A stretch of 64,000 nucleotides of DNA. Origin: a virus. A program made the translations under genes and the position numbers. Shown piece by piece: positions 1-64,000 of the stretch. The stretch spans positions 91,387 to 155,386 of IMG/VR virus record IMGVR_UViG_3300017989_000003. One strand, written 5' to 3'. The notes under the pieces are model-generated. The model made no database searches. It worked only from the letters and a program-made list of their open reading frames with translations, and was not told where the DNA came from. The stretch's first letter is position 1. Every line of letters begins with the position of its first letter.

Positions 1-92
1 CGGAATAGCTAGTGAAGTGGGTTACTTTACAGGGAGCGTAATGTCTCCTATCAGTTATTTTGTTGTTAATCTATTTAACAGGAGGGCTAGAC

Positions 93-560
93 ATGTATCT
101 AGGAGCTTATGCGAAAGTAGTAGTCGGTGATAAAAACACACTAGACACGATTATAAAATCGTGTAACAGCTGTGACTACACAAGTGAAGATAAACTTCAC
201 ATATATTGTCCAAAGTGCGGGGACAAGCTGGTGAAAGATGTACGTAGTACTCCGTTAGACGTAATGGAATTTATAGAAAGCATTGATATAAACGACGTCA
301 CAGAGAAAAACGTATATTTCTTATTTTATGGCGATTCAAACGATGAATACGATGAGGTGTTTTATATCATCAATGATGACGAATCAACTGGTGATGATAT
401 GGATACCACAGATACGTACGAAATAACGCAAGAATTCATGAACATTAAAATGGAAAGATTCAAAGAAATCTATAACAAGTACCTGAAGGATAAGTTAAAG
501 AGATTCTCCGTGGAATTCAAGTTTGGATTTGTAAATACCATAAATGGTGGTATTTCGTAA
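93..560 (+). CDS. Zinc-ribbon protein of unknown function
   Basis: Predicted 155-residue protein with two CxxC pairs near the N-terminus (CNSC and CPKC), the spacing of a small zinc ribbon. The rest is acidic with a basic C-terminal end, and no catalytic motif is visible. The ATG at 93 is chosen because GGAGGG lies 6 bases upstream; an earlier in-frame start at 60 has no ribosome site. First gene of a plus-strand run of small accessory genes. Function unknown. Confidence 0.75.
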   Translation: MYLGAYAKVVVGDKNTLDTIIKSCNSCDYTSEDKLHIYCPKCGDKLVKDVRSTPLDVMEFIESIDINDVTEKNVYFLFYGDSNDEYDEVFYIINDDESTGDDMDTTDTYEITQEFMNIKMERFKEIYNKYLKDKLKRFSVEFKFGFVNTINGGIS

Positions 561-580
561 TTTTAATATGGAGGTGTCTT

Positions 581-1066
581 ATGAAAATTGCTGTGGTTTT
601 AGAATTTAGTGACTTAACTCCTGAAAAAAAAGAGGAGGTCATACAGAGAGTCACTAATGAAATGGTATGTGCTGAGCTTGATATACTTTTCGAGTCAGTT
701 AGGGCAGGCGAAATTTCTGAGGATGAAGCCTACGAGACAATCGGCTGTTCGAAGGAGTATGCTTCTTCTACTCCTTGGTTTGTTCCCAGCGTATACTATG
801 AGAACAACAAGGAAAAAGTCGACAAGGCTGTTAATGGGTTTATTAACAGCCGTGTTTTCGACAAAAACGGAGAGGCTATTGCTGTAGATTTGAACGATGA
901 TTCCATAGTAGATATCTGGGAATCATTGTGCACAGTAGTGTCTAATTTAGACCCAGCTGTATATCACGACAAAGGGATGAGAGAGACTATAAAGAAAGAC
1001 CTAGAGAACGTACTGAGGATATTAAATAAAGAGTTTAATATACCTGAGGTGCCAGATGGAAATTAA
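581..1066 (+). CDS. Hypothetical protein
   Basis: Predicted 161-residue acidic, mostly helical protein that I do not recognise. A GGAGGTG ribosome site precedes the ATG. Its end overlaps the next start by 11 bases, so the two are probably translationally coupled. No signal peptide or membrane segment. Confidence 0.75.
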   Translation: MKIAVVLEFSDLTPEKKEEVIQRVTNEMVCAELDILFESVRAGEISEDEAYETIGCSKEYASSTPWFVPSVYYENNKEKVDKAVNGFINSRVFDKNGEAIAVDLNDDSIVDIWESLCTVVSNLDPAVYHDKGMRETIKKDLENVLRILNKEFNIPEVPDGN

Positions 1067-1358
1067 GCAGCTCTCATTCCCTTTTGGTTTAAGGGAAAGT
1101 CTCAGTAATAGACTAATAGGACACTACCCGATAATATCAAAAACCAAACTGTTCGAAGAAATACGGGGTCTGGTTAGGAACTTTTATAAGTTTGGTGGTG
1201 CCTACTATTCACTCCATGCTGCATCTGAGGCGATAGAAGCATATATAGATTACAAAAATGTAAGCGCTCCTTTTGAAGTTGATATGTTGGATGCAGACGA
1301 CGTGCTGTACAACATAATACTCAAGAGAGTCAGGGCATGGAGAGGTAATCCTAAATGA
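1056..1358 (+). CDS. Small protein with N-terminal clamp-binding-like motif
   Basis: Predicted 100-residue protein. It begins MEIKQLSFPFG, where QLSFPF resembles the QLxLPF/QLxLF peptides with which bacterial proteins bind the DNA polymerase sliding clamp. The remainder is not recognised. It overlaps both neighbours (11 and 4 bases), as in a coupled operon. The clamp idea is inference from the motif, which also recurs in the genes at 1370 and 22042. Confidence 0.7.
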   Translation: MEIKQLSFPFGLRESLSNRLIGHYPIISKTKLFEEIRGLVRNFYKFGGAYYSLHAASEAIEAYIDYKNVSAPFEVDMLDADDVLYNIILKRVRAWRGNPK

Positions 1359-1369
1359 GGGGGTTTGTG

Positions 1370-1702
1370 ATGAAACAACTAGAATTTAAGTTTGTACAGA
1401 CAGGTATGTACAGAGTCGTCTACGAACTCTGTAAAGAGTGGATAGACGGTACGCTATCCTTTCATACAGAGTCGTTTCGATGCCGTATTAAACGTATTAT
1501 TCGTAAGTACTATATAGTTACAAAGTCACAGGAGGAAGCTCTTATTACAATAAGTAAGAGTATCATGAATAGACTAATGAGTTCTAAAGATTTTGTGACT
1601 AACAACATAAGAAAAGTAACTTCAGTTACGGTTGAAACTATAGAGCTATTTGTCACGTTTCAAAAGACAGGAACAACAAATGAAATCAAAAATAAATATT
1701 AA
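1370..1702 (+). CDS. Small basic protein with N-terminal QLEFKF motif
   Basis: Predicted 110-residue basic protein starting MKQLEFKF, again a possible sliding-clamp-binding peptide. The ATG at 1370 is preferred over the one at 1355 because GAGGGGG sits 6 bases before it and the upstream ATG overlaps that ribosome site. Helical with no recognised domain. Its 3' end overlaps the next gene by 23 bases. Confidence 0.65.
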   Translation: MKQLEFKFVQTGMYRVVYELCKEWIDGTLSFHTESFRCRIKRIIRKYYIVTKSQEEALITISKSIMNRLMSSKDFVTNNIRKVTSVTVETIELFVTFQKTGTTNEIKNKY

Positions 1703-2039
1703 TATATGTAAAGTCTGTGGTATGCCGTGTTGTAAATTCGATAAGGACAGGACGCGTACGGATTTTATACTGTTGACGCAGAATGAATGTGAAGCGTTGC
1801 GACCTGAGCATAAAACAACAAGGTTTGGTGTTATAGTCAACAGGTGCGGATTCAGGGTGCGTTTACGGATAGTAAACGATGATGGGGATAAGCAATGTCC
1901 CTATTTGTCAGACACAGGTACATGTATGATAGCCTACGCACTTCCTAGTACATGAGTGGATTTTATAGAAAACTGTAGTAAGTACTTGCAGTTAAGTAAG
2001 GAATCAAAAGTAACCCCGTTATTCTTTTGGAGGAGATGA
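1680..2039 (+). pseudogene. YkgJ-like cysteine-cluster protein interrupted by in-frame UGA
   Basis: The first 91 codons encode a cysteine-cluster protein (CKVCGMPCC, later CPYLSDTGTC) paralogous to the gene at 4579. A TGA at 1953-1955 ends the frame, but the same frame continues for 27 codons to a second TGA at 2037-2039 and keeps matching the paralog: VDFIENC here against LEFIRSC there. The first TGA aligns with a cysteine of the paralog. Another paralog cysteine (YCPP) is Ala here, which suggests relaxed selection. Either a nonsense-mutated gene making a 91-residue product, or UGA readthrough. The metal or Fe-S binding role of YkgJ-type clusters is family knowledge. Confidence 0.65.
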
Positions 2040-2040
2040 G

Positions 2041-2313
2041 ATGAATTTATTCATAAATACAAAGTACGTATGGAAAAATGGGTTTAATAAAACCAAGTCG
2101 GGTGTGATGGTTAATCCTAGGTTATTCTACTTACTATTGGATTACGTCAGGTATATAATTAATGTTGATATTAGTCATTTAGTGACGTCAGTTGTTTACC
2201 GTTTTTACAGTGATGAGATGAGTTGTCCATCACAGAACTACGTATCATTCCTCAATAGGATTGAGAACATGATTACCAGTATTAAGTACACGACGGGGGT
2301 ATGCTATGGCTAA
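2041..2313 (+). CDS. Hypothetical protein
   Basis: Predicted 90-residue protein with a very strong ribosome site (GGAGGAG) inside the 3' end of the preceding interrupted gene. Not recognised. Mixed hydrophobic and basic, no clear membrane segment. Its stop overlaps the next gene by 8 bases. Confidence 0.65.
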   Translation: MNLFINTKYVWKNGFNKTKSGVMVNPRLFYLLLDYVRYIINVDISHLVTSVVYRFYSDEMSCPSQNYVSFLNRIENMITSIKYTTGVCYG

Positions 2314-2572
2314 GATTTCGCAGAAACGAGTAAAGGAGCTACAAGACAAAGAAAATAAAGCAGAAGAAAGGAAACAAACATTTCTAGCGTACTCTAATAA
2401 GTTAGAACGTGAGGGTATAAATATAAAAAATTCACTGCATTTATACTCTGAGGACTTTCCAGAGTCAATAGAAGCGTACGTTAAGATGTTGATTAGTAAA
2501 AAAGTAGCTGAACGTATAATACAGGTAGCTAGGGATATTAGCGCCATTGCCTGTGACATTCCGTTAGAATGA
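2306..2572 (+). CDS. Small coiled-coil hypothetical protein
   Basis: Predicted 88-residue protein whose N-terminal half (about residues 5-40) is rich in Lys, Glu and Gln with coiled-coil character. A GGGGGT site lies ahead of the ATG. The stop TGA is followed directly by TAA. Last gene of the first plus-strand cluster. Function unknown. Confidence 0.65.
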   Translation: MAKISQKRVKELQDKENKAEERKQTFLAYSNKLEREGINIKNSLHLYSEDFPESIEAYVKMLISKKVAERIIQVARDISAIACDIPLE

Positions 2573-2580
2573 TAAAATGG

Positions 2581-2660
2581 TGTCCAGTCAGGTATAAGAC
2601 ACCATTAATTAATTAACTGTATAGACACCTCATAAAGCAAAAAATGCGTGTCCAGTCAGG
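2581..2660 (+). repeat. Two copies of TGTCCARTCRGG repeat
   Basis: Copies at 2581-2592 and 2649-2660, each followed by GTATA. Further copies lie at 5147, 5582, 5871, 5905 and 5936, all in gaps between plus-strand genes. Probably a protein-binding site or phage-specific regulatory element. Confidence 0.55.
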
Positions 2661-2968
2661 TATATAGGATTAATTCTATGTATTTGGTAAAAGGATACGC
2701 ATTTTTGCGTTACATGCGGGCGGGCGCATTAGGTGCATGTGTGAAACAATTATTTGAACACGCAAGAGTACTCACGTATGTACGTGTGAAACAGTTATTT
2801 GATTTCAGGTACATACGCAGGAAAGCTACGAGTAATTCAAGCTGTTGTTTTCAAACATAATCTCCTTTTAGCATATAGCTATTTGCTCCATATTTCACGC
2901 AGGAACCATTTTATGGCATTAATCCATATGAAAGTATGCTTTTTGACGAAAAAGCTAAAATAATGGCA

Positions 2969-3004
2969 AATTTACAAGATTTACATTTTCTATATAACTA
3001 TGTA
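2969..3004 (+). promoter_or_regulatory. Conserved sigma70-like promoter block, copy 1
   Basis: TTTACA at 2971-2976, 16-bp spacer, TATAAC at 2993-2998. The surrounding 36 bp match the block at 6276-6311 at 31 positions. Each copy sits 35-55 bp before an isolated gene, here the gene at 3059, so it is read as its promoter. The block is also open in one frame, so a coding origin cannot be fully excluded. Confidence 0.55.
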
Positions 3005-3058
3005 GAGCGATAAGGAAGTCGCTTAAATTTCTAAAACTTTTTTCAAAAGAGGTGTACT

Positions 3059-3262
3059 ATGTCAGAAATCATCATCGGTAAGAACGTAAAAGCAAAAATC
3101 GAAAAAAACATTCTTACCATCAAAGTTGATTTATCTCAGGATTTCGGTGACACGAAATCAGGTAAGTCGATTTCGATTGGCACTACTGGTGCCCCAGCTA
3201 CAATCGATAACAATGGAGAGCAGATTTCGGTCGGACTCAATGTCTACAAGCCGAAAAGCTAA
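3059..3262 (+). CDS. Conserved small phage protein, function unknown
   Basis: Predicted 67-residue protein with beta-strand pattern (GKNVKAKIEKNILTIKVDLS, then a Gly/Ser-rich middle and GLNVYKPK end). It resembles short hypothetical proteins common in phages. It is its own unit: conserved promoter upstream, GAGGTG ribosome site, and a strong intrinsic terminator 25 bp after the stop, suggesting separate and probably high expression. Function unknown. Confidence 0.8.
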   Translation: MSEIIIGKNVKAKIEKNILTIKVDLSQDFGDTKSGKSISIGTTGAPATIDNNGEQISVGLNVYKPKS

Positions 3263-3287
3263 ACGAGTAAACTGAACTGCTGAACAA

Positions 3288-3326
3288 GAGTAGCACGAAG
3301 CTGTTTTCGTGCTACTCACTTTTTTT
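3288..3326 (+). terminator. Intrinsic terminator
   Basis: Perfect 12-bp stem (3288-3299 with 3306-3317), 6-base loop, then a run of seven T. Ends the transcript of the gene at 3059. Confidence 0.9.
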
Positions 3327-3348
3327 GAAATTCTTACATAGGTGTATC

Positions 3349-3717
3349 ATGAAAGAATTAACTTTAACTGAACTATTGGATAAAGAGACAGAATTGATAG
3401 TGTACTTCAGGAAGCACATGCTGGTTCTGATTTCTGAGAATAAGAAGAAAAAATCTCAGAATAACAGAACGACCAGAACTGTGAAAACTAGTTCTGGTAA
3501 ACTGAGAAGGTACAGAGTTTTCTTCGGGGCGAACCGTCGACCTGATTTCGATGTTTCAAACCCGACAGAAAAAGACTTTAGATTCAAAACAGTAAATAGC
3601 AGTTCCAGATTATTTAGCTCAAAAGAGCTAACTGAGGAACTGATAAGAATTCTTACTTACCATTCAACAGAGGTGTATTATGTTAGCATTAAACATATCA
3701 CAGCACGAGCCAACTGA
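3349..3717 (+). CDS. Basic hypothetical protein
   Basis: Predicted 122-residue Lys/Arg-rich protein, not recognised. The ATG at 3349 follows AGGTG; the upstream in-frame TTG at 3325 lies in the terminator tail and is rejected. Its end overlaps the next gene by 38 bases. Confidence 0.7.
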   Translation: MKELTLTELLDKETELIVYFRKHMLVLISENKKKKSQNNRTTRTVKTSSGKLRRYRVFFGANRRPDFDVSNPTEKDFRFKTVNSSSRLFSSKELTEELIRILTYHSTEVYYVSIKHITARAN

Positions 3718-4048
3718 GTTACAGGTGCTCAGTGGCTTAATGGAGCTGAATAAGAGCGACGTCACAAGTATGAAGAAGCTTCTGACGTTTGACGAGGCTC
3801 CAGATATTTCAGAAATGAAAAATCGTGCAGAACAGCTTGTAAAAATTTGCGCCAACAACTACAACTTGAAAGTAGTTATGCTGGCACCAGCCCCGTTCTT
3901 CACATCAATTCTCGAGAATACTTTCAAAGAAAATGGGTACAAAGTTGTGTATTCGTTTTCTCAGCGAAAGTCCGTCGAGAAAAAAATGCCTGATGGAACC
4001 GTCAAAAAAGTAAATGTTTTCGAATTTCAAGATTTCATAGAGGTATAG
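3680..4048 (+). CDS. Conserved phage protein of unknown function
   Basis: Predicted 122-residue protein with an alternating helix and strand pattern; the C-terminal half (VVMLAPAPFF..., then SVEKKMPDGTVKKVNVFEF) looks like a compact alpha/beta domain of a type common as hypothetical phage proteins. AGAGGTG ribosome site lies inside the previous gene, so coupled translation is likely. No catalytic motif identified. Confidence 0.7.
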   Translation: MLALNISQHEPTELQVLSGLMELNKSDVTSMKKLLTFDEAPDISEMKNRAEQLVKICANNYNLKVVMLAPAPFFTSILENTFKENGYKVVYSFSQRKSVEKKMPDGTVKKVNVFEFQDFIEV

Positions 4049-4055
4049 TACAACA

Positions 4056-4128
4056 TGTTGTGGTGTGTAGTATACAAAATACTACTACACCGTTACTGGT
4101 TGCAAAATACCCCTTGACAAAATTGACA
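4056..4128 (+). repeat. Hairpin plus copy D of dispersed CCCCTTGACA repeat
   Basis: A 12-bp imperfect stem around GTAGTAT/ATACTAC (about 4063-4089) is followed by ACCGTTACTGGTTGCAAAA and ACCCCTTGACA. The second half matches the dispersed repeat at 28180, 46956 and 57830. The whole unit, including the ACATGTTGTGGTGT lead, resembles the inverted copy near 9217-9290. It lies directly upstream of the gene at 4145. Confidence 0.6.
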
Positions 4129-4144
4129 AATGGAGGGAAAAACA

Positions 4145-4501
4145 ATGGACTTTAACGAGATTTCTGAAAACAATGAACTTGCTCAGAATCACATAAACGA
4201 GCAAAGTTCCACTGAAATAAATGATTTCGTAGATTTCTTGGAAGCTGTTGAGAAAATCATCGAAGGTGAATCTCACAGCTCATTCGTTTTACGAATTCCA
4301 CTGGATGACATTAGATTAAAAAAACTCGAACAGGCACTGAAAGATGTTGATTTGGCGATAAACGCCAATCAACTCTACTGCCACAAAGGATGTGGCAGTA
4401 GAATCCTCTGGTTCGGCACCGCTGTCGGTGCCGAAACGTTTACCTGCGGTAAATGCACCGCCAGAGTAAATGTAAACCCCCCGTTGAGAAGAAAAAATTA
4501 A
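4145..4501 (+). CDS. Zinc-finger-like hypothetical protein
   Basis: Predicted 118-residue protein. Acidic helical N-terminal part, then a C-terminal metal-binding pattern (CHKGC ... CGKC). The start is the ATG at 4145 because GGAGGG lies 7 bases upstream; the ATG at 4130 overlaps that site. Followed by a strong terminator, so probably a single-gene transcript controlled by the repeat just upstream. Confidence 0.7.
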   Translation: MDFNEISENNELAQNHINEQSSTEINDFVDFLEAVEKIIEGESHSSFVLRIPLDDIRLKKLEQALKDVDLAINANQLYCHKGCGSRILWFGTAVGAETFTCGKCTARVNVNPPLRRKN

Positions 4502-4527
4502 CATGCAATTGGCATGATACACCTAGT

Positions 4528-4567
4528 GAGAGTCTAGCCCTAGTGGCTAGACTCTCTTGTTGTATTT
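4528..4567 (+). terminator. Intrinsic terminator
   Basis: Perfect 12-bp stem GAGAGTCTAGCC with its complement (4528-4539 and 4545-4556), 5-base loop, then a T-rich tail. Confidence 0.9.
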
Positions 4568-4578
4568 AAGGAGGAACT

Positions 4579-4926
4579 ATGGATGATATGGATATATGCG
4601 AAGTTTGCGGCATGGAATGCTGTAGATTTAAGGATAGAACCAGAAAGGGGTTCATACACATCCACGGTGAAGTGTATGAGAAGCTACTCCCTGAGCATCA
4701 AGGCGAATACTATGGAGAAACTCGGGACCATGGTTTCAGGGTATTTCTAATAGAAAAGGGCGACTTGTTGGTTTGCCCATATCTATCTGATGATATGAAA
4801 TCTTGTAAAATCAGTTATTGTCCTCCACGGACATGTTTGGAGTTCATAAGGAGCTGCGGGAAAGCTAAGCAGATAGTCGCTGAGTTACCGTTATTTATTA
4901 AACTGAAAGGAAAAAATGAAAAATAG
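4579..4926 (+). CDS. YkgJ-like cysteine-cluster protein
   Basis: Predicted 115-residue protein with CEVCGMECC at the N-terminus and CPYL...C...YCPPRTC in the second half, the cysteine arrangement of the YkgJ zinc or Fe-S cluster family. AAGGAGG precedes the ATG. It is the intact paralog of the UGA-interrupted gene at 1680 and shows what that gene should encode beyond the UGA. Biochemical role unknown for this family. Confidence 0.8.
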   Translation: MDDMDICEVCGMECCRFKDRTRKGFIHIHGEVYEKLLPEHQGEYYGETRDHGFRVFLIEKGDLLVCPYLSDDMKSCKISYCPPRTCLEFIRSCGKAKQIVAELPLFIKLKGKNEK

Positions 4927-5143
4927 CCTAATCGTCGTCAACTTCAACGGTAGGAACCGCATTTTAGAAATCCTCCGTGATATATTCCATCAGGTCGTTT
5001 TCGATTATGTATCAGACTACAGAGGTGAACGAGCAAAGTTCACTATATTCTGTGTCGGCGAACCAGCTGAAATCGGGCTGTTAAAATCATATTGTCATAC
5101 TCTAGCCAGATATGACAATGACGTATTGGAGTATGTGGCATAA
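4916..5143 (+). CDS. Hypothetical protein
   Basis: Predicted 75-residue protein with a strand-helix-strand pattern; not recognised. AAAGGA ribosome site within the end of the previous gene (11-base overlap), so coupled. A copy of the TGTCCARTCRGG repeat follows the stop. Confidence 0.65.
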   Translation: MKNSLIVVNFNGRNRILEILRDIFHQVVFDYVSDYRGERAKFTIFCVGEPAEIGLLKSYCHTLARYDNDVLEYVA

Positions 5144-5146
5144 CAT

Positions 5147-5158
5147 TGTCCAATCGGG
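5147..5158 (+). repeat. TGTCCAATCGGG repeat copy
   Basis: One of seven copies, 24 bp before the ATG at 5182 and followed by TATATAAC. A further degenerate copy is at 5582-5593, before the gene at 5613. Confidence 0.5.
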
Positions 5159-5181
5159 TATATAACATTGTGAGGTTACAA

Positions 5182-5577
5182 ATGACAGAAAAACATAATG
5201 AAGTGAATATGGCGTTGTATCATCTGGCAAAATTGATGCAATACTGCCAGACAACTAAAATAGAGGAAGTACCCTCTGTTTCAGACACTCCATTAAATAT
5301 AAGTATTCACTTAATCAGATGGATAGAGCTATTATTTATTGGAATAAGCTATGAACTGGCTTTTCCAGAACAGGTTAAGAAAAGGAACGGGGGATTATTA
5401 GTACATCTGAAAGATTTGCCGAATATTGAAAAATTTAGAGGGAAAAAGAAAGTCGAAAAGGCAATCTGGATTTATAAGAAGTATAATAATCCCAAACACC
5501 CAATAGCAGTGGATTTATATTATATGGATTGCATCCCTGAGATAAGGGATTTTGAAAAAGAGTATTTCGGTAAATAA
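5182..5577 (+). CDS. Hypothetical protein
   Basis: Predicted 131-residue protein, helical N-terminal half and basic C-terminal half; not recognised. ATG 5182 has GAGG upstream; the earlier in-frame TTG at 5146 lies inside the repeat element and is rejected. Confidence 0.65.
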   Translation: MTEKHNEVNMALYHLAKLMQYCQTTKIEEVPSVSDTPLNISIHLIRWIELLFIGISYELAFPEQVKKRNGGLLVHLKDLPNIEKFRGKKKVEKAIWIYKKYNNPKHPIAVDLYYMDCIPEIRDFEKEYFGK

Positions 5578-5612
5578 ATACTGTCCAATCGCAAACCTAT
5601 GGAGGTGGTTAT

Positions 5613-5867
5613 ATGAGAATAACTAGACACAAACCTAGCAACTTATATCCTAGAGGTTGCATTACAAAGCGAAATACAATTGTAGTTCGTTCTATGGATG
5701 AACTCTATAAGATACTAATAGGTATCTTTCAAGTTCCAACAATCGCAGTAGATACTTTAGTTCATAAATTAGAAAAGATTGGGATTGTAGAAATACATCA
5801 TTATAATCACAATATGAATACGTGGTTTGATTATATGTTTATCAAATCACATAACTTCAGATACTAA
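5613..5867 (+). CDS. Hypothetical protein
   Basis: Predicted 84-residue basic protein with His- and Asn-rich C-terminus. GGAGGTGG precedes the ATG. A degenerate repeat copy (5582-5593) lies directly upstream and three copies follow the gene. Function unknown. Confidence 0.6.
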   Translation: MRITRHKPSNLYPRGCITKRNTIVVRSMDELYKILIGIFQVPTIAVDTLVHKLEKIGIVEIHHYNHNMNTWFDYMFIKSHNFRY

Positions 5868-5870
5868 TAG

Positions 5871-5947
5871 TGTCCAGTCGGATACATAATGAAATATAAT
5901 ATACTGTCCAGTCGGACATAATGGGTATAAAGTAGTGTCCAGTCAGG
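5871..5947 (+). repeat. Cluster of three TGTCCAGTCRGR repeats
   Basis: Copies at 5871-5882, 5905-5916 and 5936-5947. Same core as the copies at 2581 and 2649. Regular spacing of about three helical turns suits cooperative protein binding. Confidence 0.55.
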
Positions 5948-5978
5948 CATTGCTTTATACCCGTTTTGTATATATACA

Positions 5979-6000
5979 CACATGCGTACGTACGTATGTG
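5979..6000. repeat. 22-bp palindrome
   Basis: CACATGCGTACG followed by TACGTATGTG; each half is the complement of the other apart from one G/T pair. Possible operator for a dimeric regulator. Confidence 0.5.
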
Positions 6001-6275
6001 AAGAATATAGGTAAAGGGAATCGAACTACGAGCATAGAGAATAGAATTAGTTATTAATCGGATTAGATTATTATTAACTTGCGATATGTATTGGTTTTTA
6101 CTAATCTGATAAAATGAGTATTTTATCAAATACTGGTACGAGTATAGAGTTGTCTGCGCCTATCTCGCAAGGGTTTATTGCCAGTTGTAAAGCAAAAAAA
6201 AACTAGTGGAATTTGTCAAAAAAATACGATTTTTACTTGAATTTTGATTAGTTTTTTACTAATATATTATTAGCT

Positions 6276-6311
6276 AATTTACATGATTTGAAATTTCTAT
6301 ATAACTATATA
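6276..6311 (+). promoter_or_regulatory. Conserved sigma70-like promoter block, copy 2
   Basis: TTTACA at 6278-6283, 16-bp spacer, TATAAC at 6300-6305; 31 of 36 positions equal the block at 2969. Lies 37 bp before the sigma-factor start codon. Confidence 0.55.
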
Positions 6312-6347
6312 ACAAAAAAGATTTCTTTTAATTAAAAGAGTAAAAAC

Positions 6348-6938
6348 ATGCAAAAAAAGAAATACACTAATAATTATGAAGTATCACTAAAAAACTATGA
6401 CTTGATTTTTAGTGAAAACAAAAATCAAGTGTACAAAGTGATAATAGCTAAATCTAGATTATTCGGATTTAGTTATTTTGAGGATTTTTTACAATTGACT
6501 AGAATTGCTTTATTTGAAGCAATCGAAACATACGATGAAACTAGGTCTGCTTTTAATACTTGGTTTTACATTGTACAATCAAAGCATATTGAAATATATA
6601 TCCGTACATTTATTAAGCGAGAGAAATCATTTTCTAATACTATTAATGATAATAATGAAAGTGATAACGAAAATCCAAGTCAATTTCAAATACCAGTTTT
6701 TGATTTTGATTTAGCGGATTTAGAATATAGGAATTTAAGAATATTAAAGTTTAAGAAATTGTTAAAAGCATCGACCACGCCGTACGAGCGTCGATTGCTT
6801 TATATGAATATTGTCGATGAGTTAAACCAACAAGAGATTGCTAATTCATTAAATGTTTCAAGGCAAACCATTTCAATAAGGATACAACGGGCGATAGCCA
6901 AGATACGAGAGTCCGCTTGGTTATATGATTTAAGATAG
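6348..6938 (+). CDS. RNA polymerase sigma factor (sigma70 family, ECF-like)
   Basis: Predicted 196-residue protein. Residues about 40-85 (YFEDFLQLTRIALFEAIETY, then FNTWFYIVQSKHIE) match sigma region 2, which contacts core polymerase and the -10 element. Residues about 150-190 (LNQQEIANSLNVSRQTISIR) are a region 4 helix-turn-helix for the -35 element. It would redirect host RNA polymerase to phage promoters. Single-gene unit with its own conserved promoter. Which promoters it reads is unknown; the TGTCCARTCRGG repeats or the dispersed hairpins are candidates. Confidence 0.85.
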   Translation: MQKKKYTNNYEVSLKNYDLIFSENKNQVYKVIIAKSRLFGFSYFEDFLQLTRIALFEAIETYDETRSAFNTWFYIVQSKHIEIYIRTFIKREKSFSNTINDNNESDNENPSQFQIPVFDFDLADLEYRNLRILKFKKLLKASTTPYERRLLYMNIVDELNQQEIANSLNVSRQTISIRIQRAIAKIRESAWLYDLR

Positions 6939-7051
6939 TGATTCTCAATTTTACAGTAAAGGTTTTTGTTTTTTAAGATTTAAGATTTCTAAATTTAACT
7001 TTTGACAATTGACCATCTGTACAGTTGTCAATACAAAAATGAGGTGTTATC

Positions 7052-8446
7052 ATGCGAAAAAATTCCAAAACCAATTCCAAAACCAATTCCAAAACCAATT
7101 CCAAAACCAATTCCAAAACCAAAACTGACAAACCGAAAACCGAAATCAAAACCGAAAAAACTGAAACAAATGAAATTCAAGTCTTTGAAAACATGATTTC
7201 AGATTTTCGAAAATCTGAAAAGAAAGTGGAAATTGTAAATTTACCGATTACAATTTTTGAGAAAATATCGGGGTTAAAGCCCGATAGTCAATTGTCAAGG
7301 TTTGATAGTTTGAAGAAAAATTCAAAGAAAAAAGACGACTTGAGCCAGTGTACGAGCTCAAGCCAATTGCCTGCAATAACAATTCAAATTTCACAGAATG
7401 ATGTGAAATTGACAGATGGCAATCGTCGGGTTAAATTTTGCTTAAGCAATAAGCAAAATTCTGCTTTTTCACAAATAAAAGCTAGATTAGAAAAGGTAGA
7501 GATATCTGACAGTTGTCTACTTCAGGATTCTAATCTTACTTTTGATTTTCAATCTTTCTTGTACAACTATCTTCTTGCTAGTGAAGAAGATAAAAAATTG
7601 CCAATAGTCAAAAAGCGGATTATTGACATATCTTCCTTTTTAGTCGCTTTTGGATTTATCGAAAGCGTAAAAGACATTGAATCTATGGATTTGCAAAAAG
7701 TCAAATCATTGCCGAAAATCTCAAAATCTTTTCTAGCATTAATGCTGGAAAAGAACTACGAGATAGACGGCAATAAAAAATCTTCCTTAGATTTAATATG
7801 TCGAGTATCGAACGAAAAGAAAACTACAATTCTTAATAGTCTAAAAAAATCAATCAATAAAAAAGACTATTTGTACAGAATTTCATTGCTGTACAATGAA
7901 TTAAAAGAAAAATCGGAAAGTGGTAAAACTGATAAGGAAGATAAAAAATCGGAAAATGGTAAAACTGATAAGGAAGATAAAAAATCAAATAAAAAGAAAG
8001 CTCCTGCCACGAGCAAGAAAGAGTCGAATTACACAAATATCAATAATGATAACTGTGTAACTAATGCTTTGATGCACTCGACTGATACACATATAATATT
8101 TCTGATACTAACGCAATTCGTATTTTGCGAATTGTTCAGAAATAAATATCCTATCCGTACAATTTCAGAAGCAGACATAAGCAACGAGAAAAACATTTTT
8201 GATGATTGTACTGATATAATTAGTGACTATACTGTCACTAATTATAAAGCTGCAATTAAATCATCTAAAAAGAATCTAACTAATATTCGACAGCAATTAA
8301 TCACATGCCAAAAAAATATAGTCGCTAAACAAGATTTAGCGAAAATAGGGTATATTATCAATTATCTAGATGCTTTTATGGAAATAACGACCTTAGATGA
8401 TATTTATGAGTTATTAGGGGTAAAAGAATTAATTTCTAATGAATAA
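7052..8446 (+). CDS. Large low-complexity protein with possible ParB-like segment
   Basis: Predicted 464-residue Lys/Ser-rich protein. Residues 4-23 are five NSKT units; residues about 287-310 are two KTDKEDKKSE-type units. The segment around LPAITIQISQNDVKLTDGNRRV resembles the GNRR core of ParB/sulfiredoxin-fold domains, which is weak evidence. No membrane segment. GAGGTG precedes the ATG, and two terminators in tandem follow. Could be a DNA-binding or virion-associated protein; function unknown. Confidence 0.7.
   Translation: MRKNSKTNSKTNSKTNSKTNSKTKTDKPKTEIKTEKTETNEIQVFENMISDFRKSEKKVEIVNLPITIFEKISGLKPDSQLSRFDSLKKNSKKKDDLSQCTSSSQLPAITIQISQNDVKLTDGNRRVKFCLSNKQNSAFSQIKARLEKVEISDSCLLQDSNLTFDFQSFLYNYLLASEEDKKLPIVKKRIIDISSFLVAFGFIESVKDIESMDLQKVKSLPKISKSFLALMLEKNYEIDGNKKSSLDLICRVSNEKKTTILNSLKKSINKKDYLYRISLLYNELKEKSESGKTDKEDKKSENGKTDKEDKKSNKKKAPATSKKESNYTNINNDNCVTNALMHSTDTHIIFLILTQFVFCELFRNKYPIRTISEADISNEKNIFDDCTDIISDYTVTNYKAAIKSSKKNLTNIRQQLITCQKNIVAKQDLAKIGYIINYLDAFMEITTLDDIYELLGVKELISNE
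7061..7120 (+). repeat. 12-bp tandem repeat, five copies
   Basis: Five perfect copies of AATTCCAAAACC at the start of the gene at 7052, encoding NSKT units. Likely to vary in copy number by slippage, in steps of four residues. Confidence 0.9.
7910..7981 (+). repeat. 36-bp tandem repeat, two copies
   Basis: Two nearly identical 36-bp units (7910-7945, 7946-7981) encoding a 12-residue charged repeat, with a short partial third unit. Confidence 0.85.
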
Positions 8447-8489
8447 TAATAATTTAATGTACAATCGTTAAATTATTTCTCAAAAATAA

Positions 8490-8529
8490 AAAGCGCTAGA
8501 ATCACAAAAAAGATTCTAGCGCTTTTTTT
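8490..8529 (+). terminator. Intrinsic terminator
   Basis: Perfect 14-bp stem AAAGCGCTAGAATC with its complement, 8-base loop, T-run. The A-rich left arm allows action in both directions. Confidence 0.92.
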
Positions 8530-8578
8530 GTATTTTCACTTTTTGCATTAATCAATCATATATACAATTGATTATATA

Positions 8579-8625
8579 AAGCTTGTATTTGCTTAGTCTA
8601 TACTTTGCAAATACAAGCTTTTTTT
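8579..8625 (+). terminator. Second tandem intrinsic terminator
   Basis: Perfect 14-bp stem AAGCTTGTATTTGC with its complement, 14-base loop, T-run. Backs up the terminator at 8490. Confidence 0.92.
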
Positions 8626-9443
8626 ATTGCTTTCATACTTTAATACTAATAGCATATCTAATAAATTCTAGCGCTAATACAATTAAAATAAAAGTATGTT
8701 GATAAATGAAAAATAAACAATTGTAAATAATTGTATTAGCAAATCTAATGCCAAATATCATATACAATAATACCTAGTCAACTAGTGGATTATCAGCTAA
8801 TCGTATAAATTCACTTGTACAATACAGTATATATTATGATTATGATTTCAACCGATTAGTTAATTATATGATTAGCATTATTGCTTTTTATCAGTATTGA
8901 CAAATGTATGCGCAATGACAAAATAGAAAATAGTAAAATTTCAAATTGACAAAAAGCAATACCGAACCTAAGGCTTAATTGCCAACTGTCAGAGCCACCC
9001 ATACATTTGTCAATTTTGACGGGTGGCGCCCAAGAATGACCACCCCCTCAAGATTTACTGAAAATTCGAATGTCAAGCACTCCACGGTCAAAAATCAGGC
9101 TCACGTCAACCACCTCTCAACACCCGTCCCACAAAGCAGTCACAACAGCCACCATTGCCAAAACAGCCACCCAGGTACTATGGTGAGTAAAAAAATTTTT
9201 GGAAAAAATCTAGGTGTGTCAAGGGGTTTTTTGCAACCGGTAACGGCGTAGTATGGTTTTGGGGGTAGTACACCACAACATATAGTCTCGATGGAAACAG
9301 CCGTTTCAGGCGTTATTTATCGACTGGACGCCCATTGTACCTGGGTTTATCGTCTCGATGTCATTATTTACTTTTTGGTTCTCATACAAAAATGCTGGAG
9401 TTATCATTTGTTCTAATTCGTAAATCACTTAGTCCATAAACAA
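8626..9443. other. Non-coding AT-rich region with inverted repeats
   Basis: About 820 bp with no supported gene. It holds a 13-bp perfect inverted repeat (GCTAATACAATTA at 8673-8685, complement at 8728-8740), many short GATTAG/CTAATC segments, an inverted copy of the dispersed CCCCTTGACA repeat (9217-9247), and a repeated TCTCGATG (about 9284 and 9352). Possible regulatory region or integration scar next to the transposon end. Confidence 0.5.
9217..9247 (-). repeat. Copy E of dispersed CCCCTTGACA repeat (inverted)
   Basis: On the minus strand it reads CCGTTACCGGTTGCAAAA then ACCCCTTGACA, matching copies at 4090, 28180, 46956 and 57830. Its upstream flank (GTTGTGGTGT, ACTACGCC) resembles copy D at 4056-4128. 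No gene lies directly downstream. Confidence 0.6.
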
Positions 9444-9448
9444 GTGAA

Positions 9449-10570
9449 CTACCCTCGCCTAAAGGCGAGAGCTTCCTGTAAAGTTACAGAACACTCTCTT
9501 TCGAGAATGGCTTGTCCCAAGCAAAATATGTTTTTAGCTGCGTTCACGTCTCTATCTTCTTCATAACTACAAGAACACTTATATCGTCGCTTATGCAATG
9601 GCATGTCTTGTTTCTGACCACAATTGTTACAAGTCTTTGAAGTATCTTGTGGATTGATTTTTACAAGCGTTTTAGTTTTGTAAGAAAGATAGGATATGAA
9701 TTTCGCTAATTGAGAATTTCTTAATTCTCTGTTTAATCCTCTTATTTCAGATTCAGACATTTTCTTCAAAGCAAGGTCTTCGCAAATAATTGTATCGTAT
9801 TTGGAGGATAGGTTTTTTGAAACCTTATGCAAAAAATCATTAATTTTACGATTCTTTACATCATACAATCTTTGAATAACCTCGCTCAAAAATCTAAAAT
9901 ATCTTGACCCCTTTTTACATTGCGTATCCCTCCTTGATTTAAGTTTATTGATTTTCTTATCAAAATATTTTGCGTGTGTTTTATTTTTGATAATTTTACT
10001 CTCTGATGTTGCTACAAGATTTGTTATACCGACATCTATCCCAATAATGCCGTTACCTAATTTCTCTTTTTCGTAGTCGGTTGTTATACAAAGAAACCAT
10101 TTATTATTTTCACACTTAATAGTTACTGTTTTGATGTTTCCTTGAATATCCCTGTGTCTATTGAATTTCACATCTCCATAAATTTTTGTATGGAAAATAT
10201 TACCTTGAATCGAATAACCCGATTGAGGATAAATTATACTGAAGAAATTACGACAACTTCTAAATTTAGGAAACCCTGCTTTTTTACCGCACTTAACCCT
10301 ACGGAAAAAATTTTTATATGAAATATCTAATCTGTAGGTTACCTGTTGGACAACCTGACTGTGAATTTCAGCTAAAACGGGGTCTTTAGATTTCAATTCA
10401 GGTATTTGCTTTTGCAAATCATATCTTGATAAACTCGTTTTGTCTTTTTTATATGCTTCGATTTTTTGATTTAGAAAATAATTATACAACCAATTGAGCT
10501 TATTGGCATGAAACCACAACTGGCTTTGCTGTTCTTTTGAAGGATGCAACCTAAACTTATAAGTTATCAT
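9449..10570 (-). CDS. tnpB: TnpB RNA-guided endonuclease (IS605 family)
   Basis: Predicted 373-residue protein. RuvC residues look intact: Asp179 (GIDVG), Glu264 (IICEDL), Asp341 (DRDVNAA). A zinc finger (Cys314, 317, 332, 334) lies between. TnpB proteins cut DNA next to a short motif using an RNA made from the element's 3' end, and help the transposon persist. Here the guide portion would begin at 9443 and run leftward on the minus strand. The start codon overlaps the tnpA remnant stop (ATGA), the usual tnpA-tnpB junction. Confidence 0.93.
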
Positions 10571-10698
10571 TCTTGCAAACTCCTTTGGTTTTCAATATAT
10601 TCTTTCAAAACATCAATAGTTACGTTTCCAGTCGTCGCCAAAAAATAAGAAGGCGACCAAAACGAATCCCCCCATAATTTATCTGATATTTCATACCA
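10567..10698 (-). pseudogene. tnpA: IS200/IS605 tnpA transposase, C-terminal remnant
   Basis: A 43-codon frame reading [18 protein letters not shown] and then [12 protein letters not shown] is the C-terminal end of Y1 transposases. The N-terminal part with the HUH metal site is missing: an in-frame stop and unrelated sequence lie just upstream at about 10700. The stop overlaps the tnpB start. The transposase is dead, so any movement needs TnpA in trans. Confidence 0.8.
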
Positions 10699-10703
10699 GT
10701 TTG

Positions 10704-10901
10704 TCAATCAACTGATGGGTTGGACTCCCCAAGAGCGATTATTTTGACTGTCCCACATTCAGGACAGGCATACAAATTGGTTTTTAAGCTTCTATCCATC
10801 ATTTTACCGCCAAACACAACACCCTCAATCGGGTCTCCAATAATGAAGAACTTAATTTGGTCTGGGTCTTGGTCGTCATAGCCGCATGCTTTACATTTCA
10901 T
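10704..10901 (-). CDS. Zinc-ribbon hypothetical protein
   Basis: Predicted 65-residue protein with two CxxC pairs (CKAC, CPEC), a small zinc ribbon. AAAGGA precedes the ATG. It ends at the transposon boundary, so its last residues may have been replaced by the insertion. The frame is open back to the stop of the gene upstream. Confidence 0.65.
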
Positions 10902-10964
10902 GGTAATCCTTTCAGTTTGTTGTTGTTGTATTACTTCTATTCCCTGTCTTTTTACCTCTTTGGG

Positions 10965-11563
10965 TCAATCACAAAATTCTCTGTCTGCTTCCAATTGCTT
11001 CGCAGTTTCATCAATAGCGTCAAATAGCCCTTCATCTTCGTTTTTACAATATAGTTCTTTCATATAATTGATGATATTTGTGTAGTTAATAGCCTTGGCG
11101 TCCATATCTATGAACGCCGAGTGAATCACGCTTAACCTTTTGCATAAAATCTCGTAGAAAAACTTATAATCAATCGTTTTGTCATAATTCAGGCAGTACT
11201 CAGTAATATAAAATCTATTATTAGAGTACTCTATCAATCCCCAGCCATCAGGTATTTCAGAAGGTTTAGAAGGTTCTTTGGTGTCACAAAATATCTTATA
11301 GCATTAACAGTGCATAATTTCTTTTTCTTCTGGTTAAAGAAATCTGCTCTACTAATTTTTATTTCAATTAACATAGGCAAACTGATGTAATAACACTTTG
11401 GAAAAGCCAGTATATCAATTTTTTCGTTGAACTTTCTTGGTTTATGTAATTGGACTTCAGTAAAAACCATCGAGCAATTTAGTCGTCTAGGCATACCACT
11501 TTTAGGTTTTAACAGCCAAGCTATAGTTCTATCAGTTAGTTCTTTGGTTTTTATATCAGCCAT
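10965..11563 (-). pseudogene. PD-(D/E)XK-like nuclease gene with a frameshift
   Basis: Two frames together make one protein of about 199 residues. The first (11563 to about 11280) carries IDILAF and LIEIKISRADFF, a PD-(D/E)XK-type Asp and Glu-x-Lys set. The second supplies EIPDGWGLIEYSNNRFY, which reads as its continuation. The join is at an AAA run near 11277-11279; one extra A would restore the frame. The second frame has no ATG or ribosome site of its own. Real lesion or sequencing error; nuclease function is inferred from motifs only. Confidence 0.65.
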
Positions 11564-11714
11564 TTGCTCCTTCTGTTCCTTTTGTTGCTTTATTTACTTC
11601 CGAATAATCTTTTGCGCTTTTTTCGTTCGCCTCTTTTATTATTTTATCAATATCTTTTTTATTAATTAATTTACGGGCTTTTTTAAGCATTTTTTCCATA
11701 TCTTTCGCTTTCAT
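11556..11714 (-). CDS. Small Lys-rich protein
   Basis: Predicted 52-residue protein, Lys/Ala/Glu-rich and helical, with a perfect AAGGAG site before the ATG. It ends overlapping the next ATG by 8 bases. The start cassette (TAAGGAGTAAGCGATGAAAGCG) is repeated exactly before the gene at 11997. Function unknown. Confidence 0.6.
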   Translation of the reverse strand: MKAKDMEKMLKKARKLINKKDIDKIIKEANEKSAKDYSEVNKATKGTEGANG

Positions 11715-11724
11715 CGCTTACTCC

Positions 11725-11997
11725 TTATTTATTAAATTTTAATAACTTCCAACTAATAGTTAAAAAATCACCATCCTCATAAATTTTATATCCTTTTTCT
11801 TCATAATGCTTGACAATTTGTTTTCTTAAATATTTCAGAGTGATTGATAACTCAATCTCATATAAGCCTCATATTGTATAACTTAGAATGATTTTGTCAA
11901 TTTTCTCTATCGCTTCTTCAATAGTATATTCAAAAGAAATTGACAGATAATTAACTCTGTTATTGTCCGATAATTTATAAGCTTCTTCCGCTTTCAT
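11725..11997 (-). pseudogene. Small phage protein gene with one in-frame UGA
   Basis: Ninety codons from an ATG with AAGGAG to TAA, interrupted only by TGA at codon 43 (11869-11871). After it the frame reads GLYEIELSITL..., ending GYKIYEDGDFLTISW. That ending is typical of short phage proteins with a C-terminal yTISW motif, so the two parts look like one gene. The stop is placed so that the next gene's ribosome site follows at once. Either a nonsense mutation or readthrough. Confidence 0.6.
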
Positions 11998-12000
11998 CGC

Positions 12001-12351
12001 TTACTCCTTATTTAGTTCGGTATTTTCCACAGCTTTATCTACACTATCCCAATTAATTGTACTTTCTATGTATTCAGTTTCAGAAAGAGAAAACCATTTT
12101 TCCCCCCATGGCAATTTGTTCTCACAAGATTTACAAATAAACTTCTCCCTAAACCTCTTAACCAGCAATTTCAGATTTTTGTTTACAGAGGCGTTCACTT
12201 CGTCTCTTGACTTTGGTAAACCTTGAGAATTCTTATTCCATGGATTAACTGTTTGCATTGAAACAATGGTTCTCTGTCTATTTTTTCCGCATTTTTCGCA
12301 AACACCTTTGATAACTGTTTTTGATACCACTGTTTGAAAATCTGTTTTCAT
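12001..12351 (-). CDS. Zinc-binding hypothetical protein
   Basis: Predicted 116-residue protein with CEKCG near residue 18 and CKSCE near residue 75, a probable split zinc site. Not recognised. The last codons AAG GAG TAA are also the ribosome site for the gene at 11997. The start overlaps the UGA-interrupted gene upstream (ATGA). Confidence 0.7.
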   Translation of the reverse strand: MKTDFQTVVSKTVIKGVCEKCGKNRQRTIVSMQTVNPWNKNSQGLPKSRDEVNASVNKNLKLLVKRFREKFICKSCENKLPWGEKWFSLSETEYIESTINWDSVDKAVENTELNKE

Positions 12352-12560
12352 TTTCCCTCACTTTTCTTTGTTCTAAATTCATAAAAATTGTATCCACTTT
12401 TATCGTCATATTCTGGTACATCTAGTAATTCGGCTAAAATTCTTTCGTGCTCTCTATGAGCATCAACATCTTCTCAGCAGCTACACCCTTCAGAGTGCAT
12501 ATAATTTGCAACCGCTTCTCTTATTTTTTCTAATAATTCTTGTTTTTCCGTTTTACCCAT
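12348..12560 (-). pseudogene. GCSCC-motif phage protein gene with in-frame UGA at a Cys position
   Basis: Seventy codons from ATG 12560 to TGA 12348, broken only by TGA at codon 29 (12474-12476). The protein reads YMHSEGCSC-[UGA]-EDVDAH, later LLDVPEYDDKSGYNF. This is a widespread small phage protein whose motif is GCSCC followed by xD...H, so the UGA falls on the last conserved Cys (from memory of the family). Both ends overlap neighbouring genes (TAATG and ATGA), as intact genes do. The best single case for UGA readthrough as Cys, or else a recent nonsense mutation. Confidence 0.7.
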
Positions 12561-12985
12561 TAATACTCCTCTATAAGTTCAGGGTTATCGTGAACATTGC
12601 CGATAATTTCTTTGAACGCTATACACAAAGAATTTATTGGCTCAATTCTGGAATCGTCTAAATACATTATGTACCATCCGTTGCCCTCAATGATGTATTC
12701 ATCGGTTTTTTCATATTCGCCGAATTTTACTATCATTAATTCATCATTATAGTCGGCAATAATATCATCTTCGTAAATTTCCTTGCCGTTTTCACCGTCT
12801 TTTGACCCTGTGTATTGCCCCACAGTTTTAGGGTCAATAGGAACTTGAACATACGATACACCGCTGTTATCATCAATCTTTACAAGCATCGAATTATTGA
12901 CTGACAACAACCCATAAACCCAGTCACCTTTATCTATTGTATGTATCTGGTCTGTAGCAATTGCTCTAAATTTTATTTCTCGCAT
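12560..12985 (-). CDS. yopX: YopX family protein
   Basis: Predicted 141-residue protein with the whole YopX signature: REIKFRA at the N-terminus, WVYGLL, PKTVGQYTG, NGKEIYEDDII, and a C-terminal EIIGNVHDNPELI. YopX proteins are common in phages of low-GC bacteria; their function is not known. Start cassette AAGGAGTAGTCATG. A deleted relative lies at 14690 and a divergent one at 20531. Confidence 0.9.
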   Translation of the reverse strand: MREIKFRAIATDQIHTIDKGDWVYGLLSVNNSMLVKIDDNSGVSYVQVPIDPKTVGQYTGSKDGENGKEIYEDDIIADYNDELMIVKFGEYEKTDEYIIEGNGWYIMYLDDSRIEPINSLCIAFKEIIGNVHDNPELIEEY

Positions 12986-12994
12986 GACTACTCC

Positions 12995-13267
12995 TTATTT
13001 AATTTCGTCTTCCCAAAACACCATATCTTTAAGTCGCATAATTTGGTTTTCCAGCGACAAAATCTTACTATCACGCAATTCCGTAGCTCTTTTTACCGCC
13101 TGTTTTTTACTCGCGAAAGCACTGAGTCCTATTTTGAACACCCCATAACTTAGTCCTATTCTTTTTCGTTCTTCTTCAGAGATATGGTAATAATTATCAT
13201 CAACAGGCTTTGCTTCTGCCGTAATAATACCTCTTGTCAGCGCTTTGTCTGTAATATAGATTTTCAT
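12995..13267 (-). CDS. Conserved phage hypothetical protein
   Basis: Predicted 90-residue protein: MKIYITDKALTRGI N-terminus, Tyr-rich middle, then a helical region ending ENQIMRLKDMVF. Resembles small phage proteins of unknown function. Start cassette AAGGAGTAGTCATG. Confidence 0.75.
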   Translation of the reverse strand: MKIYITDKALTRGIITAEAKPVDDNYYHISEEERKRIGLSYGVFKIGLSAFASKKQAVKRATELRDSKILSLENQIMRLKDMVFWEDEIK

Positions 13268-13269
13268 GA

Positions 13270-13578
13270 CTACTCCTTAATTAATTCTTTTAATCTTTTA
13301 TTTTCATCTTCTGCATTACATAATTTAGAAACTATGCTATCAATAATTTTATCTTTTTCTTTTATTATTTCTTCATAGGTTTTACATTCAAATTTCGGAC
13401 AATCATTTTCATTTCCATCATCCCAATCACCGTCTATCTTACAACCATCTATTTCTCCTTCTCCATATCCGCAACCTACAATTATTGCGTGTTTACAAGC
13501 ATAAACTTGTAAATCTTCCCCTGTATAACAATTACCCTCGGCATAAGGTTTGTTATTTACATGCTCTTTTTTGTCCAT
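13270..13578 (-). CDS. Cys-rich hypothetical protein with C-terminal coiled coil
   Basis: Predicted 102-residue protein: Gly/Asp-rich N-terminal part with six Cys (residues about 17-65), then a charged helix to the end. It directly follows the radical SAM gene on the same transcript; a substrate role is conceivable but unsupported. Its last codons form the next gene's ribosome site. Confidence 0.65.
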   Translation of the reverse strand: MDKKEHVNNKPYAEGNCYTGEDLQVYACKHAIIVGCGYGEGEIDGCKIDGDWDDGNENDCPKFECKTYEEIIKEKDKIIDSIVSKLCNAEDENKRLKELIKE

Positions 13579-13580
13579 GA

Positions 13581-14540
13581 CTACTCCTTAAAGTTTTTGT
13601 GTCTATTATTATAATCTATACATACGTCTAAACAATTATTTCTACATATTTCATCTTTGTAACAATTATGTTTTATATAGTAATCAAATCTTTGCGCTCG
13701 CATAAAACATCCTACCTCGCCTATAGGTTCACAACCTTCTCGCATTTTGATTATGCAAGGATAATGATAATTTCCTCGAATAGCCATATCATCAAGTATT
13801 AACGGGCATTTATGATTATCTGTTTTTTGAATGCCTCGAACGTTCCGACCGTTTTTATAATTATTTACTCGATATTTTAATATTGGATGGCTGTTCAATA
13901 TTTCGTCAGGTATTTTTTCGCAAAATTCTAACATTTCATTCGATTGTGCAGAACTTATTATTCTTATATCTGCCACACCTAATTTGTGTGCAAGTTCAAT
14001 TGTTTCTAAAGATTGTTGAATATTGTTTTTATCAAATACACAGCCAACCGTAACATAAGTTAATCTTGATAATATCTGAATGTTATTAATGATTTGTTGA
14101 AAATATCCTGATGTCCCCGACATTTTATCCGCGAAAGATTCACAACAAGCATCTAAAGATATAGAGAAATCGTTAACACCTAATTTTTTTAATTTAATGT
14201 AATAAGAAGTTTTTTGCGAACCATTAGTTGATATTGCAATTCTTTCTATCGAAGGTTTGTTTTTTGTATATTTTATTAATTCAGGTAACCATTTTACAAG
14301 AGTTGGTTCTCCTCCACTAAATCTTATGTTTTTTAATCCTTCATTACACCACAAATCAACAATATATTTTGCATGTTCGTAGGTAATATTTGCATCTTCC
14401 TGTGTTCCACGGCAATATTTGCAATTAAAATTGCATCTATTAGTCAATAATAACTCACATCTCCACAAAGGGCTGTTTATACCTGAATTTTCTGCTCTTT
14501 CGTCAGATAATGTATAAAATCCTATATCTTCCAGTTTCAT
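13581..14540 (-). CDS. Radical SAM enzyme with C-terminal auxiliary cluster region
   Basis: Predicted 319-residue protein. The CxxxCxxC motif (Cys36, Cys40, Cys43; CNFNCKYC) binds the 4Fe-4S cluster that cleaves S-adenosylmethionine. FSGGEPTL is the SAM-binding GGE motif. The last 90 residues hold about nine Cys, as in SPASM/Twitch-type auxiliary clusters used on peptide or protein substrates. ATG 14540 follows AAGGAG; the upstream in-frame start lies inside the tRNA-like element. Substrate unknown. Confidence 0.88.
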   Translation of the reverse strand: MKLEDIGFYTLSDERAENSGINSPLWRCELLLTNRCNFNCKYCRGTQEDANITYEHAKYIVDLWCNEGLKNIRFSGGEPTLVKWLPELIKYTKNKPSIERIAISTNGSQKTSYYIKLKKLGVNDFSISLDACCESFADKMSGTSGYFQQIINNIQILSRLTYVTVGCVFDKNNIQQSLETIELAHKLGVADIRIISSAQSNEMLEFCEKIPDEILNSHPILKYRVNNYKNGRNVRGIQKTDNHKCPLILDDMAIRGNYHYPCIIKMREGCEPIGEVGCFMRAQRFDYYIKHNCYKDEICRNNCLDVCIDYNNRHKNFKE

Positions 14541-14555
14541 AATACTCCTTAAAGT

Positions 14556-14676
14556 TGGTGGGGCGGGCAAGGTTCGATACTTGCACGACAGGTTTACAGC
14601 AACCTTCTTTTACACCTGTCTTACTGCTGTTAGTATTTGCCACAGACTATTAGCGTCTAACTTTCGCCACCGCCCC
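14556..14676 (-). ncRNA. tRNA-like structured RNA, 121 nt
   Basis: On the minus strand: a 7-bp acceptor-like stem (GGGGCGG at 14676-14670 with CCGCCCC at 14566-14560), followed by ACCA; a D-arm-like GCG...CGC; a T-arm-like GCAAG/CTTGC stem with TCGAA in an 8-base loop next to the acceptor. The middle is longer than in any normal tRNA. It can form ACAGCA/TGCTGT and GACAGG/CCTGTC in pseudoknot order. A Tyr-like CTGTAAA loop can be made if 15 bases are removed. Decayed tRNA, tRNA with insertion, or a new tRNA-like RNA. Confidence 0.5.
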
Positions 14677-14689
14677 AATAATTTTTATG

Positions 14690-14811
14690 TTACTCTTTGG
14701 CTAAGTTTGGGTTACAGTGAATGTTGTCGATAATTTCAAATGAGAAATCCATCATCATTGCAAATCTAACAGTTGTTAGGTCATAAATGCTCTAAATTTT
14801 ATTTCTTGCAT
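14690..14811 (-). pseudogene. yopX: YopX remnant with internal deletion
   Basis: The 5' end reads MQEIKFRAFMT (YopX N-terminus) and then stops. In another frame the 3' end reads FEIIDNIHCNPNLAKE, matching EIIGNVHDNPELI of the intact YopX at 12560. About 100 codons between are gone. Confidence 0.7.
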
Positions 14812-15008
14812 GTTTTCTCTTTCGTATCCTTATACGTTTGTGTCTGTGTTTGCTGCTCTAACAATTCAATGATTTTTTTGTTTTGCTGTTCGATTGGTGA
14901 TAAAAAACCGTACATAAGTATTGCATAACATATCAATATTAGTGCTGTTAATAAATAATGATTAACCATTAAATCAGAACGCAACTTTTCATAATCACTT
15001 TTGTTCAT
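14799..15008 (-). CDS. Small single-pass membrane protein
   Basis: Predicted 69-residue protein with a hydrophobic helix at about residues 17-37 and a Gln/Thr/Lys-rich tail. GAGGTG ribosome site. Its end overlaps the start of the YopX remnant. Holin-like or membrane-anchoring roles are possible but unproven. Confidence 0.6.
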   Translation of the reverse strand: MNKSDYEKLRSDLMVNHYLLTALILICYAILMYGFLSPIEQQNKKIIELLEQQTQTQTYKDTKEKTCKK

Positions 15009-15030
15009 TACTCACCTCTTCAAATAATAT

Positions 15031-15213
15031 TTAATACCCCTCTCCCCAAACAATATGACCAATATCGCTTGTAGAATTTTTATCAAAAGAATAAATAGTA
15101 CTTATCCCGTTATTGCAAGCAGGACATACTTCTGGTCATGTACTATCTATTGGAATATAAATAACATTATCACAAATTCCACAATGACATATTTTGACAG
15201 TGCTTTCTTCCAT
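15031..15213 (-). pseudogene. Small zinc-finger gene with in-frame UGA
   Basis: Sixty codons from ATG 15213 (overlapping the previous stop as TGATG) to TAA. One TGA at codon 26 (15136-15138) separates CHCGIC and CPAC, two halves of a likely zinc site: IDST-[UGA]-PEVCPAC. Trp or Cys would suit this position. The rest of the frame is intact and ends IVWGEGY. Confidence 0.6.
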
Positions 15214-15794
15214 CATTCACCTTCTTTCATGCCGTCAGAATCAGCACACCTGAAGTCATCAATAACGGATTGATTATCATTAATAAAATCTTTATCTTGC
15301 ATCGCTTGTTTAAGATTCTCCAATTTTTCTTCTTTTGATTGTGTTTTAAGTCTTTTTCGTGTTTTAAGTCTTTTTCTTTGTTTTGTTCGAACTATTCCAT
15401 CTTCTAATTTATCCATTCTTGCTTTACGTTCATCCTCTATTTTTTCGTTATGCTTAAGAACTTCTTCATAAAGCTCAAGGTCACTAAAAAATTGATGATT
15501 ATAATCAGGAATATCCCTTTGCATAATTTCATCTCCACCCATTCTAAAAGTGTCTAATATGACAACTTCATAACCTTTTTGTTTTAATAATTCAATAAGT
15601 TCGTTGTATACATCTCTATGACCAATAAAATCGTCAGCTATCTTTCCTGACTCTAAAGAATTTTTCTGTGCTTTTGGCAATAATTCTTGGCATAAATCAT
15701 GCCAATCAATCTCATCACCGTAAAATATTATTTTATCATATTCATCAAACCACTGATATTCAAGTAAATAATATTCTTTCGGACTTAAGCGCAT
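15213..15794 (-). CDS. Hypothetical protein, paralog of gene at 17826
   Basis: Predicted 193-residue protein. Residues about 20-85 (IIFYGDEIDWHDLCQELLPK, then KQKGYEVVILDTF) align with the protein at 17826-18269. The C-terminal half is a charged helical tail with a repeated KRLKT unit. AAGGAGTAGTCATG start cassette. Function unknown. Confidence 0.7.
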   Translation of the reverse strand: MRLSPKEYYLLEYQWFDEYDKIIFYGDEIDWHDLCQELLPKAQKNSLESGKIADDFIGHRDVYNELIELLKQKGYEVVILDTFRMGGDEIMQRDIPDYNHQFFSDLELYEEVLKHNEKIEDERKARMDKLEDGIVRTKQRKRLKTRKRLKTQSKEEKLENLKQAMQDKDFINDNQSVIDDFRCADSDGMKEGE

Positions 15795-15796
15795 GA

Positions 15797-17041
15797 CTAC
15801 TCCTTAATTACATCTGATTTATTGCAAACTTCAATTAGCTCGATAACTACTTCGAGACGTGTTTTTCCTGTTTGCTCTGCGACATATTCAATATCACCTT
15901 GGATATTTATCGAATTAAATGTTGGATTGTAGTAGTCTGTGCTGACTAAATAGTTTGTCTCATCGTTAATGCAATACATTTCGAATTTTGTCTGATTCCT
16001 GATATCGAAAAGCAACTCAATCAGTTGGTCGAATTTATACTTATAGTATTCCTCGCTGGTTTCGTAATGTTTTATGATTTTTTCATAAACTTCTACCTGT
16101 GAACATTCCCAATACTTACAATACTCTTCTAATTGAATAATTCGTGAACCGTCTAACAACATGTCGTGAATACTAAAATTATCTTTTAGATACCATTCAG
16201 CTTTTTCTCTTAGTTTTTCTCGGCGTTTTACTTCTGTTTGGCAAGCATCATATCCTCTGTTGTCGTCACATGTTTCACATTCTTTGTGAGGATATTCTCC
16301 GAAATTCTCACATTCTTTCTTGCTTTTTTGCTCTTTCAGTTTCTCAAATTGCTGTTTTGCTGATTCTATTTCTTCAGTGTTTAAGTCGCTAAAACCTTTA
16401 TATATTGTAAATTTTTCTGTAACAGCACTAATATATTTTCCATCTACATAAAAGTGGTATGGAAAATTTTCGTTTTTCTCAGGTTCATACTTGACCTCGA
16501 TTTTGCGAGCTTTAGGCTTTGCCCCATACTCCAGTTTCTCGCAGTTTTCTATTTCTTTTTCTCTATCCTCGACTTCTTCAAGTACTTCAGCCTCTCGCGT
16601 CTTCTCTATCACAGTTTGCTCTTCCTCAACCACTTCCTTTACAGCAATTATCGATATACGCGCTTCAAGGTTTTTAATGCGCTGCGCAAGCGCATCTGTT
16701 TGCGTAGCAAGCGCCTTAACGTGCTCCTCTATTGGCGCGACTTTTAGAGCACAGGGACAGTTTGTCAGGGCGTCAACTATTAAATTTTTGACATGTTTTT
16801 CGTCAATTGGCACTATTACATCGTCAGGACGAAGTTCGTGTGTTTTTGTACACCAATGTTCTGTGTTTACTATTTTTTCAGCTTGCTCAATCGTTATATC
16901 TTTGCCGAAATGCTTTGCTACTCCTTGAAGTACTTCTGCCGCTGTTTTGGTGCCTCTTTTCGGCATAGAGCTATCATCCTCAATTTCTTTGTTTTCGTTA
17001 ACAGAATTTTCCATTTTTTCCTCCATATCTGGGTAACTCAT
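15797..17041 (-). CDS. Large acidic coiled-coil protein
   Basis: Predicted 414-residue protein: acidic N-terminus, Cys pair near residue 95 (CPC), a coiled coil at about 105-175, a beta-rich stretch, a Cys-rich spot (about 255-280, CETC...C), and a helical C-terminal half. No recognised domain. Its last codons form the next gene's ribosome site. Longest gene of the minus-strand small-gene cluster. Confidence 0.7.
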   Translation of the reverse strand: MSYPDMEEKMENSVNENKEIEDDSSMPKRGTKTAAEVLQGVAKHFGKDITIEQAEKIVNTEHWCTKTHELRPDDVIVPIDEKHVKNLIVDALTNCPCALKVAPIEEHVKALATQTDALAQRIKNLEARISIIAVKEVVEEEQTVIEKTREAEVLEEVEDREKEIENCEKLEYGAKPKARKIEVKYEPEKNENFPYHFYVDGKYISAVTEKFTIYKGFSDLNTEEIESAKQQFEKLKEQKSKKECENFGEYPHKECETCDDNRGYDACQTEVKRREKLREKAEWYLKDNFSIHDMLLDGSRIIQLEEYCKYWECSQVEVYEKIIKHYETSEEYYKYKFDQLIELLFDIRNQTKFEMYCINDETNYLVSTDYYNPTFNSINIQGDIEYVAEQTGKTRLEVVIELIEVCNKSDVIKE

Positions 17042-17044
17042 ACG

Positions 17045-17278
17045 TTACTCCTTTATTGGTTTATAGTTTTCTTTATCTTGAGCCTGCGCTAGTGCAATGT
17101 CAATTTGCTTCTGTATACACGTAGGGCTTCTTCGTACCCTTCCTGTATTAGTTGTTAATAACAACTCGTTGTACACCATACAATAGTAACTACCGTGAAT
17201 AGGTTTATAGTACAACCTACAATTTCCACAAGTTATTTTCCCTACTTCCTGAATAGTTCGAATTTCAATTTTGTGCAC
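17045..17278 (-). CDS. Zinc-binding hypothetical protein
   Basis: Predicted 77-residue protein with CGNC, a later C in YYC, and a C-terminal Cys, suggesting one metal site. The GTG at 17278 is preferred because GGAGG lies 5 bases upstream; a TTG at 17290 overlaps that site. Not recognised. Confidence 0.6.
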   Translation of the reverse strand: MHKIEIRTIQEVGKITCGNCRLYYKPIHGSYYCMVYNELLLTTNTGRVRRSPTCIQKQIDIALAQAQDKENYKPIKE

Positions 17279-17326
17279 TGGTTCCTCCAATTTTAGTATT
17301 TAATAAAACAAACCAAACCAACAATC

Positions 17327-17794
17327 CTAACCATAAAGCGCACTAAGCAGCCATGTTGGTTGTTTTTTTATTTTATATTTTTTCAGAAACTCTCTGAATT
17401 TTTCTTTGGCTTGGTTACTAACTTTGATTTTTGATATGTTTAATTTCTCGCAGCCGTCAGCACATATAATACTCGAAGGAACACATAGAATAAAGTTGTC
17501 GGTATTATCATAGCTCCAAAAATATAATAATTCGAAAGGCATCGGATATCTTTTGTCCCACTGATGAATATAATCGTAATACCTTTCTTCATCTTCATCA
17601 GTAATACCGGGTTTTTTATTATCAGCATCTTCCCATATTTCATAAGGATTTTTGTAGCCGTTTATTTCACGCCACCAATCTTCCTCGCTTTCGTAGATAT
17701 TTTCACCAGTTTCTGGGTCGTATTTTTTCCAAGGCAAATCTCCAGAATCGACAACGACTCCAAAACATATTGTTGCATCAACACTAATTCCCAT
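17327..17794 (-). CDS. Conserved phage hypothetical protein
   Basis: Predicted 155-residue acidic, Trp/Tyr-rich protein starting MGISVDATICFGVVV, a beginning seen in small hypothetical phage proteins. GGAGGTG before the ATG. Function unknown. Confidence 0.75.
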   Translation of the reverse strand: MGISVDATICFGVVVDSGDLPWKKYDPETGENIYESEEDWWREINGYKNPYEIWEDADNKKPGITDEDEERYYDYIHQWDKRYPMPFELLYFWSYDNTDNFILCVPSSIICADGCEKLNISKIKVSNQAKEKFREFLKKYKIKKQPTWLLSALYG

Positions 17795-17825
17795 TTTTCA
17801 CCTCCATTAACAAAAACTACACTTA

Positions 17826-18269
17826 CTACGGCTCGTCTAGCGAGTCAGCAACAGTATTATGTTCCATTAGATTGCACACGGCTTCTTCGTGTGCTCGGAT
17901 TTCGTCCGCATTAAGGGATTCTATCAACTCTGGCGTTACAATCACACTCCAGCTGCTATTGCGCAGCTCCCTGTCTAACAAGCTAAACTCTTCTAGCTCG
18001 ATTACTTTGTACCCTTCAAGTACTAGTACTTCGATGAGTCCCGTGATAACGTCGTCTGTACCTATATAGTACTCTTTGCCGATACGCTCTAGTAAGTGTT
18101 TAACAGCTTTCGGAACTAATCTTTGACAGTACTTTTTCCAATTTTCTCTTTGCTTACCGTACACAATTACAGGACTATACGATTCGTTGTCATACGTAGA
18201 CACGTAATAATACGCATTGTCTCCAATTGCACCTATCTTACCTGGATTAAACTGACAATTTTTACACAT
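17826..18269 (-). CDS. Hypothetical protein, paralog of gene at 15213
   Basis: Predicted 147-residue protein. VIVYGKQRENWKKYCQRLVP and the later LVLEGYKVIELEEF align with the protein at 15213-15794. ATG 18269 with GAAAGGA upstream is preferred to a start at 18344 that lies inside the previous gene. Function unknown. Confidence 0.7.
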   Translation of the reverse strand: MCKNCQFNPGKIGAIGDNAYYYVSTYDNESYSPVIVYGKQRENWKKYCQRLVPKAVKHLLERIGKEYYIGTDDVITGLIEVLVLEGYKVIELEEFSLLDRELRNSSWSVIVTPELIESLNADEIRAHEEAVCNLMEHNTVADSLDEP

Positions 18270-18271
18270 AA

Positions 18272-18532
18272 TCACATTCCTTTCAGTACGTAAGAAAATG
18301 CCAATAATAGCATAGAGATAGCAAAGGATATAATGATAATCCATACAATTGTGGACTTGCTACATGTTTGCTTTTCTTCAAGTAACTTCTTAATTTTAGG
18401 ATTAGTGAATAATTCATCGTAACTTTCATTTCGATGTTCAGGGATACTTTGGATTGTTACGTCCCTAATCATATTGAATAGTAATGATAGTACTCTTTTA
18501 TCAATGTTATCTTTGTTACTTTTATTCTTCAT
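18272..18532 (-). CDS. Tail-anchored small membrane protein
   Basis: Predicted 86-residue protein with a charged N-terminal part and one C-terminal hydrophobic helix (about residues 62-82). The start at 18532 overlaps the end of the regulator gene upstream by 11 bases; an in-frame start at 18580 lies deeper within that gene. Confidence 0.6.
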   Translation of the reverse strand: MKNKSNKDNIDKRVLSLLFNMIRDVTIQSIPEHRNESYDELFTNPKIKKLLEEKQTCSKSTIVWIIIISFAISMLLLAFSYVLKGM

Positions 18533-19040
18533 TTTGCCACTCCACATCAAGTAGGTTATCCACTGGTATATCAAATGCACTAGCTATCGATTTTAATTCA
18601 CCAAACGTTAAAAACGCAGAGTCGCGAGTAACATGCCAGTATTTACCTGAATTTATCCCACATTTTTCACAGAACTTCTTTGGCAGCAATCCTGAGGAAG
18701 CGCGAAGTTCCTTAACATTAAAAGTTACCCCACTATGTCTAACTTCTTCGTCATCACTGTAATATTCTTTTAGAACATCTTCAGTTTCGGCATCTTCAGT
18801 TTCGGCAGTGTTTTCAAGTACTGTAATATCACCATCTGCGTTACGAACATACTCTGAAGCGTCATTCGGTAGCTTTACAGAATATACCAATGTTGCTATA
18901 AAACTTTCATTTACTTTGGATACATTGTGTGATATGTATTTAGAACACGGTATTCCTGCGTTTTCTAACCATACCTCCATGTTTTTATCAAGGTCACTAA
19001 GTGTTTCCCCCCAAAATAGTTTTACACGTAGTGCGTCCAT
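18522..19040 (-). CDS. XRE-type helix-turn-helix regulator
   Basis: Predicted 172-residue protein. The last 65 residues (VKELRASSGLLPKKFCEKCG through FGELKSIASAFDIPVDNLLD) follow the five-helix Cro/C1 pattern. The N-terminal 100 residues are an unrecognised acidic domain. ATG 19040 follows AGAGGA. Probably a transcription regulator; its target could be a nearby operator. Confidence 0.7.
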   Translation of the reverse strand: MDALRVKLFWGETLSDLDKNMEVWLENAGIPCSKYISHNVSKVNESFIATLVYSVKLPNDASEYVRNADGDITVLENTAETEDAETEDVLKEYYSDDEEVRHSGVTFNVKELRASSGLLPKKFCEKCGINSGKYWHVTRDSAFLTFGELKSIASAFDIPVDNLLDVEWQNEE

Positions 19041-19064
19041 TAATTTTCCTCTCATTGTTGGATG

Positions 19065-19100
19065 AAAAGGTGACCCCTTGGCTCAAGGGTCACCTCTTTT
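19065..19100 (-). terminator. Intrinsic terminator
   Basis: Perfect 9-bp stem AGGTGACCC/GGGTCACCT (19068-19076, 19087-19095), flanked by AAAA and CTTTT, so it can act on both strands. Downstream of the histone-like gene on the minus strand. Confidence 0.85.
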
Positions 19101-19107
19101 GTAGTAG

Positions 19108-19341
19108 TTACTCCTTGACGGTATTTCTAATTTCTAATACCGTCTTTCGGATTCCATCCGCTTTTTTCTTTACGTCCATCATAGCGCTTCGTACCCGTGT
19201 TCCTGCTGCTTTGTTTCCATTGTCGGTTTTTGTTACATCATCCTCGAGAGCAACAAGTTGTTCCATCATTTCATTGTAGAGTACGGAAATTGACAGTTGC
19301 GCTTTTTTTACTGTCTTCTTTTTCTTCGAGCTTTTAGCCAT
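19108..19341 (-). CDS. Histone H1-like DNA-binding protein (Hc1-like)
   Basis: Predicted 77-residue basic protein: Lys-rich N-terminus (KSSKKKKTVKK), then a helical region with GNKAAGTRVRSAMMDVKKKA, close to the GNKAAxxRVR core of chlamydial Hc1 and related bacterial H1-like proteins that compact DNA. ATG 19341 has AAGGAG at 8 bases. A terminator follows, so it may be expressed apart from its neighbours. Likely binds phage or host DNA. Confidence 0.75.
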   Translation of the reverse strand: MAKSSKKKKTVKKAQLSISVLYNEMMEQLVALEDDVTKTDNGNKAAGTRVRSAMMDVKKKADGIRKTVLEIRNTVKE

Positions 19342-19400
19342 AGACATTACTCCTTTCATAAAGTAGTTATTGGCTAAACCTGACTCTCAGGTTTATAAAA

Positions 19401-19685
19401 TCAAAAAATACCACCAAACATATTGTTATTTTTGTCAGTATCGACACTTTTGGATTTTTTATTTGTAGTTCTATTATTTTCAGAATCTATTAGTTTACTA
19501 AGTATCAAATATGTTACGAATAATACTACAGTAAAGGGGGATATAACTATTAGCAGTATAATGGTACATATAGTGCTAATTTCCCACTCTCTCGGATGCC
19601 CAGGTGGATTATGTAGTAAAACCATTGTTATCCCACCAACGACAAGACCATACGAAAATGTCAAGAAGATTATTGTAAGTATCAT
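19401..19685 (-). CDS. Two-helix membrane protein
   Basis: Predicted 94-residue protein with hydrophobic helices at about residues 2-24 and 37-65, then a polar Asn/Lys-rich tail. GGGGGAT ribosome site. Could be holin-like, but size and topology alone do not show this. Confidence 0.65.
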   Translation of the reverse strand: MILTIIFLTFSYGLVVGGITMVLLHNPPGHPREWEISTICTIILLIVISPFTVVLFVTYLILSKLIDSENNRTTNKKSKSVDTDKNNNMFGGIF

Positions 19686-19863
19686 ATTATCCCCCAGAGT
19701 GTAAACATGGGGGTGTTTTACCCGTTGATAAAGAGCACAATAAGAAAAAGTTCCTTATAATCAGGAGTTGGGCTATTTTAGTATTGAATGCTCATCTTTC
19801 AGTTCCCTAAAACGGGTATCTATAAGGGTAAAACACCTATGTTAAGCTACTGCTTAGCCATGT
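19686..19863 (-). ncRNA. Structured non-coding leader with competing stems
   Basis: A perfect 12-bp inverted repeat (GGTGTTTTACCC 19712-19723, complement 19826-19837) encloses a second stem, GAGCA...CAATA (19733-19742) with TATTG...TGCTC (19782-19793), and TCCT/AGGA. ACCCGTT (19720-19726) can instead pair with AACGGGT (19811-19817), which excludes the outer stem. It sits in the 178-bp gap upstream of the membrane-protein gene. Read as a folded leader or attenuator; no known riboswitch class recognised. Confidence 0.5.
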
Positions 19864-20469
19864 TTACAATTTTATATTTTCAAATAACAAAGCTGTATTT
19901 CTAAAAATACACGTAATATCTTCTGAGATATTGAACCGGGTTTTATTATGCTCTATGGACTTCATAATATCCCCATCTGCATGTCTTCTGGTGGCGGCTA
20001 CCCAGTCACAGAACATCTCAACAATATCTACTATAGTCATACTTCGGAGCGTAAATCGTTTCACAATAATTCCATCGCATACTTTACTATTATCAAAATT
20101 TTTACCAATGTGTGTAAGCACCAATCTTTGGCATTTTTCTCCATCTGTAAATAGTTCAACCTCTCGTCCGCATTTATCACACACTCCTACACAATTTTCG
20201 TAGTATTCTGGATGATGTCTATTGTGTGAATAATGGTGGCTTAGGGCTTCCTGCATATTACCCAGACATTCTTTGTATTCGTCACTTCCATAAGTAAGGG
20301 TTTTTAGTTTCGGAGTATACTCTGCGAAGACAGATAATTCGGGTTCTTCTAGTTTACTAGAATCATGGTATTCCCCACGTAATTCTAGCATTTTTATTAC
20401 CTGTGATAGAAGCTGCTTAACCGCTTCTATGTGTTTTTTAGTCTCTTGGATTGTCTCATTCTTGTCCAT
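19864..20469 (-). CDS. DUF5662-like phage protein
   Basis: Predicted 201-residue protein with the family pattern: HIEAVKQLL, HDSSKLEEPEL, YTPKLKTLTYGSDEYKE, HHYSHNRHHPEYY, then MTIVDIVEMFCDWVAATRRH, DGDIMKSIEHNKTRF. The many His/Asp residues suggest a metal site. A CDKCG insertion with a second Cys adds a possible zinc finger. Function unknown. Confidence 0.8.
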   Translation of the reverse strand: MDKNETIQETKKHIEAVKQLLSQVIKMLELRGEYHDSSKLEEPELSVFAEYTPKLKTLTYGSDEYKECLGNMQEALSHHYSHNRHHPEYYENCVGVCDKCGREVELFTDGEKCQRLVLTHIGKNFDNSKVCDGIIVKRFTLRSMTIVDIVEMFCDWVAATRRHADGDIMKSIEHNKTRFNISEDITCIFRNTALLFENIKL

Positions 20470-20530
20470 TTTATTCCTTAGTTAAGGTTTACTTACCCAT
20501 GTAAACTTTTGTCTTTGCTTCACAAATCCA

Positions 20531-20938
20531 TTAAAGCCATCTGCGACAGCATCTGGAACCTCCTTCTGTCTTTGATTTAATGTTACCGCAGTATGAAAGC
20601 TCTTTCCAGTCGCTTTTCGATATATGGAAAAGTGGGGTAGTTTGCTCTGGTGAGTCTTCGAATGTAAAACACCAGCAACTTAAGATACTATCCCATACTA
20701 TGTAAGCTCCAGATTCGTTAATTATATCTCCATCAAATATTTCGTCTCCATTATCATAAAACTTATTGATGCCTATAGCTACAGGGACGTTAAAGTTGTA
20801 GTCGTCAGAAAGAACGTTATTTTCGACAAACAACGTACGTGTTGTATCGTTACGACTTAACAAGTCTTTTAGTGTTACGAGGTGCCATCGGTTCTCAATA
20901 AATACTTTGAACCTAAAGTTAAAGATTCTGGGAGTCAT
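20531..20938 (-). CDS. Divergent YopX-like protein
   Basis: Predicted 135-residue protein with FNFRFKVFIENRW at the N-terminus and YDNGDEIFDGDIINESGAYI in the middle, the NGxEIxxGDI core of YopX-type proteins. A Cys/Arg-rich end is unusual. The start overlaps the methyltransferase stop as TAATG, so coupled. Confidence 0.65.
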   Translation of the reverse strand: MTPRIFNFRFKVFIENRWHLVTLKDLLSRNDTTRTLFVENNVLSDDYNFNVPVAIGINKFYDNGDEIFDGDIINESGAYIVWDSILSCWCFTFEDSPEQTTPLFHISKSDWKELSYCGNIKSKTEGGSRCCRRWL

Positions 20939-21846
20939 TACTTGCTACTCCTTTTTATAGATTTGTAGTCTACATACTCTGGGCTTACAGGTAGTTCAAA
21001 ATATTGTTTCAGGTTATTCCAATCCATGTCCCTGATAGTATATATTTTACTTGCGTTAAAGCTGGCGTATGAATTTCCTATTTTTGATACTCCTCTTTGC
21101 TCAGCACGAAGTTTATTTAGTGTGATGTCAATGTATTTCTCACTAATGTCGATTCCTATATAGTTGCGGTTAAGTCGTTTTGCGGCTATAACTGACGTGC
21201 CCGTTCCAACAAATGGGTCTAACACTATGTCATTTTCGTCTGATGTTAGTAGGATAATCCTTTCTAGCAAATGCAACGGAAGTTGACAAGGGTGTTTATC
21301 GCGGTATTTATTATGTTTTATTCTATGAATGTCAGTCCATACATCTGAAATAAGGGGTCCAAAAGGATGTATTGTATCCTTTTTTCCGCCATAGTCTTTT
21401 AGGAGATAATGACACTTACGACATCTCTTGTGCGGGTGTCTTAGTTCGTATAATTTCTGGTTATGAGGCTCTTTAGCGTATAGCAGAATGCCATAGTGGG
21501 CAGGTTGTAGGGTTTTACCCATTGGTCTTGTTGGTGCATCCCAAGAAATCCAGTTTCTGAATGTTGCGTGCTTATTAAGATACCGAGTGTAAAAAGTAAG
21601 CCACTTTGGGATATTATGTACAATTATAGACCCTGTTGGCTTAGTAACTCGAACCATTTCCATAATCCATTTTTTACACCAACGCATATATCTGTCGAAG
21701 TCTTTACAATCTTTGTACGTATCGTACTTCTTTTGTAAATTAAATGGCGGGTCTGCGAATGAGACGTCAATACAGTTATCTGGCAATTCTTTAAGCGCCA
21801 TTAAACAATCCCCGGTTATAAGTGTATTAATAATACTATTATCCAT
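20938..21846 (-). CDS. DNA methyltransferase, adenine-N6 or cytosine-N4 type
   Basis: Predicted 302-residue protein. Motif IV DPPF near residue 32 precedes motif I (DPFVGTGTSVIAAKRLNRNY, about residues 207-226), the order of beta-class enzymes. A CxxC...H segment lies between. It transfers a methyl group from S-adenosylmethionine to DNA; DPPF favours N6-adenine. No restriction gene is adjacent, so it probably protects phage DNA or marks it. Confidence 0.88.
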   Translation of the reverse strand: MDNSIINTLITGDCLMALKELPDNCIDVSFADPPFNLQKKYDTYKDCKDFDRYMRWCKKWIMEMVRVTKPTGSIIVHNIPKWLTFYTRYLNKHATFRNWISWDAPTRPMGKTLQPAHYGILLYAKEPHNQKLYELRHPHKRCRKCHYLLKDYGGKKDTIHPFGPLISDVWTDIHRIKHNKYRDKHPCQLPLHLLERIILLTSDENDIVLDPFVGTGTSVIAAKRLNRNYIGIDISEKYIDITLNKLRAEQRGVSKIGNSYASFNASKIYTIRDMDWNNLKQYFELPVSPEYVDYKSIKRSSK

Positions 21847-22042
21847 AACTGTAAGTATAGCTGTTGTCTTCGTACATTATTACTCTTGATGAACATACTG
21901 TAACGTCGTCACTCGTTGAGTAAAACGTTACGTATGAACTAACCATTGGAATTGCAAACTTACGTTTGTTGTTCTCGAATGGTAGTTCCAGCTGCTTTAC
22001 GTTGAAGTTTTTTATACTATCATGGTTTGTTTTATTTCCCAT
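21839..22042 (-). CDS. Small protein with QLELPF motif
   Basis: Predicted 67-residue protein with VKQLELPFENN at residues 15-25, resembling sliding-clamp-binding peptides. Beta-strand-rich remainder. AGGTG ribosome site; 8-base overlap with the methyltransferase start. Function unknown. Confidence 0.6.
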   Translation of the reverse strand: MGNKTNHDSIKNFNVKQLELPFENNKRKFAIPMVSSYVTFYSTSDDVTVCSSRVIMYEDNSYTYSYG

Positions 22043-22636
22043 TTATACACCTAAGTATTTCGCTAAAGATTCACTTATGATACGACCTATGTCACTCATA
22101 AGTCGTTTGTATTCGTCGTCATTTCTGTCTTTGGATATTATACAGCATAATGACGCAATATTACGGTTTAGTAAAATTTCTCTTATAGTATACGACGCAA
22201 ACTCACTCCCTAAATGGGCTTCAATGAAAGTAATTCTATTATCGCAGTCAACTGTTTTGGGTATAGTATCGTGAAAACAGAATAATAGTTTGGATTCTCC
22301 TATTTTGTGCATGATGCTGTGTACATAAATCATGGTGTTAACGTATATTACACTCAGTAACATTTTAAGTGCTATTGTATCGTGTTTATACTGTGTAATT
22401 TCCTTGAATCTCAACAAATAAGTCTCTCTTATGTTAATATCCTCTGAGTTAATGATGTTATTACAAATCCATTTAGCTATTGAAAGCTCAAGGTGTTCTG
22501 TAATATCATTAATAATTTCTTCTAAATCAGAGAGTATACCGTCAATTGGCATGGTTGTTTTGAACAAAATGGGTATAGAGGCGTACACTCCATCTTTTGC
22601 GTTATTATTCTTCTTGTTATCTGGTATATCAGACAT
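22043..22636 (-). CDS. Hypothetical protein, paralog of gene at 22652
   Basis: Predicted 197-residue helical protein. IPILF..., LSIAKWICNNII, YLLRFKEITQYK and TIREILLNRNIASLC correspond in order to segments of the protein at 22652-23365, so the pair is a tandem duplication. Function unknown. Confidence 0.7.
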   Translation of the reverse strand: MSDIPDNKKNNNAKDGVYASIPILFKTTMPIDGILSDLEEIINDITEHLELSIAKWICNNIINSEDINIRETYLLRFKEITQYKHDTIALKMLLSVIYVNTMIYVHSIMHKIGESKLLFCFHDTIPKTVDCDNRITFIEAHLGSEFASYTIREILLNRNIASLCCIISKDRNDDEYKRLMSDIGRIISESLAKYLGV

Positions 22637-22651
22637 ATTGTATTATCCTGA

Positions 22652-23365
22652 TTAGACAAAAAATTCTAAAATAAGTCTCTTTATGGTAGACAAAATCCCT
22701 GAAACTTTTCTATTTTTTTGTTCTTGCACGAATAGTTCACATAACTCGGCAATGCTGTGTTCAATTAGAATATTCCGTAGCGTGTTTAGGGCTACAACAC
22801 CTCCGACAGTAACTGTAAGTGCATTCATATACATATCTTCATCATTTTTTAGTGCATCAGGAATACTACTAATGCTGCCATATTTTTTTATGAAGTTGTC
22901 TTTACCTTCTATTCGAGTGATGTTCTTGCACATAAGTACACTATTTAGTAGTAACGTTTCAATAATGGCTCCCATAATAACTTGGTTGTATTGCTGTCTA
23001 GTACATTCTACGTAACGTAGAAGTAATGTATCTATATCAACAGAGTTTTTATCTTGTATGATTTTGTCACAAGCAAATCTAGCAATGTGTAGAGCCAATG
23101 TAGTAAATATCGACACTGCTATTTCAGTACAATCGTTGTGTAATTCTGTAAGGTCATCGTGTTGGAATAAAGACGGTATCCCTATGATATTTTCTACATC
23201 GTCCTCATTACTCCTATTATAGTCACTAGTAACATCGTTCATAGATTGTGTGTGCTCTACGTGTTCGACTTTACCCTCGAACCCCTCGAACATACTAAAA
23301 TCGATATTTTTTCGAGGTTCGTCATTATCACCAAATTTTTGTTTATCAGTTTCGTTGTTAGGCAT
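22652..23365 (-). CDS. Hypothetical protein, paralog of gene at 22043
   Basis: Predicted 237-residue protein: acidic N-terminus, then a helical domain (LHIARFACDKIIQD, LLLRYVECTRQQYN, LRNILIEHSIAELC) matching the next gene. First gene of the minus-strand transcript, 36 bp from a sigma70-like promoter. Confidence 0.7.
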   Translation of the reverse strand: MPNNETDKQKFGDNDEPRKNIDFSMFEGFEGKVEHVEHTQSMNDVTSDYNRSNEDDVENIIGIPSLFQHDDLTELHNDCTEIAVSIFTTLALHIARFACDKIIQDKNSVDIDTLLLRYVECTRQQYNQVIMGAIIETLLLNSVLMCKNITRIEGKDNFIKKYGSISSIPDALKNDEDMYMNALTVTVGGVVALNTLRNILIEHSIAELCELFVQEQKNRKVSGILSTIKRLILEFFV

Positions 23366-23400
23366 ATTTTATTCCTTTGTGGGTTGTTTGTGTATATAGT

Positions 23401-23428
23401 AGTTTAATCAATTTTTTTAGTTTGTCAA
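23401..23428 (-). promoter_or_regulatory. Sigma70-like promoter for the minus-strand cluster
   Basis: Minus strand: TTGACA (23428-23423), 16-bp spacer, TAAACT (23406-23401). The flank upstream of TTGACA is shared with the promoter at 28485. Confidence 0.6.
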
Positions 23429-23605
23429 GTACTTTTTACCAAAAAAGTACAAAATATTTAATTTTTACCTTTTATCAATTGTGTTAATATATACATAGGA
23501 CTTACCTCCTTTCTAGGGTTGTTGTGGTCTGAGGTACGACGTGTGGGTGGTGTTTTCGGTTAGACGCCACCCTACAATTAACTTCAAAGGAAACTTAGGG
23601 GATAA

Positions 23606-25261
23606 ATGGCGCAATTACTTCTTATCTACAAAGCTTTAACCATTACATATTGCGATAAGTGTGGAATGGAATTACCGTCAGAATATACCCAAATTGAGCC
23701 AGACACTAAAAGAGTCCATAAATTTCTTACTTTGAGTGTAAGGTGTAGTATATGTGGTTCGTTTACAGATGTAAAATGTAAAAATGTTTATAATGAAGTA
23801 TACGCACCACCTGTTCCACCCACTACTGAAAATCTTAGTATTTGGGATTTTAACGAAATAATCGGAACTAATGTTCCTGACTCTAGTGTTAACCCCGATA
23901 AATTTGGAAATGGCACTATTAATAATGGCGCATTTACGTTGTGGAATCCAGTTTATAATGGTGATACTGCTTTGTTTACGTTTGGTGTCTTGCCTGGTCA
24001 ACAGTATCTCCCCTACATTGATTTTCCTCAACTTTCGACAGGGCTAAATTGGATTGGGTTTACAATGTGCGGGTGGCTATATAACTATAGTGTTCCTGCC
24101 GACGATATGTACTGTATGTGGAATATGGCATTTGCAGGAAAAACTGAGATTCTTGTAGCTTCAGGAACCAACGTAGCAGGGGATTTGACACTTCGCATAC
24201 ACATTGGCTCAAAAACGTTAGAAGTTATAATTCCAGCAGCTGAACTAGCTTTTGATTTTAGCCTTGTATTCTGGCAAATAACGGTGGATGCCTTAGGTAA
24301 CGCGACGTTAAAAGCTAGAACAAAAGACACTAATCCTACTCATACTGACACTGACGTCGGTGTGCCATTGCCAGATAATGTAAAATACTACCTTAGAGCA
24401 TGGGAACAACGACCCGAGTCATCGTTTGCGTATCTCCCAGGTGGTGGTATTTTAGGCAGGCATAAAATATATAACGGGGCACTTGACGCAGTTGATTTGG
24501 ACGCCATATATGCTAGCGAGTATGATTACTACTATTCTGTAGTACCTCCTATACCAGACCAACAAGGATTATGGGAGATTAATGAGGGTATAGACGTAAT
24601 TATTAATAATACAAGTATTACTCCACCTCCTAAATTTAATGATGGTATTATTGTTCCAGCTGGCATATTTAATTGGACACAAGTTAACCCCCCAATACTG
24701 CCTCGAAACGTACTTGATATATCAGGTGGTTCGTTTATAGATTTTAGCGGTACTACCCCTAATTTTGATTTTTCGTTAGGATTTACGATAACTGGATGGA
24801 TAGCTACTAAGAAACTAGCATGGATGCCTGACCAAGTTATATTAAGCATTACTAACCCTATGACAGCATTAGAAATATACACATCGATGGTATGGGTAAA
24901 TCCACCAGGTGAATGGCGGTGTTCAATAGCTGTTTTTGACGGAGTACTTGATATTAACTTACCTGAGCATAATCTTACTGATGATTTTGTTTTTTATGCT
25001 TATACTCAGGGAGCTTTGGGTTTATCGTCGTTTTACGTATTCACTAGTACTGTAGTAAGTTATGGCGGGTTTGCCATGTTAACACCGTTAGTTCCATTAA
25101 CTGACTACGATATGTACTTAGGCGCTCCTACTCCGAATTCAATGCTACCGTTCCCACTTGATGGCAGAGCTGGAAAACACACATTTTATGTTGGCGGAGA
25201 GTTGTCTTACCCACAAATCGAACAGATAGTTTTGGATGAAGCAAGTAACTACTGGGTGTGA
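23606..25261 (+). CDS. Adhesin with zinc-ribbon N-terminus and two LamG-like domains
   Basis: Predicted 551-residue protein. Residues 17-58 hold CDKCG...CSICG and a final Cys, a zinc ribbon shared with the genes at 26523 and 43349. Two similar beta-sandwich repeats follow (about 75-310 and 320-550), of LamG/concanavalin-A-like type (ending GRHKIYNGALDAVDLDAIY and GKHTFYVGGELSYPQIEQIV). Likely binds host surface glycans. Its stop codon lies in the end of the inserted TnpB element. Without it the frame may have reached the gene at 26523. Confidence 0.75.
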   Translation: MAQLLLIYKALTITYCDKCGMELPSEYTQIEPDTKRVHKFLTLSVRCSICGSFTDVKCKNVYNEVYAPPVPPTTENLSIWDFNEIIGTNVPDSSVNPDKFGNGTINNGAFTLWNPVYNGDTALFTFGVLPGQQYLPYIDFPQLSTGLNWIGFTMCGWLYNYSVPADDMYCMWNMAFAGKTEILVASGTNVAGDLTLRIHIGSKTLEVIIPAAELAFDFSLVFWQITVDALGNATLKARTKDTNPTHTDTDVGVPLPDNVKYYLRAWEQRPESSFAYLPGGGILGRHKIYNGALDAVDLDAIYASEYDYYYSVVPPIPDQQGLWEINEGIDVIINNTSITPPPKFNDGIIVPAGIFNWTQVNPPILPRNVLDISGGSFIDFSGTTPNFDFSLGFTITGWIATKKLAWMPDQVILSITNPMTALEIYTSMVWVNPPGEWRCSIAVFDGVLDINLPEHNLTDDFVFYAYTQGALGLSSFYVFTSTVVSYGGFAMLTPLVPLTDYDMYLGAPTPNSMLPFPLDGRAGKHTFYVGGELSYPQIEQIVLDEASNYWV

Positions 25262-25289
25262 ACTACCCTCGCCTAAAGGCGAGAGCTTC
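25258..25289 (-). repeat. TnpB element right end / guide-RNA hairpin
   Basis: 32 bp identical to 9444-9475. The stem CTCGCC-TTTA-GGCGA on the minus strand is the 3' scaffold of the TnpB guide RNA; the guide itself would begin at 25257, inside the adhesin gene. Confidence 0.75.
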
Positions 25290-26400
25290 TCGGAATAGTT
25301 AGTGAGAGTTTCCGAAGGGCTGTACCAGCCCTGAGTATATTTAGAGCAGCATTTTCGTCTCTGTCTAGAACTAAACCACAGAAAGGACAATCGTGGACAC
25401 GGACAGACAAATCTTTTTTGACAATCTCACCACATTGAGCACACATTTGAGAAGTGTTCTTGGGATTTACTTTGATTATCTCTCGACCAGCTTCTGCCGC
25501 TTTGTTTTTGAGAATGTCAAAGAATTGAAACCAAGACACATCTCTCATAGATTTGTTCAGAGACCGAAAACTATTCCAGTTTTTCATATCTTCGTGAATT
25601 ATTATTCCGTAATTATCAACATAGTGCTTTGCAACTCTATATTGAAAGTCTTTACGTTGATTAGCAACTTTTTCGTGTGCTTTAGCAAGTCTTTGTTTAG
25701 TCTTTTTTCTGCGGTTAGAACCTTTGACTTGTTTAGACAACCTTTGTTGTATTTTAGCAATTTTATCTTGCGACCGTTTCATATATCGAGGATTCTCAAC
25801 TTTAAGCCCGTTAGAGTCAGTCAAAAAGGATTCGCAACCAACATCAAGTCCGATTGCTTCGTTGTTTTTAGGCAGGATATTTGGAGTAATATTATCACAA
25901 CTGAAAGACACAAACCACTTTTTAGTAAGAGTTCTGCGGATAGTAACCATTTTGATTTTAGCTTCATTAGGAATGTCTCGATGAAATTTGACCTTGAAAC
26001 GACCAAATTTCTTAATGATAAGATAACTTCCTTCAATCTTCCAGCCAGCTTGAGTCAGAGTAATGGAATCGTAACGACCGTAACCACGAAATCTCGGAAA
26101 GCCATTGCTTTTGCCAGCTTTCAGGCGTCTAAAGAAATTTTTGAATGCTCTGTCAACTCTTTGGCAAACATCCTGCAAAGATTGAGAAGGCACTTGATTG
26201 TATTCTGGAAATTCTTTTTTGAGTTCTGGAAGCTGGTTTTGTTGGTCATAAAAAGAAAGCGAAACTTTGCGTTGCCTATAAGCATAAATTCTTTGTTCGA
26301 GAGCAAGATTATATACTTGCCTGCAAAGCTCCAAAGCAATAAGAGTTTTGTTAGCTGTGTCTTTTTTAGGATATATGCGATATTGGTATGTTCTTTTCAT
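25273..26400 (-). CDS. tnpB: TnpB RNA-guided endonuclease (IS605 family)
   Basis: Predicted 375-residue protein, only moderately similar to the copy at 9449. RuvC residues are intact: Asp186 (GLDVG), Glu270 (IIIHEDM), Asp348 (DRDENAA). Zinc finger Cys320, 323, 338, 341. Antisense to the neighbouring fibre genes. Probably active if its RNA is made. Confidence 0.93.
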   Translation of the reverse strand: MKRTYQYRIYPKKDTANKTLIALELCRQVYNLALEQRIYAYRQRKVSLSFYDQQNQLPELKKEFPEYNQVPSQSLQDVCQRVDRAFKNFFRRLKAGKSNGFPRFRGYGRYDSITLTQAGWKIEGSYLIIKKFGRFKVKFHRDIPNEAKIKMVTIRRTLTKKWFVSFSCDNITPNILPKNNEAIGLDVGCESFLTDSNGLKVENPRYMKRSQDKIAKIQQRLSKQVKGSNRRKKTKQRLAKAHEKVANQRKDFQYRVAKHYVDNYGIIIHEDMKNWNSFRSLNKSMRDVSWFQFFDILKNKAAEAGREIIKVNPKNTSQMCAQCGEIVKKDLSVRVHDCPFCGLVLDRDENAALNILRAGTALRKLSLTIPRSSRL

Positions 26401-26522
26401 TATTTGTTCTCACTAACTTATTATATTATACACAAAATTTTAGGGGAGGGTTCACTTTTTTATTTTTTACCCCCAGCTAAAGCAGGGGGATTTCTTTTTC
26501 AGGTTAACGAAAGGGATATGTG

Positions 26523-26750
26523 ATGTTAGAGATAATGACTTTATACCGTACTGTTTCAAAAAAACCGCAATGTAAAAATGGACACACGCTTAAAACTAAG
26601 TATTATATTAAATTTGTCTACGGAAACCCACCAGAACAAAATAAAATTATTAGCGTAGAGTGCCAAGAATGCCATGAAGTAGTGGAACTTCAATGTTATA
26701 GGACTAATGTTAATACACAGGTAAGACGTAAGAGATGGTTTCCAGCTTAA
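26523..26750 (+). CDS. Small zinc-ribbon protein of the fibre cluster
   Basis: Predicted 75-residue protein with CKNGH and CQECH...C, matching the zinc ribbon at the start of the adhesin at 23606 and the protein at 43349. Weak GAAAGG ribosome site; a second ATG at 26535 is possible. It lies just past the transposon and was probably next to the adhesin before the insertion. Confidence 0.65.
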   Translation: MLEIMTLYRTVSKKPQCKNGHTLKTKYYIKFVYGNPPEQNKIISVECQECHEVVELQCYRTNVNTQVRRKRWFPA

Positions 26751-27397
26751 CGTTTTTTACGTTTTTGTGGACTCATCGCCCTTATTACGGCATCTGTGCT
26801 TTTACCAAGATTTTTAGCTACGCTAATAGCTACATCTAATTTTCTAGCAATTGTACCAGCAGCTTTAGCTCTTTTGCCGCCTTTTGCAGATAGCGCTGCA
26901 TTCTTTTTATAGGCACTATCTAAGTCGATAAGGTTTTTAGCTTTTACGCCTATTTTATTAGCATACTTTAGTAGCACTTTACCTCGAGGATGTGTTACAG
27001 CTTTATTTTTCTCTATTTTCACAAAATGTTTCATTAAGTCTACTTTTTCAGGGTCATTTAGAAATTTTCCTAGTTTCTTTCTTTTGCGGGGTTTACCTGA
27101 CTTTGCGGCTAAAAATGCGTCGGCAGCTTTGCTGACTTCGTCTGACACATACTTGTCGATATAGGCATCCACTTCTGAACCAAATCCTGTCTTTCCAACA
27201 CTCTTCATTAGTTCTTCATCTTGCGCAAGCTTGGTCATATCCTTAAAGATACTCACTATCTCTTTACCCATATTCTTAAACTCTTTTATTGCAGTACGCG
27301 TTGGCGTTTTCGCGGCGTCTTTTACGATGTCGTCAAACTTATTCCATACCACGTCTCTAGTTGCATAGGATACGGACTCGCCGATTTTATTTGTCAT
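26747..27397 (-). CDS. Basic hypothetical protein
   Basis: Predicted 216-residue very basic protein (KPRKRKKLGK in the middle, QKRKKR at the end), Ala/Lys-rich helices. Could bind DNA or be packaged in the head; no recognised domain. GAAAGG ribosome site. Overlaps the convergent gene end by 4 bases. Confidence 0.7.
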   Translation of the reverse strand: MTNKIGESVSYATRDVVWNKFDDIVKDAAKTPTRTAIKEFKNMGKEIVSIFKDMTKLAQDEELMKSVGKTGFGSEVDAYIDKYVSDEVSKAADAFLAAKSGKPRKRKKLGKFLNDPEKVDLMKHFVKIEKNKAVTHPRGKVLLKYANKIGVKAKNLIDLDSAYKKNAALSAKGGKRAKAAGTIARKLDVAISVAKNLGKSTDAVIRAMSPQKRKKR

Positions 27398-27402
27398 GTT
27401 AG

Positions 27403-27738
27403 TTACCTTTCGGCTATAGTTGTTTCGTTAATGTTTTTAATTATACCAAACATGTCAATAATTTCGAATAATGAATAGTACTTCCCATTTATCTCTTTGG
27501 TCATGACGTACTCTACTTGAATCAAGTTATTGGATTCGAGCATAACATCCTCTTTTACTTGTTTAACATTTACGTTTATACCTAAAGCCATATAGCGCTT
27601 AGTTGTGTTTTTGTACTTATCGGTGCTTTTAGACAGTATTTGTATGTTACCTGATGTTAGGTCAACAATCTTAAAATCAAGTATTTTGGAGTCTACATAA
27701 TCCAACACATAAAATTTTATGAGTTTATTAAGTACCAT
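27403..27738 (-). CDS. Hypothetical protein
   Basis: Predicted 111-residue protein, beta-rich pattern, not recognised. AAAAGGTG ribosome site; overlaps the previous gene by 11 bases, so coupled. Confidence 0.65.
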   Translation of the reverse strand: MVLNKLIKFYVLDYVDSKILDFKIVDLTSGNIQILSKSTDKYKNTTKRYMALGINVNVKQVKEDVMLESNNLIQVEYVMTKEINGKYYSLFEIIDMFGIIKNINETTIAER

Positions 27739-28159
27739 GTAACACCTTTTGTATTGCTTTTTTAATATTTATTACAGCTTTCTCTTGCTTAGCTGTGTAT
27801 GTTTGGTTTCTTTGGGTATAGTCTTTTATTCCTAATAGAATTTTAACATTATTTTCTGCAAAGTCCGCCATATTTTTTGGGATTCTATCGACGTCAGATA
27901 TAGTCTCATCAATAGTATCGATGAATTCTGGTATTCCTAGTTTTTGATACACTTTCTTGTCTACTGTACTCTCTTGGATACACTCTTCGTAAAAATGCAA
28001 AACTGTGTTATAGGACAAGCCTGTGCTCCATCCACACTCACAAGTCGTTCTGTATCTTGTTGTTTTTTGCGGTCTAACAACTTTACCATTTTTATTCTTT
28101 GTGGCTTCTACAATATCAATTACCTCACCACATTTTGGGCATTTGAAGTACCTTTCCAT
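27728..28159 (-). CDS. Zinc-ribbon hypothetical protein
   Basis: Predicted 143-residue protein with CPKCG and CECG at the N-terminus (zinc ribbon) and a helical C-terminal half. AGAGGA ribosome site. Copy A of the dispersed hairpin repeat lies 20 bp upstream. Confidence 0.7.
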   Translation of the reverse strand: MERYFKCPKCGEVIDIVEATKNKNGKVVRPQKTTRYRTTCECGWSTGLSYNTVLHFYEECIQESTVDKKVYQKLGIPEFIDTIDETISDVDRIPKNMADFAENNVKILLGIKDYTQRNQTYTAKQEKAVINIKKAIQKVLHGT

Positions 28160-28179
28160 TTTTCCTCTTGTTGTTTAAT

Positions 28180-28240
28180 GACAGTTGTCGTCAAGGGGTA
28201 ATTCGTTACCGGTTGCAAAATACCCCTTGACAAAATTGAC
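28180..28240. repeat. Copy A of dispersed hairpin repeat
   Basis: GACAGTTGTCG, then TCAAGGGGTA (28191-28200), a 20-base loop with TTACCGGT, TACCCCTTGA (28221-28230), then CAAAATTGAC. Nearly identical to copies at 46956 and 57830. No T-run, so not a simple terminator. Confidence 0.8.
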
Positions 28241-28452
28241 TAGCGTCTATTCTTTTTTCTTGACGCTTTTTGGGACTTTCGTGTGTTCTTTCTCCTGGTA
28301 TTATACTTTGGAGATACTATCCTACCTTTTTTGTGTTTACTCTGTTTAGCCATAGGAGGTGATTTAGGTAAAGAAATAATCTTCACACCAGAATTTTGTT
28401 TCTTATGGTCTGTAAGTTCTTCTTTGTTTTCTTCTTTGTTTTCTTCGTCCAT
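28240..28452 (-). CDS. Small charged protein
   Basis: Predicted 70-residue protein: acidic first 20 residues (EENKEENKEE), Lys/Arg-rich remainder ending KASRKKNRR. ATG 28452 follows AAAGGT. 26 bp downstream of the expected transcript start of a strong promoter. Function unknown. Confidence 0.6.
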   Translation of the reverse strand: MDEENKEENKEELTDHKKQNSGVKIISLPKSPPMAKQSKHKKGRIVSPKYNTRRKNTRKSQKASRKKNRR

Positions 28453-28484
28453 AGTGCTACCTTTCAACTTTTACTTATTTTAAT

Positions 28485-28512
28485 ATTATAGACATTAATT
28501 TGAGTTTGTCAA
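28485..28512 (-). promoter_or_regulatory. Consensus sigma70 promoter
   Basis: Minus strand: TTGACA (28512-28507), 16-bp spacer, TATAAT (28490-28485). Drives the minus-strand block 28452 to 26747. On the plus strand an extended -10 (TGATATAAT, 28556-28564) may serve the gene at 28592. Confidence 0.8.
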
Positions 28513-28591
28513 GTACTTTTTACCAAAAAATTCCAAAATTATCTGCATGTTTTTATGATATAATTAGTTTAACAGCTTCGAGGAACTTACT

Positions 28592-28981
28592 ATGATGCTA
28601 TTCATTATGACTGAAAGTATTAGTATTACGCTTATAGCGCCAGTTCTAAGTGCGCTAGTTCTAGCTGTTGGTATTCTTTTTAGACAGTTGTTAAAAGAAC
28701 GAAAAGAAAAAAGTAAGTTGGAAAAAGAATTTCGAGGTAAACAGCATGAGCTAGACAAGACATTTACAAAGACTATTCATGAGATGGAGGAAGAGTTTAG
28801 AAAAGAAATAAAAAAACTATTGGAAGAAAACTACAAAAATGACGTTAAAATTGTGGAAGCTCTCACTAGAATAAACGAAAATAATACGTATGTAATCAAA
28901 GAAATCAGTGAGCTACGTGTAGCTCTTAACGATATTTACATTAACAATAGTACAAACCGTTCTCGTAAAACGACTAAATAG
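28592..28981 (+). CDS. Membrane-anchored coiled-coil protein
   Basis: Predicted 129-residue protein: N-terminal hydrophobic helix (about residues 8-30), then a long charged coiled coil (32-115). GAGGA precedes the ATG. The layout fits a spanin-like or tail-associated protein, but there is no direct evidence. Confidence 0.65.
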   Translation: MMLFIMTESISITLIAPVLSALVLAVGILFRQLLKERKEKSKLEKEFRGKQHELDKTFTKTIHEMEEEFRKEIKKLLEENYKNDVKIVEALTRINENNTYVIKEISELRVALNDIYINNSTNRSRKTTK

Positions 28982-28988
28982 GTGGAAC

Positions 28989-29417
28989 ATGGAAAGAAAG
29001 TTTATTGATGACACAGACTGGACTAAGTTTAGTCAAGTATCCGAAGAAATAAGTGATATAGTCAGTAATCTTAGGATACAGCATGTTACCAACCCTGACT
29101 ATATATTTTTAGTCGGTATTGATGAGTGTACTAACGACGATGACTCTAAGTTTCTGGATGTAGAAGGCGTAGATATCATAGGGCATAAAGAGGGTACTGT
29201 AATACTCGAATTAATGTCGAAAATTAAGGGTAATATCTTGGGTATAATTGTCGGAAGCTCAATATCTGATATGACGATTAGTCAGTTTGTTAAAAAAGCT
29301 GGGGGAGTGTTATCACGTAAGTTTATTTATATCCAAAAATCAAACACAACTACAGCTAAGTTATTACGTGATATAATACCTAAAAAGAATAGCACGGGGG
29401 AAAACAATGCCCAATGA
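28989..29417 (+). CDS. Hypothetical protein
   Basis: Predicted 142-residue protein with an alpha/beta pattern (YIFLVGIDEC, GNILGIIVGSSISD, RKFIYIQKS). Not recognised. AGGTGG ribosome site; overlaps the next gene by 11 bases. Confidence 0.65.
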   Translation: MERKFIDDTDWTKFSQVSEEISDIVSNLRIQHVTNPDYIFLVGIDECTNDDDSKFLDVEGVDIIGHKEGTVILELMSKIKGNILGIIVGSSISDMTISQFVKKAGGVLSRKFIYIQKSNTTTAKLLRDIIPKKNSTGENNAQ

Positions 29418-29916
29418 ACGTACACAGTTTCATAATAACTATGTGGTTTACACTAAAGTGACTAGAGATGGTATTTACTCATTTCCAGAAAATGCCATAA
29501 AAGTTTGGAATCCAGTTACGGAAAATGAGATTCTAATTGTGCATGACATTGCAGTTCCAGTAGGTGACTTAAACCTAAAACAAGTTCTGGCGTTCATGAA
29601 CAAAATCGAAATGCTTCCTGTATACAGGAATACATTTGATGATGTCCTTAACGCTACAATCATAGGAGCTAAAAATTTAATTGTAGAGCTATCTAAAGAT
29701 TTTGCTGTAATAGTAAAAGATGGCTCAGATGAACTGTTTACAGGGTCTAGAAACAAAGAAACTGGAATGTACGACGTAAATTTGTTTTCAAAAGAGTCTC
29801 ATATAGAAATCGTAGCTGAGAATGTGTATTTCAAATTGTTGTCAATAATAATACGCGTGTGGTCAGAAAGTAAATTACGTATAAACCACAAACGACGGAA
29901 AAGATATGCCAACTAG
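29407..29916 (+). CDS. Fibre-cluster protein, member of three-copy family
   Basis: Predicted 169-residue protein that shares a pattern with 37892 and 41319: a beta-rich start, VPVGDLNLKQVLAFMNKI, a Tyr-containing loop and a C-terminal helix ending near a Trp. GGGGGA ribosome site. One copy lies at the front of each fibre subgroup; accessory or chaperone role is inferred. Confidence 0.65.
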   Translation: MPNERTQFHNNYVVYTKVTRDGIYSFPENAIKVWNPVTENEILIVHDIAVPVGDLNLKQVLAFMNKIEMLPVYRNTFDDVLNATIIGAKNLIVELSKDFAVIVKDGSDELFTGSRNKETGMYDVNLFSKESHIEIVAENVYFKLLSIIIRVWSESKLRINHKRRKRYAN

Positions 29917-30250
29917 ACCATTAGAAGTAACATATATTCCCGCTGAAATCATAGGTTTACCATTTATGGTTAACATTGCTGCAAATGTAGTAACACCAGT
30001 AGGTGGTATCGAATTTGATGATGCTGTAGGAATATGGGTTGTTAGTAATAAAGCGTTTTATTTTACTTTTGCTGATAATGACATAGATGCTACTGCACAA
30101 CTGAACAACGATGCGACTAGAGGTTGGAGAGGTGCAGGGTCGTGGTCTTTTACGTATTATGCGGAGGAACGTAAGTTATACTGCAAGAGTATCGATAACG
30201 GTACAATAATATCGTTTGAGAGGCTTAAAGCTTTCTCCCCAATCGAGTAA
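29906..30250 (+). CDS. Hypothetical structural protein
   Basis: Predicted 114-residue beta-rich protein (FDDAVGIWVVSNKAFYFTFA, WRGAGSWSFTYYAEERKLY). Not recognised. Overlaps the previous gene by 11 bases; directly precedes the tailspike-like gene. Confidence 0.65.
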   Translation: MPTRPLEVTYIPAEIIGLPFMVNIAANVVTPVGGIEFDDAVGIWVVSNKAFYFTFADNDIDATAQLNNDATRGWRGAGSWSFTYYAEERKLYCKSIDNGTIISFERLKAFSPIE

Positions 30251-30290
30251 TTTACGTAATTTTTGTTACTGACAGCGAAACAGGTGATAT

Positions 30291-32549
30291 ATGACAGATT
30301 TTGGTTGGAATCCAGGATACCCATTAGGTGATGGTGGTGGCGGTGGCACTGGAAGTTTTGTAATAAAGGGCACCATTGATTGCTCATTAAATCCGAATTA
30401 TCCACCTGCTGTACAATGGGACACATACGTTGTTAGTGTAGCTGGTAAGATAGGCGGTATTGCAGGAAAACCAGTTGAAGCTGGAGATTGGATTGTGGCA
30501 TTAGCTGCTAATCCAGGAGGTACAGAAGCTGCTGTAGGTACTATGTGGACTGTGATACAAGTAAACGTGTACCAAGCTACTGAGACATCTATGGGAATAG
30601 CTGAGCTAGCTACTAACGCTGAGGCGTTAGCTGGTGGTGACGATGAAAGAATTGTCACTCCTGCTAAACTTAAAAATTCTTTTGATTCAGCTATAACAAC
30701 AGTTGTATTTGTGGATGGTAACAGGGTAGATGCATATCCTGAAAGTGGTTCATGGTTACATCCGTATAAAACAATTCAGGCAGCTTTTAACGCTGTTGGA
30801 AATGGCACTAAAATAAGTATTAAACCCAAGTCTACGATATATAATGAGGATTTAGTCCTAGTAGACAAAACAGATATATTGATGGAAGGGCAAGAGACAA
30901 AGACAGGAGATGTCGTTCGAGTTAAATCTGTTACTATTAACCAAACTACTACGACTAAAGTTTATCTTAAAGACATTAAGATAGAAACTGACGACATTAC
31001 TGTAACTGGCTTAACTTACAATGATGGTACAGACTGTTTGTTTGAAAATGTGGTGTTTAGAAATCACTCCGGTGGCGGCGGAGTTGTTCCTGTTGTAAAT
31101 ATTGCTGGAAGTACTGACTATCCACCATTATTCCATAAGTGCACTATATTTAATGATGGTTCTGGTGTTGTAGTAGGTGGTACTAGTTCTAACGGTTGGG
31201 TGAAGTTTATTAGCTGTTTAGACGGTGCTGATTTTGTAATGAACGGCTTGTACAATGTTCTCATTGATAAATCTACTGGATGGAAAACTATTACGCATCA
31301 CGCCGGTATACTACACTTTCTTACGTCACAGGCAGACGATATAGTATCTGATGCGCCAGATGTTCCCACAAACTATCTGTATTGTGATAATTTCTCTCTT
31401 CGTAGAGCAAATATGTCACAAGGCGGTTTTAATAAAACGGGTTTATGCCAGCATATTATTGGATTTGGGGATTATGATACAACAGCTGGCGCGATTAATG
31501 GCGTACGTCAGGACTACACTAGAAATTTTGTTGATTTGTTTATACCAGCTTCGAAAGTATTATGGGTAGACCAAAGCCGAACAGACTTGTATCATGAGGA
31601 TGGTACAATAGCTCGACCTTACCGTTCACTAACCGCTGCTAATGCAGTCGCGGCTGCTGGTGATACGATATTTTTGTATGCTAATACGTTTAACGAAAAC
31701 ATCACGATGGTTCCAGGAGTTGAATACACAAGTTTTGACCGCGAGAATACCATTATTACAAGTAACCAGGATACACTAGTTGTGCCTGCTGCTGGTGATG
31801 TAACTTTGAGGAACATAACTGTGGCGACTATTGGCGCTGGTAAAGCTGCCATTAAAGCTACAACTGTGGTCGGAAATTACATAAAAATGGAAAATGTAAT
31901 AGTTGAATCATCTAGTCCAGACTATACATTTTACTTTAATGATGTAACTGCTGATATATCACTCATAAACGTTGATAGTCGAGACGGGCAATCGTACTTC
32001 GAGAAGACCTCTCAACTTACAGGTGAGAACTTTAATGGGTTTACTACATCAAATATTGTTCCTTTATATCTTAAAGATTGTGATAAACCGATGCCTGCTC
32101 TAGATTGCGGCGTAAGACTTATAGACTGTGGATTTTTGAATATGGACAATATCGTAGGAGATAATGCTGTTATATTCGATGATTCTGATGTAATGGTACA
32201 TGCTTGTCTTTTTAAGAGCTTATTGGATGACGCTCTTGTCGTTTCAAACAATTCGTATGTTAACCTAATAAGTGTTTTACTACAAGCTGACAATGCCGCG
32301 AAATACGACGTAAATTTGGATTCTACGTCAACACTGATACTAAGTGGCGTAGACTTTACAAAATGGTTATTTGCTGGGGGTTGTACTGTAATTTTCAAAA
32401 TTGACCCTGTGACAGTTAAACACGCAGGTAATCCTAATTCTGCGCCAGCATTGAAGGGGCTATTCTCCCAGGAATGCTTTGATACAGTTGCGTCTGTGTG
32501 GTACAAGTGTATTGGTGACCCAGATGGAACTAGTTGGGTAGTCATTTAA
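30291..32549 (+). CDS. Tailspike or fibre protein with parallel beta-helix domains
   Basis: Predicted 752-residue protein. Residues about 100-130 (GIAELATNAEALAGGDDERI, then VTPAKLKNSF) form the repeat common in phage tail fibres. Two pectate-lyase-like beta-helix stretches follow (about 140-330 and 420-700), each starting with a WLHPYKTIQAA or ARPYRSLTAAN type phrase. Probably a trimeric receptor-binding spike. AGGTG ribosome site. Confidence 0.8.
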   Translation: MTDFGWNPGYPLGDGGGGGTGSFVIKGTIDCSLNPNYPPAVQWDTYVVSVAGKIGGIAGKPVEAGDWIVALAANPGGTEAAVGTMWTVIQVNVYQATETSMGIAELATNAEALAGGDDERIVTPAKLKNSFDSAITTVVFVDGNRVDAYPESGSWLHPYKTIQAAFNAVGNGTKISIKPKSTIYNEDLVLVDKTDILMEGQETKTGDVVRVKSVTINQTTTTKVYLKDIKIETDDITVTGLTYNDGTDCLFENVVFRNHSGGGGVVPVVNIAGSTDYPPLFHKCTIFNDGSGVVVGGTSSNGWVKFISCLDGADFVMNGLYNVLIDKSTGWKTITHHAGILHFLTSQADDIVSDAPDVPTNYLYCDNFSLRRANMSQGGFNKTGLCQHIIGFGDYDTTAGAINGVRQDYTRNFVDLFIPASKVLWVDQSRTDLYHEDGTIARPYRSLTAANAVAAAGDTIFLYANTFNENITMVPGVEYTSFDRENTIITSNQDTLVVPAAGDVTLRNITVATIGAGKAAIKATTVVGNYIKMENVIVESSSPDYTFYFNDVTADISLINVDSRDGQSYFEKTSQLTGENFNGFTTSNIVPLYLKDCDKPMPALDCGVRLIDCGFLNMDNIVGDNAVIFDDSDVMVHACLFKSLLDDALVVSNNSYVNLISVLLQADNAAKYDVNLDSTSTLILSGVDFTKWLFAGGCTVIFKIDPVTVKHAGNPNSAPALKGLFSQECFDTVASVWYKCIGDPDGTSWVVI

Positions 32550-32620
32550 TAGTTTTGAATGGTGGTCAATTACTTAAAGTATAATTTTATTTTACTATGT
32601 AACTACTTGGAGATTACAAA

Positions 32621-34273
32621 ATGGCTTGGACTAAACCTTACCAATACGCGCACTATATGGGAGAACATGCTAATGACTCTACAGCTTTAGCTTTCATTCA
32701 GGCGCTAAAATGGGATTCTGACGGAGATGGAACTGGTGACCCTCAAGAGGGTATGGTGTATCAAGATAGCACGCTTCATATTATGAAAGTGTACAATGGT
32801 ACTTCATGGACAGCTATTGGCGCTGACCAGAATTTGTGGGAAACAATCTCGTCAGATTCAGGAAGCACATCGGCTGATAGCCCAACTGACACTCTTACAA
32901 TCGCTGGTGGAGAAGGTATTGACACGTCTATCACAGACGATACGCTTACAATCGCTGGTGAAAATGCTGATGACGCTGGAAACAAAGGTATTGCATCATT
33001 TGCGTCTGACGACTTCGACGTGACAGACGGAGATGTGGCTCTTGAAGATACTGTCGTAAAAACTGTAGCTAGTGACAGTGGTTCTGCAACACCATCTACT
33101 CATGGATTTGGTATTAAGGGCGGGGAAGGTATCGACACATCAGGTGCTGGTACAGATATTACAATTGCTGGTGAAAATGCAACTGACACCAACAAAGGTA
33201 TTGCATCTTTTGATGCAACGGACTTCACTGTTACAGATGGAGATGTAACAATCAATGATGGTGGTATTGACCATGGTAATTTGGAAGCAACTTCACTGTT
33301 AGACGATGACCATACGCAGTATATTCTTGTTACAGGTGGTCGTGCATTTACTGGAAACCAGGCAATGGGTGGAAACAAAATCACTGGTCTTGGAACGCCA
33401 ACAGCCAATGCTGATGCAGCTACAAAAGAATACGTTGACCAACACCGTGATTGGCAAACTTCTGTTAAAGATAAAGACCTTGCTGTTCCACCAGTTGGAC
33501 CCAGTGAAGGTGACAGATATATTGTCGGTAAACACTCATATGCAATTGTAGCTGTTGACACAGGAAATGAAACTTTCTCAATTGCTGGTGACCATTCTTC
33601 TGAATTGAGTGCAACTGAGAAGTTTGATGTTGTTGGCTCTACTGGTAATGACGGACAGTGGACTGTGCAATCTATCGTGTACAGTGACCCAAATACTGTA
33701 ATTACAGTAACTGGTGATATCACAGACGCTACAGTTGACGGTGACATCGAATTTGCAGAAGACGCTTGGAACACACACGAAAATGATATCGCAGAGTGGG
33801 ACGGCGTATCTGCGTGGGATATGTATGAGCCAGACGAAGGTTGTACAACTCGTGTTGAGGACGAGGATAAATTTTATGTCTTTGATGGAACAAATTGGGG
33901 TAGTTGGGATGCGGCAACTGACCATGGGTTACTCCTGGGTTTAGAAGACGATGACCACGAACAATACCACAATGATACCAGAGGTGACGCTCGTTATTAC
34001 ACGCAAACACAGATTGGTGGAACCGGTGCTGGGACTGAAGGAGCATTACTTGTCGGAACGGACAGTAAGGGCAATCTTGGTTCTTCAACTACAGTCGAAG
34101 CATGCCTGGAAAATTTGAACACGAAGAACCCCCCAAAACGTGCGTCTAATGCAGGGAATCCAAATGCAGGCGCTGGAATAGCTGGTGCAGTTGGGGACAT
34201 TATTGTCGATACAGACAATGATGTGCCATACATGAATATAGATGGCACCGCCACTGGTTGGATTGTTATATAA
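32621..34273 (+). CDS. Tail fibre protein with shared N-terminal anchor
   Basis: Predicted 550-residue protein. Residues 1-65 (MAWTKPYQYAHYMGEHAND ... WDSDGDGTG ... YNGTSW) are the anchor shared with 34341, 36095 and 38375. Then repeated GGEGIDTS/GNKGIASF units, LLDDDHTQY, a collar-like GGNKITGLGTPTANADAATK segment, and a middle domain around LAVPPVGPSEGDRYIVG. Typical modular fibre. GGAGA ribosome site. Confidence 0.8.
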   Translation: MAWTKPYQYAHYMGEHANDSTALAFIQALKWDSDGDGTGDPQEGMVYQDSTLHIMKVYNGTSWTAIGADQNLWETISSDSGSTSADSPTDTLTIAGGEGIDTSITDDTLTIAGENADDAGNKGIASFASDDFDVTDGDVALEDTVVKTVASDSGSATPSTHGFGIKGGEGIDTSGAGTDITIAGENATDTNKGIASFDATDFTVTDGDVTINDGGIDHGNLEATSLLDDDHTQYILVTGGRAFTGNQAMGGNKITGLGTPTANADAATKEYVDQHRDWQTSVKDKDLAVPPVGPSEGDRYIVGKHSYAIVAVDTGNETFSIAGDHSSELSATEKFDVVGSTGNDGQWTVQSIVYSDPNTVITVTGDITDATVDGDIEFAEDAWNTHENDIAEWDGVSAWDMYEPDEGCTTRVEDEDKFYVFDGTNWGSWDAATDHGLLLGLEDDDHEQYHNDTRGDARYYTQTQIGGTGAGTEGALLVGTDSKGNLGSSTTVEACLENLNTKNPPKRASNAGNPNAGAGIAGAVGDIIVDTDNDVPYMNIDGTATGWIVI

Positions 34274-34340
34274 TTGATATTACAAGGGGCTGGTATTTAC
34301 GTAATACCGCCCCTTTTACTAATTTTAATCGAGGCGTGGA

Positions 34341-36080
34341 ATGGCTTGGACTAAACCTTATCAATATGCAAACTATGTGGGTGAACATGCTGATGATGCT
34401 ACGGCGCTAGCTTTTATTAAATCTATAAAGTGGGATTCAAATGGCGATGGAACAGGAAATGCGCAAGCAGGCATGTTGTACTATAACACTACTTCCAATA
34501 GGGTTAGGTGGTATAATGGCTCAGGCTGGGTAGAAATAGTTCCAGGTGGCTACACTGGAGTTCAAGTTTACTTTTTCGGAAAACACGGGGACGACGCAAA
34601 TGATGGAAAGAGCCCTGAAAACGCAAAAGAAACAATCGGTTCTGCGTGTACGGCGGCTGGTTCCCCGTTAGAAACAGCAAAAGTAATCATTAGAGGTTTA
34701 GACGGAGGAACATATTCTGAGAACGTTACAATACCTCAAAATACCATGCTCTACGCTCCAGCAGCAACAATAGCTGGATACCTTACATTTGGAACTAATT
34801 CTAACGCAAATATTTATAGATTTTCTGGGCAATCTAGTGTCGACTACACACTGCAATTTAATAGCGGTACAGCCGCAAGCTGCAACTATTGCAAAATTCA
34901 AGAAGTGTACCATCCAAATAGAAATGTGTGCCTTGTCAATACAGCAGGAAGCGTATATTTTGATGTCGACAAATGGACTAGTGCAGGAAGCACATCATAT
35001 TCTGCAATTGTCCACCAGGCAGGAACTATATATGGACAGATTAAGAATTTCACTACAGGCGGACATAGCATTTACGCATATGGTTCTACAGCAAAAAAGA
35101 TGTACCTTACATTTGAGTATATTAATGTATCAAGCTATGGTGGTAGATTCATAAAAACAAATTCAGATGCTAAATTTAACGGATATATAAAGGCGAATTA
35201 TTTGTATTGTTATGATTGGTTTATTGATAATGATAGCAGCGAGGGGAGCGACAATTTCTCAGTCGAAATTGACATAAATCATGCGTACATAGGAACTGGA
35301 TGGACTGCTGTGGATATTAAGTATGGAAAATTATCCGGAAGAATTGGCGAACTCACGTCGATAGGAACTTTATTTACAGGCGGCGCTGGAAGTATTATAG
35401 ATTTAACTGTTGGAACGATGATATCAACTGGTGCAGGGTCTTACATAGCAAATCTAGCTTACGGTTCTGAATTTAAGCTTTCAGCAAATAAAATTAAGTA
35501 CTCTAAGTATTTCGTGAATTCCACGCATGCAAACAACAAAATAGACATATCAACAAATTATTTGGAAGCAACTGACACAGGAGCCGCTATAGTCGGCGTA
35601 ACAGCAAGCGCTGGAGAAGTAAGACTTAATGTCCATAATAATTGGAATTTACACAGTTCTGGCTCCACACCGTGGTCTATCAGTAGCACTGCGGTCTTTA
35701 AGGCGAATATAACTGAGTTGTCAAATTACAATACATCTTATCCGCCAACCTCTAACAGCAACACAGAAGTATACTACAATAAAGGCAACTCGACAATAAG
35801 CAGTGCGACTCACTACGACGACCTAAATGTTGTGGGAATAAAAACAATTTTTGTCGATACTACTTCTAATGATGTGACTATCGGTGGTTTTTCTGGCGGG
35901 ACAAAAGGACAAACAATAGAGATTATTAAAACCGTTACAGCGAATAATTTGATTATTGAATACGCAGAAGACTCAGGAACTCAGCAAATTTATATAGAGG
36001 GTAGTGGTGATAAATCTATAACAGATTGGGGAATCGCGCAATTAGTATGCGATGGCTCAAATTGGTTCTATTCACCATAA
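34341..36080 (+). CDS. Tail fibre with shared anchor and beta-helix
   Basis: Predicted 579-residue protein. The N-terminal 65 residues almost repeat the previous protein and are similar at DNA level too. The rest is beta-helix (GKHGDDANDGKSPENAKETI onward, about 75-480) and ends with a small C-terminal domain. GAGGCGTGG ribosome site. Likely alternative receptor-binding protein. Confidence 0.8.
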   Translation: MAWTKPYQYANYVGEHADDATALAFIKSIKWDSNGDGTGNAQAGMLYYNTTSNRVRWYNGSGWVEIVPGGYTGVQVYFFGKHGDDANDGKSPENAKETIGSACTAAGSPLETAKVIIRGLDGGTYSENVTIPQNTMLYAPAATIAGYLTFGTNSNANIYRFSGQSSVDYTLQFNSGTAASCNYCKIQEVYHPNRNVCLVNTAGSVYFDVDKWTSAGSTSYSAIVHQAGTIYGQIKNFTTGGHSIYAYGSTAKKMYLTFEYINVSSYGGRFIKTNSDAKFNGYIKANYLYCYDWFIDNDSSEGSDNFSVEIDINHAYIGTGWTAVDIKYGKLSGRIGELTSIGTLFTGGAGSIIDLTVGTMISTGAGSYIANLAYGSEFKLSANKIKYSKYFVNSTHANNKIDISTNYLEATDTGAAIVGVTASAGEVRLNVHNNWNLHSSGSTPWSISSTAVFKANITELSNYNTSYPPTSNSNTEVYYNKGNSTISSATHYDDLNVVGIKTIFVDTTSNDVTIGGFSGGTKGQTIEIIKTVTANNLIIEYAEDSGTQQIYIEGSGDKSITDWGIAQLVCDGSNWFYSP

Positions 36081-36094
36081 ATAAATGGAGACTT

Positions 36095-36826
36095 ATGGAA
36101 AAAGTTATATCAAGTAATTTCAATAATTTTATTGGAGAGTTTGAGAGCGACACTACTGCCATTAATTATATAAAGTCGGGAAAATGGGACTCTAACGGTG
36201 ATGGAACTGGAGGAGTTGATTACGGAGTAGTGTATTACAACTCCACAACCAAGAAACTAAGATGTTTTGATGGCACAAATTGGGGTAATTGCATCAATAT
36301 GATTGTGTCACTAGAAGATAACTCAACAAGCTGGGAACTTAAAGTGGACGCAAACGGTAAGTTGAAATCTAAAAATACCGCAACTGGTGTCGAAGTAGTC
36401 CATATTGCAGAAAATTTACCATCATCTCCCAATAGTACATTGTATATACACAAAATACTTCGTGATGACGGACTAGAGCAATCACCCTCAGGTATGTTGC
36501 TAAAATGGACTAATGTTGGGAGAACACAAAACAAATGGTTAAAAGGGGGTGAGGGTATACCGTCTAATATAACTGGAGAATTAATATTTAAGGATGCTTA
36601 CCTTGTTTCAGTGTCTGTAATATCTAAACAAGAAGCTTCGTATGATATAAAAATATGTGCAGATAATGACTACAATAATTGGCTCGCAGAATTGGCAATC
36701 GAATCTGCACGAAAAGCGTCATTTACAGGACTGAATATAGCTGTTGATGCAGGTTCGGAGTTACAGTGTTTTTTAAGTGGTGCAGCTACATACCCTACTG
36801 TAGTTGCTGAGTTGTTGTGGAGGTAA
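36095..36826 (+). CDS. Short fibre protein with shared anchor
   Basis: Predicted 243-residue protein with the anchor pattern (FNNFIGEFESD ... WDSNGDGTG ... YYNSTTKKLRCFDGTNW), then a beta-rich region with a C-terminal domain that ends TYPTVVAELLWR. The ATG at 36095 is chosen for ATGGAG upstream; the frame is open further back into the previous gene. Confidence 0.7.
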   Translation: MEKVISSNFNNFIGEFESDTTAINYIKSGKWDSNGDGTGGVDYGVVYYNSTTKKLRCFDGTNWGNCINMIVSLEDNSTSWELKVDANGKLKSKNTATGVEVVHIAENLPSSPNSTLYIHKILRDDGLEQSPSGMLLKWTNVGRTQNKWLKGGEGIPSNITGELIFKDAYLVSVSVISKQEASYDIKICADNDYNNWLAELAIESARKASFTGLNIAVDAGSELQCFLSGAATYPTVVAELLWR

Positions 36827-36827
36827 G

Positions 36828-37880
36828 ATGACTAACCGTATTATTAAAAATTTAACTGGTTCTGATGAGATGATTGCTGACCTGGGCGTTACTGTCCCTT
36901 CGGAATCATCGATAGACTTATGTGACTCATGCCAACTTGAGGAAATAGCGAACTCTGATGACTTAATTGAGCTTCTAGGACAAGGAGTCTCTAATTTTGT
37001 AATTAATGATGGCGTTCGAGATTATACAATAGGAGAAGGGATAGACTTAGTTAGACGTATAGTACAGAAATTTCCTACTGACACTGTTAGCCAGACTCCC
37101 CGGTTTTCTGTAATTCCACCAGAAGGAAATGAAGTAATTATAATATCACACAACTGGTGTGACAAATGTACTTGGTATACGAATAGTACTCGAATTGCCG
37201 AAGAAGAAGCTGAGGTACTTTCCGATAGTGGAGATGGTCTTACGTTTAATTCACAACATGAGTTTTGGATAGACTTGAACCACGGTAGACTTTCGAAAGA
37301 AGAATACATAAAAACTGCGTACTTACCAATTATAAAAGTTAATGGGGTTACAGTTACAGAACGGACACCATTTTCAGACGAAGGTGGTGACTTTGTAATA
37401 GATTATGAAAGCGGGAGTGTAACTTTTAGTAGTAGCCAGTCAGGAAAAACTGTAACGGCTATTTATAGCTATGCTAGTGATAGTGTATTTAGTGTGGTTC
37501 CTTCTGGCAGTGAAATTCTTAGGGTTGAGCGGGCTGAAGTTCAGTTCTCTAAGAACATAGAAATGAATGACTCAGTTGCATTTCAAATTTGGGCTTATAA
37601 TCCACTGGACTTACCTAATAAAGTACAGGTACAAGATTCAGATGTGTTTAAGACAGTCAGAGATTTCGTAGATGACGCAACTGGCTGTTATCCTGAAATA
37701 CCAGCTTTTGGGGGTACTAAAAGAGGATTGTCGTATCCTCATATAGTCTTACCCTTTAATTACAGAACTGTTCGCGACTTAAAAGGAAGTGATGGACTGG
37801 AGATTAGAATTAAGCTAGAAAACGATATCCCATTTGGGGGAGAATTTGCTACAATAACATTTTATTGTACGTCTATGTAG
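36828..37880 (+). CDS. Fibre-cluster structural protein
   Basis: Predicted 350-residue protein. It starts MTNRIIKNLTGSDEMIADLG, with CDSC near residue 30 and HNWCDKCTWY in the middle; beta-rich, including GGDFVIDYESGSVTFSSSQS, a phrase typical of tail or baseplate beta domains. ATG 36828 follows GGAGGT. Exact role unknown. Confidence 0.7.
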   Translation: MTNRIIKNLTGSDEMIADLGVTVPSESSIDLCDSCQLEEIANSDDLIELLGQGVSNFVINDGVRDYTIGEGIDLVRRIVQKFPTDTVSQTPRFSVIPPEGNEVIIISHNWCDKCTWYTNSTRIAEEEAEVLSDSGDGLTFNSQHEFWIDLNHGRLSKEEYIKTAYLPIIKVNGVTVTERTPFSDEGGDFVIDYESGSVTFSSSQSGKTVTAIYSYASDSVFSVVPSGSEILRVERAEVQFSKNIEMNDSVAFQIWAYNPLDLPNKVQVQDSDVFKTVRDFVDDATGCYPEIPAFGGTKRGLSYPHIVLPFNYRTVRDLKGSDGLEIRIKLENDIPFGGEFATITFYCTSM

Positions 37881-37891
37881 GAGAAAATATC

Positions 37892-38365
37892 ATGCGGAAG
37901 CAACTGCCAAATAATTACGTGATTAACTTCACAGCTAAAGAAAATGACTTGTATGAGGTAGACAGTGTAAAATACTGGGACGTAGAGTTACAAATCGACA
38001 AAGATTACCTTGGTTACATAGAAATACCAGAAGGTGATTTAACTTTCGACGAGCTTTATGTGTTCATACAAGAAATTCAACGTCGTGAAGAATACCTGAA
38101 CACTAATAGAAATGTATTAGATGAACTTCTGTCGAATTTTAGTAGTGTCAAAGTTATGCTGTCGTATGATATGTCAGGTTCATTATTTATAGACAATGAG
38201 GGTGAAGATTACGAACTGATAACAGCGACTAAAGTAGAAAAAAACTTTTACGTAGTTGCTAATATGACTCTATTTGGAGTTGATGATTTTGACGAGACGC
38301 TTAATCTGCATGAATACATGGACTTAATTACAGTAGTTTTACAAAAGTGGTATAAAAACACATAA
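37892..38365 (+). CDS. Fibre-cluster protein, member of three-copy family
   Basis: Predicted 157-residue protein related to 29407 and 41319: IPEGDLTFDELYVFIQEIQR, a Leu/Ser region, then LHEYMDLITVVLQKWYKN. ATG 37892 follows TAGGAG. Accessory or assembly role inferred from its position among fibre genes. Confidence 0.65.
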   Translation: MRKQLPNNYVINFTAKENDLYEVDSVKYWDVELQIDKDYLGYIEIPEGDLTFDELYVFIQEIQRREEYLNTNRNVLDELLSNFSSVKVMLSYDMSGSLFIDNEGEDYELITATKVEKNFYVVANMTLFGVDDFDETLNLHEYMDLITVVLQKWYKNT

Positions 38366-38374
38366 GGATACGTA

Positions 38375-40051
38375 ATGCTAGCAACGACCTATAAAAATTT
38401 TGTGGGAGATTACGCAACTGACGCAGGAGCACTAGTATTTATTCAAACTGCTAATTGGGACGATGCAGGCGATGGTACTGGGAATCCACGTATAGGAATG
38501 TTGTATTTTAATACTACAAGTGAGTTAGTAAGGAGATACACATCGTCAGGTTGGGTTGACGTAGGGACAGACTTACCCCATAATACAATTTATGTCGATG
38601 TGAATAACACAAGAACTGGACAAGATGGCTCATTTAGAAACCCTTTTAGTTTAGCCCAGGATGCTATCGACTTAGTGGACGCCAGGGCAGATAACAGTCT
38701 AGCAAATCCTTACGTAATCGAACTATTTGTAGGGGATTACACTGCTCAGGGAGCTTTAGATTTAAGTAAGCCTAATTTGGTTAATTTAATTATTAAGGGT
38801 CAGGGCGACGGAACGGCTATGCCAGCGAATAGTGTTCAGGTAGCTGGATTATCATGCACGACTAATAACGATGGATTTTTATCTCTAAGTGTTATAGACG
38901 TGTACTTTACTGAATTATTCCATATGGAAGGGGCATCTAATAGTACTTTATTTATGTCGTGGATTGCTACTATAGAGAGATGCTCTTTCAACGCCTCATC
39001 AGGAAATTGTCTATATCTTTACAATATGTGGGGGATAAGATTTCGTAATTGTTACATGGATAGTAAAGACACAGATATACTAAATGTTTATTCAGTGTAC
39101 TTTGACCATACCATAAATAATTCAGACACTACGTTTAATGCTGACAATGCTTCTAAATCACCAATAGCTCCAGGTTTTGGAGTTTGTAACAGTCAGGCGT
39201 TCTCTACACAATTAGGTAATAACCTGACATTTCTAAATACAGCTTTGTTTGCTACACATTGCGAGTTTTTTACGTGTACTATAGGTTCGACTGCTTTTGT
39301 GTCTGCTATGAGTTTGCCAAATGCGAATACCACTGTAGTTATCAACAACTCTGAGGTTATAGAGAACATTAATGTTAATGGCGGGTCTATGGTGGTTAAT
39401 GGTACATGGTATGACCCAGCGAAATTAACTGTACTAGCTGGTACATTTACTAATAATAATCTCAGTCAGGCAGTTGCTTATACTCCAGCTGTTCCAGGGG
39501 ATTGGTCTGTCGTACCAGACGATGTAAAAGAGGCGCTAGATACACTAGCTGCTAACTTTGCAGCAACTATTACCGTATTAGCAAAGTTTACAGCCAATGA
39601 CTCCTTATTGCCCGCAGTAAATCCAGCTAGTATTTCTGGTAGAAACGGCATTCCAGTAGCTGAGTTTGATGACACAATTAACGAAAATATTGTATTTAGC
39701 GATATTGTACAAAAAGGGTATAGTGGTTCAAACATCGAAGTAAAAATTTATTGGGTAGCTGCCTCAGCTATACTTGGGGACGTTAAATGGAATGCGGCAT
39801 TTGAAAGGAAACAGGATGGTGGAAGCTCAATAGATGTAGATTCATTTGCGGCAGCTAGAAGTGTAACTGACACGACTAGCGCAGTTCTTGGTAGTATAAA
39901 AGTATCTACAATTACATTTACCCAAGCTCAGGCAGATGGAATTGTGTCTGAAGATAAATTTCGTGTAAAATTTACAAGAGATGCGTCAGATGTTGCTGAT
40001 ACTTTGATTGGTGACGCCCAAATAGTAGCTGTAGAGATTGGAGTGGCATAA
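38375..40051 (+). CDS. Tail fibre with shared anchor and beta-helix
   Basis: Predicted 558-residue protein. Anchor (YKNFVGDYATD ... WDDAGDGTGNPRIGMLYFNT), beta-helix (about 70-340), then FVPDDVKEALD-like linker (residues about 372-385) and a C-terminal beta domain (FTANDSLLPAVNPASISGRN onward). AAGGA ribosome site; its stop overlaps the next start (TAATG). Confidence 0.8.
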   Translation: MLATTYKNFVGDYATDAGALVFIQTANWDDAGDGTGNPRIGMLYFNTTSELVRRYTSSGWVDVGTDLPHNTIYVDVNNTRTGQDGSFRNPFSLAQDAIDLVDARADNSLANPYVIELFVGDYTAQGALDLSKPNLVNLIIKGQGDGTAMPANSVQVAGLSCTTNNDGFLSLSVIDVYFTELFHMEGASNSTLFMSWIATIERCSFNASSGNCLYLYNMWGIRFRNCYMDSKDTDILNVYSVYFDHTINNSDTTFNADNASKSPIAPGFGVCNSQAFSTQLGNNLTFLNTALFATHCEFFTCTIGSTAFVSAMSLPNANTTVVINNSEVIENINVNGGSMVVNGTWYDPAKLTVLAGTFTNNNLSQAVAYTPAVPGDWSVVPDDVKEALDTLAANFAATITVLAKFTANDSLLPAVNPASISGRNGIPVAEFDDTINENIVFSDIVQKGYSGSNIEVKIYWVAASAILGDVKWNAAFERKQDGGSSIDVDSFAAARSVTDTTSAVLGSIKVSTITFTQAQADGIVSEDKFRVKFTRDASDVADTLIGDAQIVAVEIGVA

Positions 40052-40734
40052 TGGCTAGGAACTTTAATGGAACAACACAACGGCTTGTAAACGTCACTGG
40101 AGTTCCTGTATCAGTTGCTCCACTTACGGTATCTGCGTGGGTTAATCCGTCTACAGCTGCACCATTAGACGATATGGTTATTATAAGTCTTTGTCGTACT
40201 GATAGTGCCCAACATTGGTTTAGGCTACTTATCGAAGGAAATACAATAGCCGACCGTGGTTATCCCAGATGGGCAGTAACAGCTGGTGGAGTAGCTGGAA
40301 AAGCTCAGGCTACAAGTCTTATTTTAGCGAATACATGGCAGCATTTATGTGGCGTGGAATACTCAAGTAGTAATCGCTCTGTATTTCTAAATGCTGGAAG
40401 CCAGGGAAGTAATTTTGACCTAAGAGTACCTGCTGGTGTTAATCGAATAGACATAGCGCATTGTAACTGGATAGGAAACCCAGACTGGTTTTCTGGAAGT
40501 ATCGCACATGTTGCAATTTGGAATGTAGCGTTATTAACTAATGAAATAAAAGCACTCTCTTCTGGATTATCCCCACTTCAAATACGACCTGATAAATTGG
40601 TGGCGTATTATCCGCTAAATGGAAGACCTACAGAGCCTGATGTTGTCAGAAAGTTAAATCTAACGGTAGTTAATGCACCGTTGGTAGTTACTGAACCAAA
40701 AAATTTATTGGGTAAATTTATAATTGCTGCGTAG
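40051..40734 (+). CDS. LamG-like (concanavalin A-like) adhesin
   Basis: Predicted 227-residue single-domain protein: FNGTTQRLVNVTG, LTVSAWVNPS, WQHLCGVEYSSSNRSVFLNA, DWFSGSIAHVAIWNVALLTN. These are the successive strands of a LamG-type jelly-roll. Probably binds host carbohydrate. Coupled to the preceding fibre gene. Confidence 0.8.
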   Translation: MARNFNGTTQRLVNVTGVPVSVAPLTVSAWVNPSTAAPLDDMVIISLCRTDSAQHWFRLLIEGNTIADRGYPRWAVTAGGVAGKAQATSLILANTWQHLCGVEYSSSNRSVFLNAGSQGSNFDLRVPAGVNRIDIAHCNWIGNPDWFSGSIAHVAIWNVALLTNEIKALSSGLSPLQIRPDKLVAYYPLNGRPTEPDVVRKLNLTVVNAPLVVTEPKNLLGKFIIAA

Positions 40735-40742
40735 AGGTAAAT

Positions 40743-41291
40743 ATGGCGACAGTTATCCATAGGGAAACGAAACAGATTCTGTATAGCGTTAATACCCCCG
40801 ACTATACTGAAGAAATATGGGTGATTAACCCAGATTTTAGTAATGTCGATGGAGTTCCTCAAAAGTATTGGAAAATATCTGGTGATTCTATAGTGGAGAT
40901 GACGCAAGAAGAAAAAAGCGTAGTTGATGCAGCTGAACTTGTAGAATATAAAAATTTAATGCTTACTGAAATCTCAAATAACTCACCTGTCGTACTAGAA
41001 CGCGACGGATTTGAATTTGACTCCTACGTATTTCCTCTCACTAAAGAATCTCGAGAACAATACCTAATGCTAGCTTCTATGAAAAGTGTTTTACAGTATC
41101 CATTGTTACTCGACAAAAAAGACGAGACGTTACCCCAGTATTCTATATTAGACGAGCAGGTGTTAGATTCATTTTTACTTACTGTAATGGGGTATGCCAA
41201 TTCAGTTATTGATGCAGGTGAGGCATTAAAAGCTGATATTAGAGCGGCTACGTCAAAAGAAGAAGTTGACGCAGTAATAGATAACCGTTAA
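40743..41291 (+). CDS. Tail fibre assembly-like protein
   Basis: Predicted 182-residue protein. KYWKISGDSIVEMTQEEKSV is the YW...EM..EEK phrase seen near the ends of fibres and in assembly proteins; the C-terminal part (FEFDSYVFPLTKESREQYL ... AATSKEEVDAVID) resembles phage domains next to fibre genes (DUF4376-like). Probably a chaperone or a fibre-tip protein. Confidence 0.65.
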   Translation: MATVIHRETKQILYSVNTPDYTEEIWVINPDFSNVDGVPQKYWKISGDSIVEMTQEEKSVVDAAELVEYKNLMLTEISNNSPVVLERDGFEFDSYVFPLTKESREQYLMLASMKSVLQYPLLLDKKDETLPQYSILDEQVLDSFLLTVMGYANSVIDAGEALKADIRAATSKEEVDAVIDNR

Positions 41292-41318
41292 AATTGAATT
41301 AACTAACGAGGGTCAGGT

Positions 41319-41858
41319 ATGTCGAAACTTATTAAATATACGCTAGACAACAAATTAGGTGTGAATGTTACCTTGAACGACGATTTAACTTATCGTGTGG
41401 AGTCAGTTTACTATATTAGCTCTGATGGATTCGAAACTTTATATCGTGGTGACATAGTTAAACCAGCAAGTAACATCTCATTCAAAGAGCTTCAAGCTTT
41501 TCTTGACATACTACGGGCTAGACCCACTTACACAGATAGTCCACTAGATGTACTGCTTACGCGAATTATTCCCCATATAGACACAATTTTCCTCAATTTA
41601 GGTGATAATTTGTCCGGAAGTATAAGAGTAGGTAGCGCAGATGGTGATGAAATAGTGACAGCTACTTACGATTCTGACACTAGAAAGTACTTACTGCGTG
41701 CGGATTTATCTTCGATAACAGGAGCACCAGAAATTTTGGAAGATTCGGCGTCTTTGTCTGAGTACGTGGTATTACTTCAGAAAGTACTTGAAAAGTGGTC
41801 AATTGGTTTATTGAATGTGTCTGTTTCTCCTGCAAAACTAAAATTTATGAGTCAATAA
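41319..41858 (+). CDS. Fibre-cluster protein, member of three-copy family
   Basis: Predicted 179-residue protein related to 37892 and 29407: ISFKELQAFLDILRARPTY, then LSEYVVLLQKVLEKW. Unlike its paralog it runs on about 18 residues after the final KW, overlapping the next reading frame by 64 bases; the ending may be altered. GAGGGT ribosome site. Confidence 0.65.
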   Translation: MSKLIKYTLDNKLGVNVTLNDDLTYRVESVYYISSDGFETLYRGDIVKPASNISFKELQAFLDILRARPTYTDSPLDVLLTRIIPHIDTIFLNLGDNLSGSIRVGSADGDEIVTATYDSDTRKYLLRADLSSITGAPEILEDSASLSEYVVLLQKVLEKWSIGLLNVSVSPAKLKFMSQ

Positions 41859-42094
41859 AAATAGAAGAAGACAAGAAAAAACACGCTATAGTCGGTGGTC
41901 TAATGGGATTAATTTTTGGATTCCTAGGCATCTGGGGTTGGGTATTAGGATTTGTTATAATTGTTGGGTGGGAAATACAACAATATGTATTTGACACCGG
42001 TACTCCAGAGGTAGCAGATGTTATATACGGAATAGTTCCGTTTACAATTTTGTGGTTAATAGGTTATCTGAATTATTACACTCGAAATAAATAA
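41795..42094 (+). CDS. Small two-helix membrane protein
   Basis: The convincing part is EEDKKKHAIVGGLMGLIFGF and what follows: a DKxxH motif, two hydrophobic helices, WEIQQYVFDTGTPEVADVI between them. This resembles small phage membrane proteins of YfiM/VanZ type. The start is unclear: a GTG at 41795 lacks a ribosome site and no ATG lies between 41858 and the conserved region. Confidence 0.55.
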   Translation: MVNWFIECVCFSCKTKIYESIKIEEDKKKHAIVGGLMGLIFGFLGIWGWVLGFVIIVGWEIQQYVFDTGTPEVADVIYGIVPFTILWLIGYLNYYTRNK

Positions 42095-42109
42095 ACTGAA
42101 AGGTTAATC

Positions 42110-43300
42110 ATGGCAGAATTAAACACATTAGCACCAAAAAAATGGGTGCAAAATTTTGGCGGTGTAGCTCCAACTTTGGATTCTTCAAATACCGTCAGTA
42201 ATGGTGATATTGCTATTGACACGTCTACTACTCCAAATGCCTATTGGAGATGTCTGGCTAATACACTTGGAAGTCCAACGTGGGTTAATATTGTGGCTAA
42301 GTCTTCAAAGACTATTTATGTTAATGGTGCTGTTGGAGCTGGCGATTATATGAATGGCTCGTTTGAGTACCCTTACAAAACCATTCAAGCTGCAATTAAC
42401 GTAGCTAGTGCAGGTGATGTTATCGTAATATCTTCTGGTGTGTACACAGAGAATTTAACGTTAAACAAACTTGTTTACATCAAAAGTATGTTTAACAGTT
42501 CATTCTATGACGTTACTATCATCGGAAAACACACTTTTGACGTTGGAGGTGGTACCTTATCACTCAGTGGATTACATTTTTATAACACTACCGACACAGC
42601 ATTTGTATTTGGTGGAGCACTTTCTCAAAAATTACGTGCATATAAGTGTAAGTTTGAGACAAATGGTGCAGGTGCTTACCATGGTATTGATGTTACTAAC
42701 ACACATGCTGGTAGTGAAATTCTGCTCAATGACAGTATGGTTCAAGTTCTAGACTCATCGGCAGGCGCAAAATGTATTAACACTCTTAATACTTGTCAGT
42801 GCCAAATAGGACTTATGGACACTACAGTTAAAGTCGATGACGACGATGACAACGTAGCAGTGGATATCAATGGTTCGATTGCTTACTGGCATACACAAGA
42901 CACTGTTCATGGAACTGTTCAGGTAGCTGATACAGCAACTTGTTCTATTAGTTTTGTGGCTATGTACAGCACAACCCAGCCTAATATAACTACTAATAGT
43001 ACTGGATTTACGACTACTATTGGTGTTGTGTTAAATACGGGTGCTTCACCAGCTATAACTGGCGCTGGTGCGTTTGCTTATAGCATGGTAAGCTATTCGG
43101 GAGCTGGTTCAGGATTTGCAGGAACATTAAATGGTGGTGGTGGCGCAGACCCGGGAGCTATTTTGACTGAATCTGGAAAGAACATGGTGTATACAGCTAA
43201 TGCACCAGACTGGGTTATGCCGTTACCGACTAATCTTCAGGATGCTGTAACTAGAATTGCAACACAAGTTGCTATACTATTAGGTGCGCCAATTCCGTAG
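42110..43300 (+). CDS. Fibre or spike protein with beta-helix
   Basis: Predicted 396-residue protein. Short N-terminal attachment part, then a pectate-lyase-like beta-helix from YVNGAVGAGDYMNGSFEYPY (about residue 67) to about 300, with a Gly-rich C-terminal linker and LQDAVTRIATQV end. Different anchor from the other four fibres. GAAAGG ribosome site. Confidence 0.75.
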   Translation: MAELNTLAPKKWVQNFGGVAPTLDSSNTVSNGDIAIDTSTTPNAYWRCLANTLGSPTWVNIVAKSSKTIYVNGAVGAGDYMNGSFEYPYKTIQAAINVASAGDVIVISSGVYTENLTLNKLVYIKSMFNSSFYDVTIIGKHTFDVGGGTLSLSGLHFYNTTDTAFVFGGALSQKLRAYKCKFETNGAGAYHGIDVTNTHAGSEILLNDSMVQVLDSSAGAKCINTLNTCQCQIGLMDTTVKVDDDDDNVAVDINGSIAYWHTQDTVHGTVQVADTATCSISFVAMYSTTQPNITTNSTGFTTTIGVVLNTGASPAITGAGAFAYSMVSYSGAGSGFAGTLNGGGGADPGAILTESGKNMVYTANAPDWVMPLPTNLQDAVTRIATQVAILLGAPIP

Positions 43301-43348
43301 TCACACGTTGTCCTAAGTTAACCATAAAAATTACGAAGAGGGACTAAA

Positions 43349-43612
43349 ATGGAATATGTACGCGATAATAGCGTCCTTGTGACTGACGGTGGTATACCTG
43401 TTCTTTACGCTCCATTAAACTACGCAGTTCGGTATAGAGCTAAAAGTACACCAAAGTGTGTTTCTTGCGGCACTTTACTACCTGTGGAATACGATAGGGT
43501 AATTTCTGAAGTTGCTACTGTTCACGAGGAGTTAACACTTCGGGTTATTTGCCCAACATGTGGTAAGACAACACTTGTGAAATGTTACTGGGTCGCACAA
43601 AAATTACAGTAG
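43349..43612 (+). CDS. Zinc-ribbon protein of the fibre cluster
   Basis: Predicted 87-residue protein with CVSCG, LTLRVICPTCGKTTLVKC, the same zinc ribbon as the start of the adhesin at 23606 and the gene at 26523. GAGGG ribosome site. May be an attachment module that works with a separate fibre. Confidence 0.7.
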   Translation: MEYVRDNSVLVTDGGIPVLYAPLNYAVRYRAKSTPKCVSCGTLLPVEYDRVISEVATVHEELTLRVICPTCGKTTLVKCYWVAQKLQ

Positions 43613-43619
43613 GAATTCA

Positions 43620-44204
43620 ATGAGTTTCTTATGGACATTAACTACTAGTCGTCTATCTAGTGATATATCAGCTTACTCCATATTCTTAGCTGACATGTTA
43701 GATTCTGTTATTAATCGAATATTGACATGGACTATAACTGCGAATCCTTTACTGAGAAAAGCGATTCTGTCTAAGATTACGGAAATGGTTATTCTAGACT
43801 TACGTGCGTTTGAAGAAACTGGGACTACAGCATATTTGTTTAAGGACTTCATAATACGTAAGACCGATATAGCTCATAATGCCGAAGTAGTTACAGACGT
43901 TGGGGTAGAAGTCACTGATAACAGTGTCGAAGTCACAAACACTCCTTCAGATACAGAAGTTTACAGTGAGTCTACAATATACCCAGAAGATTATCTTGTA
44001 AAAGTATCTGCTAAGGTCTATGAAAGTGCTCCAAATGTCGTACTATACATTACTTACGATGAGTATGATGCTTCTGGAGTAGTTGTGTATTCTGATAGTT
44101 TTTCGTTTAATATGTTTACGCAACCAGCGTACCCTGATGATTTTGACGTCACGATTGACGACTCTGAGTGGTTAAATTCTAAAGTAGATGGTGTTTTCTG
44201 CTAG
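43620..44204 (+). CDS. Hypothetical structural protein
   Basis: Predicted 194-residue protein: helical N-terminal half (LADMLDSVINRILTW), beta-rich acidic C-terminal half. Last gene of the fibre block; a strong terminator follows. Not recognised. Confidence 0.65.
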   Translation: MSFLWTLTTSRLSSDISAYSIFLADMLDSVINRILTWTITANPLLRKAILSKITEMVILDLRAFEETGTTAYLFKDFIIRKTDIAHNAEVVTDVGVEVTDNSVEVTNTPSDTEVYSESTIYPEDYLVKVSAKVYESAPNVVLYITYDEYDASGVVVYSDSFSFNMFTQPAYPDDFDVTIDDSEWLNSKVDGVFC

Positions 44205-44253
44205 TTTATGGTATCTTCCCCGTATTTTTATAATGTCGGGTGGAATCTAAATA

Positions 44254-44284
44254 AAAAGGGGGGACAAATGTCCCCCCTTTGGTT
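44254..44284 (+). terminator. Intrinsic terminator
   Basis: Stem AAAGGGGGGACA with its complement, 3-base loop, TTTGGTTT tail. Ends the fibre transcript. Confidence 0.88.
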
Positions 44285-44317
44285 TACTGTTTAATTTCTA
44301 TGAAAGGCAGGTGGACA

Positions 44318-44764
44318 ATGTCTAATAGCGTGGATATAGTAACTGTCGGTGACTCTCCTAATATAAAACTAGGTGAGCACTTAATCTTGGATTTTAATGA
44401 ATGCAAAGCTGTTGACGAGAACGGAAAGAGTGTGTTGTGTAACATAGAGTACATAGAAGAAATTCTGCTAAGAGCTGCTGAAATTGGTGGAATGACTTAT
44501 ATGGCTCATAAAATGGTGAAGTACCCTCCTAATGGAAGCGTTAGTGGAGTTGTAATAGTATCTGAGTCGCATATTTCGATACACACATGGGATGAATACT
44601 ACTACGCTATGGTGGACATTAATAGCTGTGGTGATGTAAATGGGGTAATGGCAGCAATGAACCACCTGATGCGAACACTAGGGTCAACTTACCCAAAAAT
44701 AACCCGTGTCGAACGGGGTGTGTATAAACAAAAATATTTTCGCGATAAGTCTAACTGTCTATAG
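44318..44764 (+). CDS. speD: S-adenosylmethionine decarboxylase proenzyme
   Basis: Predicted 148-residue protein. VSESHISIHTWDEYYYAMVD contains the Glu83-Ser84 processing site; Ser84 would become the pyruvoyl cofactor, and the following SIHTW and DINSCG match bacterial class 1b enzymes. Decarboxylates S-adenosylmethionine for spermidine synthesis. No spermidine synthase gene lies in the window, so it would feed the host enzyme. ATG 44318 follows AGGCAGGTGG. Its 3' end overlaps the convergent ACP gene by 14 bases. Confidence 0.93.
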   Translation: MSNSVDIVTVGDSPNIKLGEHLILDFNECKAVDENGKSVLCNIEYIEEILLRAAEIGGMTYMAHKMVKYPPNGSVSGVVIVSESHISIHTWDEYYYAMVDINSCGDVNGVMAAMNHLMRTLGSTYPKITRVERGVYKQKYFRDKSNCL

Positions 44765-45101
44765 TGTCATACCGTATTTCTACTTGTTCTGATATGTAGT
44801 TTACAAGATTTCCGAGTGTGTAGTCTTTTTTATCTTTCCATTCAGTATCTGGAATATAAATTTCAAATGTGTCTTCGACAAACAATATTAGCATTAGAGT
44901 GTCTAGACTATCCATACCAAGGTCAGATATAAAATTAGATTCTAATGTGACCTCTTCCACAAAATTATTCTGTTCTTTTATTTCTTTGACTAAACATTGT
45001 AGTATGGTGCTATTTTTCCATTCTTTGTAGTCGCTACAAGCGCTAAGTCCGTTGGAAGTGTCCGAGCCTTTTAATCTGCAATATTGCTTACGTAGATTCA
45101 T
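44751..45101 (-). CDS. acpP: Acyl carrier protein-like
   Basis: Predicted 116-residue protein. The last 80 residues form the four-helix ACP fold with FISDLGMDSLDTLMLILFVE; Ser65 of DSL is the phosphopantetheine site. About 28 extra N-terminal residues have no counterpart in usual ACPs. Needs host phosphopantetheinyl transferase. Preceded by a folded non-coding leader. Confidence 0.88.
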   Translation of the reverse strand: MNLRKQYCRLKGSDTSNGLSACSDYKEWKNSTILQCLVKEIKEQNNFVEEVTLESNFISDLGMDSLDTLMLILFVEDTFEIYIPDTEWKDKKDYTLGNLVNYISEQVEIRYDTIDS

Positions 45102-45251
45102 GTCATGTCCTATCTGTTATTATCCCCGCTTCGAGCCGCTAATTTATTACTTCTCACCCCTTTCACGTCTTCCAGTATACGTTAACGAAAGAGATTACTT
45201 TCTTCACAAATTAAACGGCTCGCGCTATCTGGAACTACCGCGGGTTCGTAG
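45102..45251 (-). ncRNA. Structured leader upstream of the ACP gene
   Basis: 150 bp without a supported gene, richer in GC than its surroundings. Long stem: CGAGCCG with TTAATTT (45222-45208) pairs with AAATTA and CGGCTCG (45145-45132), one wobble pair and one bulge. Inside, CTTTC/GAAAG and ACGT/ACGT stems nest; at the 5' side CGCG...CGCG. Lies between the cold-shock stop and ACP start on the same strand. A riboswitch-like leader or a separate small RNA; class unknown. Confidence 0.5.
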
Positions 45252-45488
45252 TTAGCCAATTCTTGTTACGTTTAATGCTAGTTGTCCCTTATTGTTCTCA
45301 GCAATATCAAACTCTACTTTATCGCCAGCACATAGGGATTTATACTCGCTATCTGTTCTAATTTCAGTGTAATGCACAAAACAGTCCGGATTTCCGGTAC
45401 GTTCAATGAAACCGTATCCTTTATCTCCATCAAACCATTTTACAACACCAGTTACGTTGTACGCTAAGATATTAACTTCTTTTGCCAT
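45252..45488 (-). CDS. Cold-shock domain protein
   Basis: Predicted 78-residue protein. GVVKWFDGDKGYGFIER carries RNP1 (KGYGFIE) and DCFVHYTEI is RNP2, the single-stranded nucleic-acid-binding motifs of the CspA family. Probably an RNA chaperone or ssDNA-binding factor. GAAAGG ribosome site. Confidence 0.92.
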   Translation of the reverse strand: MAKEVNILAYNVTGVVKWFDGDKGYGFIERTGNPDCFVHYTEIRTDSEYKSLCAGDKVEFDIAENNKGQLALNVTRIG

Positions 45489-45507
45489 CTGACCACTATA
45501 CCTTTCA

Positions 45508-46116
45508 TTATGTTCTAGCTACGGTAATCTCAGTGTCAAAACTATTAGCTCCGCCGTTAATAGCCCCCTGAACTCCAGCAGCGTTGTTTACAAAATCATG
45601 GGAATCGGCAGCTGCTATTCCAAACTTAGCTGCTTCTACATCTGCTACCTGGTTTGTACCCCAGTACCTGAACTCCCACGAATATTCAGTTTCTTGCCAG
45701 TCTAACCTATCTTTAAGATAGTCACTACATCTGAATGTTAGGCTTATTTCGTCAACTCCAAACGACATAATACAGAATATTGTTATGCCAGGTTGTGCCA
45801 AATAATCCAATGTAGCATATTTATCGAATACATCGACAATGCCTCTACCTATGGCGTCTTGTACAGCCATTCTACCTCGATTAGCGAAATCGTCGGCAGT
45901 CAAAGTTGGAACATCATCTAAGGGAATATGCTTCCACACATATTCAAACAAATCGTCGTATTTTACAAGAGTTACTACTGCATCTTTTAGTCCTGGAGCA
46001 GCTTTCTGTGCAGTTATAAGAGCATTTATCTCAGTGATAATGTTAGCTTCTACTGCGGCTATATTAACTGACCTATCGAGAACTAACACGATGTTAACTA
46101 GATTTGGGTTTGCCAT
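45508..46116 (-). CDS. von Willebrand factor A-like protein
   Basis: Predicted 202-residue protein. VNIVLVLDRSVNIAAVEANI and LKDAVVTLVKYDD follow the vWA fold, but the metal site is reduced (DRSVN rather than DxSxS). GITIFCIMSFGVDE fits a central strand. Likely protein-protein interaction, as in phage vWA proteins linked to tail or tellurite-type clusters. GGAGA ribosome site. Confidence 0.65.
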   Translation of the reverse strand: MANPNLVNIVLVLDRSVNIAAVEANIITEINALITAQKAAPGLKDAVVTLVKYDDLFEYVWKHIPLDDVPTLTADDFANRGRMAVQDAIGRGIVDVFDKYATLDYLAQPGITIFCIMSFGVDEISLTFRCSDYLKDRLDWQETEYSWEFRYWGTNQVADVEAAKFGIAAADSHDFVNNAAGVQGAINGGANSFDTEITVART

Positions 46117-46200
46117 AATGTCTCCTTTGGCGTAAAATAAGTAATAAGTGTATTATATAGTACTATCCCAAATTTAACCAACAACTTTTTAGGGGGAATC

Positions 46201-46314
46201 ATGAAAGGTATACCAAAAAGAGACGGCACTGGTGGAGGAAAACGGAAAAATCGAGGAAGAGGAGGATGTAGTTCTACACGCAAAACTGGTAAAAATAAAC
46301 GTGGTGGAAAGTAA
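46201..46314 (+). CDS. Tiny Gly/Arg/Lys-rich protein
   Basis: Predicted 37-residue protein, MKGIPKRDGTGGGKRKNRGR..., with a GGGGGA ribosome site. The RDGTG...GRGGC pattern resembles very small Gly-rich proteins (DUF5320-like) of bacteria and phages. On the opposite strand to its neighbours. Confidence 0.5.
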   Translation: MKGIPKRDGTGGGKRKNRGRGGCSSTRKTGKNKRGGK

Positions 46315-46322
46315 CTCATTTA

Positions 46323-46598
46323 CTACGCGTACCTTTCAAAAATATGCTTCACTCCCATAGGCGTATGTACAGTTGATAGATATTTTAACATCCGACCATT
46401 TGATAGAATTTCGGCATAATCGTCTAGTAACATCAGCACCATAGTAGTAGCTGGTGACTCAGTATCAACTATTGCTCTTATTTGTATGCAGGCTGCAATG
46501 GTGTCATATGATATATCTACTATTCTAGCCCCTTTTTGAATATCTAACGTACTTTCATACTGTGAATACGGTATTGAAAACACTGCAATATATACCAT
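46323..46598 (-). CDS. Conserved phage hypothetical protein
   Basis: Predicted 91-residue beta-rich protein ending MGVKHIFE, like small phage proteins with a C-terminal HVFE motif and an initial strand followed by GARIVDI. Function unknown. 33 bp from a near-consensus promoter. Confidence 0.7.
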   Translation of the reverse strand: MVYIAVFSIPYSQYESTLDIQKGARIVDISYDTIAACIQIRAIVDTESPATTMVLMLLDDYAEILSNGRMLKYLSTVHTPMGVKHIFERYA

Positions 46599-46630
46599 GC
46601 TTCTTTTCCTTAATGTCGATTAATACTTTA

Positions 46631-46659
46631 AGTATAGTCTACTTTTCTAGATTTGTCAA
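46631..46659 (-). promoter_or_regulatory. Sigma70-like promoter
   Basis: Minus strand: TTGACA (46659-46654), 17-bp spacer, TATACT (46636-46631). Drives the gene at 46598. Confidence 0.75.
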
Positions 46660-46693
46660 GTAAAATTATTCGAAATTTTTGAAAAAAGTTGCT

Positions 46694-46945
46694 TTACTTT
46701 GGGAACATGTTTAGATTATATCCTGTTACTCCCCATCTATATGTTGAGTTTACGCGAGCTAATTTAACTAACGTATATCCTGTAACCCTGGCTACTAATG
46801 TAGCTTCTTCTTGTGTATCAAACCATTCTATTGTAATTGCGATAAAATGAGCTAATGTAATTTTCACCCTGGTCTCGAAGTCAGTGTCATAGACAAAAAC
46901 TCTAACACCATGCCCTACACCATGTCTTGTAAATTTTCTGCGCAT
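46694..46945 (-). CDS. Small hypothetical protein
   Basis: Predicted 83-residue basic protein, not recognised. AAAGGATAC precedes the ATG; copy B of the dispersed repeat ends 11 bp upstream of the start. Confidence 0.6.
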   Translation of the reverse strand: MRRKFTRHGVGHGVRVFVYDTDFETRVKITLAHFIAITIEWFDTQEEATLVARVTGYTLVKLARVNSTYRWGVTGYNLNMFPK

Positions 46946-46955
46946 AGTATCCTTT

Positions 46956-47008
46956 GACAGTTGTCGTCAAGGGGTAATTCGTTACTGGTTGCAAATTACC
47001 CCTTGACA
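46956..47008. repeat. Copy B of dispersed hairpin repeat
   Basis: Same as copy A apart from ACTGGT in place of ACCGGT and ATTACC in place of AATACC; GGGGTAATT and AATTACCCC still pair. Lies between the reductase stop and the gene at 46945. Confidence 0.8.
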
Positions 47009-47013
47009 TTAAA

Positions 47014-50000
47014 TTACCCACAACCACCAGCACCACCACAATTTCGGCATGTTTTACATGACCCTGTTATTTCTAAGTCAGGCGACCCACAATATGGGCA
47101 TACATCCCCACTCTTTAATAGCTTTGTAGTCTTTTTGCCAACTTTAGGTGATTGATTTGGGTTTTTATTAACTATTTTGTCGTCGGTTATTTCTTTGATA
47201 TGTTGCAATGCTTCTTCGATTGTAAACTCCCTAGTGTCGTTGTCTGAGTCATCTGACACGAATTCCTGCTCTAGATAAGTGAATATGTAGTCTATAATCG
47301 ACCCAGCAAACCTTATCTTAGGATTGTTGGTAATTCCAGACGGTTCAAATCTAGTATGCCTAAACTTATCCACTAGAACTTCTAGTGGAACACCATATTG
47401 TAAGGCAATAGAGGTCAATGTAGCTATAACATCTAATAAACCGTTTATTGTAGAACCAGTTCTAGCAGCATTGATAAAAATCTCCCCTACATCTCCATTT
47501 TCGTATAAACCAATGGATAGATACGCTTCTTGCTGTCCTACTGATAGTTTATGGATTATAGCAGGTCGTGTCGCGGGCATTCTATTTCTGTTAAGTTGTT
47601 TAGGTGTATTCGGTATCACTGGCTCTTTATCGTCTGAAGTTGAGCTAGTCGATAGTGGTTGTACACCTTTTGAGCCATCTCGGTAAATAGATATGTCTTT
47701 CAATCCTAGTCTGTGAGCTTTTATGACAACATTCTCAATGTCTTCAATGGTAGCTTCGTTCGGTAAAGATACTGTTTTTGATATTGCACCTGACAAGAAT
47801 GGTTGTGTAGCCGCAAGCATCATCAAGTGTCCGTCTGACGATATATACCGTTTATTCCCTTTCGTTTTATAAGCACAATCAAATACAGCTAATGTCTCGT
47901 CATCAATGTAAGGCGCACCTTCCATGGTATCGTTATCTTCTATGTATTCGAGTATTTCTGCTATTTGTTCATCTGTGTACTCTCGGGCTTCTAACCCTTT
48001 TCGTACTATGGTAGTTGCCATCTTTAGATGACCACCGCCTGATAATTTTTTATATACCACTAATCCCATTAGTGGTTCAACTCCTGTTGATTCGAAGTCC
48101 ATTGCAAACCCAATAGTGCCTGTAGGAGCAAGTAGTGTAACTTGTGCGTTTCTTAAAGGTGGCTTTTCAGATAGTATATTACATAATTGCTGAATTTCGT
48201 CTGTGAATAACTGCTTTGGTAGTTTTTTCCATGCGTTAATATGCTGGTCTATTACTTTATAGTGTGTATCAGGGTTATAGTGTTTGTAGGGACTAAGTAT
48301 ACTAGCTATTGCTGCACTTACTGTATAAGACGTAAGAGTCATTAGCATTGTGATTGAAGACGCTATTGTCCTTCCGTTGTCAGAGTCATACGGAATGCCT
48401 AGTGACGCAAGTAAACCTCCAAGATTACCATATCCCAGTCCAATTGGGCGATAATCACGACTATTATCGGTTATTTCTTTTGTTGGGTAACCTGATAAAT
48501 TTATTAGTATGTCTTGTGTTATAGTCATAATTTTTACAGCTGCAATAAAACCTTGAACATCAAAATCTAAGTCGTCCTCTCGAAATTTCATGAGATTAAT
48601 ACTAGCTAGATTACAGGCTGAGTCATCGCAAAAAATAAATTCCCCGCAGTTGTGTACATGGATACCATTTGCCCATCCTGCTGGCTCACTTTCACCTAAA
48701 ACTGTAAAATCATAAACACACCCATTGCCTATACATTCAAATGATTTCACCTTAGTAGTGTATGGTTTACCAGATGAATTAGTAGATTCTAAAATTTTGA
48801 TTAAAGCATCAGTTTTGTACTTTTGGATAAATCCGATATGCTCTGCAAATTTTTTCAAACTTCTTACGTTAGCTATGTTTAGGTCATAACTTTCTTTACA
48901 TTCATATACTCCATTCCTAAATTCCACTTCTTTTTGTTTATTTGTTGTTATGTATGAAAATACGCCGTACAGTGTGAGTAATTTCTGAATTGTAGTACAC
49001 ACATTTCTATTAGTTGTTTTTAGTGCTACTCTTGTGTTTTCTGGAGTAGAGCCATTTGCTGAAAATAAGCCTTTTAAGAACGCGGCTATTTCTTTTTTCG
49101 AAGCTGATAGCAGTGTTTTAGGAAAAGTTCTTTGTGGGATTTTTTCTTTGTCTATGTTAAGAAAATCCCACAAATGGTTAAAATAACTTCGGTATATTAC
49201 TCTTTTTTCACAACGGTCATCTCTTTCTGTTAATAAACTAAGTAATGGGTCTTTGTTTTCGTTTAATTTTAATGACACAAAATGTATTACGTCGTCATCT
49301 TCGCCGTCCTTCGAAAAATACATTGCAGCGTATTTATGATGTTCATCTGCGTAAGTACCATCCCCGAATAAAAATCCAGCGATTGTGAAGTCAGATTCAT
49401 CTAAATCATTATTTTGGTTTATTTCGCTGTTCCAATCAGGAACATCGTCTACCACTAAAGATATTCTTCTATTAACACAATCATGAGCCGCCACATAACC
49501 ATCTTCTCCACAAAATATTTTATGGTCGCTAGTGCATTTTAATTCAAATCCGGATGTTGTTTCGAGTTTGAACACCGGTTTTACACCAGTTTTGAACACT
49601 TTAACTTTTTTTAATCCATCTGGCGTTAGTATATCCACAGTACTACCGTCTAATTCCATTATTTCTTTTATGCCGTCTCGTGTATGCAATAATGTATCAG
49701 CTGATAGACAAGGATTACTGCTTTTAATCTTAAATTTATCGGAACAGGTGTTCCAATTGTTAATATTGTCTATATAGAAATAACCTGGGTCTCCACATCT
49801 ATGGGTAGCTTTAGCTGCTTCATGCAGTAATTCTCGCGCTTTGAACGTCGGCGCTTTGTGTGCATTTAGGTCAGGACGTACAAACTTAGTGTCCCATTGA
49901 AGGTCATTTTCTACAGCGTCCATAAAATCATCTGTTATGGCAATAGACGTGTTAACATTTTGGAAAGCTACAGTGTCATATGCTTCATTTGGGTATGTAT

Positions 50001-51387
50001 TTGGGTCACCATATCCTGCGTTCATAAGAGCGACAGCTTTCTCTTCTTCGTTTGCCTTACACGTGATAAAGTCTACGATTTCTGGATGGTCTACATTTAG
50101 TATTTCCATTTTTGCTGACCTTCTGCTGTTAAAAACAGCAATACCATTTCCTGAGTATATGTCGCTAGTTTCAGACCATATTACGTAGTTATGTCCACTT
50201 TCTGGTGATTTGTCGTCAGCCGTTGGGCAGTCAACTTCCACAGAATAGACATCCATAATGCCAACTTTGCTAACTGACACTACACGGTGGTTTTCTTCTG
50301 ATACAGTTTCTACTAATTTATCCGCGTGCATTTGGGAATGTGTAGATAAAGATGTCAAGTCTTTAGCAATTAGTCTATGCAAGAGTTCTTTTCCTTTATT
50401 TCCATCGTGTAGGTTAAGAGATAAGTAGTTTTCTTTGTCCCTACTTACACTACAACTAAATAAAGAATTACCTGGTTTCAAATCACCTGCTTTACGTACT
50501 GTATTGTCAGATAATCTAACAGGATGGTCATCGGACATGTCGAATACGCCTTTATCAGTTGTTATTCTAACAACTTGTTTTTTGCCAGACTTCCACGCTC
50601 TAGCCCATTTAGCTTTATACCTACCAGCTGGTGGGTCGTAACTTAATACTATAAACTCCTCATTAGACTCAGCTAAATCTTTTACAGGAATAGCGCCTTT
50701 TGCTGTGTATACCCGCTGGTATGGAGCTAAACACTTGCCTCCAGACTTTACTATGTGAGCAATTGAGTCATATATACGCATGAATGATAGTACTCCAGAC
50801 GCTTTTCCACCTCCAGTTAAATTTTCGTCTTTTGCTCTTAGACTACTAAGGTTCTTTCCAGTGCCAGAACCCTCTTTGAAGATAAAAGCTTCTTTATTAG
50901 CTACATCCATGATACTATCCATTGTATCGTCTAGCGCTAGTATGAAACAAGCTGAGCATTGGTTAGAACTATTCTCGACACCTAGATTAAACCACACTGG
51001 TGAATTGAGCCATGCTATTTGCATAATAATTATCCACATTAGCTCATCGCGAAAAACATGTGAGTCGTCAGCATTGAAATAACCTGCTGTTACCCCATAG
51101 TCTGTTATTGTATTAACTACTCTTGCTGCTAAGTGCCGCAAAGAACTTTCTCGGTTCTCGCCTGCTCCCTTAAAAAATTTAGACGCTATAATAGTCATAG
51201 CGTTCAAACTGTAGAAATCTGGGAATTCTACATCCTTTTGTTCGAATATAGTATTGCCAGCATTGTCAATAATGTTTACATCTTCAGTAACCCAATGTAA
51301 GTGGTCTTTTTTTGCCATTACATCATGGTAAAAAGAGCTACTATTTTCTTTATAGTAGCCCTCGGTGAAAAAACGACGTATATTCAC
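47014..51387 (-). CDS. nrdJ: Adenosylcobalamin-dependent (class II) ribonucleotide reductase with two inteins
   Basis: 1457-residue precursor; about 901 residues after removal of two inteins. Reductase marks: SNQCSACFIL, NPCGEF with ACNLASINL (split by intein 2), LLAPTGTIGFAMDFESTGVE, and a C-terminal zinc ribbon (CPYCGSPDLEITGSCKTCRN and final Cys pair) typical of NrdJ. It makes deoxynucleotides with vitamin B12 coenzyme, with or without oxygen. GTG start with GGAGGT upstream. Activity requires both inteins to splice. Confidence 0.93.
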   Translation of the reverse strand: MNIRRFFTEGYYKENSSSFYHDVMAKKDHLHWVTEDVNIIDNAGNTIFEQKDVEFPDFYSLNAMTIIASKFFKGAGENRESSLRHLAARVVNTITDYGVTAGYFNADDSHVFRDELMWIIIMQIAWLNSPVWFNLGVENSSNQCSACFILALDDTMDSIMDVANKEAFIFKEGSGTGKNLSSLRAKDENLTGGGKASGVLSFMRIYDSIAHIVKSGGKCLAPYQRVYTAKGAIPVKDLAESNEEFIVLSYDPPAGRYKAKWARAWKSGKKQVVRITTDKGVFDMSDDHPVRLSDNTVRKAGDLKPGNSLFSCSVSRDKENYLSLNLHDGNKGKELLHRLIAKDLTSLSTHSQMHADKLVETVSEENHRVVSVSKVGIMDVYSVEVDCPTADDKSPESGHNYVIWSETSDIYSGNGIAVFNSRRSAKMEILNVDHPEIVDFITCKANEEEKAVALMNAGYGDPNTYPNEAYDTVAFQNVNTSIAITDDFMDAVENDLQWDTKFVRPDLNAHKAPTFKARELLHEAAKATHRCGDPGYFYIDNINNWNTCSDKFKIKSSNPCLSADTLLHTRDGIKEIMELDGSTVDILTPDGLKKVKVFKTGVKPVFKLETTSGFELKCTSDHKIFCGEDGYVAAHDCVNRRISLVVDDVPDWNSEINQNNDLDESDFTIAGFLFGDGTYADEHHKYAAMYFSKDGEDDDVIHFVSLKLNENKDPLLSLLTERDDRCEKRVIYRSYFNHLWDFLNIDKEKIPQRTFPKTLLSASKKEIAAFLKGLFSANGSTPENTRVALKTTNRNVCTTIQKLLTLYGVFSYITTNKQKEVEFRNGVYECKESYDLNIANVRSLKKFAEHIGFIQKYKTDALIKILESTNSSGKPYTTKVKSFECIGNGCVYDFTVLGESEPAGWANGIHVHNCGEFIFCDDSACNLASINLMKFREDDLDFDVQGFIAAVKIMTITQDILINLSGYPTKEITDNSRDYRPIGLGYGNLGGLLASLGIPYDSDNGRTIASSITMLMTLTSYTVSAAIASILSPYKHYNPDTHYKVIDQHINAWKKLPKQLFTDEIQQLCNILSEKPPLRNAQVTLLAPTGTIGFAMDFESTGVEPLMGLVVYKKLSGGGHLKMATTIVRKGLEAREYTDEQIAEILEYIEDNDTMEGAPYIDDETLAVFDCAYKTKGNKRYISSDGHLMMLAATQPFLSGAISKTVSLPNEATIEDIENVVIKAHRLGLKDISIYRDGSKGVQPLSTSSTSDDKEPVIPNTPKQLNRNRMPATRPAIIHKLSVGQQEAYLSIGLYENGDVGEIFINAARTGSTINGLLDVIATLTSIALQYGVPLEVLVDKFRHTRFEPSGITNNPKIRFAGSIIDYIFTYLEQEFVSDDSDNDTREFTIEEALQHIKEITDDKIVNKNPNQSPKVGKKTTKLLKSGDVCPYCGSPDLEITGSCKTCRNCGGAGGCG
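48649..49710 (-). other. Intein 2 in NrdJ, with LAGLIDADG homing endonuclease
   Basis: Residues 560-913 of the precursor (354 residues), in SSNP / CGEF, a conserved substrate-site motif. Starts CLSADTLLHT and ends GIHVHN before Cys914. Two LAGLIDADG-type segments, FTIAGFLFGDGTY and IAAFLKGLFSANGS, mark a probable homing endonuclease. All four splicing positions (Cys1, TSDH block B, His-Asn end, Cys+1) look intact. Confidence 0.9.
50128..50733 (-). other. Intein 1 in NrdJ, mini-intein
   Basis: Residues 219-420 of the precursor (202 residues), between SGGK and SRRSAKM. Starts CLAPYQRVYTAKGAIPVKDL, block B SDDHP, end GIAVFN then Ser421. No endonuclease domain. Phe replaces the usual penultimate His, so splicing may be slower or use another route. 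Confidence 0.85.
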
Positions 51388-51413
51388 GAAATACCTCCAG
51401 ATTGAATTTAATT

Positions 51414-52334
51414 TTACTTAAGAAGTTGATTTACTTCTTTAGCTTTTTGTATGCCTAGTTCGTATGCTAATTTCATTTCTTCTGGTACAAATTTAACTGA
51501 ACTTGTTATTGGCAATGGTGTGTCGGGTTGAACAAGAATAAACTTTTTGTCTTTTAATGCTTGTTTAACTAATAGGCATTCTTTTTCTAGTGAGTTAGCA
51601 TCATTTGAGTCTGATAGTCCCATAAGTGTAGTTATTATGGTCTCTATCATTTTTGGATTTTTGGTTTTTGGTTTGATGTTGTTTACTGGCGCTGTCGCTA
51701 TAAACATAACTACGTCCGCCTCGTTAAATCTTTTCGCTTTAAGTACTTCAACTCCTGGTAGATGTTTGCATAGACCACCATCGACATACCTTCCCGCTCT
51801 ACTTCCTATTTTAACTGAAGGCATATATATTGGCATCGATACACTAGCTTGAAGCGCGCTTCTTAAAATTTTTGCTGAAGCTCTAGATTTACTGCTTATG
51901 AATAAAGGCTGACTCGAGCAAAATTCAGCGCATAGATACCCAACTTCGCAACTTGCCTCTTTTAGTTCGTTAAAGTCGACATTGTCATCCACAATTTTCA
52001 TTAGAGGGTCAATGTTGTAAATGTTAGGTTTACCAGATAAGATAGCAGCTGATAGTAACGCTTCCTCAGACATATCTGGAGCGTCTACTATATCTGGAAG
52101 TAACGGTATGTCTCCCCAGATTATGGGCTCGATTAAGTTACCAGTTTTAACATTTGTGTAAAGCCTGGTCATAAGATTCCAGTTTTGCTGAGCTACAAGA
52201 GTTGAAATCAGTGCTCCTGTACTATTACCAAAAGCACATATGAACTCATCTACTTTACGCAGTATTCCTTTAATTACTCCTGCTTGGTAAGCCCCTCTTG
52301 GACCCCCACCAGCTAATACTAAAGCTATTTTCAT
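51414..52334 (-). CDS. Patatin-like phospholipase
   Basis: Predicted 306-residue protein with all patatin marks: GGGPRGAYQAG oxyanion loop, GNSTGA with nucleophile Ser38 (GxSxG), and YVDGG with the catalytic Asp. Hydrolyses acyl chains of membrane lipids. No signal peptide, so it acts inside the cell. May serve lysis, lipid remodelling or nutrient release. GGGAGG ribosome site. Confidence 0.93.
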   Translation of the reverse strand: MKIALVLAGGGPRGAYQAGVIKGILRKVDEFICAFGNSTGALISTLVAQQNWNLMTRLYTNVKTGNLIEPIIWGDIPLLPDIVDAPDMSEEALLSAAILSGKPNIYNIDPLMKIVDDNVDFNELKEASCEVGYLCAEFCSSQPLFISSKSRASAKILRSALQASVSMPIYMPSVKIGSRAGRYVDGGLCKHLPGVEVLKAKRFNEADVVMFIATAPVNNIKPKTKNPKMIETIITTLMGLSDSNDANSLEKECLLVKQALKDKKFILVQPDTPLPITSSVKFVPEEMKLAYELGIQKAKEVNQLLK

Positions 52335-52349
52335 TTTAACCTCCCTGTG

Positions 52350-52880
52350 TTATGGTAAAATTAAACGTTTTTGATTTGGGTTACGGTCGTCGTCTTCATT
52401 GTTGTCAACAGAGTCCTCCGGTTTGTCATCAGGTTTAGATTTCTCAATTTCTTTCATTATACTATTCCTAAAACTGGTAAGCTCGTCTCCTGTCATATCT
52501 AGCTTTGATGGGCATCCTTGTTCTTTCCAGTATAGTAATACTATTGGATGCGGAGACAAGTTTAACCCTGAGAATCCTACTATACCCTCTTTTGTTGGGG
52601 GCTCGCTGACTGACATGTTGACGTCTAACATTACAGAGAATGGTGGTTTGCTATCTTTTGCTGCAACACTGACTTCTCTAAGTCCGTTTGGCGGGATTAT
52701 CACTGATAGTTGCGCCACCATAGCTTCTGTGATTGCATAGGTTATACTATATATCGGAAATTCTGGTGTAGAAGATTCATTCACAAGTACTCTTAGTGTA
52801 AACAATGGTACATTAGGCGTTACTGACTTGAAGACTACTACGCCAACTATAGCGTTTGCGTTATATGGGTTGTCTTGCAT
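52350..52880 (-). CDS. Hypothetical protein
   Basis: Predicted 176-residue protein: beta-rich first 120 residues with many Pro and Val, then an acidic Asp/Asn/Pro tail. Not recognised. Ribosome site AAGGAG is formed by the last codons of the previous gene. Confidence 0.65.
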   Translation of the reverse strand: MQDNPYNANAIVGVVVFKSVTPNVPLFTLRVLVNESSTPEFPIYSITYAITEAMVAQLSVIIPPNGLREVSVAAKDSKPPFSVMLDVNMSVSEPPTKEGIVGFSGLNLSPHPIVLLYWKEQGCPSKLDMTGDELTSFRNSIMKEIEKSKPDDKPEDSVDNNEDDDRNPNQKRLILP

Positions 52881-52886
52881 AATGAC

Positions 52887-53297
52887 TTACTCCTTTGCTG
52901 TAGTCCAGTTGTCTTTAATTATTTCCGCTATTTGGTCATAAAAAGTCTTCCCTGGATTAAACTTTAGGTATGCCTTTCTAGCGTCGCTATAATTGACCCA
53001 TGACTTATCGTTTATTAGCATTCGAGTTACAAATTCAGTTTTTATGTCGACGTCATTTTCTTCAAAATTTAATTGCATAGCCTCGAAGCTGACCCACCTA
53101 TCAACATCAATTCCTTTTTTCTCGGAGTCATCGAGAACATCCCAGAAATCTTTGTAACCTTCCAGAATAAATGATACATACTCCTTTGGTGGCTTTAAGT
53201 CTTCTGGTGGTGCTTTCTCCAAGCATTGACAGCCCATTAGGATGCCGAATACGACCATAAGCGTGAATGTACGCAGAATTTTCGAGTTTTTTAGCAT
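52887..53297 (-). CDS. Putative lipoprotein
   Basis: Predicted 136-residue protein. Basic start, hydrophobic helix, and GILMGC lipobox near residue 22, so it should be exported and lipid-anchored at Cys. The mature part is charged, helical and not recognised. Phage lipoproteins often act in superinfection exclusion or lysis; no direct evidence here. AGGAGGT ribosome site. Confidence 0.7.
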   Translation of the reverse strand: MLKNSKILRTFTLMVVFGILMGCQCLEKAPPEDLKPPKEYVSFILEGYKDFWDVLDDSEKKGIDVDRWVSFEAMQLNFEENDVDIKTEFVTRMLINDKSWVNYSDARKAYLKFNPGKTFYDQIAEIIKDNWTTAKE

Positions 53298-53306
53298 TTT
53301 TACCTC

Positions 53307-53522
53307 CTATGCTATGGATATGCTGTGTAAATCAGCACTACTAACCGTGTGCTTTTCGTTATTAGCGACAAATTGCAAACTAAAATCATTACTTCCAAAA
53401 GTAGCTGATATTGTGTCAGCTGGAACTTTGTAACATACGCCATTTTTAAGAAAAATTACTATCGGCTTATTAGATTTTAGGGAATGTAATAAGTCAGTAG
53501 CTAAGTCTCCGATTTTTACCAT
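53307..53522 (-). CDS. Small hypothetical protein
   Basis: Predicted 71-residue beta-rich protein, not recognised. ATG 53522 is preferred to 53540 because AGGAAAG lies just ahead; it overlaps the rusA stop by 7 bases. Confidence 0.6.
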   Translation of the reverse strand: MVKIGDLATDLLHSLKSNKPIVIFLKNGVCYKVPADTISATFGSNDFSLQFVANNEKHTVSSADLHSISIA

Positions 53523-53986
53523 TTCTTTCCTAACTCCCATACTTTAATTTTGATACCTGGTGTCTCCCAGATACCATTTTTCATTTTTACAAACCTTTTA
53601 ACGACAATACTATGCGCTACTTGAGCATCGTCCTTCCAGATTATTTTGTTAAAAGCATCTGATACTACTTTGCCTATATTGTCCCAGTCTGGAACTTTTC
53701 CTACAAGTAAGTTAGATGTAACATTTTTTTTAAGTAAACGCACAGGGCGTGGGAATAGGGCTACAACTTTAAGCTTATAGACACTATCACTATCTGGATT
53801 GTCAAATAGACGTATTACTTGTTTCTGAATCGTGTCTACAGCCTTTGTTGTTTTTTTTGGAGTAGTTCTCCATTTTTTAATAACCTTATTCCCACGCATT
53901 AACGTGTGTTCAACCTCTCGTTCTTTTGTCGGAGGATGGTCAAATTCCACAAATAAATTACATAAAGGTTTCTTTTTTTTACTCAT
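53516..53986 (-). CDS. rusA: RusA-like Holliday junction resolvase
   Basis: Predicted 156-residue protein. VPDWDNIGKVVSDAFNKIIW followed by KDDAQVAHSIVVKRF is the RusA core with its conserved Asp residues (DWDN, DD). Cuts four-way junctions during recombination or before packaging. Overlaps both neighbours by 7-8 bases. Confidence 0.88.
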   Translation of the reverse strand: MSKKKKPLCNLFVEFDHPPTKEREVEHTLMRGNKVIKKWRTTPKKTTKAVDTIQKQVIRLFDNPDSDSVYKLKVVALFPRPVRLLKKNVTSNLLVGKVPDWDNIGKVVSDAFNKIIWKDDAQVAHSIVVKRFVKMKNGIWETPGIKIKVWELGKKW

Positions 53987-54170
53987 TGGTTTTGATTGAT
54001 TTTACAATACCAAAAGTAGCGGCTAGTGTTACAACACCTGAAATTATAACCTGAATCCAATGTTCGGCATTTCCGGTTGTTATAGCTGTTATCACTGCGA
54101 TTACAGCTATAGCAATCATTGCAATACCAAATAGCACGATTTTAATGACGTCATTAGTTGTTAAAGCCAT
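53979..54170 (-). CDS. Small two-helix membrane protein
   Basis: Predicted 63-residue protein with hydrophobic helices at about 9-32 and 38-57 and a basic end; holin-like size and topology, but unproven. AAAGGA ribosome site. Upstream of and overlapping rusA. Confidence 0.65.
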   Translation of the reverse strand: MALTTNDVIKIVLFGIAMIAIAVIAVITAITTGNAEHWIQVIISGVVTLAATFGIVKSIKTNE

Positions 54171-54224
54171 ATTAATCCTTTCGAAAACATATTACATTAT
54201 ACAAAGTTGCTCCCAGTGAGCGAA

Positions 54225-54878
54225 CTATTCGTAGTCGAAATGTTTAGGAAGTTCTCTTTTATGTTTCTTCCTGAGTAAGAATATATCGAAACTATGCGCA
54301 AATGCTAAAAAAAATACATCTCCGTCTTTCTTATTAAGTTTTGAGTCTATGATTCTACTAATTTTCCCAACTAGGTTATGTATTATGGAACTCATGGAAT
54401 CATCGTCTATGTGTTTATCTAACAGACTGCTATAATTTTCGCGAATTATCGATATTAGGTAGTCTCGTTCTTTAATATTTAAGGGCAATGTGTCAACTAT
54501 GTACCTAAATATCTCAAAGTCTGGGTCGTACTGTTCCTTGTAAATCTCGGGAAGTATCACGTGTAGCTCACTTGTACTAGCATCTAATAGTGCATAACAT
54601 AACGTGTCAGAAAATGAAAAAGTAACGCGTAAATTATCGACAAATCTGCCATCTTCAGAAAATAAGGTTATATGCTTAACCAGGTTATGCGCGTCGTAGT
54701 TATTAAGCCCAAATCCTTGGGTTAAAAAGTTAATATCATTTGATGTTAAGTCGAACGTCCCCGCCACTAATTGGGGCATATATCCGTCTGTTCCCTCAAT
54801 AGGCTTGTTCTCGATAAGATTTTGAAGTTCTTTGTAAAGACGTAACTCATCGTCATACAATTCCTTGATGAATGTCAT
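54225..54878 (-). CDS. Hypothetical protein
   Basis: Predicted 217-residue alpha-rich acidic protein with a basic C-terminal stretch (RKKHKRELPKH). Not recognised. GAAAGGAC ribosome site. Confidence 0.65.
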   Translation of the reverse strand: MTFIKELYDDELRLYKELQNLIENKPIEGTDGYMPQLVAGTFDLTSNDINFLTQGFGLNNYDAHNLVKHITLFSEDGRFVDNLRVTFSFSDTLCYALLDASTSELHVILPEIYKEQYDPDFEIFRYIVDTLPLNIKERDYLISIIRENYSSLLDKHIDDDSMSSIIHNLVGKISRIIDSKLNKKDGDVFFLAFAHSFDIFLLRKKHKRELPKHFDYE

Positions 54879-54891
54879 CTGTGTCCTTTCA

Positions 54892-55389
54892 TTACTTACT
54901 TTTGACTATACTTGACCAATCTACTAAGATGTCTTTGTGTCTTAGTTTTATATACTTATTTAGAAATTCGAAGCTATATGGGTAAAACGCTGTATACACA
55001 AGAAACAATGGTGGCTCATCCTCTTCCCCAACTGCCCATACGTTATATTTAATTTTTTTGTGTACTTCCTCCTGTAGTCTATAAAATTTAATACCATCCG
55101 GTAATCTAGAGTGAGTAAACTTTACAAAGTATAAAGCTTCAGACTCGCTTTTTTTGTAGTCTGGGGGTTTAAGAATATCTATATCCACACTATAAAGAGT
55201 AAAGTCTATCCATGGTACACCGTGTAGCTTTATTAGTACTTTACCACCAGTTAATACTTTCTTTAAGTCGGACAATATCTTTGAATCTGGGTATGCTCTA
55301 CACACCTCCTCAATAGAAGGTATTGTTTGAAACGGGTTAGATGTTGTGGCTTCATCTTCCCATATTTTTATGGTTGTATCCTGGGACAT
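54892..55389 (-). CDS. Hypothetical protein
   Basis: Predicted 165-residue alpha/beta protein, Pro/Tyr-rich; not recognised. Start overlaps the previous stop (TAATG), so coupled. Confidence 0.65.
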   Translation of the reverse strand: MSQDTTIKIWEDEATTSNPFQTIPSIEEVCRAYPDSKILSDLKKVLTGGKVLIKLHGVPWIDFTLYSVDIDILKPPDYKKSESEALYFVKFTHSRLPDGIKFYRLQEEVHKKIKYNVWAVGEEDEPPLFLVYTAFYPYSFEFLNKYIKLRHKDILVDWSSIVKSK

Positions 55390-55640
55390 TAAATAAGCTC
55401 CACAGGCAACATCCTTGTTAATGTTGCGTTAATAAAATCTGAGATGGAGATAGATTCACCTGCATATATTGGTATATTTTGCCGTCTTAAGTTATTCTTA
55501 ACGTAAGAATAAGAATTTATTGAGTATCCCCACAAAACTACAACGTCTACTAGTGGTATATAATCACTGTCTTTGTATTTCTCCGAGAAATATCTGTAAA
55601 TCAATGTTTTCAGTTTACTAATAAACTCTTCTTTTTTCAT
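55389..55640 (-). CDS. Small hypothetical protein
   Basis: Predicted 83-residue protein starting MKKEEFISKLKTLIYRYF. ATG 55640 follows GAGAGA; a GTG at 55700 would lie at or before the transcript start set by the promoter at 55705. Function unknown. Confidence 0.6.
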   Translation of the reverse strand: MKKEEFISKLKTLIYRYFSEKYKDSDYIPLVDVVVLWGYSINSYSYVKNNLRRQNIPIYAGESISISDFINATLTRMLPVELI

Positions 55641-55704
55641 AGTTCTCTCACCGTGCTCAGCGTAAATTCGTATTACTTCGCATATTACTCTTGAAAACAC
55701 TAGT

Positions 55705-55733
55705 AATATAGTTCAAAATATAAAGTGTGTCAA
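55705..55733 (-). promoter_or_regulatory. Sigma70-like promoter
   Basis: Minus strand: TTGACA (55733-55728), 17-bp spacer, TATATT (55710-55705). First gene is at 55640. Confidence 0.75.
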
Positions 55734-55758
55734 GTAAAATTTACTGAAAAATTACAAA

Positions 55759-56250
55759 ATGAAGAAATATTATGACGAAGCTTTTCCTGTGTACGGAATA
55801 CCTAAGTCTACAGATTGGATTGGATGGACTGACGGTGTTAGTTTAATAACCGGAGTCAATATCCCGTTTAGGACGCTACGTTACGCCACGAAGAAAAAAA
55901 TAACTGCAAGAGATGTTATTTTCGAATTAAGGAGAGAATTTGTTCCGTATGGCAAAGAAGCACAAATAACATTTATACCAACTCCAATGGCTTCAGCAAT
56001 TGTGGATTTAGACGGTATTGTTCAGTCTTATGTAAGTCTAGACTATTACGACATAATGTTTAATTTTGGACTTAATCGCACACATTACATAACATTCGGG
56101 GATAGCGCACGGGTCCACGTATACAATTTGGATTACAAATTCGTTGGGTTCTTTTCGATTCTAAAGCATAGGATTTGGAGTGAGTTATTGGAACTTAACA
56201 TAGATGTAAACACAGTTTCTACGAAGTTTCGCAGAGGTATTGATGATTAA
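55759..56250 (+). CDS. Hypothetical protein
   Basis: Predicted 163-residue protein with TDWIGWTDGVSLITG near the start, loosely matching EGWTDGAVWVV in the next protein. No SD is visible before the ATG, unlike its neighbours. Function unknown. Confidence 0.65.
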   Translation: MKKYYDEAFPVYGIPKSTDWIGWTDGVSLITGVNIPFRTLRYATKKKITARDVIFELRREFVPYGKEAQITFIPTPMASAIVDLDGIVQSYVSLDYYDIMFNFGLNRTHYITFGDSARVHVYNLDYKFVGFFSILKHRIWSELLELNIDVNTVSTKFRRGIDD

Positions 56251-56923
56251 AATGTACAAAAATAAAATACCGCGGGTTTCACCATTTAGGCGTACTGGTG
56301 ATTTACACCTTAGGTATATTGTTATCCACAGAAAATGGGATAAAGCGCAGGATGAGCGACTTTTTGGAGCAATTTCTTATCGATGGGAAGGTTGGACTGA
56401 TGGAGCTGTATGGGTTGTTAACAGAAAACCAGTAGTGCCAGGAAGCACGATTGTATTTACTAGCATTGTTATTATACGTGACGAATTTATTGATAATTAC
56501 AGGAAGTACACGTACATAAGTGCTGTGCCAGCGTTATTTTATTCGTCGGTTAGTGTGCGAATGTCCGTGAGTAAAATGAATAGGGACATGCTTGTATTTT
56601 CTGACACTAAAAAATCTATAGCTATTTGGCGACCGCATATTAGAATTTTTTATACCACGTTTGGAAAGAATGAATTTACTCTGTGGATACATCCTGTTCT
56701 TAACAGTTATACAGTTACTGTAGGGGATTCAATAGTAGGATTTGGACTAGGAATACCTGAAGAAAATATATTACTTGGAGCAAAAACACTCGAGAAAAAT
56801 AAACGTGATGCGATTATACAAGTTAGAAGATGGTGGAGGTCTAAAGCTGAAAATACGGGTACGGATTCGTGTGAGGAACCCGAGTTGTTATTTCAGCGTA
56901 GAATTGCGAATTACAGACCATAA
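56243..56923 (+). CDS. Hypothetical protein
   Basis: Predicted 226-residue basic, beta-rich protein, weakly related to the previous one. ATG 56243 follows AGAGGT and lies inside the previous gene. Its end overlaps the convergent winged-helix gene by 13 bases. Confidence 0.65.
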   Translation: MIKMYKNKIPRVSPFRRTGDLHLRYIVIHRKWDKAQDERLFGAISYRWEGWTDGAVWVVNRKPVVPGSTIVFTSIVIIRDEFIDNYRKYTYISAVPALFYSSVSVRMSVSKMNRDMLVFSDTKKSIAIWRPHIRIFYTTFGKNEFTLWIHPVLNSYTVTVGDSIVGFGLGIPEENILLGAKTLEKNKRDAIIQVRRWWRSKAENTGTDSCEEPELLFQRRIANYRP

Positions 56924-57285
56924 TCTTCTTCAAGTAACCCATTTTTAATACTTACGTCTGCTTCGTAAATTTCTTTGTTCCACAAAAATACGTAAATACA
57001 GCTCTTATGTTTTTTTCTGTCCTTTCCTTTCGGTTTTATTATTTTGATTAATTCAAGTTCTCGAAGTTGCTTAAGCGTTCTTTGTAACTGACGAATTGAC
57101 GTGGCTAATTCCGAGCATAACACTTCGTTTGACGGGTAACATACTCCGTCTTCTCCAGCGAATTGAAACAAACGGGCTAGACATAATTTCGATAAGTGGG
57201 TAAGTTTGTCGCTTCTCATAATACAGTTTGGAACAATTGCTCCTAGAAATGCCTTAAACGGGTTAAACGGTTGTTTATTCTTCAT
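56911..57285 (-). CDS. Winged-helix DNA-binding protein, replication-initiator-like
   Basis: Predicted 124-residue protein. LTHLSKLCLARLFQFA and CYPSNEVLCSELATSIRQLQ, then RTLKQLRELELIKII, form the helix-turn-helix and wing seen in replication proteins of phages and small plasmids (HTH_36 type). It is transcribed away from a region with direct repeats and long inverted repeats, the usual place for its binding sites. Initiator or repressor; both fit. Confidence 0.7.
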   Translation of the reverse strand: MKNKQPFNPFKAFLGAIVPNCIMRSDKLTHLSKLCLARLFQFAGEDGVCYPSNEVLCSELATSIRQLQRTLKQLRELELIKIIKPKGKDRKKHKSCIYVFLWNKEIYEADVSIKNGLLEEDYGL

Positions 57286-57302
57286 TTACATGCTCAATAA
57301 AA

Positions 57303-57396
57303 AAAGCTCAGAACAGGTTGTAGTCATTACCATTTTTTGCGTAATGCTGTTCGAGCTTTATGTAATTAATTATATAATTTTTTGGTAATGACTACA
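57303..57396. repeat. Two interleaved inverted repeats
   Basis: Repeat 1: AAAGCTCAGAACAG (57303-57316) with CTGTTCGAGCTTT (57347-57359), one bulge. Repeat 2: TGTAGTCATTACCA (57319-57332) with its perfect 14-bp complement (57383-57396). The order 1-2-1-2 would give a pseudoknot in RNA or alternative cruciforms in DNA. Confidence 0.75.
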
Positions 57397-57457
57397 GTAA
57401 TTTTTTTAACAAATACGGGATAAAAATCCAAGAAAATTTTGATTTTTTCACCACTTC

Positions 57458-57503
57458 TGCGACATATATGGCGTGTCACTTGCGACATATATGGCATGTC
57501 ACT
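57458..57503. repeat. Two 23-bp direct repeats (iteron-like)
   Basis: TGCGACATATATGGC followed by RTGTCACT, twice in direct succession with one base difference (57458-57480, 57481-57503). Each holds GACATATATGGCRTGTC, itself partly palindromic. Size and position match initiator-binding iterons. Confidence 0.75.
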
Positions 57504-57829
57504 TTGGGGTAAAAAACGTTATAAGTTATTGAGAACAAATAACTTATAAAGACGAAAAGTGCTCCTAAGAGAATCAATGAAGAGAATCATCAAAAATGGA
57601 CAATTGGTCAGCTAGCGGACTGGCTATTTTGTTCTCGTAAACTCGAACAAAATAGCTAGCGATTTTTGAACTAAATTTTGAAAATGAATTAGAATTTAAT
57701 TTTATTAAAGTTTGTAAAAGTATAAAGATTTAATTTTATTAAATCTTTATTAGTTCCTCGACTATCGTCTTCGTCACATTGTCTTTTGCATAGTACCAGT
57801 ACGAATGCTATATTATACTGTAATAATTT

Positions 57830-57890
57830 ACAGTTGTCGTCAAGGGGTAATTCGTTACCGGTTGCAAAATACCCCTTGACAAAATTGACA
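57830..57890. repeat. Copy C of dispersed hairpin repeat
   Basis: Matches copy A almost throughout (ACAGTTGTCG ... ACCCCTTGACAAAATTGACA). 140 bp upstream of the head gene at 58031. Confidence 0.8.
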
Positions 57891-57940
57891 ATAATAAATT
57901 TACTATAATACCATAAAAATAATTTTTTGAATTAAATCTA

Positions 57941-57969
57941 TTGACTTGTTACAAGATTTGTGCGACTAT
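57941..57969 (+). promoter_or_regulatory. Sigma70-like promoter
   Basis: TTGACT (57941-57946), 17-bp spacer, GACTAT (57964-57969). Candidate promoter for the head-gene run starting at 58031. Confidence 0.5.
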
Positions 57970-58030
57970 GAATTGAAAGTAGGGTGGTCGTATCGTGGAT
58001 TTATTTTACTAGAACAAAAGGAATGCTGAG

Positions 58031-59467
58031 ATGACTGCACTACTATTGAAAGAGCTTCAAAGTGATTTTGTCGATTTTAGCGAGTCCATATCCAAGACTA
58101 TATCTGAGTCTATCGCTGAATCTGCAAAAAATTTAGAAGAAGCTAGAAAAAAAAGAAAAGCGTTTGTAGTATCCTGGACTAAAATTGCTAAGCAGCGTCG
58201 AAAAGGTGGTTTAACCACTAGACTGTTGCGTGCCCAAATTATGAAGCAGCGAAGGCGTTATAGAGGAAGAACTGGTAGGCGTGGTTTCTTTTTACGTATG
58301 CGTCCAAAGCTAATTCGTAATTTGCGTAAGGCTATGCGTGCGTCAGCACGTATAAAAGCTGTACGTCACAGGCGGTGGACTATGCGCAGAGCTGGCTCTA
58401 TTATAAAACGCTTTCAGAAGATGGGCGGTATCGAAAAGTTCACGGGTAGAGCTAGAATTCGCCGTAAGAAAGTAGTTGCTGCCACACCTAAAACGCCTAA
58501 AACTCCAACTGCCCCAATTAGGAAAATAAGTATTGCATCTTATCGTCCTAAGAAGAAAAAGAAACGACTCGCTGCTAGTCACTTTTACGGCATATCGCCA
58601 ATCGTGTCAGAGGCATTTATTTCTGATTCTTCAAGGGGTGATGTCAGCAAAGAGGATATGCTAACGTTTGTTACGATTGAATCTGAGACTGTTGAGAATC
58701 CACTGTTTCCAATAGCATTTACTGTAGCTAGCATGATTGAAGAGTCGGACTGTCAGGATAAATTCTTTGATGCTGATATTATCGACGATTCTATCTATCT
58801 GTATTTTGACGAGATGTCAGAATCTGAGTTAGAAACTACAGAAGAAGTTCTGAAGAACATCGGTGACTATGACTTACTAGTTAAGCATGGCGACAAGATG
58901 GATGACGTTACAGTTTCTGATTTTAATGTGTTCTCAATTGTTCCGTCTGAGGATGTTACTGGTTCTGTTATCGAAGATATAGTTGGCTCGGAGGAAGAGT
59001 ATGTTGAAGAAGCTGAGAGAGACGCTAACACAGATGACTACTCTATGTTACTTGTTCTCGAAAAAGCTTTGGATGAATGCTTGTACGACGAAGATATTGA
59101 TGATAAAATAGAACAGAACGGATTAAAGACGATTGAGGAAAGTGTACCAGATGACTTCGTTGACGAGGGTATTTTAGACTTGGACGTAAGTGAGGTTACT
59201 GGTCTTGAGGATGTCGAGCTTGTTGTTGACGAAAAGTACTGGAGTGCTGCTGTTACCGACAAAGCTAAATGGCATCCACCTGCGGGGTTGTTTGCGAAAG
59301 GTTCTTCTGATAAAATAGCTTCGGTGTTGAAGAAGGCTAGCAAGAACCTAAAACAGGCTATGTCGCGGCTCAACTTTATGGTTAATAGAGCAGACCCCAA
59401 AGAATCTAGGGATTCTGTTTGGAATGACGCTAAAAGTAAGTTGAGGAAACTTTTTAAGAAAGATTAA
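58031..59467 (+). CDS. Head-region protein with basic N-terminus and DUF3175-like C-terminus
   Basis: Predicted 478-residue protein. Residues about 40-190 are extremely Arg/Lys-rich, 200-400 strongly acidic. The last 70 (WHPPAGLFAKGSSDKIASVL ... MSRLNFMVNRADP ... LRKLF) resemble DUF3175-type phage domains. The charge pattern suits a DNA- or scaffold-contacting head protein, perhaps cut during maturation. AAGGA ribosome site. Confidence 0.7.
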   Translation: MTALLLKELQSDFVDFSESISKTISESIAESAKNLEEARKKRKAFVVSWTKIAKQRRKGGLTTRLLRAQIMKQRRRYRGRTGRRGFFLRMRPKLIRNLRKAMRASARIKAVRHRRWTMRRAGSIIKRFQKMGGIEKFTGRARIRRKKVVAATPKTPKTPTAPIRKISIASYRPKKKKKRLAASHFYGISPIVSEAFISDSSRGDVSKEDMLTFVTIESETVENPLFPIAFTVASMIEESDCQDKFFDADIIDDSIYLYFDEMSESELETTEEVLKNIGDYDLLVKHGDKMDDVTVSDFNVFSIVPSEDVTGSVIEDIVGSEEEYVEEAERDANTDDYSMLLVLEKALDECLYDEDIDDKIEQNGLKTIEESVPDDFVDEGILDLDVSEVTGLEDVELVVDEKYWSAAVTDKAKWHPPAGLFAKGSSDKIASVLKKASKNLKQAMSRLNFMVNRADPKESRDSVWNDAKSKLRKLFKKD

Positions 59468-59526
59468 ATTTCCAAATATCTGAAGAAGATGAATGTTTAA
59501 GCTAGATTGTAGCTCTGGCGAATAAG

Positions 59527-59691
59527 TTGATTGATTGTTGGTTTTGTGGCTTGGTAGCCGAGGAGTATACGCCTAATTGTGAGGCTTACTCTGACGAAAA
59601 ATATGAGCATGTAGAGGTTACAATATGTCAACGAACTTCACAAAAAAAGACACATACGCGTTTAACGGTGCTGGTTCAGCCTATCCTGTAG
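59527..59691 (+). CDS. Possible small zinc-ribbon frame (doubtful)
   Basis: A TTG-started frame reads LIDCWFCGLVAEEYTPNCEA, then YEHVEVTIC, like small phage zinc ribbons, but it has no clear ribosome site and overlaps the next gene by 67 bases in another frame. May be a decayed gene. Confidence 0.3.
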   Translation: MIDCWFCGLVAEEYTPNCEAYSDEKYEHVEVTICQRTSQKKTHTRLTVLVQPIL

Positions 59692-60002
59692 TGCCCTCAC
59701 TTTCGTTTAAGATGAACGATACTGGTTTACTCAGCGGTAAGGTAATAAACTACGGACGTGAGAATTATTACCCTACACCTGTTACTGGTAATGACTTGTT
59801 CTTCAAGATTCAGGACAGTGCAGATGGCGTAGCATGGGCTGATGTGACTTTGAACGGCACTGTAAACTTCCAGGTTAAGCCAAAGGGAGAGGTTAACTTC
59901 TTTGGTAATGTTAGACAATACTGGCGTGTTCTTGCCTACGGTAATGCCGAAGGTGAGATGGAAGTTGGTATTGACGAAACTCTGGACTTGGTTAAAATTT
60001 AG
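59625..60002 (+). CDS. Small structural protein of the head cluster
   Basis: Predicted 125-residue beta-sandwich-like protein (LSFKMNDTGLLSGKVINYGR, KIQDSADGVAWADVTLNG, YWRVLAYGNAEGEMEV). Could be a head decoration or head-tail protein; not identified. AGAGGT ribosome site. Confidence 0.7.
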   Translation: MSTNFTKKDTYAFNGAGSAYPVVPSLSFKMNDTGLLSGKVINYGRENYYPTPVTGNDLFFKIQDSADGVAWADVTLNGTVNFQVKPKGEVNFFGNVRQYWRVLAYGNAEGEMEVGIDETLDLVKI

Positions 60003-60017
60003 TAGGAGGAAACGTAA

Positions 60018-60314
60018 ATGTCTAACGGACAGACTGACGCTAGACTACAACAATTACGCAATAAACAGTACCCAGCTTATGTTAATAAAATGGCTGAAAT
60101 TATGAAAGTTCCGCCATATAGATTAATGCCTTTATGGGAAACTGTTTCAAGGGAGGTAGATGCAGCTCAGGAAGAGCAGTCCGTTTCTCATTTAACAGTC
60201 TATATTAAGACTTGTAAGGCGTTTAGGGAATTACTTATTACAAACAATCTTGTTAGCGCAAGAGCTGTGGAGAAGTATATAGATGCGCACCTTAAGACTA
60301 CCAGCGAATCTTAA
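60018..60314 (+). CDS. Small helical protein of the head cluster
   Basis: Predicted 98-residue protein, mostly helices; not recognised. AGGAGGAAACGT before the ATG. Overlaps the next gene by 32 bases. Confidence 0.65.
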   Translation: MSNGQTDARLQQLRNKQYPAYVNKMAEIMKVPPYRLMPLWETVSREVDAAQEEQSVSHLTVYIKTCKAFRELLITNNLVSARAVEKYIDAHLKTTSES

Positions 60315-60576
60315 AAAATTCTTGTATGTAATACTTGAAGGTGATTTTGAGGATGTGCGTATCATTATCCCTAAAATGCTGAAAGAAGTCGATACATATG
60401 TTGAAGACAGTGTGGTCATGTTTGACTATCTACTAGCGCAGTTTGACGATGACGAAGAATTCGTAAATCACTTACTGGCTGGGGTAGCAAACTTTAGAAG
60501 AGTACAACTCTTCCCAACAAAAAAGTGGTTCATACATATACCAGAAAATAACTATGGCAAAAACAACATTATGTGA
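60283..60576 (+). CDS. Small acidic protein of the head cluster
   Basis: Predicted 97-residue protein between two overlapping genes (32 and 23 bases). Acidic helices (VILEGDFEDVRIIIPKMLKE, LLAQFDDDEEFVNHLL). No clear ribosome site; translation may depend on coupling. Function unknown. Confidence 0.6.
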   Translation: MRTLRLPANLKKFLYVILEGDFEDVRIIIPKMLKEVDTYVEDSVVMFDYLLAQFDDDEEFVNHLLAGVANFRRVQLFPTKKWFIHIPENNYGKNNIM

Positions 60577-61960
60577 TACGTTTCCAACTACGTTCGAGCC
60601 TATACTTACAGAAGGTGAAAACTCACCAAAAAAATGGCGCGGTAAATTTGCGAAGGCTGGAGAGCCTACAAAGAATGGACGTGTCTATAGTCGTAAGCTA
60701 TGGGAGAACATAGTTAAAAGCGAAAATGTGCAGAGTAGGCTCTCTGGTGGTATGGTTGGTGTTATAAACCATCCATCTGATGGTGAAACTGATTTATTTA
60801 GGTCTGCTATTTCAACCTTTAAGTTGGATATAGACGCAGATGACTATGTGGTCGGTGAAGCTGTCATACTACCGACTCCAGGTGGCGCTTTGCTCGAAGG
60901 ATTATTGCGTTCTGGTACTAAAGTTGGAGTATCATCAAGAGGCAGGGGAACTGTTGACGATAACGGTAATGTCAACGAAGACTACGTATTAGTTGCATTT
61001 GATGTCGTCGATAACCCAGCTGTTCCTGACGCTATCCCAGCGGTTTCTGAATCAACTAAAGTAAATAACGATAATACTCATAGGAGGAAACCAATGTCCG
61101 GAGCTTACGAGACACTTCTCCGAATTGAGAGTAGCATCGATGCGACCCTTTTTCTGATTGAGAGTGGGGAGTTTACACAGGAAACTGTTAACCCGCTATC
61201 CCAATTACTTGAGGGGACATTGAAGGAGCTTGGTGGTTTGCTTTCTGAAGACGATAAGAATTCGCTGGTATCGCCTCTTGTCGTCAATCTTTATAACCGA
61301 ATTACCGAAGCTCGTTCTATTCTCAAAAGAGGACCCAAACCAAAAGCGACTAAAGACAAAACCACTGGAGATGCTACTGTAGCTGAAGGTGACGTGCCGC
61401 ATGTTGATTTAGCATCTCTTAAGAAACCTGACGGTGCTAAAACGACAAGCGAGGATGACTCAACTGCTGCTAACAGTGATACTACTGGTGGTGACACGAA
61501 GCTTTCAGAGATGGAGCATGACAGCCTTGTCGCTTATTGCGAAGAGCTTGAAGAAGCTAATAAGTCTCTTGAAAAGAAGTACCAGGATTCCGTGTGGGCT
61601 CTCGAGGAGTTCAAGAATCGAAGCGCTAAGTCAGATGTTGACGAAGCGGTCGAAAAAGCTGTTAAAGATAATCCTTTCCTTGACGAATACAAAGATTTGC
61701 TTGGCGAATCTAGTTCCATTGAGGAAGTCAATAAGCTCGTTGAGCGGTTTATTAAATTGGCTAGCACTAACAAACCTGATGAAAATACTCAGAAACCTAA
61801 GCCAAACAGTGAACCGCTTCCAGGCTCTAAAACCTCAGTAACTGAGGATACAAATGTTGTCGAGAATGTGGATTCAGAAGGAACTGATGGTGATTCAGTG
61901 CTTGATTACGCCGACTTTTTTGTGGCTCTTGATGAAAGCACCAAACCAAAAGATAATTAA
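60554..61960 (+). CDS. Prohead maturation protease with C-terminal scaffold domain
   Basis: Predicted 468-residue protein. Residues about 1-175: KNGRVYSRKLWENIV, VGVINHPSDGETDLF (His of the active site), VGEAVILPTPGGALLEGLLR, SSRGRGTVDDNGNV, DVVDNPAVPDA. This is the herpesvirus-like/T4 gp21-type prohead protease. Residues 181-468 are an acidic coiled-coil scaffold domain. The scaffold part also has its own start at 61094. It cuts scaffold and capsid during head maturation. Confidence 0.85.
   Translation: MAKTTLCDTFPTTFEPILTEGENSPKKWRGKFAKAGEPTKNGRVYSRKLWENIVKSENVQSRLSGGMVGVINHPSDGETDLFRSAISTFKLDIDADDYVVGEAVILPTPGGALLEGLLRSGTKVGVSSRGRGTVDDNGNVNEDYVLVAFDVVDNPAVPDAIPAVSESTKVNNDNTHRRKPMSGAYETLLRIESSIDATLFLIESGEFTQETVNPLSQLLEGTLKELGGLLSEDDKNSLVSPLVVNLYNRITEARSILKRGPKPKATKDKTTGDATVAEGDVPHVDLASLKKPDGAKTTSEDDSTAANSDTTGGDTKLSEMEHDSLVAYCEELEEANKSLEKKYQDSVWALEEFKNRSAKSDVDEAVEKAVKDNPFLDEYKDLLGESSSIEEVNKLVERFIKLASTNKPDENTQKPKPNSEPLPGSKTSVTEDTNVVENVDSEGTDGDSVLDYADFFVALDESTKPKDN
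61094..61960 (+). CDS. Scaffold protein from an internal in-frame start
   Basis: ATG 61094 is in frame with the protease gene and has AGGAGG with 6-base spacing, one of the best ribosome sites in the window. It would give a 288-residue acidic coiled-coil protein (LSEMEHDSLVAYCEELEEAN onward) equal to the scaffold domain alone. Same logic as the lambda C/Nu3 pair. Predicted from sequence only. Confidence 0.65.
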   Translation: MSGAYETLLRIESSIDATLFLIESGEFTQETVNPLSQLLEGTLKELGGLLSEDDKNSLVSPLVVNLYNRITEARSILKRGPKPKATKDKTTGDATVAEGDVPHVDLASLKKPDGAKTTSEDDSTAANSDTTGGDTKLSEMEHDSLVAYCEELEEANKSLEKKYQDSVWALEEFKNRSAKSDVDEAVEKAVKDNPFLDEYKDLLGESSSIEEVNKLVERFIKLASTNKPDENTQKPKPNSEPLPGSKTSVTEDTNVVENVDSEGTDGDSVLDYADFFVALDESTKPKDN

Positions 61961-62022
61961 TCGCAGTTTATCTTCTGATTTACTTAATTAAAATGATTCT
62001 TACGATTAATTTCGGAGGAAGT

Positions 62023-63453
62023 ATGAAGCCTAAAGACATTGTAGAAGAAGGGCTAGAGCTAATTGAACTTCCAGTAAGTGAGGGTGGTTGGCGAGAATAC
62101 TTTGTAAGCGAAAACAAAGATGTCCAGAAGAAAATCCACATTCCTAACGAGCGCGTAAGAGCTTTGACAGCAATTATGTTGGAAAACCAACGTAATTTTA
62201 TTGAGGCTCTTGACGAGTCTACCAGACTTGCTAGAGTAGGTGGATTTATTGACTACATTTACCCGATGATTCGCGCGATATTCCCCAATCTTATAGCTCA
62301 CAGGTTGTGCTCTGTTCAGCCGTTACGTCAGGAAAATGGGCAGGTATTGTACCTGAATTTCGTGTACGGCTCGACGAAAGGCTCTGATTTTGTCAAGGGT
62401 CAACGTATGTTTGACACCATGACTGGTTATCCAAACTCTGCTGGTACGTATTCAAGTGAGCTTATTAACAATGAGCTCGTCGGTTCTGGTAATGGTATTC
62501 TTCTTGCATTCACCAACACGCTGATTTTCTATCCGCTCCGTCGTTCCAAAATTAGGGTTACACACACAGTTGGTGCTGTTGTTGTAACTGACGGTCGTGA
62601 TAATGGTAACGGTGTTATTTCTGGAACTAATATTGCTGCTGGTTCAACCATCAATTATGAAACAGGGGCTATTGTTCTTAATTTCACTGTTGCTCCAGAT
62701 AACTTGACTAACATATTGGTATCGTACGAATATGAGTCAGAAGTATCACCTACTTCTCCTCTTATCGATGTCAGTATTACGTCATCATCTATCCATGCAC
62801 AACGTCATGCGATTCGATTCCGTTACTCTATGGACGCTGGTTACGAGTATCGTGCTCAGTTTGGCGGCGATATTTCTGGTATCTTGCGTTCTGGAATGGC
62901 GGCTATAGTTGCTGCGGAAATTGACAGACGCTTAATCGAGAAAATGTGGACGGCGGCTGGTGCTGCTGTAGCTACATTCTCTAAAACTGTTCCTGGTGCT
63001 ATTAGTAGGGTTGAACATTACGGAGACGTAAAAGTTCCTATTAACGAAGCGGCAGAACAGATTTACGAGGATACACATCGCGGTGAGGTATCGTGGGCAA
63101 TTGTCGACTCTCAAGCAGCTGCTATTATTGAGTCTATCAAAGGTTTCGAAAAAATGGCTATGCCTAGGGGAGCCGTCGGTGCTTATCAAATGGGTACACT
63201 TAACGGCGTGCCGATTTACAAGGAACGTTACTTAGCTGCTCTGCCAGGTGCTTCTGCAAATGGTAATATCCTTGTTGGGTATAAAGGCGGAGATTTTATC
63301 GAAGCTGGCTTGATTTATGCTCCTTACCGTATGTTCTACTTTACACCAGAATATACGTTTGAGGATTTCTTGACTAGACGTGCTATGGCGTCGAAGTTTG
63401 GAATGAAGTTAGTAAACGGAAGAATGTTTAAGCGAATTAACATTACTCCGTAG
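62023..63453 (+). CDS. Major capsid protein (gp23-like)
   Basis: Predicted 476-residue protein. IYPMIRAIFPNLIAHRLCSV with QPLRQENGQVLYLNFVYG matches the start of T4 gp23-type HK97-fold capsid proteins; the C-terminal part (MAMPRGAVGAYQMGTLNGVP, IVGYKGG-like) also fits. The first 50-60 residues are probably removed by the protease. ATG 62023 follows GGAGGAAGT; the frame is open to 61993. Followed by a terminator, as expected for high expression. Confidence 0.88.
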   Translation: MKPKDIVEEGLELIELPVSEGGWREYFVSENKDVQKKIHIPNERVRALTAIMLENQRNFIEALDESTRLARVGGFIDYIYPMIRAIFPNLIAHRLCSVQPLRQENGQVLYLNFVYGSTKGSDFVKGQRMFDTMTGYPNSAGTYSSELINNELVGSGNGILLAFTNTLIFYPLRRSKIRVTHTVGAVVVTDGRDNGNGVISGTNIAAGSTINYETGAIVLNFTVAPDNLTNILVSYEYESEVSPTSPLIDVSITSSSIHAQRHAIRFRYSMDAGYEYRAQFGGDISGILRSGMAAIVAAEIDRRLIEKMWTAAGAAVATFSKTVPGAISRVEHYGDVKVPINEAAEQIYEDTHRGEVSWAIVDSQAAAIIESIKGFEKMAMPRGAVGAYQMGTLNGVPIYKERYLAALPGASANGNILVGYKGGDFIEAGLIYAPYRMFYFTPEYTFEDFLTRRAMASKFGMKLVNGRMFKRINITP

Positions 63454-63466
63454 TAAAATTATGGTA

Positions 63467-63503
63467 TAAAGGGGTTGGGATTATGGTTTTCAACCCCTTT
63501 TAC
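63467..63503 (+). terminator. Intrinsic terminator
   Basis: Stem AAAGGGGTTG (63468-63477) with CAACCCCTTT (63491-63500), 13-base loop, T-containing tail. Directly after the capsid gene. Confidence 0.85.
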
Positions 63504-63539
63504 CTAAATATTTAACTTGTTGAAACAGGAGGTCTTAGT

Positions 63540-64000
63540 ATGCTTCTTTACAACCCTACACCACATGCGGTTAATTTTCATGAGGGTCTTAAATCTCTGC
63601 GTGTCGAACCAATCGCAAAGATGTTTGACACTGCCACAGGCGCTATTAACGTCGGTATATTTATCGTGGATGTGCCTGACAATAACGCGAGGTTTAAGGA
63701 ATACGTCAAAATGCAGATGCTTGATAAGTTTCTTGTTAGTTCCTATAAGGGCAACAAGCCTTTACCTGTGTATTCAGTCGAAAGAGACGTGTTTTACGAA
63801 GTAGGAGCAGATAGCGGTAATGCACCTGTTCCGAAAAAAGTTAAAACGCGAAAGAAAGATGTTGCTGTAAAAGAGGAAGAAGAAGAAGTCGAGTTGGATG
63901 GAACTGATGAAGAAGTTGACGCTGATGGTGTGGACGATGAGGACGAGGATGAAGGCGCTGACGATGTTGATGATGAAGACGAAGGTGAAGAAGACGAAGA
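63540..64000 (+). CDS. Structural protein with acidic tail (partial, runs off window)
   Basis: Frame open from ATG 63540 (GGAGGTC upstream) to the window end, at least 153 codons. Begins MLLYNPTPHAVNFHEGLKSL, has an alpha/beta core to about residue 95, a basic hinge (KKVKTRKK), then a long Asp/Glu repeat tail. Head-cluster position suggests a virion protein. The 3' end is outside the window. Confidence 0.75.
   Translation, partial: MLLYNPTPHAVNFHEGLKSLRVEPIAKMFDTATGAINVGIFIVDVPDNNARFKEYVKMQMLDKFLVSSYKGNKPLPVYSVERDVFYEVGADSGNAPVPKKVKTRKKDVAVKEEEEEVELDGTDEEVDADGVDDEDEDEGADDVDDEDEGEEDE

Follow-up and report, generated by a model that had tools for sequence, protein, structure and literature searches.

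A gene for ribonucleotide reductase (RNR), nrdJ, on a phage metagenomic contig (a virus record of 155,386 bases, of which a stretch of 64,000 nucleotides, the window, was analysed here) is interrupted by two inserts, one of which has Phe in place of the penultimate His of inteins. The locus raises the question of what the inserts are, how they came to lie in this enzyme and whether they control it, as supposed in an earlier note, which had proposed that dNTP supply may be timed or condition-dependent. The gene reads open through 1457 codons and has GTG as its start codon, with a good ribosome site (Table 1). Its exteins belong to the class II B12-dependent RNRs (PRK06556, E 1.8e-294; PF02867, 2e-110; Pfam/NCBIfam), with the NPCGE active site and the C-terminal Cys pair of NrdJ. 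The locus is very probably a phage class II RNR with two unrelated class-1 inteins, of which intein 1, at site A, is a decayed and laterally spread member of an HNH family assisted by its His181, and intein 2, at site B, belongs to a LAGLIDADG lineage.

Table 1. Features of the nrdJ locus, in window coordinates.
Feature	Position	Strand	Remarks
nrdJ ORF, class II B12-dependent ribonucleotide reductase	47014..51387	-	1457 aa precursor; 901 aa once spliced
N-extein, 218 aa, C-terminal end ...KSGGK	50734..51387	-	limits from inteinless-homolog alignment
Intein 1, 202 aa, C1...F201-N202 / Ser+1, HINT fold	50128..50733	-	GGK/C...VFN/SRR; residues 219-420
HNH endonuclease module remnant LSLNLHDGNKGKELLHRLIAKDLTS..LSTHSQMHADKLVE	50308..50424	-	aligned to full-size members scoring HNH_3
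His181 of intein 1, block-F (F:13-type) His, candidate penultimate-His substitute	50191..50193	-	invariant in 11/11 family members
Penultimate Phe201 of intein 1	50131..50133	-	codon TTT, read 50133-50131
Middle extein, 139 aa, SRRSAK...SSNP	49711..50127	-	limits from inteinless-homolog alignment
Intein 2, 354 aa, LAGLIDADG type, C1...H353-N354 / Cys+1 (reductase thiyl Cys)	48649..49710	-	SNP/C...VHN/CGE; residues 560-913
Asp117 of intein 2, first LAGLIDADG motif AGFLFGDG	49360..49362	-	catalytic Asp retained
Asn219 of intein 2, second LAGLIDADG motif KGLFSANG	49054..49056	-	Asn for catalytic Asp
C-extein, 545 aa incl. stop codon, TSCPD domain and C-terminal CxxC zinc-ribbon-like tail	47014..48648	-	

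The limits of the two inserts given in the earlier note are exact to the residue. With both removed, the 901-aa extein aligns without gaps at both joints with NrdJs free of inserts, from uncultured phage LR745208, Geobacillus virus E3 and Bradyrhizobium phage BDU-MI-1; the homologs do not carry these segments as parts of the reductase. Of 158 further NrdJs inspected, viral and bacterial, nearly all are likewise free of the inserts, the bacterial genome scan having used a pattern spanning site B, the output of which is mostly inteinless NrdJs. Both inserts match intein families: intein 2 scores for LAGLIDADG_3 (2.7e-12), Intein_splicing (5.5e-9) and intein_Nterm (1.5e-8), and intein 1 for intein_Nterm (1.5e-6) and, under the Pfam cut-off, Intein_splicing (6e-4). 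An AlphaFold model of intein 1 built with its relatives (pLDDT 81, pTM 0.79) matches solved inteins in Foldseek, the DnaX mini-intein being the best (E 6.5e-8), then DnaB, DnaE, RecA and NrdJ-1; the probability of 1.00 against the DnaX and DnaB inteins points to a predicted HINT fold. The model of intein 2, made without an alignment (pLDDT 37), was set aside.

The earlier note's view of two distinct inteins, each in a conserved motif of the reductase, holds. Loop 2 of NrdJ relays the effector signal to the active site, and site A, KSGGK/SRR, aligns with K202-Q203-G-S-R-R-R208 of Thermotoga maritima NrdJ (1xje), that is, with loop 2. Loop 2 residues Gln203 and 208 of the T. maritima enzyme are named in PMC4728125. 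Site B, SNP/CGE, aligns with N320-P/C322-G-E324 of the same protein. C322 is the thiyl-radical Cys, as established for class II RNR, and the +1 nucleophile of intein 2 therefore doubles as the radical cysteine of the reductase; its Escherichia coli counterpart in the literature is Cys439. Each intein would excise itself after translation, leaving the joints ...KSGGK-SRR... and ...SNP-CGE... in a 901-aa enzyme. That the enzyme is inactive before splicing, as previously claimed, is strongly suggested by the position of both inserts in active-site segments: with loop 2 split at site A and Asn-Pro parted from the thiyl Cys at site B, the precursor would hardly be able to be active. A role for the inserts as extra reductase domains that are never removed has next to no probability, as it is favoured by the open frame and nothing else, against the intein blocks and HINT fold, the position of the inserts within loop 2 and adjoining the thiyl Cys, and their exact absence from homologs.

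Intein 1 has C1, found in 10/10 family members covering the N-terminus, His70 in block B, and Asn202 followed by Ser at +1, where Cys, Ser or Thr is the rule. Its nucleophiles and its block-B and block-F His are thus all intact. The block-F His181 (GHN) lies at a longer spacing to the C-terminus, in a lengthened block F. Three assisting positions of intein 1 depart from the class-1 consensus, with Ser67 for the block-B Thr (S or T across the site-A family), Ser164 for the Asp at F:4 (D or S across the family) and Phe201 for the usual penultimate His, a substitution already pointed out in the earlier note, so splicing of intein 1 could be slow or incomplete.

Ten further independent phage inteins, 46-64% identical, lie at site A between GG[KTA] and [TS]RR. 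They were recovered by an alignment scan and a DNA pattern for the block-F motif GHN[FY]VIW, which is conserved across the family. Single-sequence scans of viral contigs with either intein or the extein gave no matches, a plasmid search for site-A inteins gave none, and a site-A search of 195 genomes of one bacterial phylum yielded nothing but a distant intein in a different protein. The family constants, in all copies covering them, are C1, the block-B Asp-His, Cys94 (10 copies), Cys169 (11/11), His181, Trp186 and the terminal Asn, the two cysteines being conserved beyond the nucleophiles. The penultimate residue of the eleven inteins is Phe in six (window, L172, L176, L178, L187, L189), Ser in three (L179, L181/L199, L184/L076), Ala in one (L183) and His in one (L180). 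A private mutation of the window phage was ruled out by this distribution, in which Phe is commonest; the penultimate Phe typifies the family and is not a switch in one virus.

In inteins generally, F:13 is most often His and F:4 usually Asp (PMC4031507), and a block-F His further upstream has been proposed to stand in for a missing penultimate His (PMC5050341). Because it is also invariant, His181 is the best candidate substitute; by this analogy it plausibly takes the place of the penultimate His in intein 1, where it would assist cyclisation of Asn202. Inteins without a penultimate His are already known (Chen 2000, as cited in PMC5050341). In one phage intein the native penultimate Gly splices well, and changing it to His slowed splicing and let the precursor accumulate (PMC5050341); the effect of restoring His in intein 1 could therefore go either way.

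These data bear on the proposed control of the enzyme. Gating of NrdJ by its inteins, chiefly the Phe-bearing one, as a means of timing dNTP supply or making it responsive to conditions, is improbable. Both inserts split catalytic loops and the precursor must be inactive, the conserved C94 and C169 of intein 1 could in principle sense the redox state, and penultimate residues change precursor build-up in the phage RDF intein (PMC5050341); however, Phe is the family norm with no sign of local tuning, Ser, Ala and His occur in the family as well, and the inteins are laterally scattered with most NrdJ relatives free of any, so NrdJ control does not need them. The earlier view of the Phe as a special, possibly regulatory departure gives way to its being the commonest residue among the eleven same-site inteins, with an invariant block-F His available, and the timed or condition-dependent dNTP supply built on it is unsupported. 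It is similarly doubtful that, across the site-A family, the block-F His and an aromatic penultimate residue complete C-terminal cleavage while the two extra Cys make splicing of the reductase thiol-redox responsive. Less probable still is a splicing-dead intein 1 in an inactive, decaying nrdJ, to which the lost penultimate His, the Ser at F:4 and in block B and the deleted nuclease core might point: the nucleophiles and both His are in place, the catalytic residues and the 1457-codon frame have been retained, and the ten relatives in other phages have the same kinds of substitution in frames that are likewise open. Both inteins are predicted here to splice.

The ancestry of intein 1 can be followed in its relatives. 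Six of the site-A inteins are full-size (338-344 aa) and have an HNH domain, not LAGLIDADG; HNH_3 is above the Pfam cut-off in four of them (best E 4.8e-10), and the sixth, L199, was assigned by alignment only. There is no HNH domain inside the HINT domain of intein 1, only flanking remnants: in alignment with the full-size members the edges of the module are kept (LLHRLIAKDL and THSQMH..), and the metal-binding HH core is deleted, as are the ~100 aa C-terminal to it. L179 and L180 are further shrunken members, by other deletions. The extein tree, built from 164 sequences, requires eleven changes for the eleven carriers, no two carriers being adjacent. Intein identity exceeds extein-core identity in 43/45 pairs (mean 56% vs 46%) and hardly tracks it (r = 0.17). 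Compared with the 95 extein columns flanking site A, the values are 56% for the intein and 52% for the extein, with the intein higher in 26/45 pairs; the flanking columns come close to the intein in conservation, and this takes force from the rate argument but leaves the scatter on the tree unaffected. The simplest explanation of this scatter is that the intein spread laterally by homing and then decayed; a very old site-A intein with many losses would be a less simple one. In such a history of spread and decay, the intein would have moved between divergent NrdJ genes with its HNH homing endonuclease, as its HNH-bearing relatives presumably do, and the window copy would later have lost the nuclease core, the decayed intein persisting since nothing short of precise splicing or precise deletion gives a functional enzyme. 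GC is 0.34-0.40 across intein and extein coding sequence, and this composition is too similar for dating either insertion.

Intein 2 had been described as standard, which holds for its nucleophiles and block B (C1, T60-S-D-H63 and H353-N354/C in blocks A, B and G) and for the Asp at F:4, but the block-F (F:13) His is absent and the second LAGLIDADG motif has Asn219. With Asp117 as the one catalytic acid kept of the two, the activity of its nuclease is uncertain. Some twelve diverged RNR inteins of phages have the same Asn, with the motif otherwise well kept (..FLRGLYSANGSV..), others having Asp. A simply dead nuclease was dropped as an explanation for this reason; intein 2 may be a working nuclease variant, a nickase or an old loss, each being possible with a shared Asn in a well-kept motif. 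Relatives at the identical NP/C position occur in Nodularia phages, Moorella phage MTATph1 and many metagenomic phages. The RnR intein of Nodularia phage (MK605246, Ravarandavirus), 33% identical to intein 2 over 347 aa (E 1e-41, local comparison), and the NrdJ intein of MTATph1 have the same NP/CGE position, the same Asn and the catalytic Cys as Cys+1. Unlike in intein 2, the block-F His is present in both, and their reductases have a single intein instead of two, the backbone of the Nodularia enzyme also differing from the window NrdJ. The BnrdE intein of SP-beta (NC_001884) is a phage RNR intein weakly similar to intein 2 (24%, E 1e-5), in a class Ib and not a class II reductase.

Other known systems resemble parts of the locus. 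The metagenomic split intein NrdJ-1 presumably inserts at NPC/SE, one residue off site B. It shares the NrdJ host gene, and its HINT fold (PDB 8ubs) is matched by intein 1, which is not split and is closer to other inteins than to NrdJ-1. Mycobacteriophage inteins such as that of the Bethlehem RDF (Gly) are, like intein 1, class-1 inteins without the penultimate His and with a block-F His as proposed substitute, but they have Gly, Lys or Ser where Phe prevails at site A, and they lie in other host genes at insertion sites not common with site A (PMC5050341). RIR1 of Pyrococcus abyssi, with three inteins, is another RNR with multiple inteins, in an archaeal chromosomal gene instead of a phage one (Kerrigan 2009, as cited in PMC5050341).

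The same phage has another intein, in its large terminase (L001:1369-2601), with an HNH endonuclease gene inside it in a different frame (L001:1595-2515; HNH_5, E 1.7e-14). The intein frame has zero stops over the 306 codons overlapping the HNH gene; when the synonymous codons of the endonuclease were permuted (5000 trials), the intein frame had a mean of 18 stops and was never free of them. Inteinless terminases align across the joint, and an identical 3,216-base stretch is present in a second record. A literature search for a described case of such an out-of-frame HNH gene within an intein found none, and this arrangement looks more unusual than the NrdJ finding.

Six of the ten site-A carriers elsewhere also have an intein at or adjoining site B, of more than one unrelated type (LAGLIDADG, HNH, mini), two of which (L195, L196) end in Gln and not Asn, and two carriers (L192, L198) have a third at the SACF cysteine; thus, stacked inteins are a recurring arrangement in phage NrdJ. 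Several inteins have also been described in Campylobacter phage nrdA (PMC3653736). The catalytic loops of a single phage enzyme are repeatedly found with two or three inteins stacked in them. What is new here is an intein lineage of HNH origin in loop 2 of phage NrdJ, with the penultimate His replaced, mostly by Phe. A single odd residue becomes the pattern of a laterally spreading phage lineage that seldom has His at a position where this residue is treated as near-universal. The window NrdJ and its site-A relatives document the decay of a homing intein, and the natural Phe, Ser, Ala and His variants at one site of one host protein form a comparative set for splicing without that His, and also offer compact splicing domains.

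The large terminase gene of the same phage record (locus L001) contains an intein that encloses an HNH endonuclease gene, which has its own ribosome site, AGAGGG. The terminase intein frame has no stop codons across the nested gene; under permutation of synonymous codons, 18 stops would be expected in this frame, and none of 5000 permutations left it open. This is an apparent dual-coding homing gene within the terminase intein.

As for the ribonucleotide reductase NrdJ, two phage loci have three inteins per gene, at the SACF cysteine, at loop 2 and at the NP/C site. An intein at another conserved site, SGAISK/C...HN/TCNV, was found in the NrdJ of locus L074. The 202-aa loop 2 intein of the window NrdJ (intein 1) has three conserved cysteines.

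At the intein C-terminus, other residues were also observed: a terminal Gln replacing Asn before the catalytic Cys in two NP/C-site inteins, and a penultimate Lys in two HNH inteins.

At the NP/C site, about 12 phage RNR inteins have Asn at the catalytic Asp of an otherwise well-conserved second LAGLIDADG motif (SANG), and others of this site have the Asp. The SANG inteins may be nickases or have altered catalysis.

Features of the terminase, NrdJ and other phage inteins
Feature	Location	Detail
Large terminase intein, 411 aa	L001:1369-2601 (genome record 64789-66021), outside window	C1 ... Thr-Ser-Asn/Ser+1
Nested HNH endonuclease gene, 306 codons	L001:1595-2515	Inside terminase intein, different reading frame
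Three-intein NrdJ	L192, L198	IMG/VR contigs 3300020057_000035, 3300042731_011014
Intein 1 cysteines	Window 50128-50733 (-)	C1, C94, C169
Gln-ending NP/C-site inteins	L195, L196	..LIKQ/CGEF, ..LISQ/CSEF
Penultimate-Lys HNH inteins	L207, L208	Huge-phage NrdJ (..VKN/CGE), cyanophage dCTP deaminase (..VKN/CGI)
Asn-for-Asp, second LAGLIDADG motif	Window 49054-49056; L210, L212, L213, L215-L220, L251
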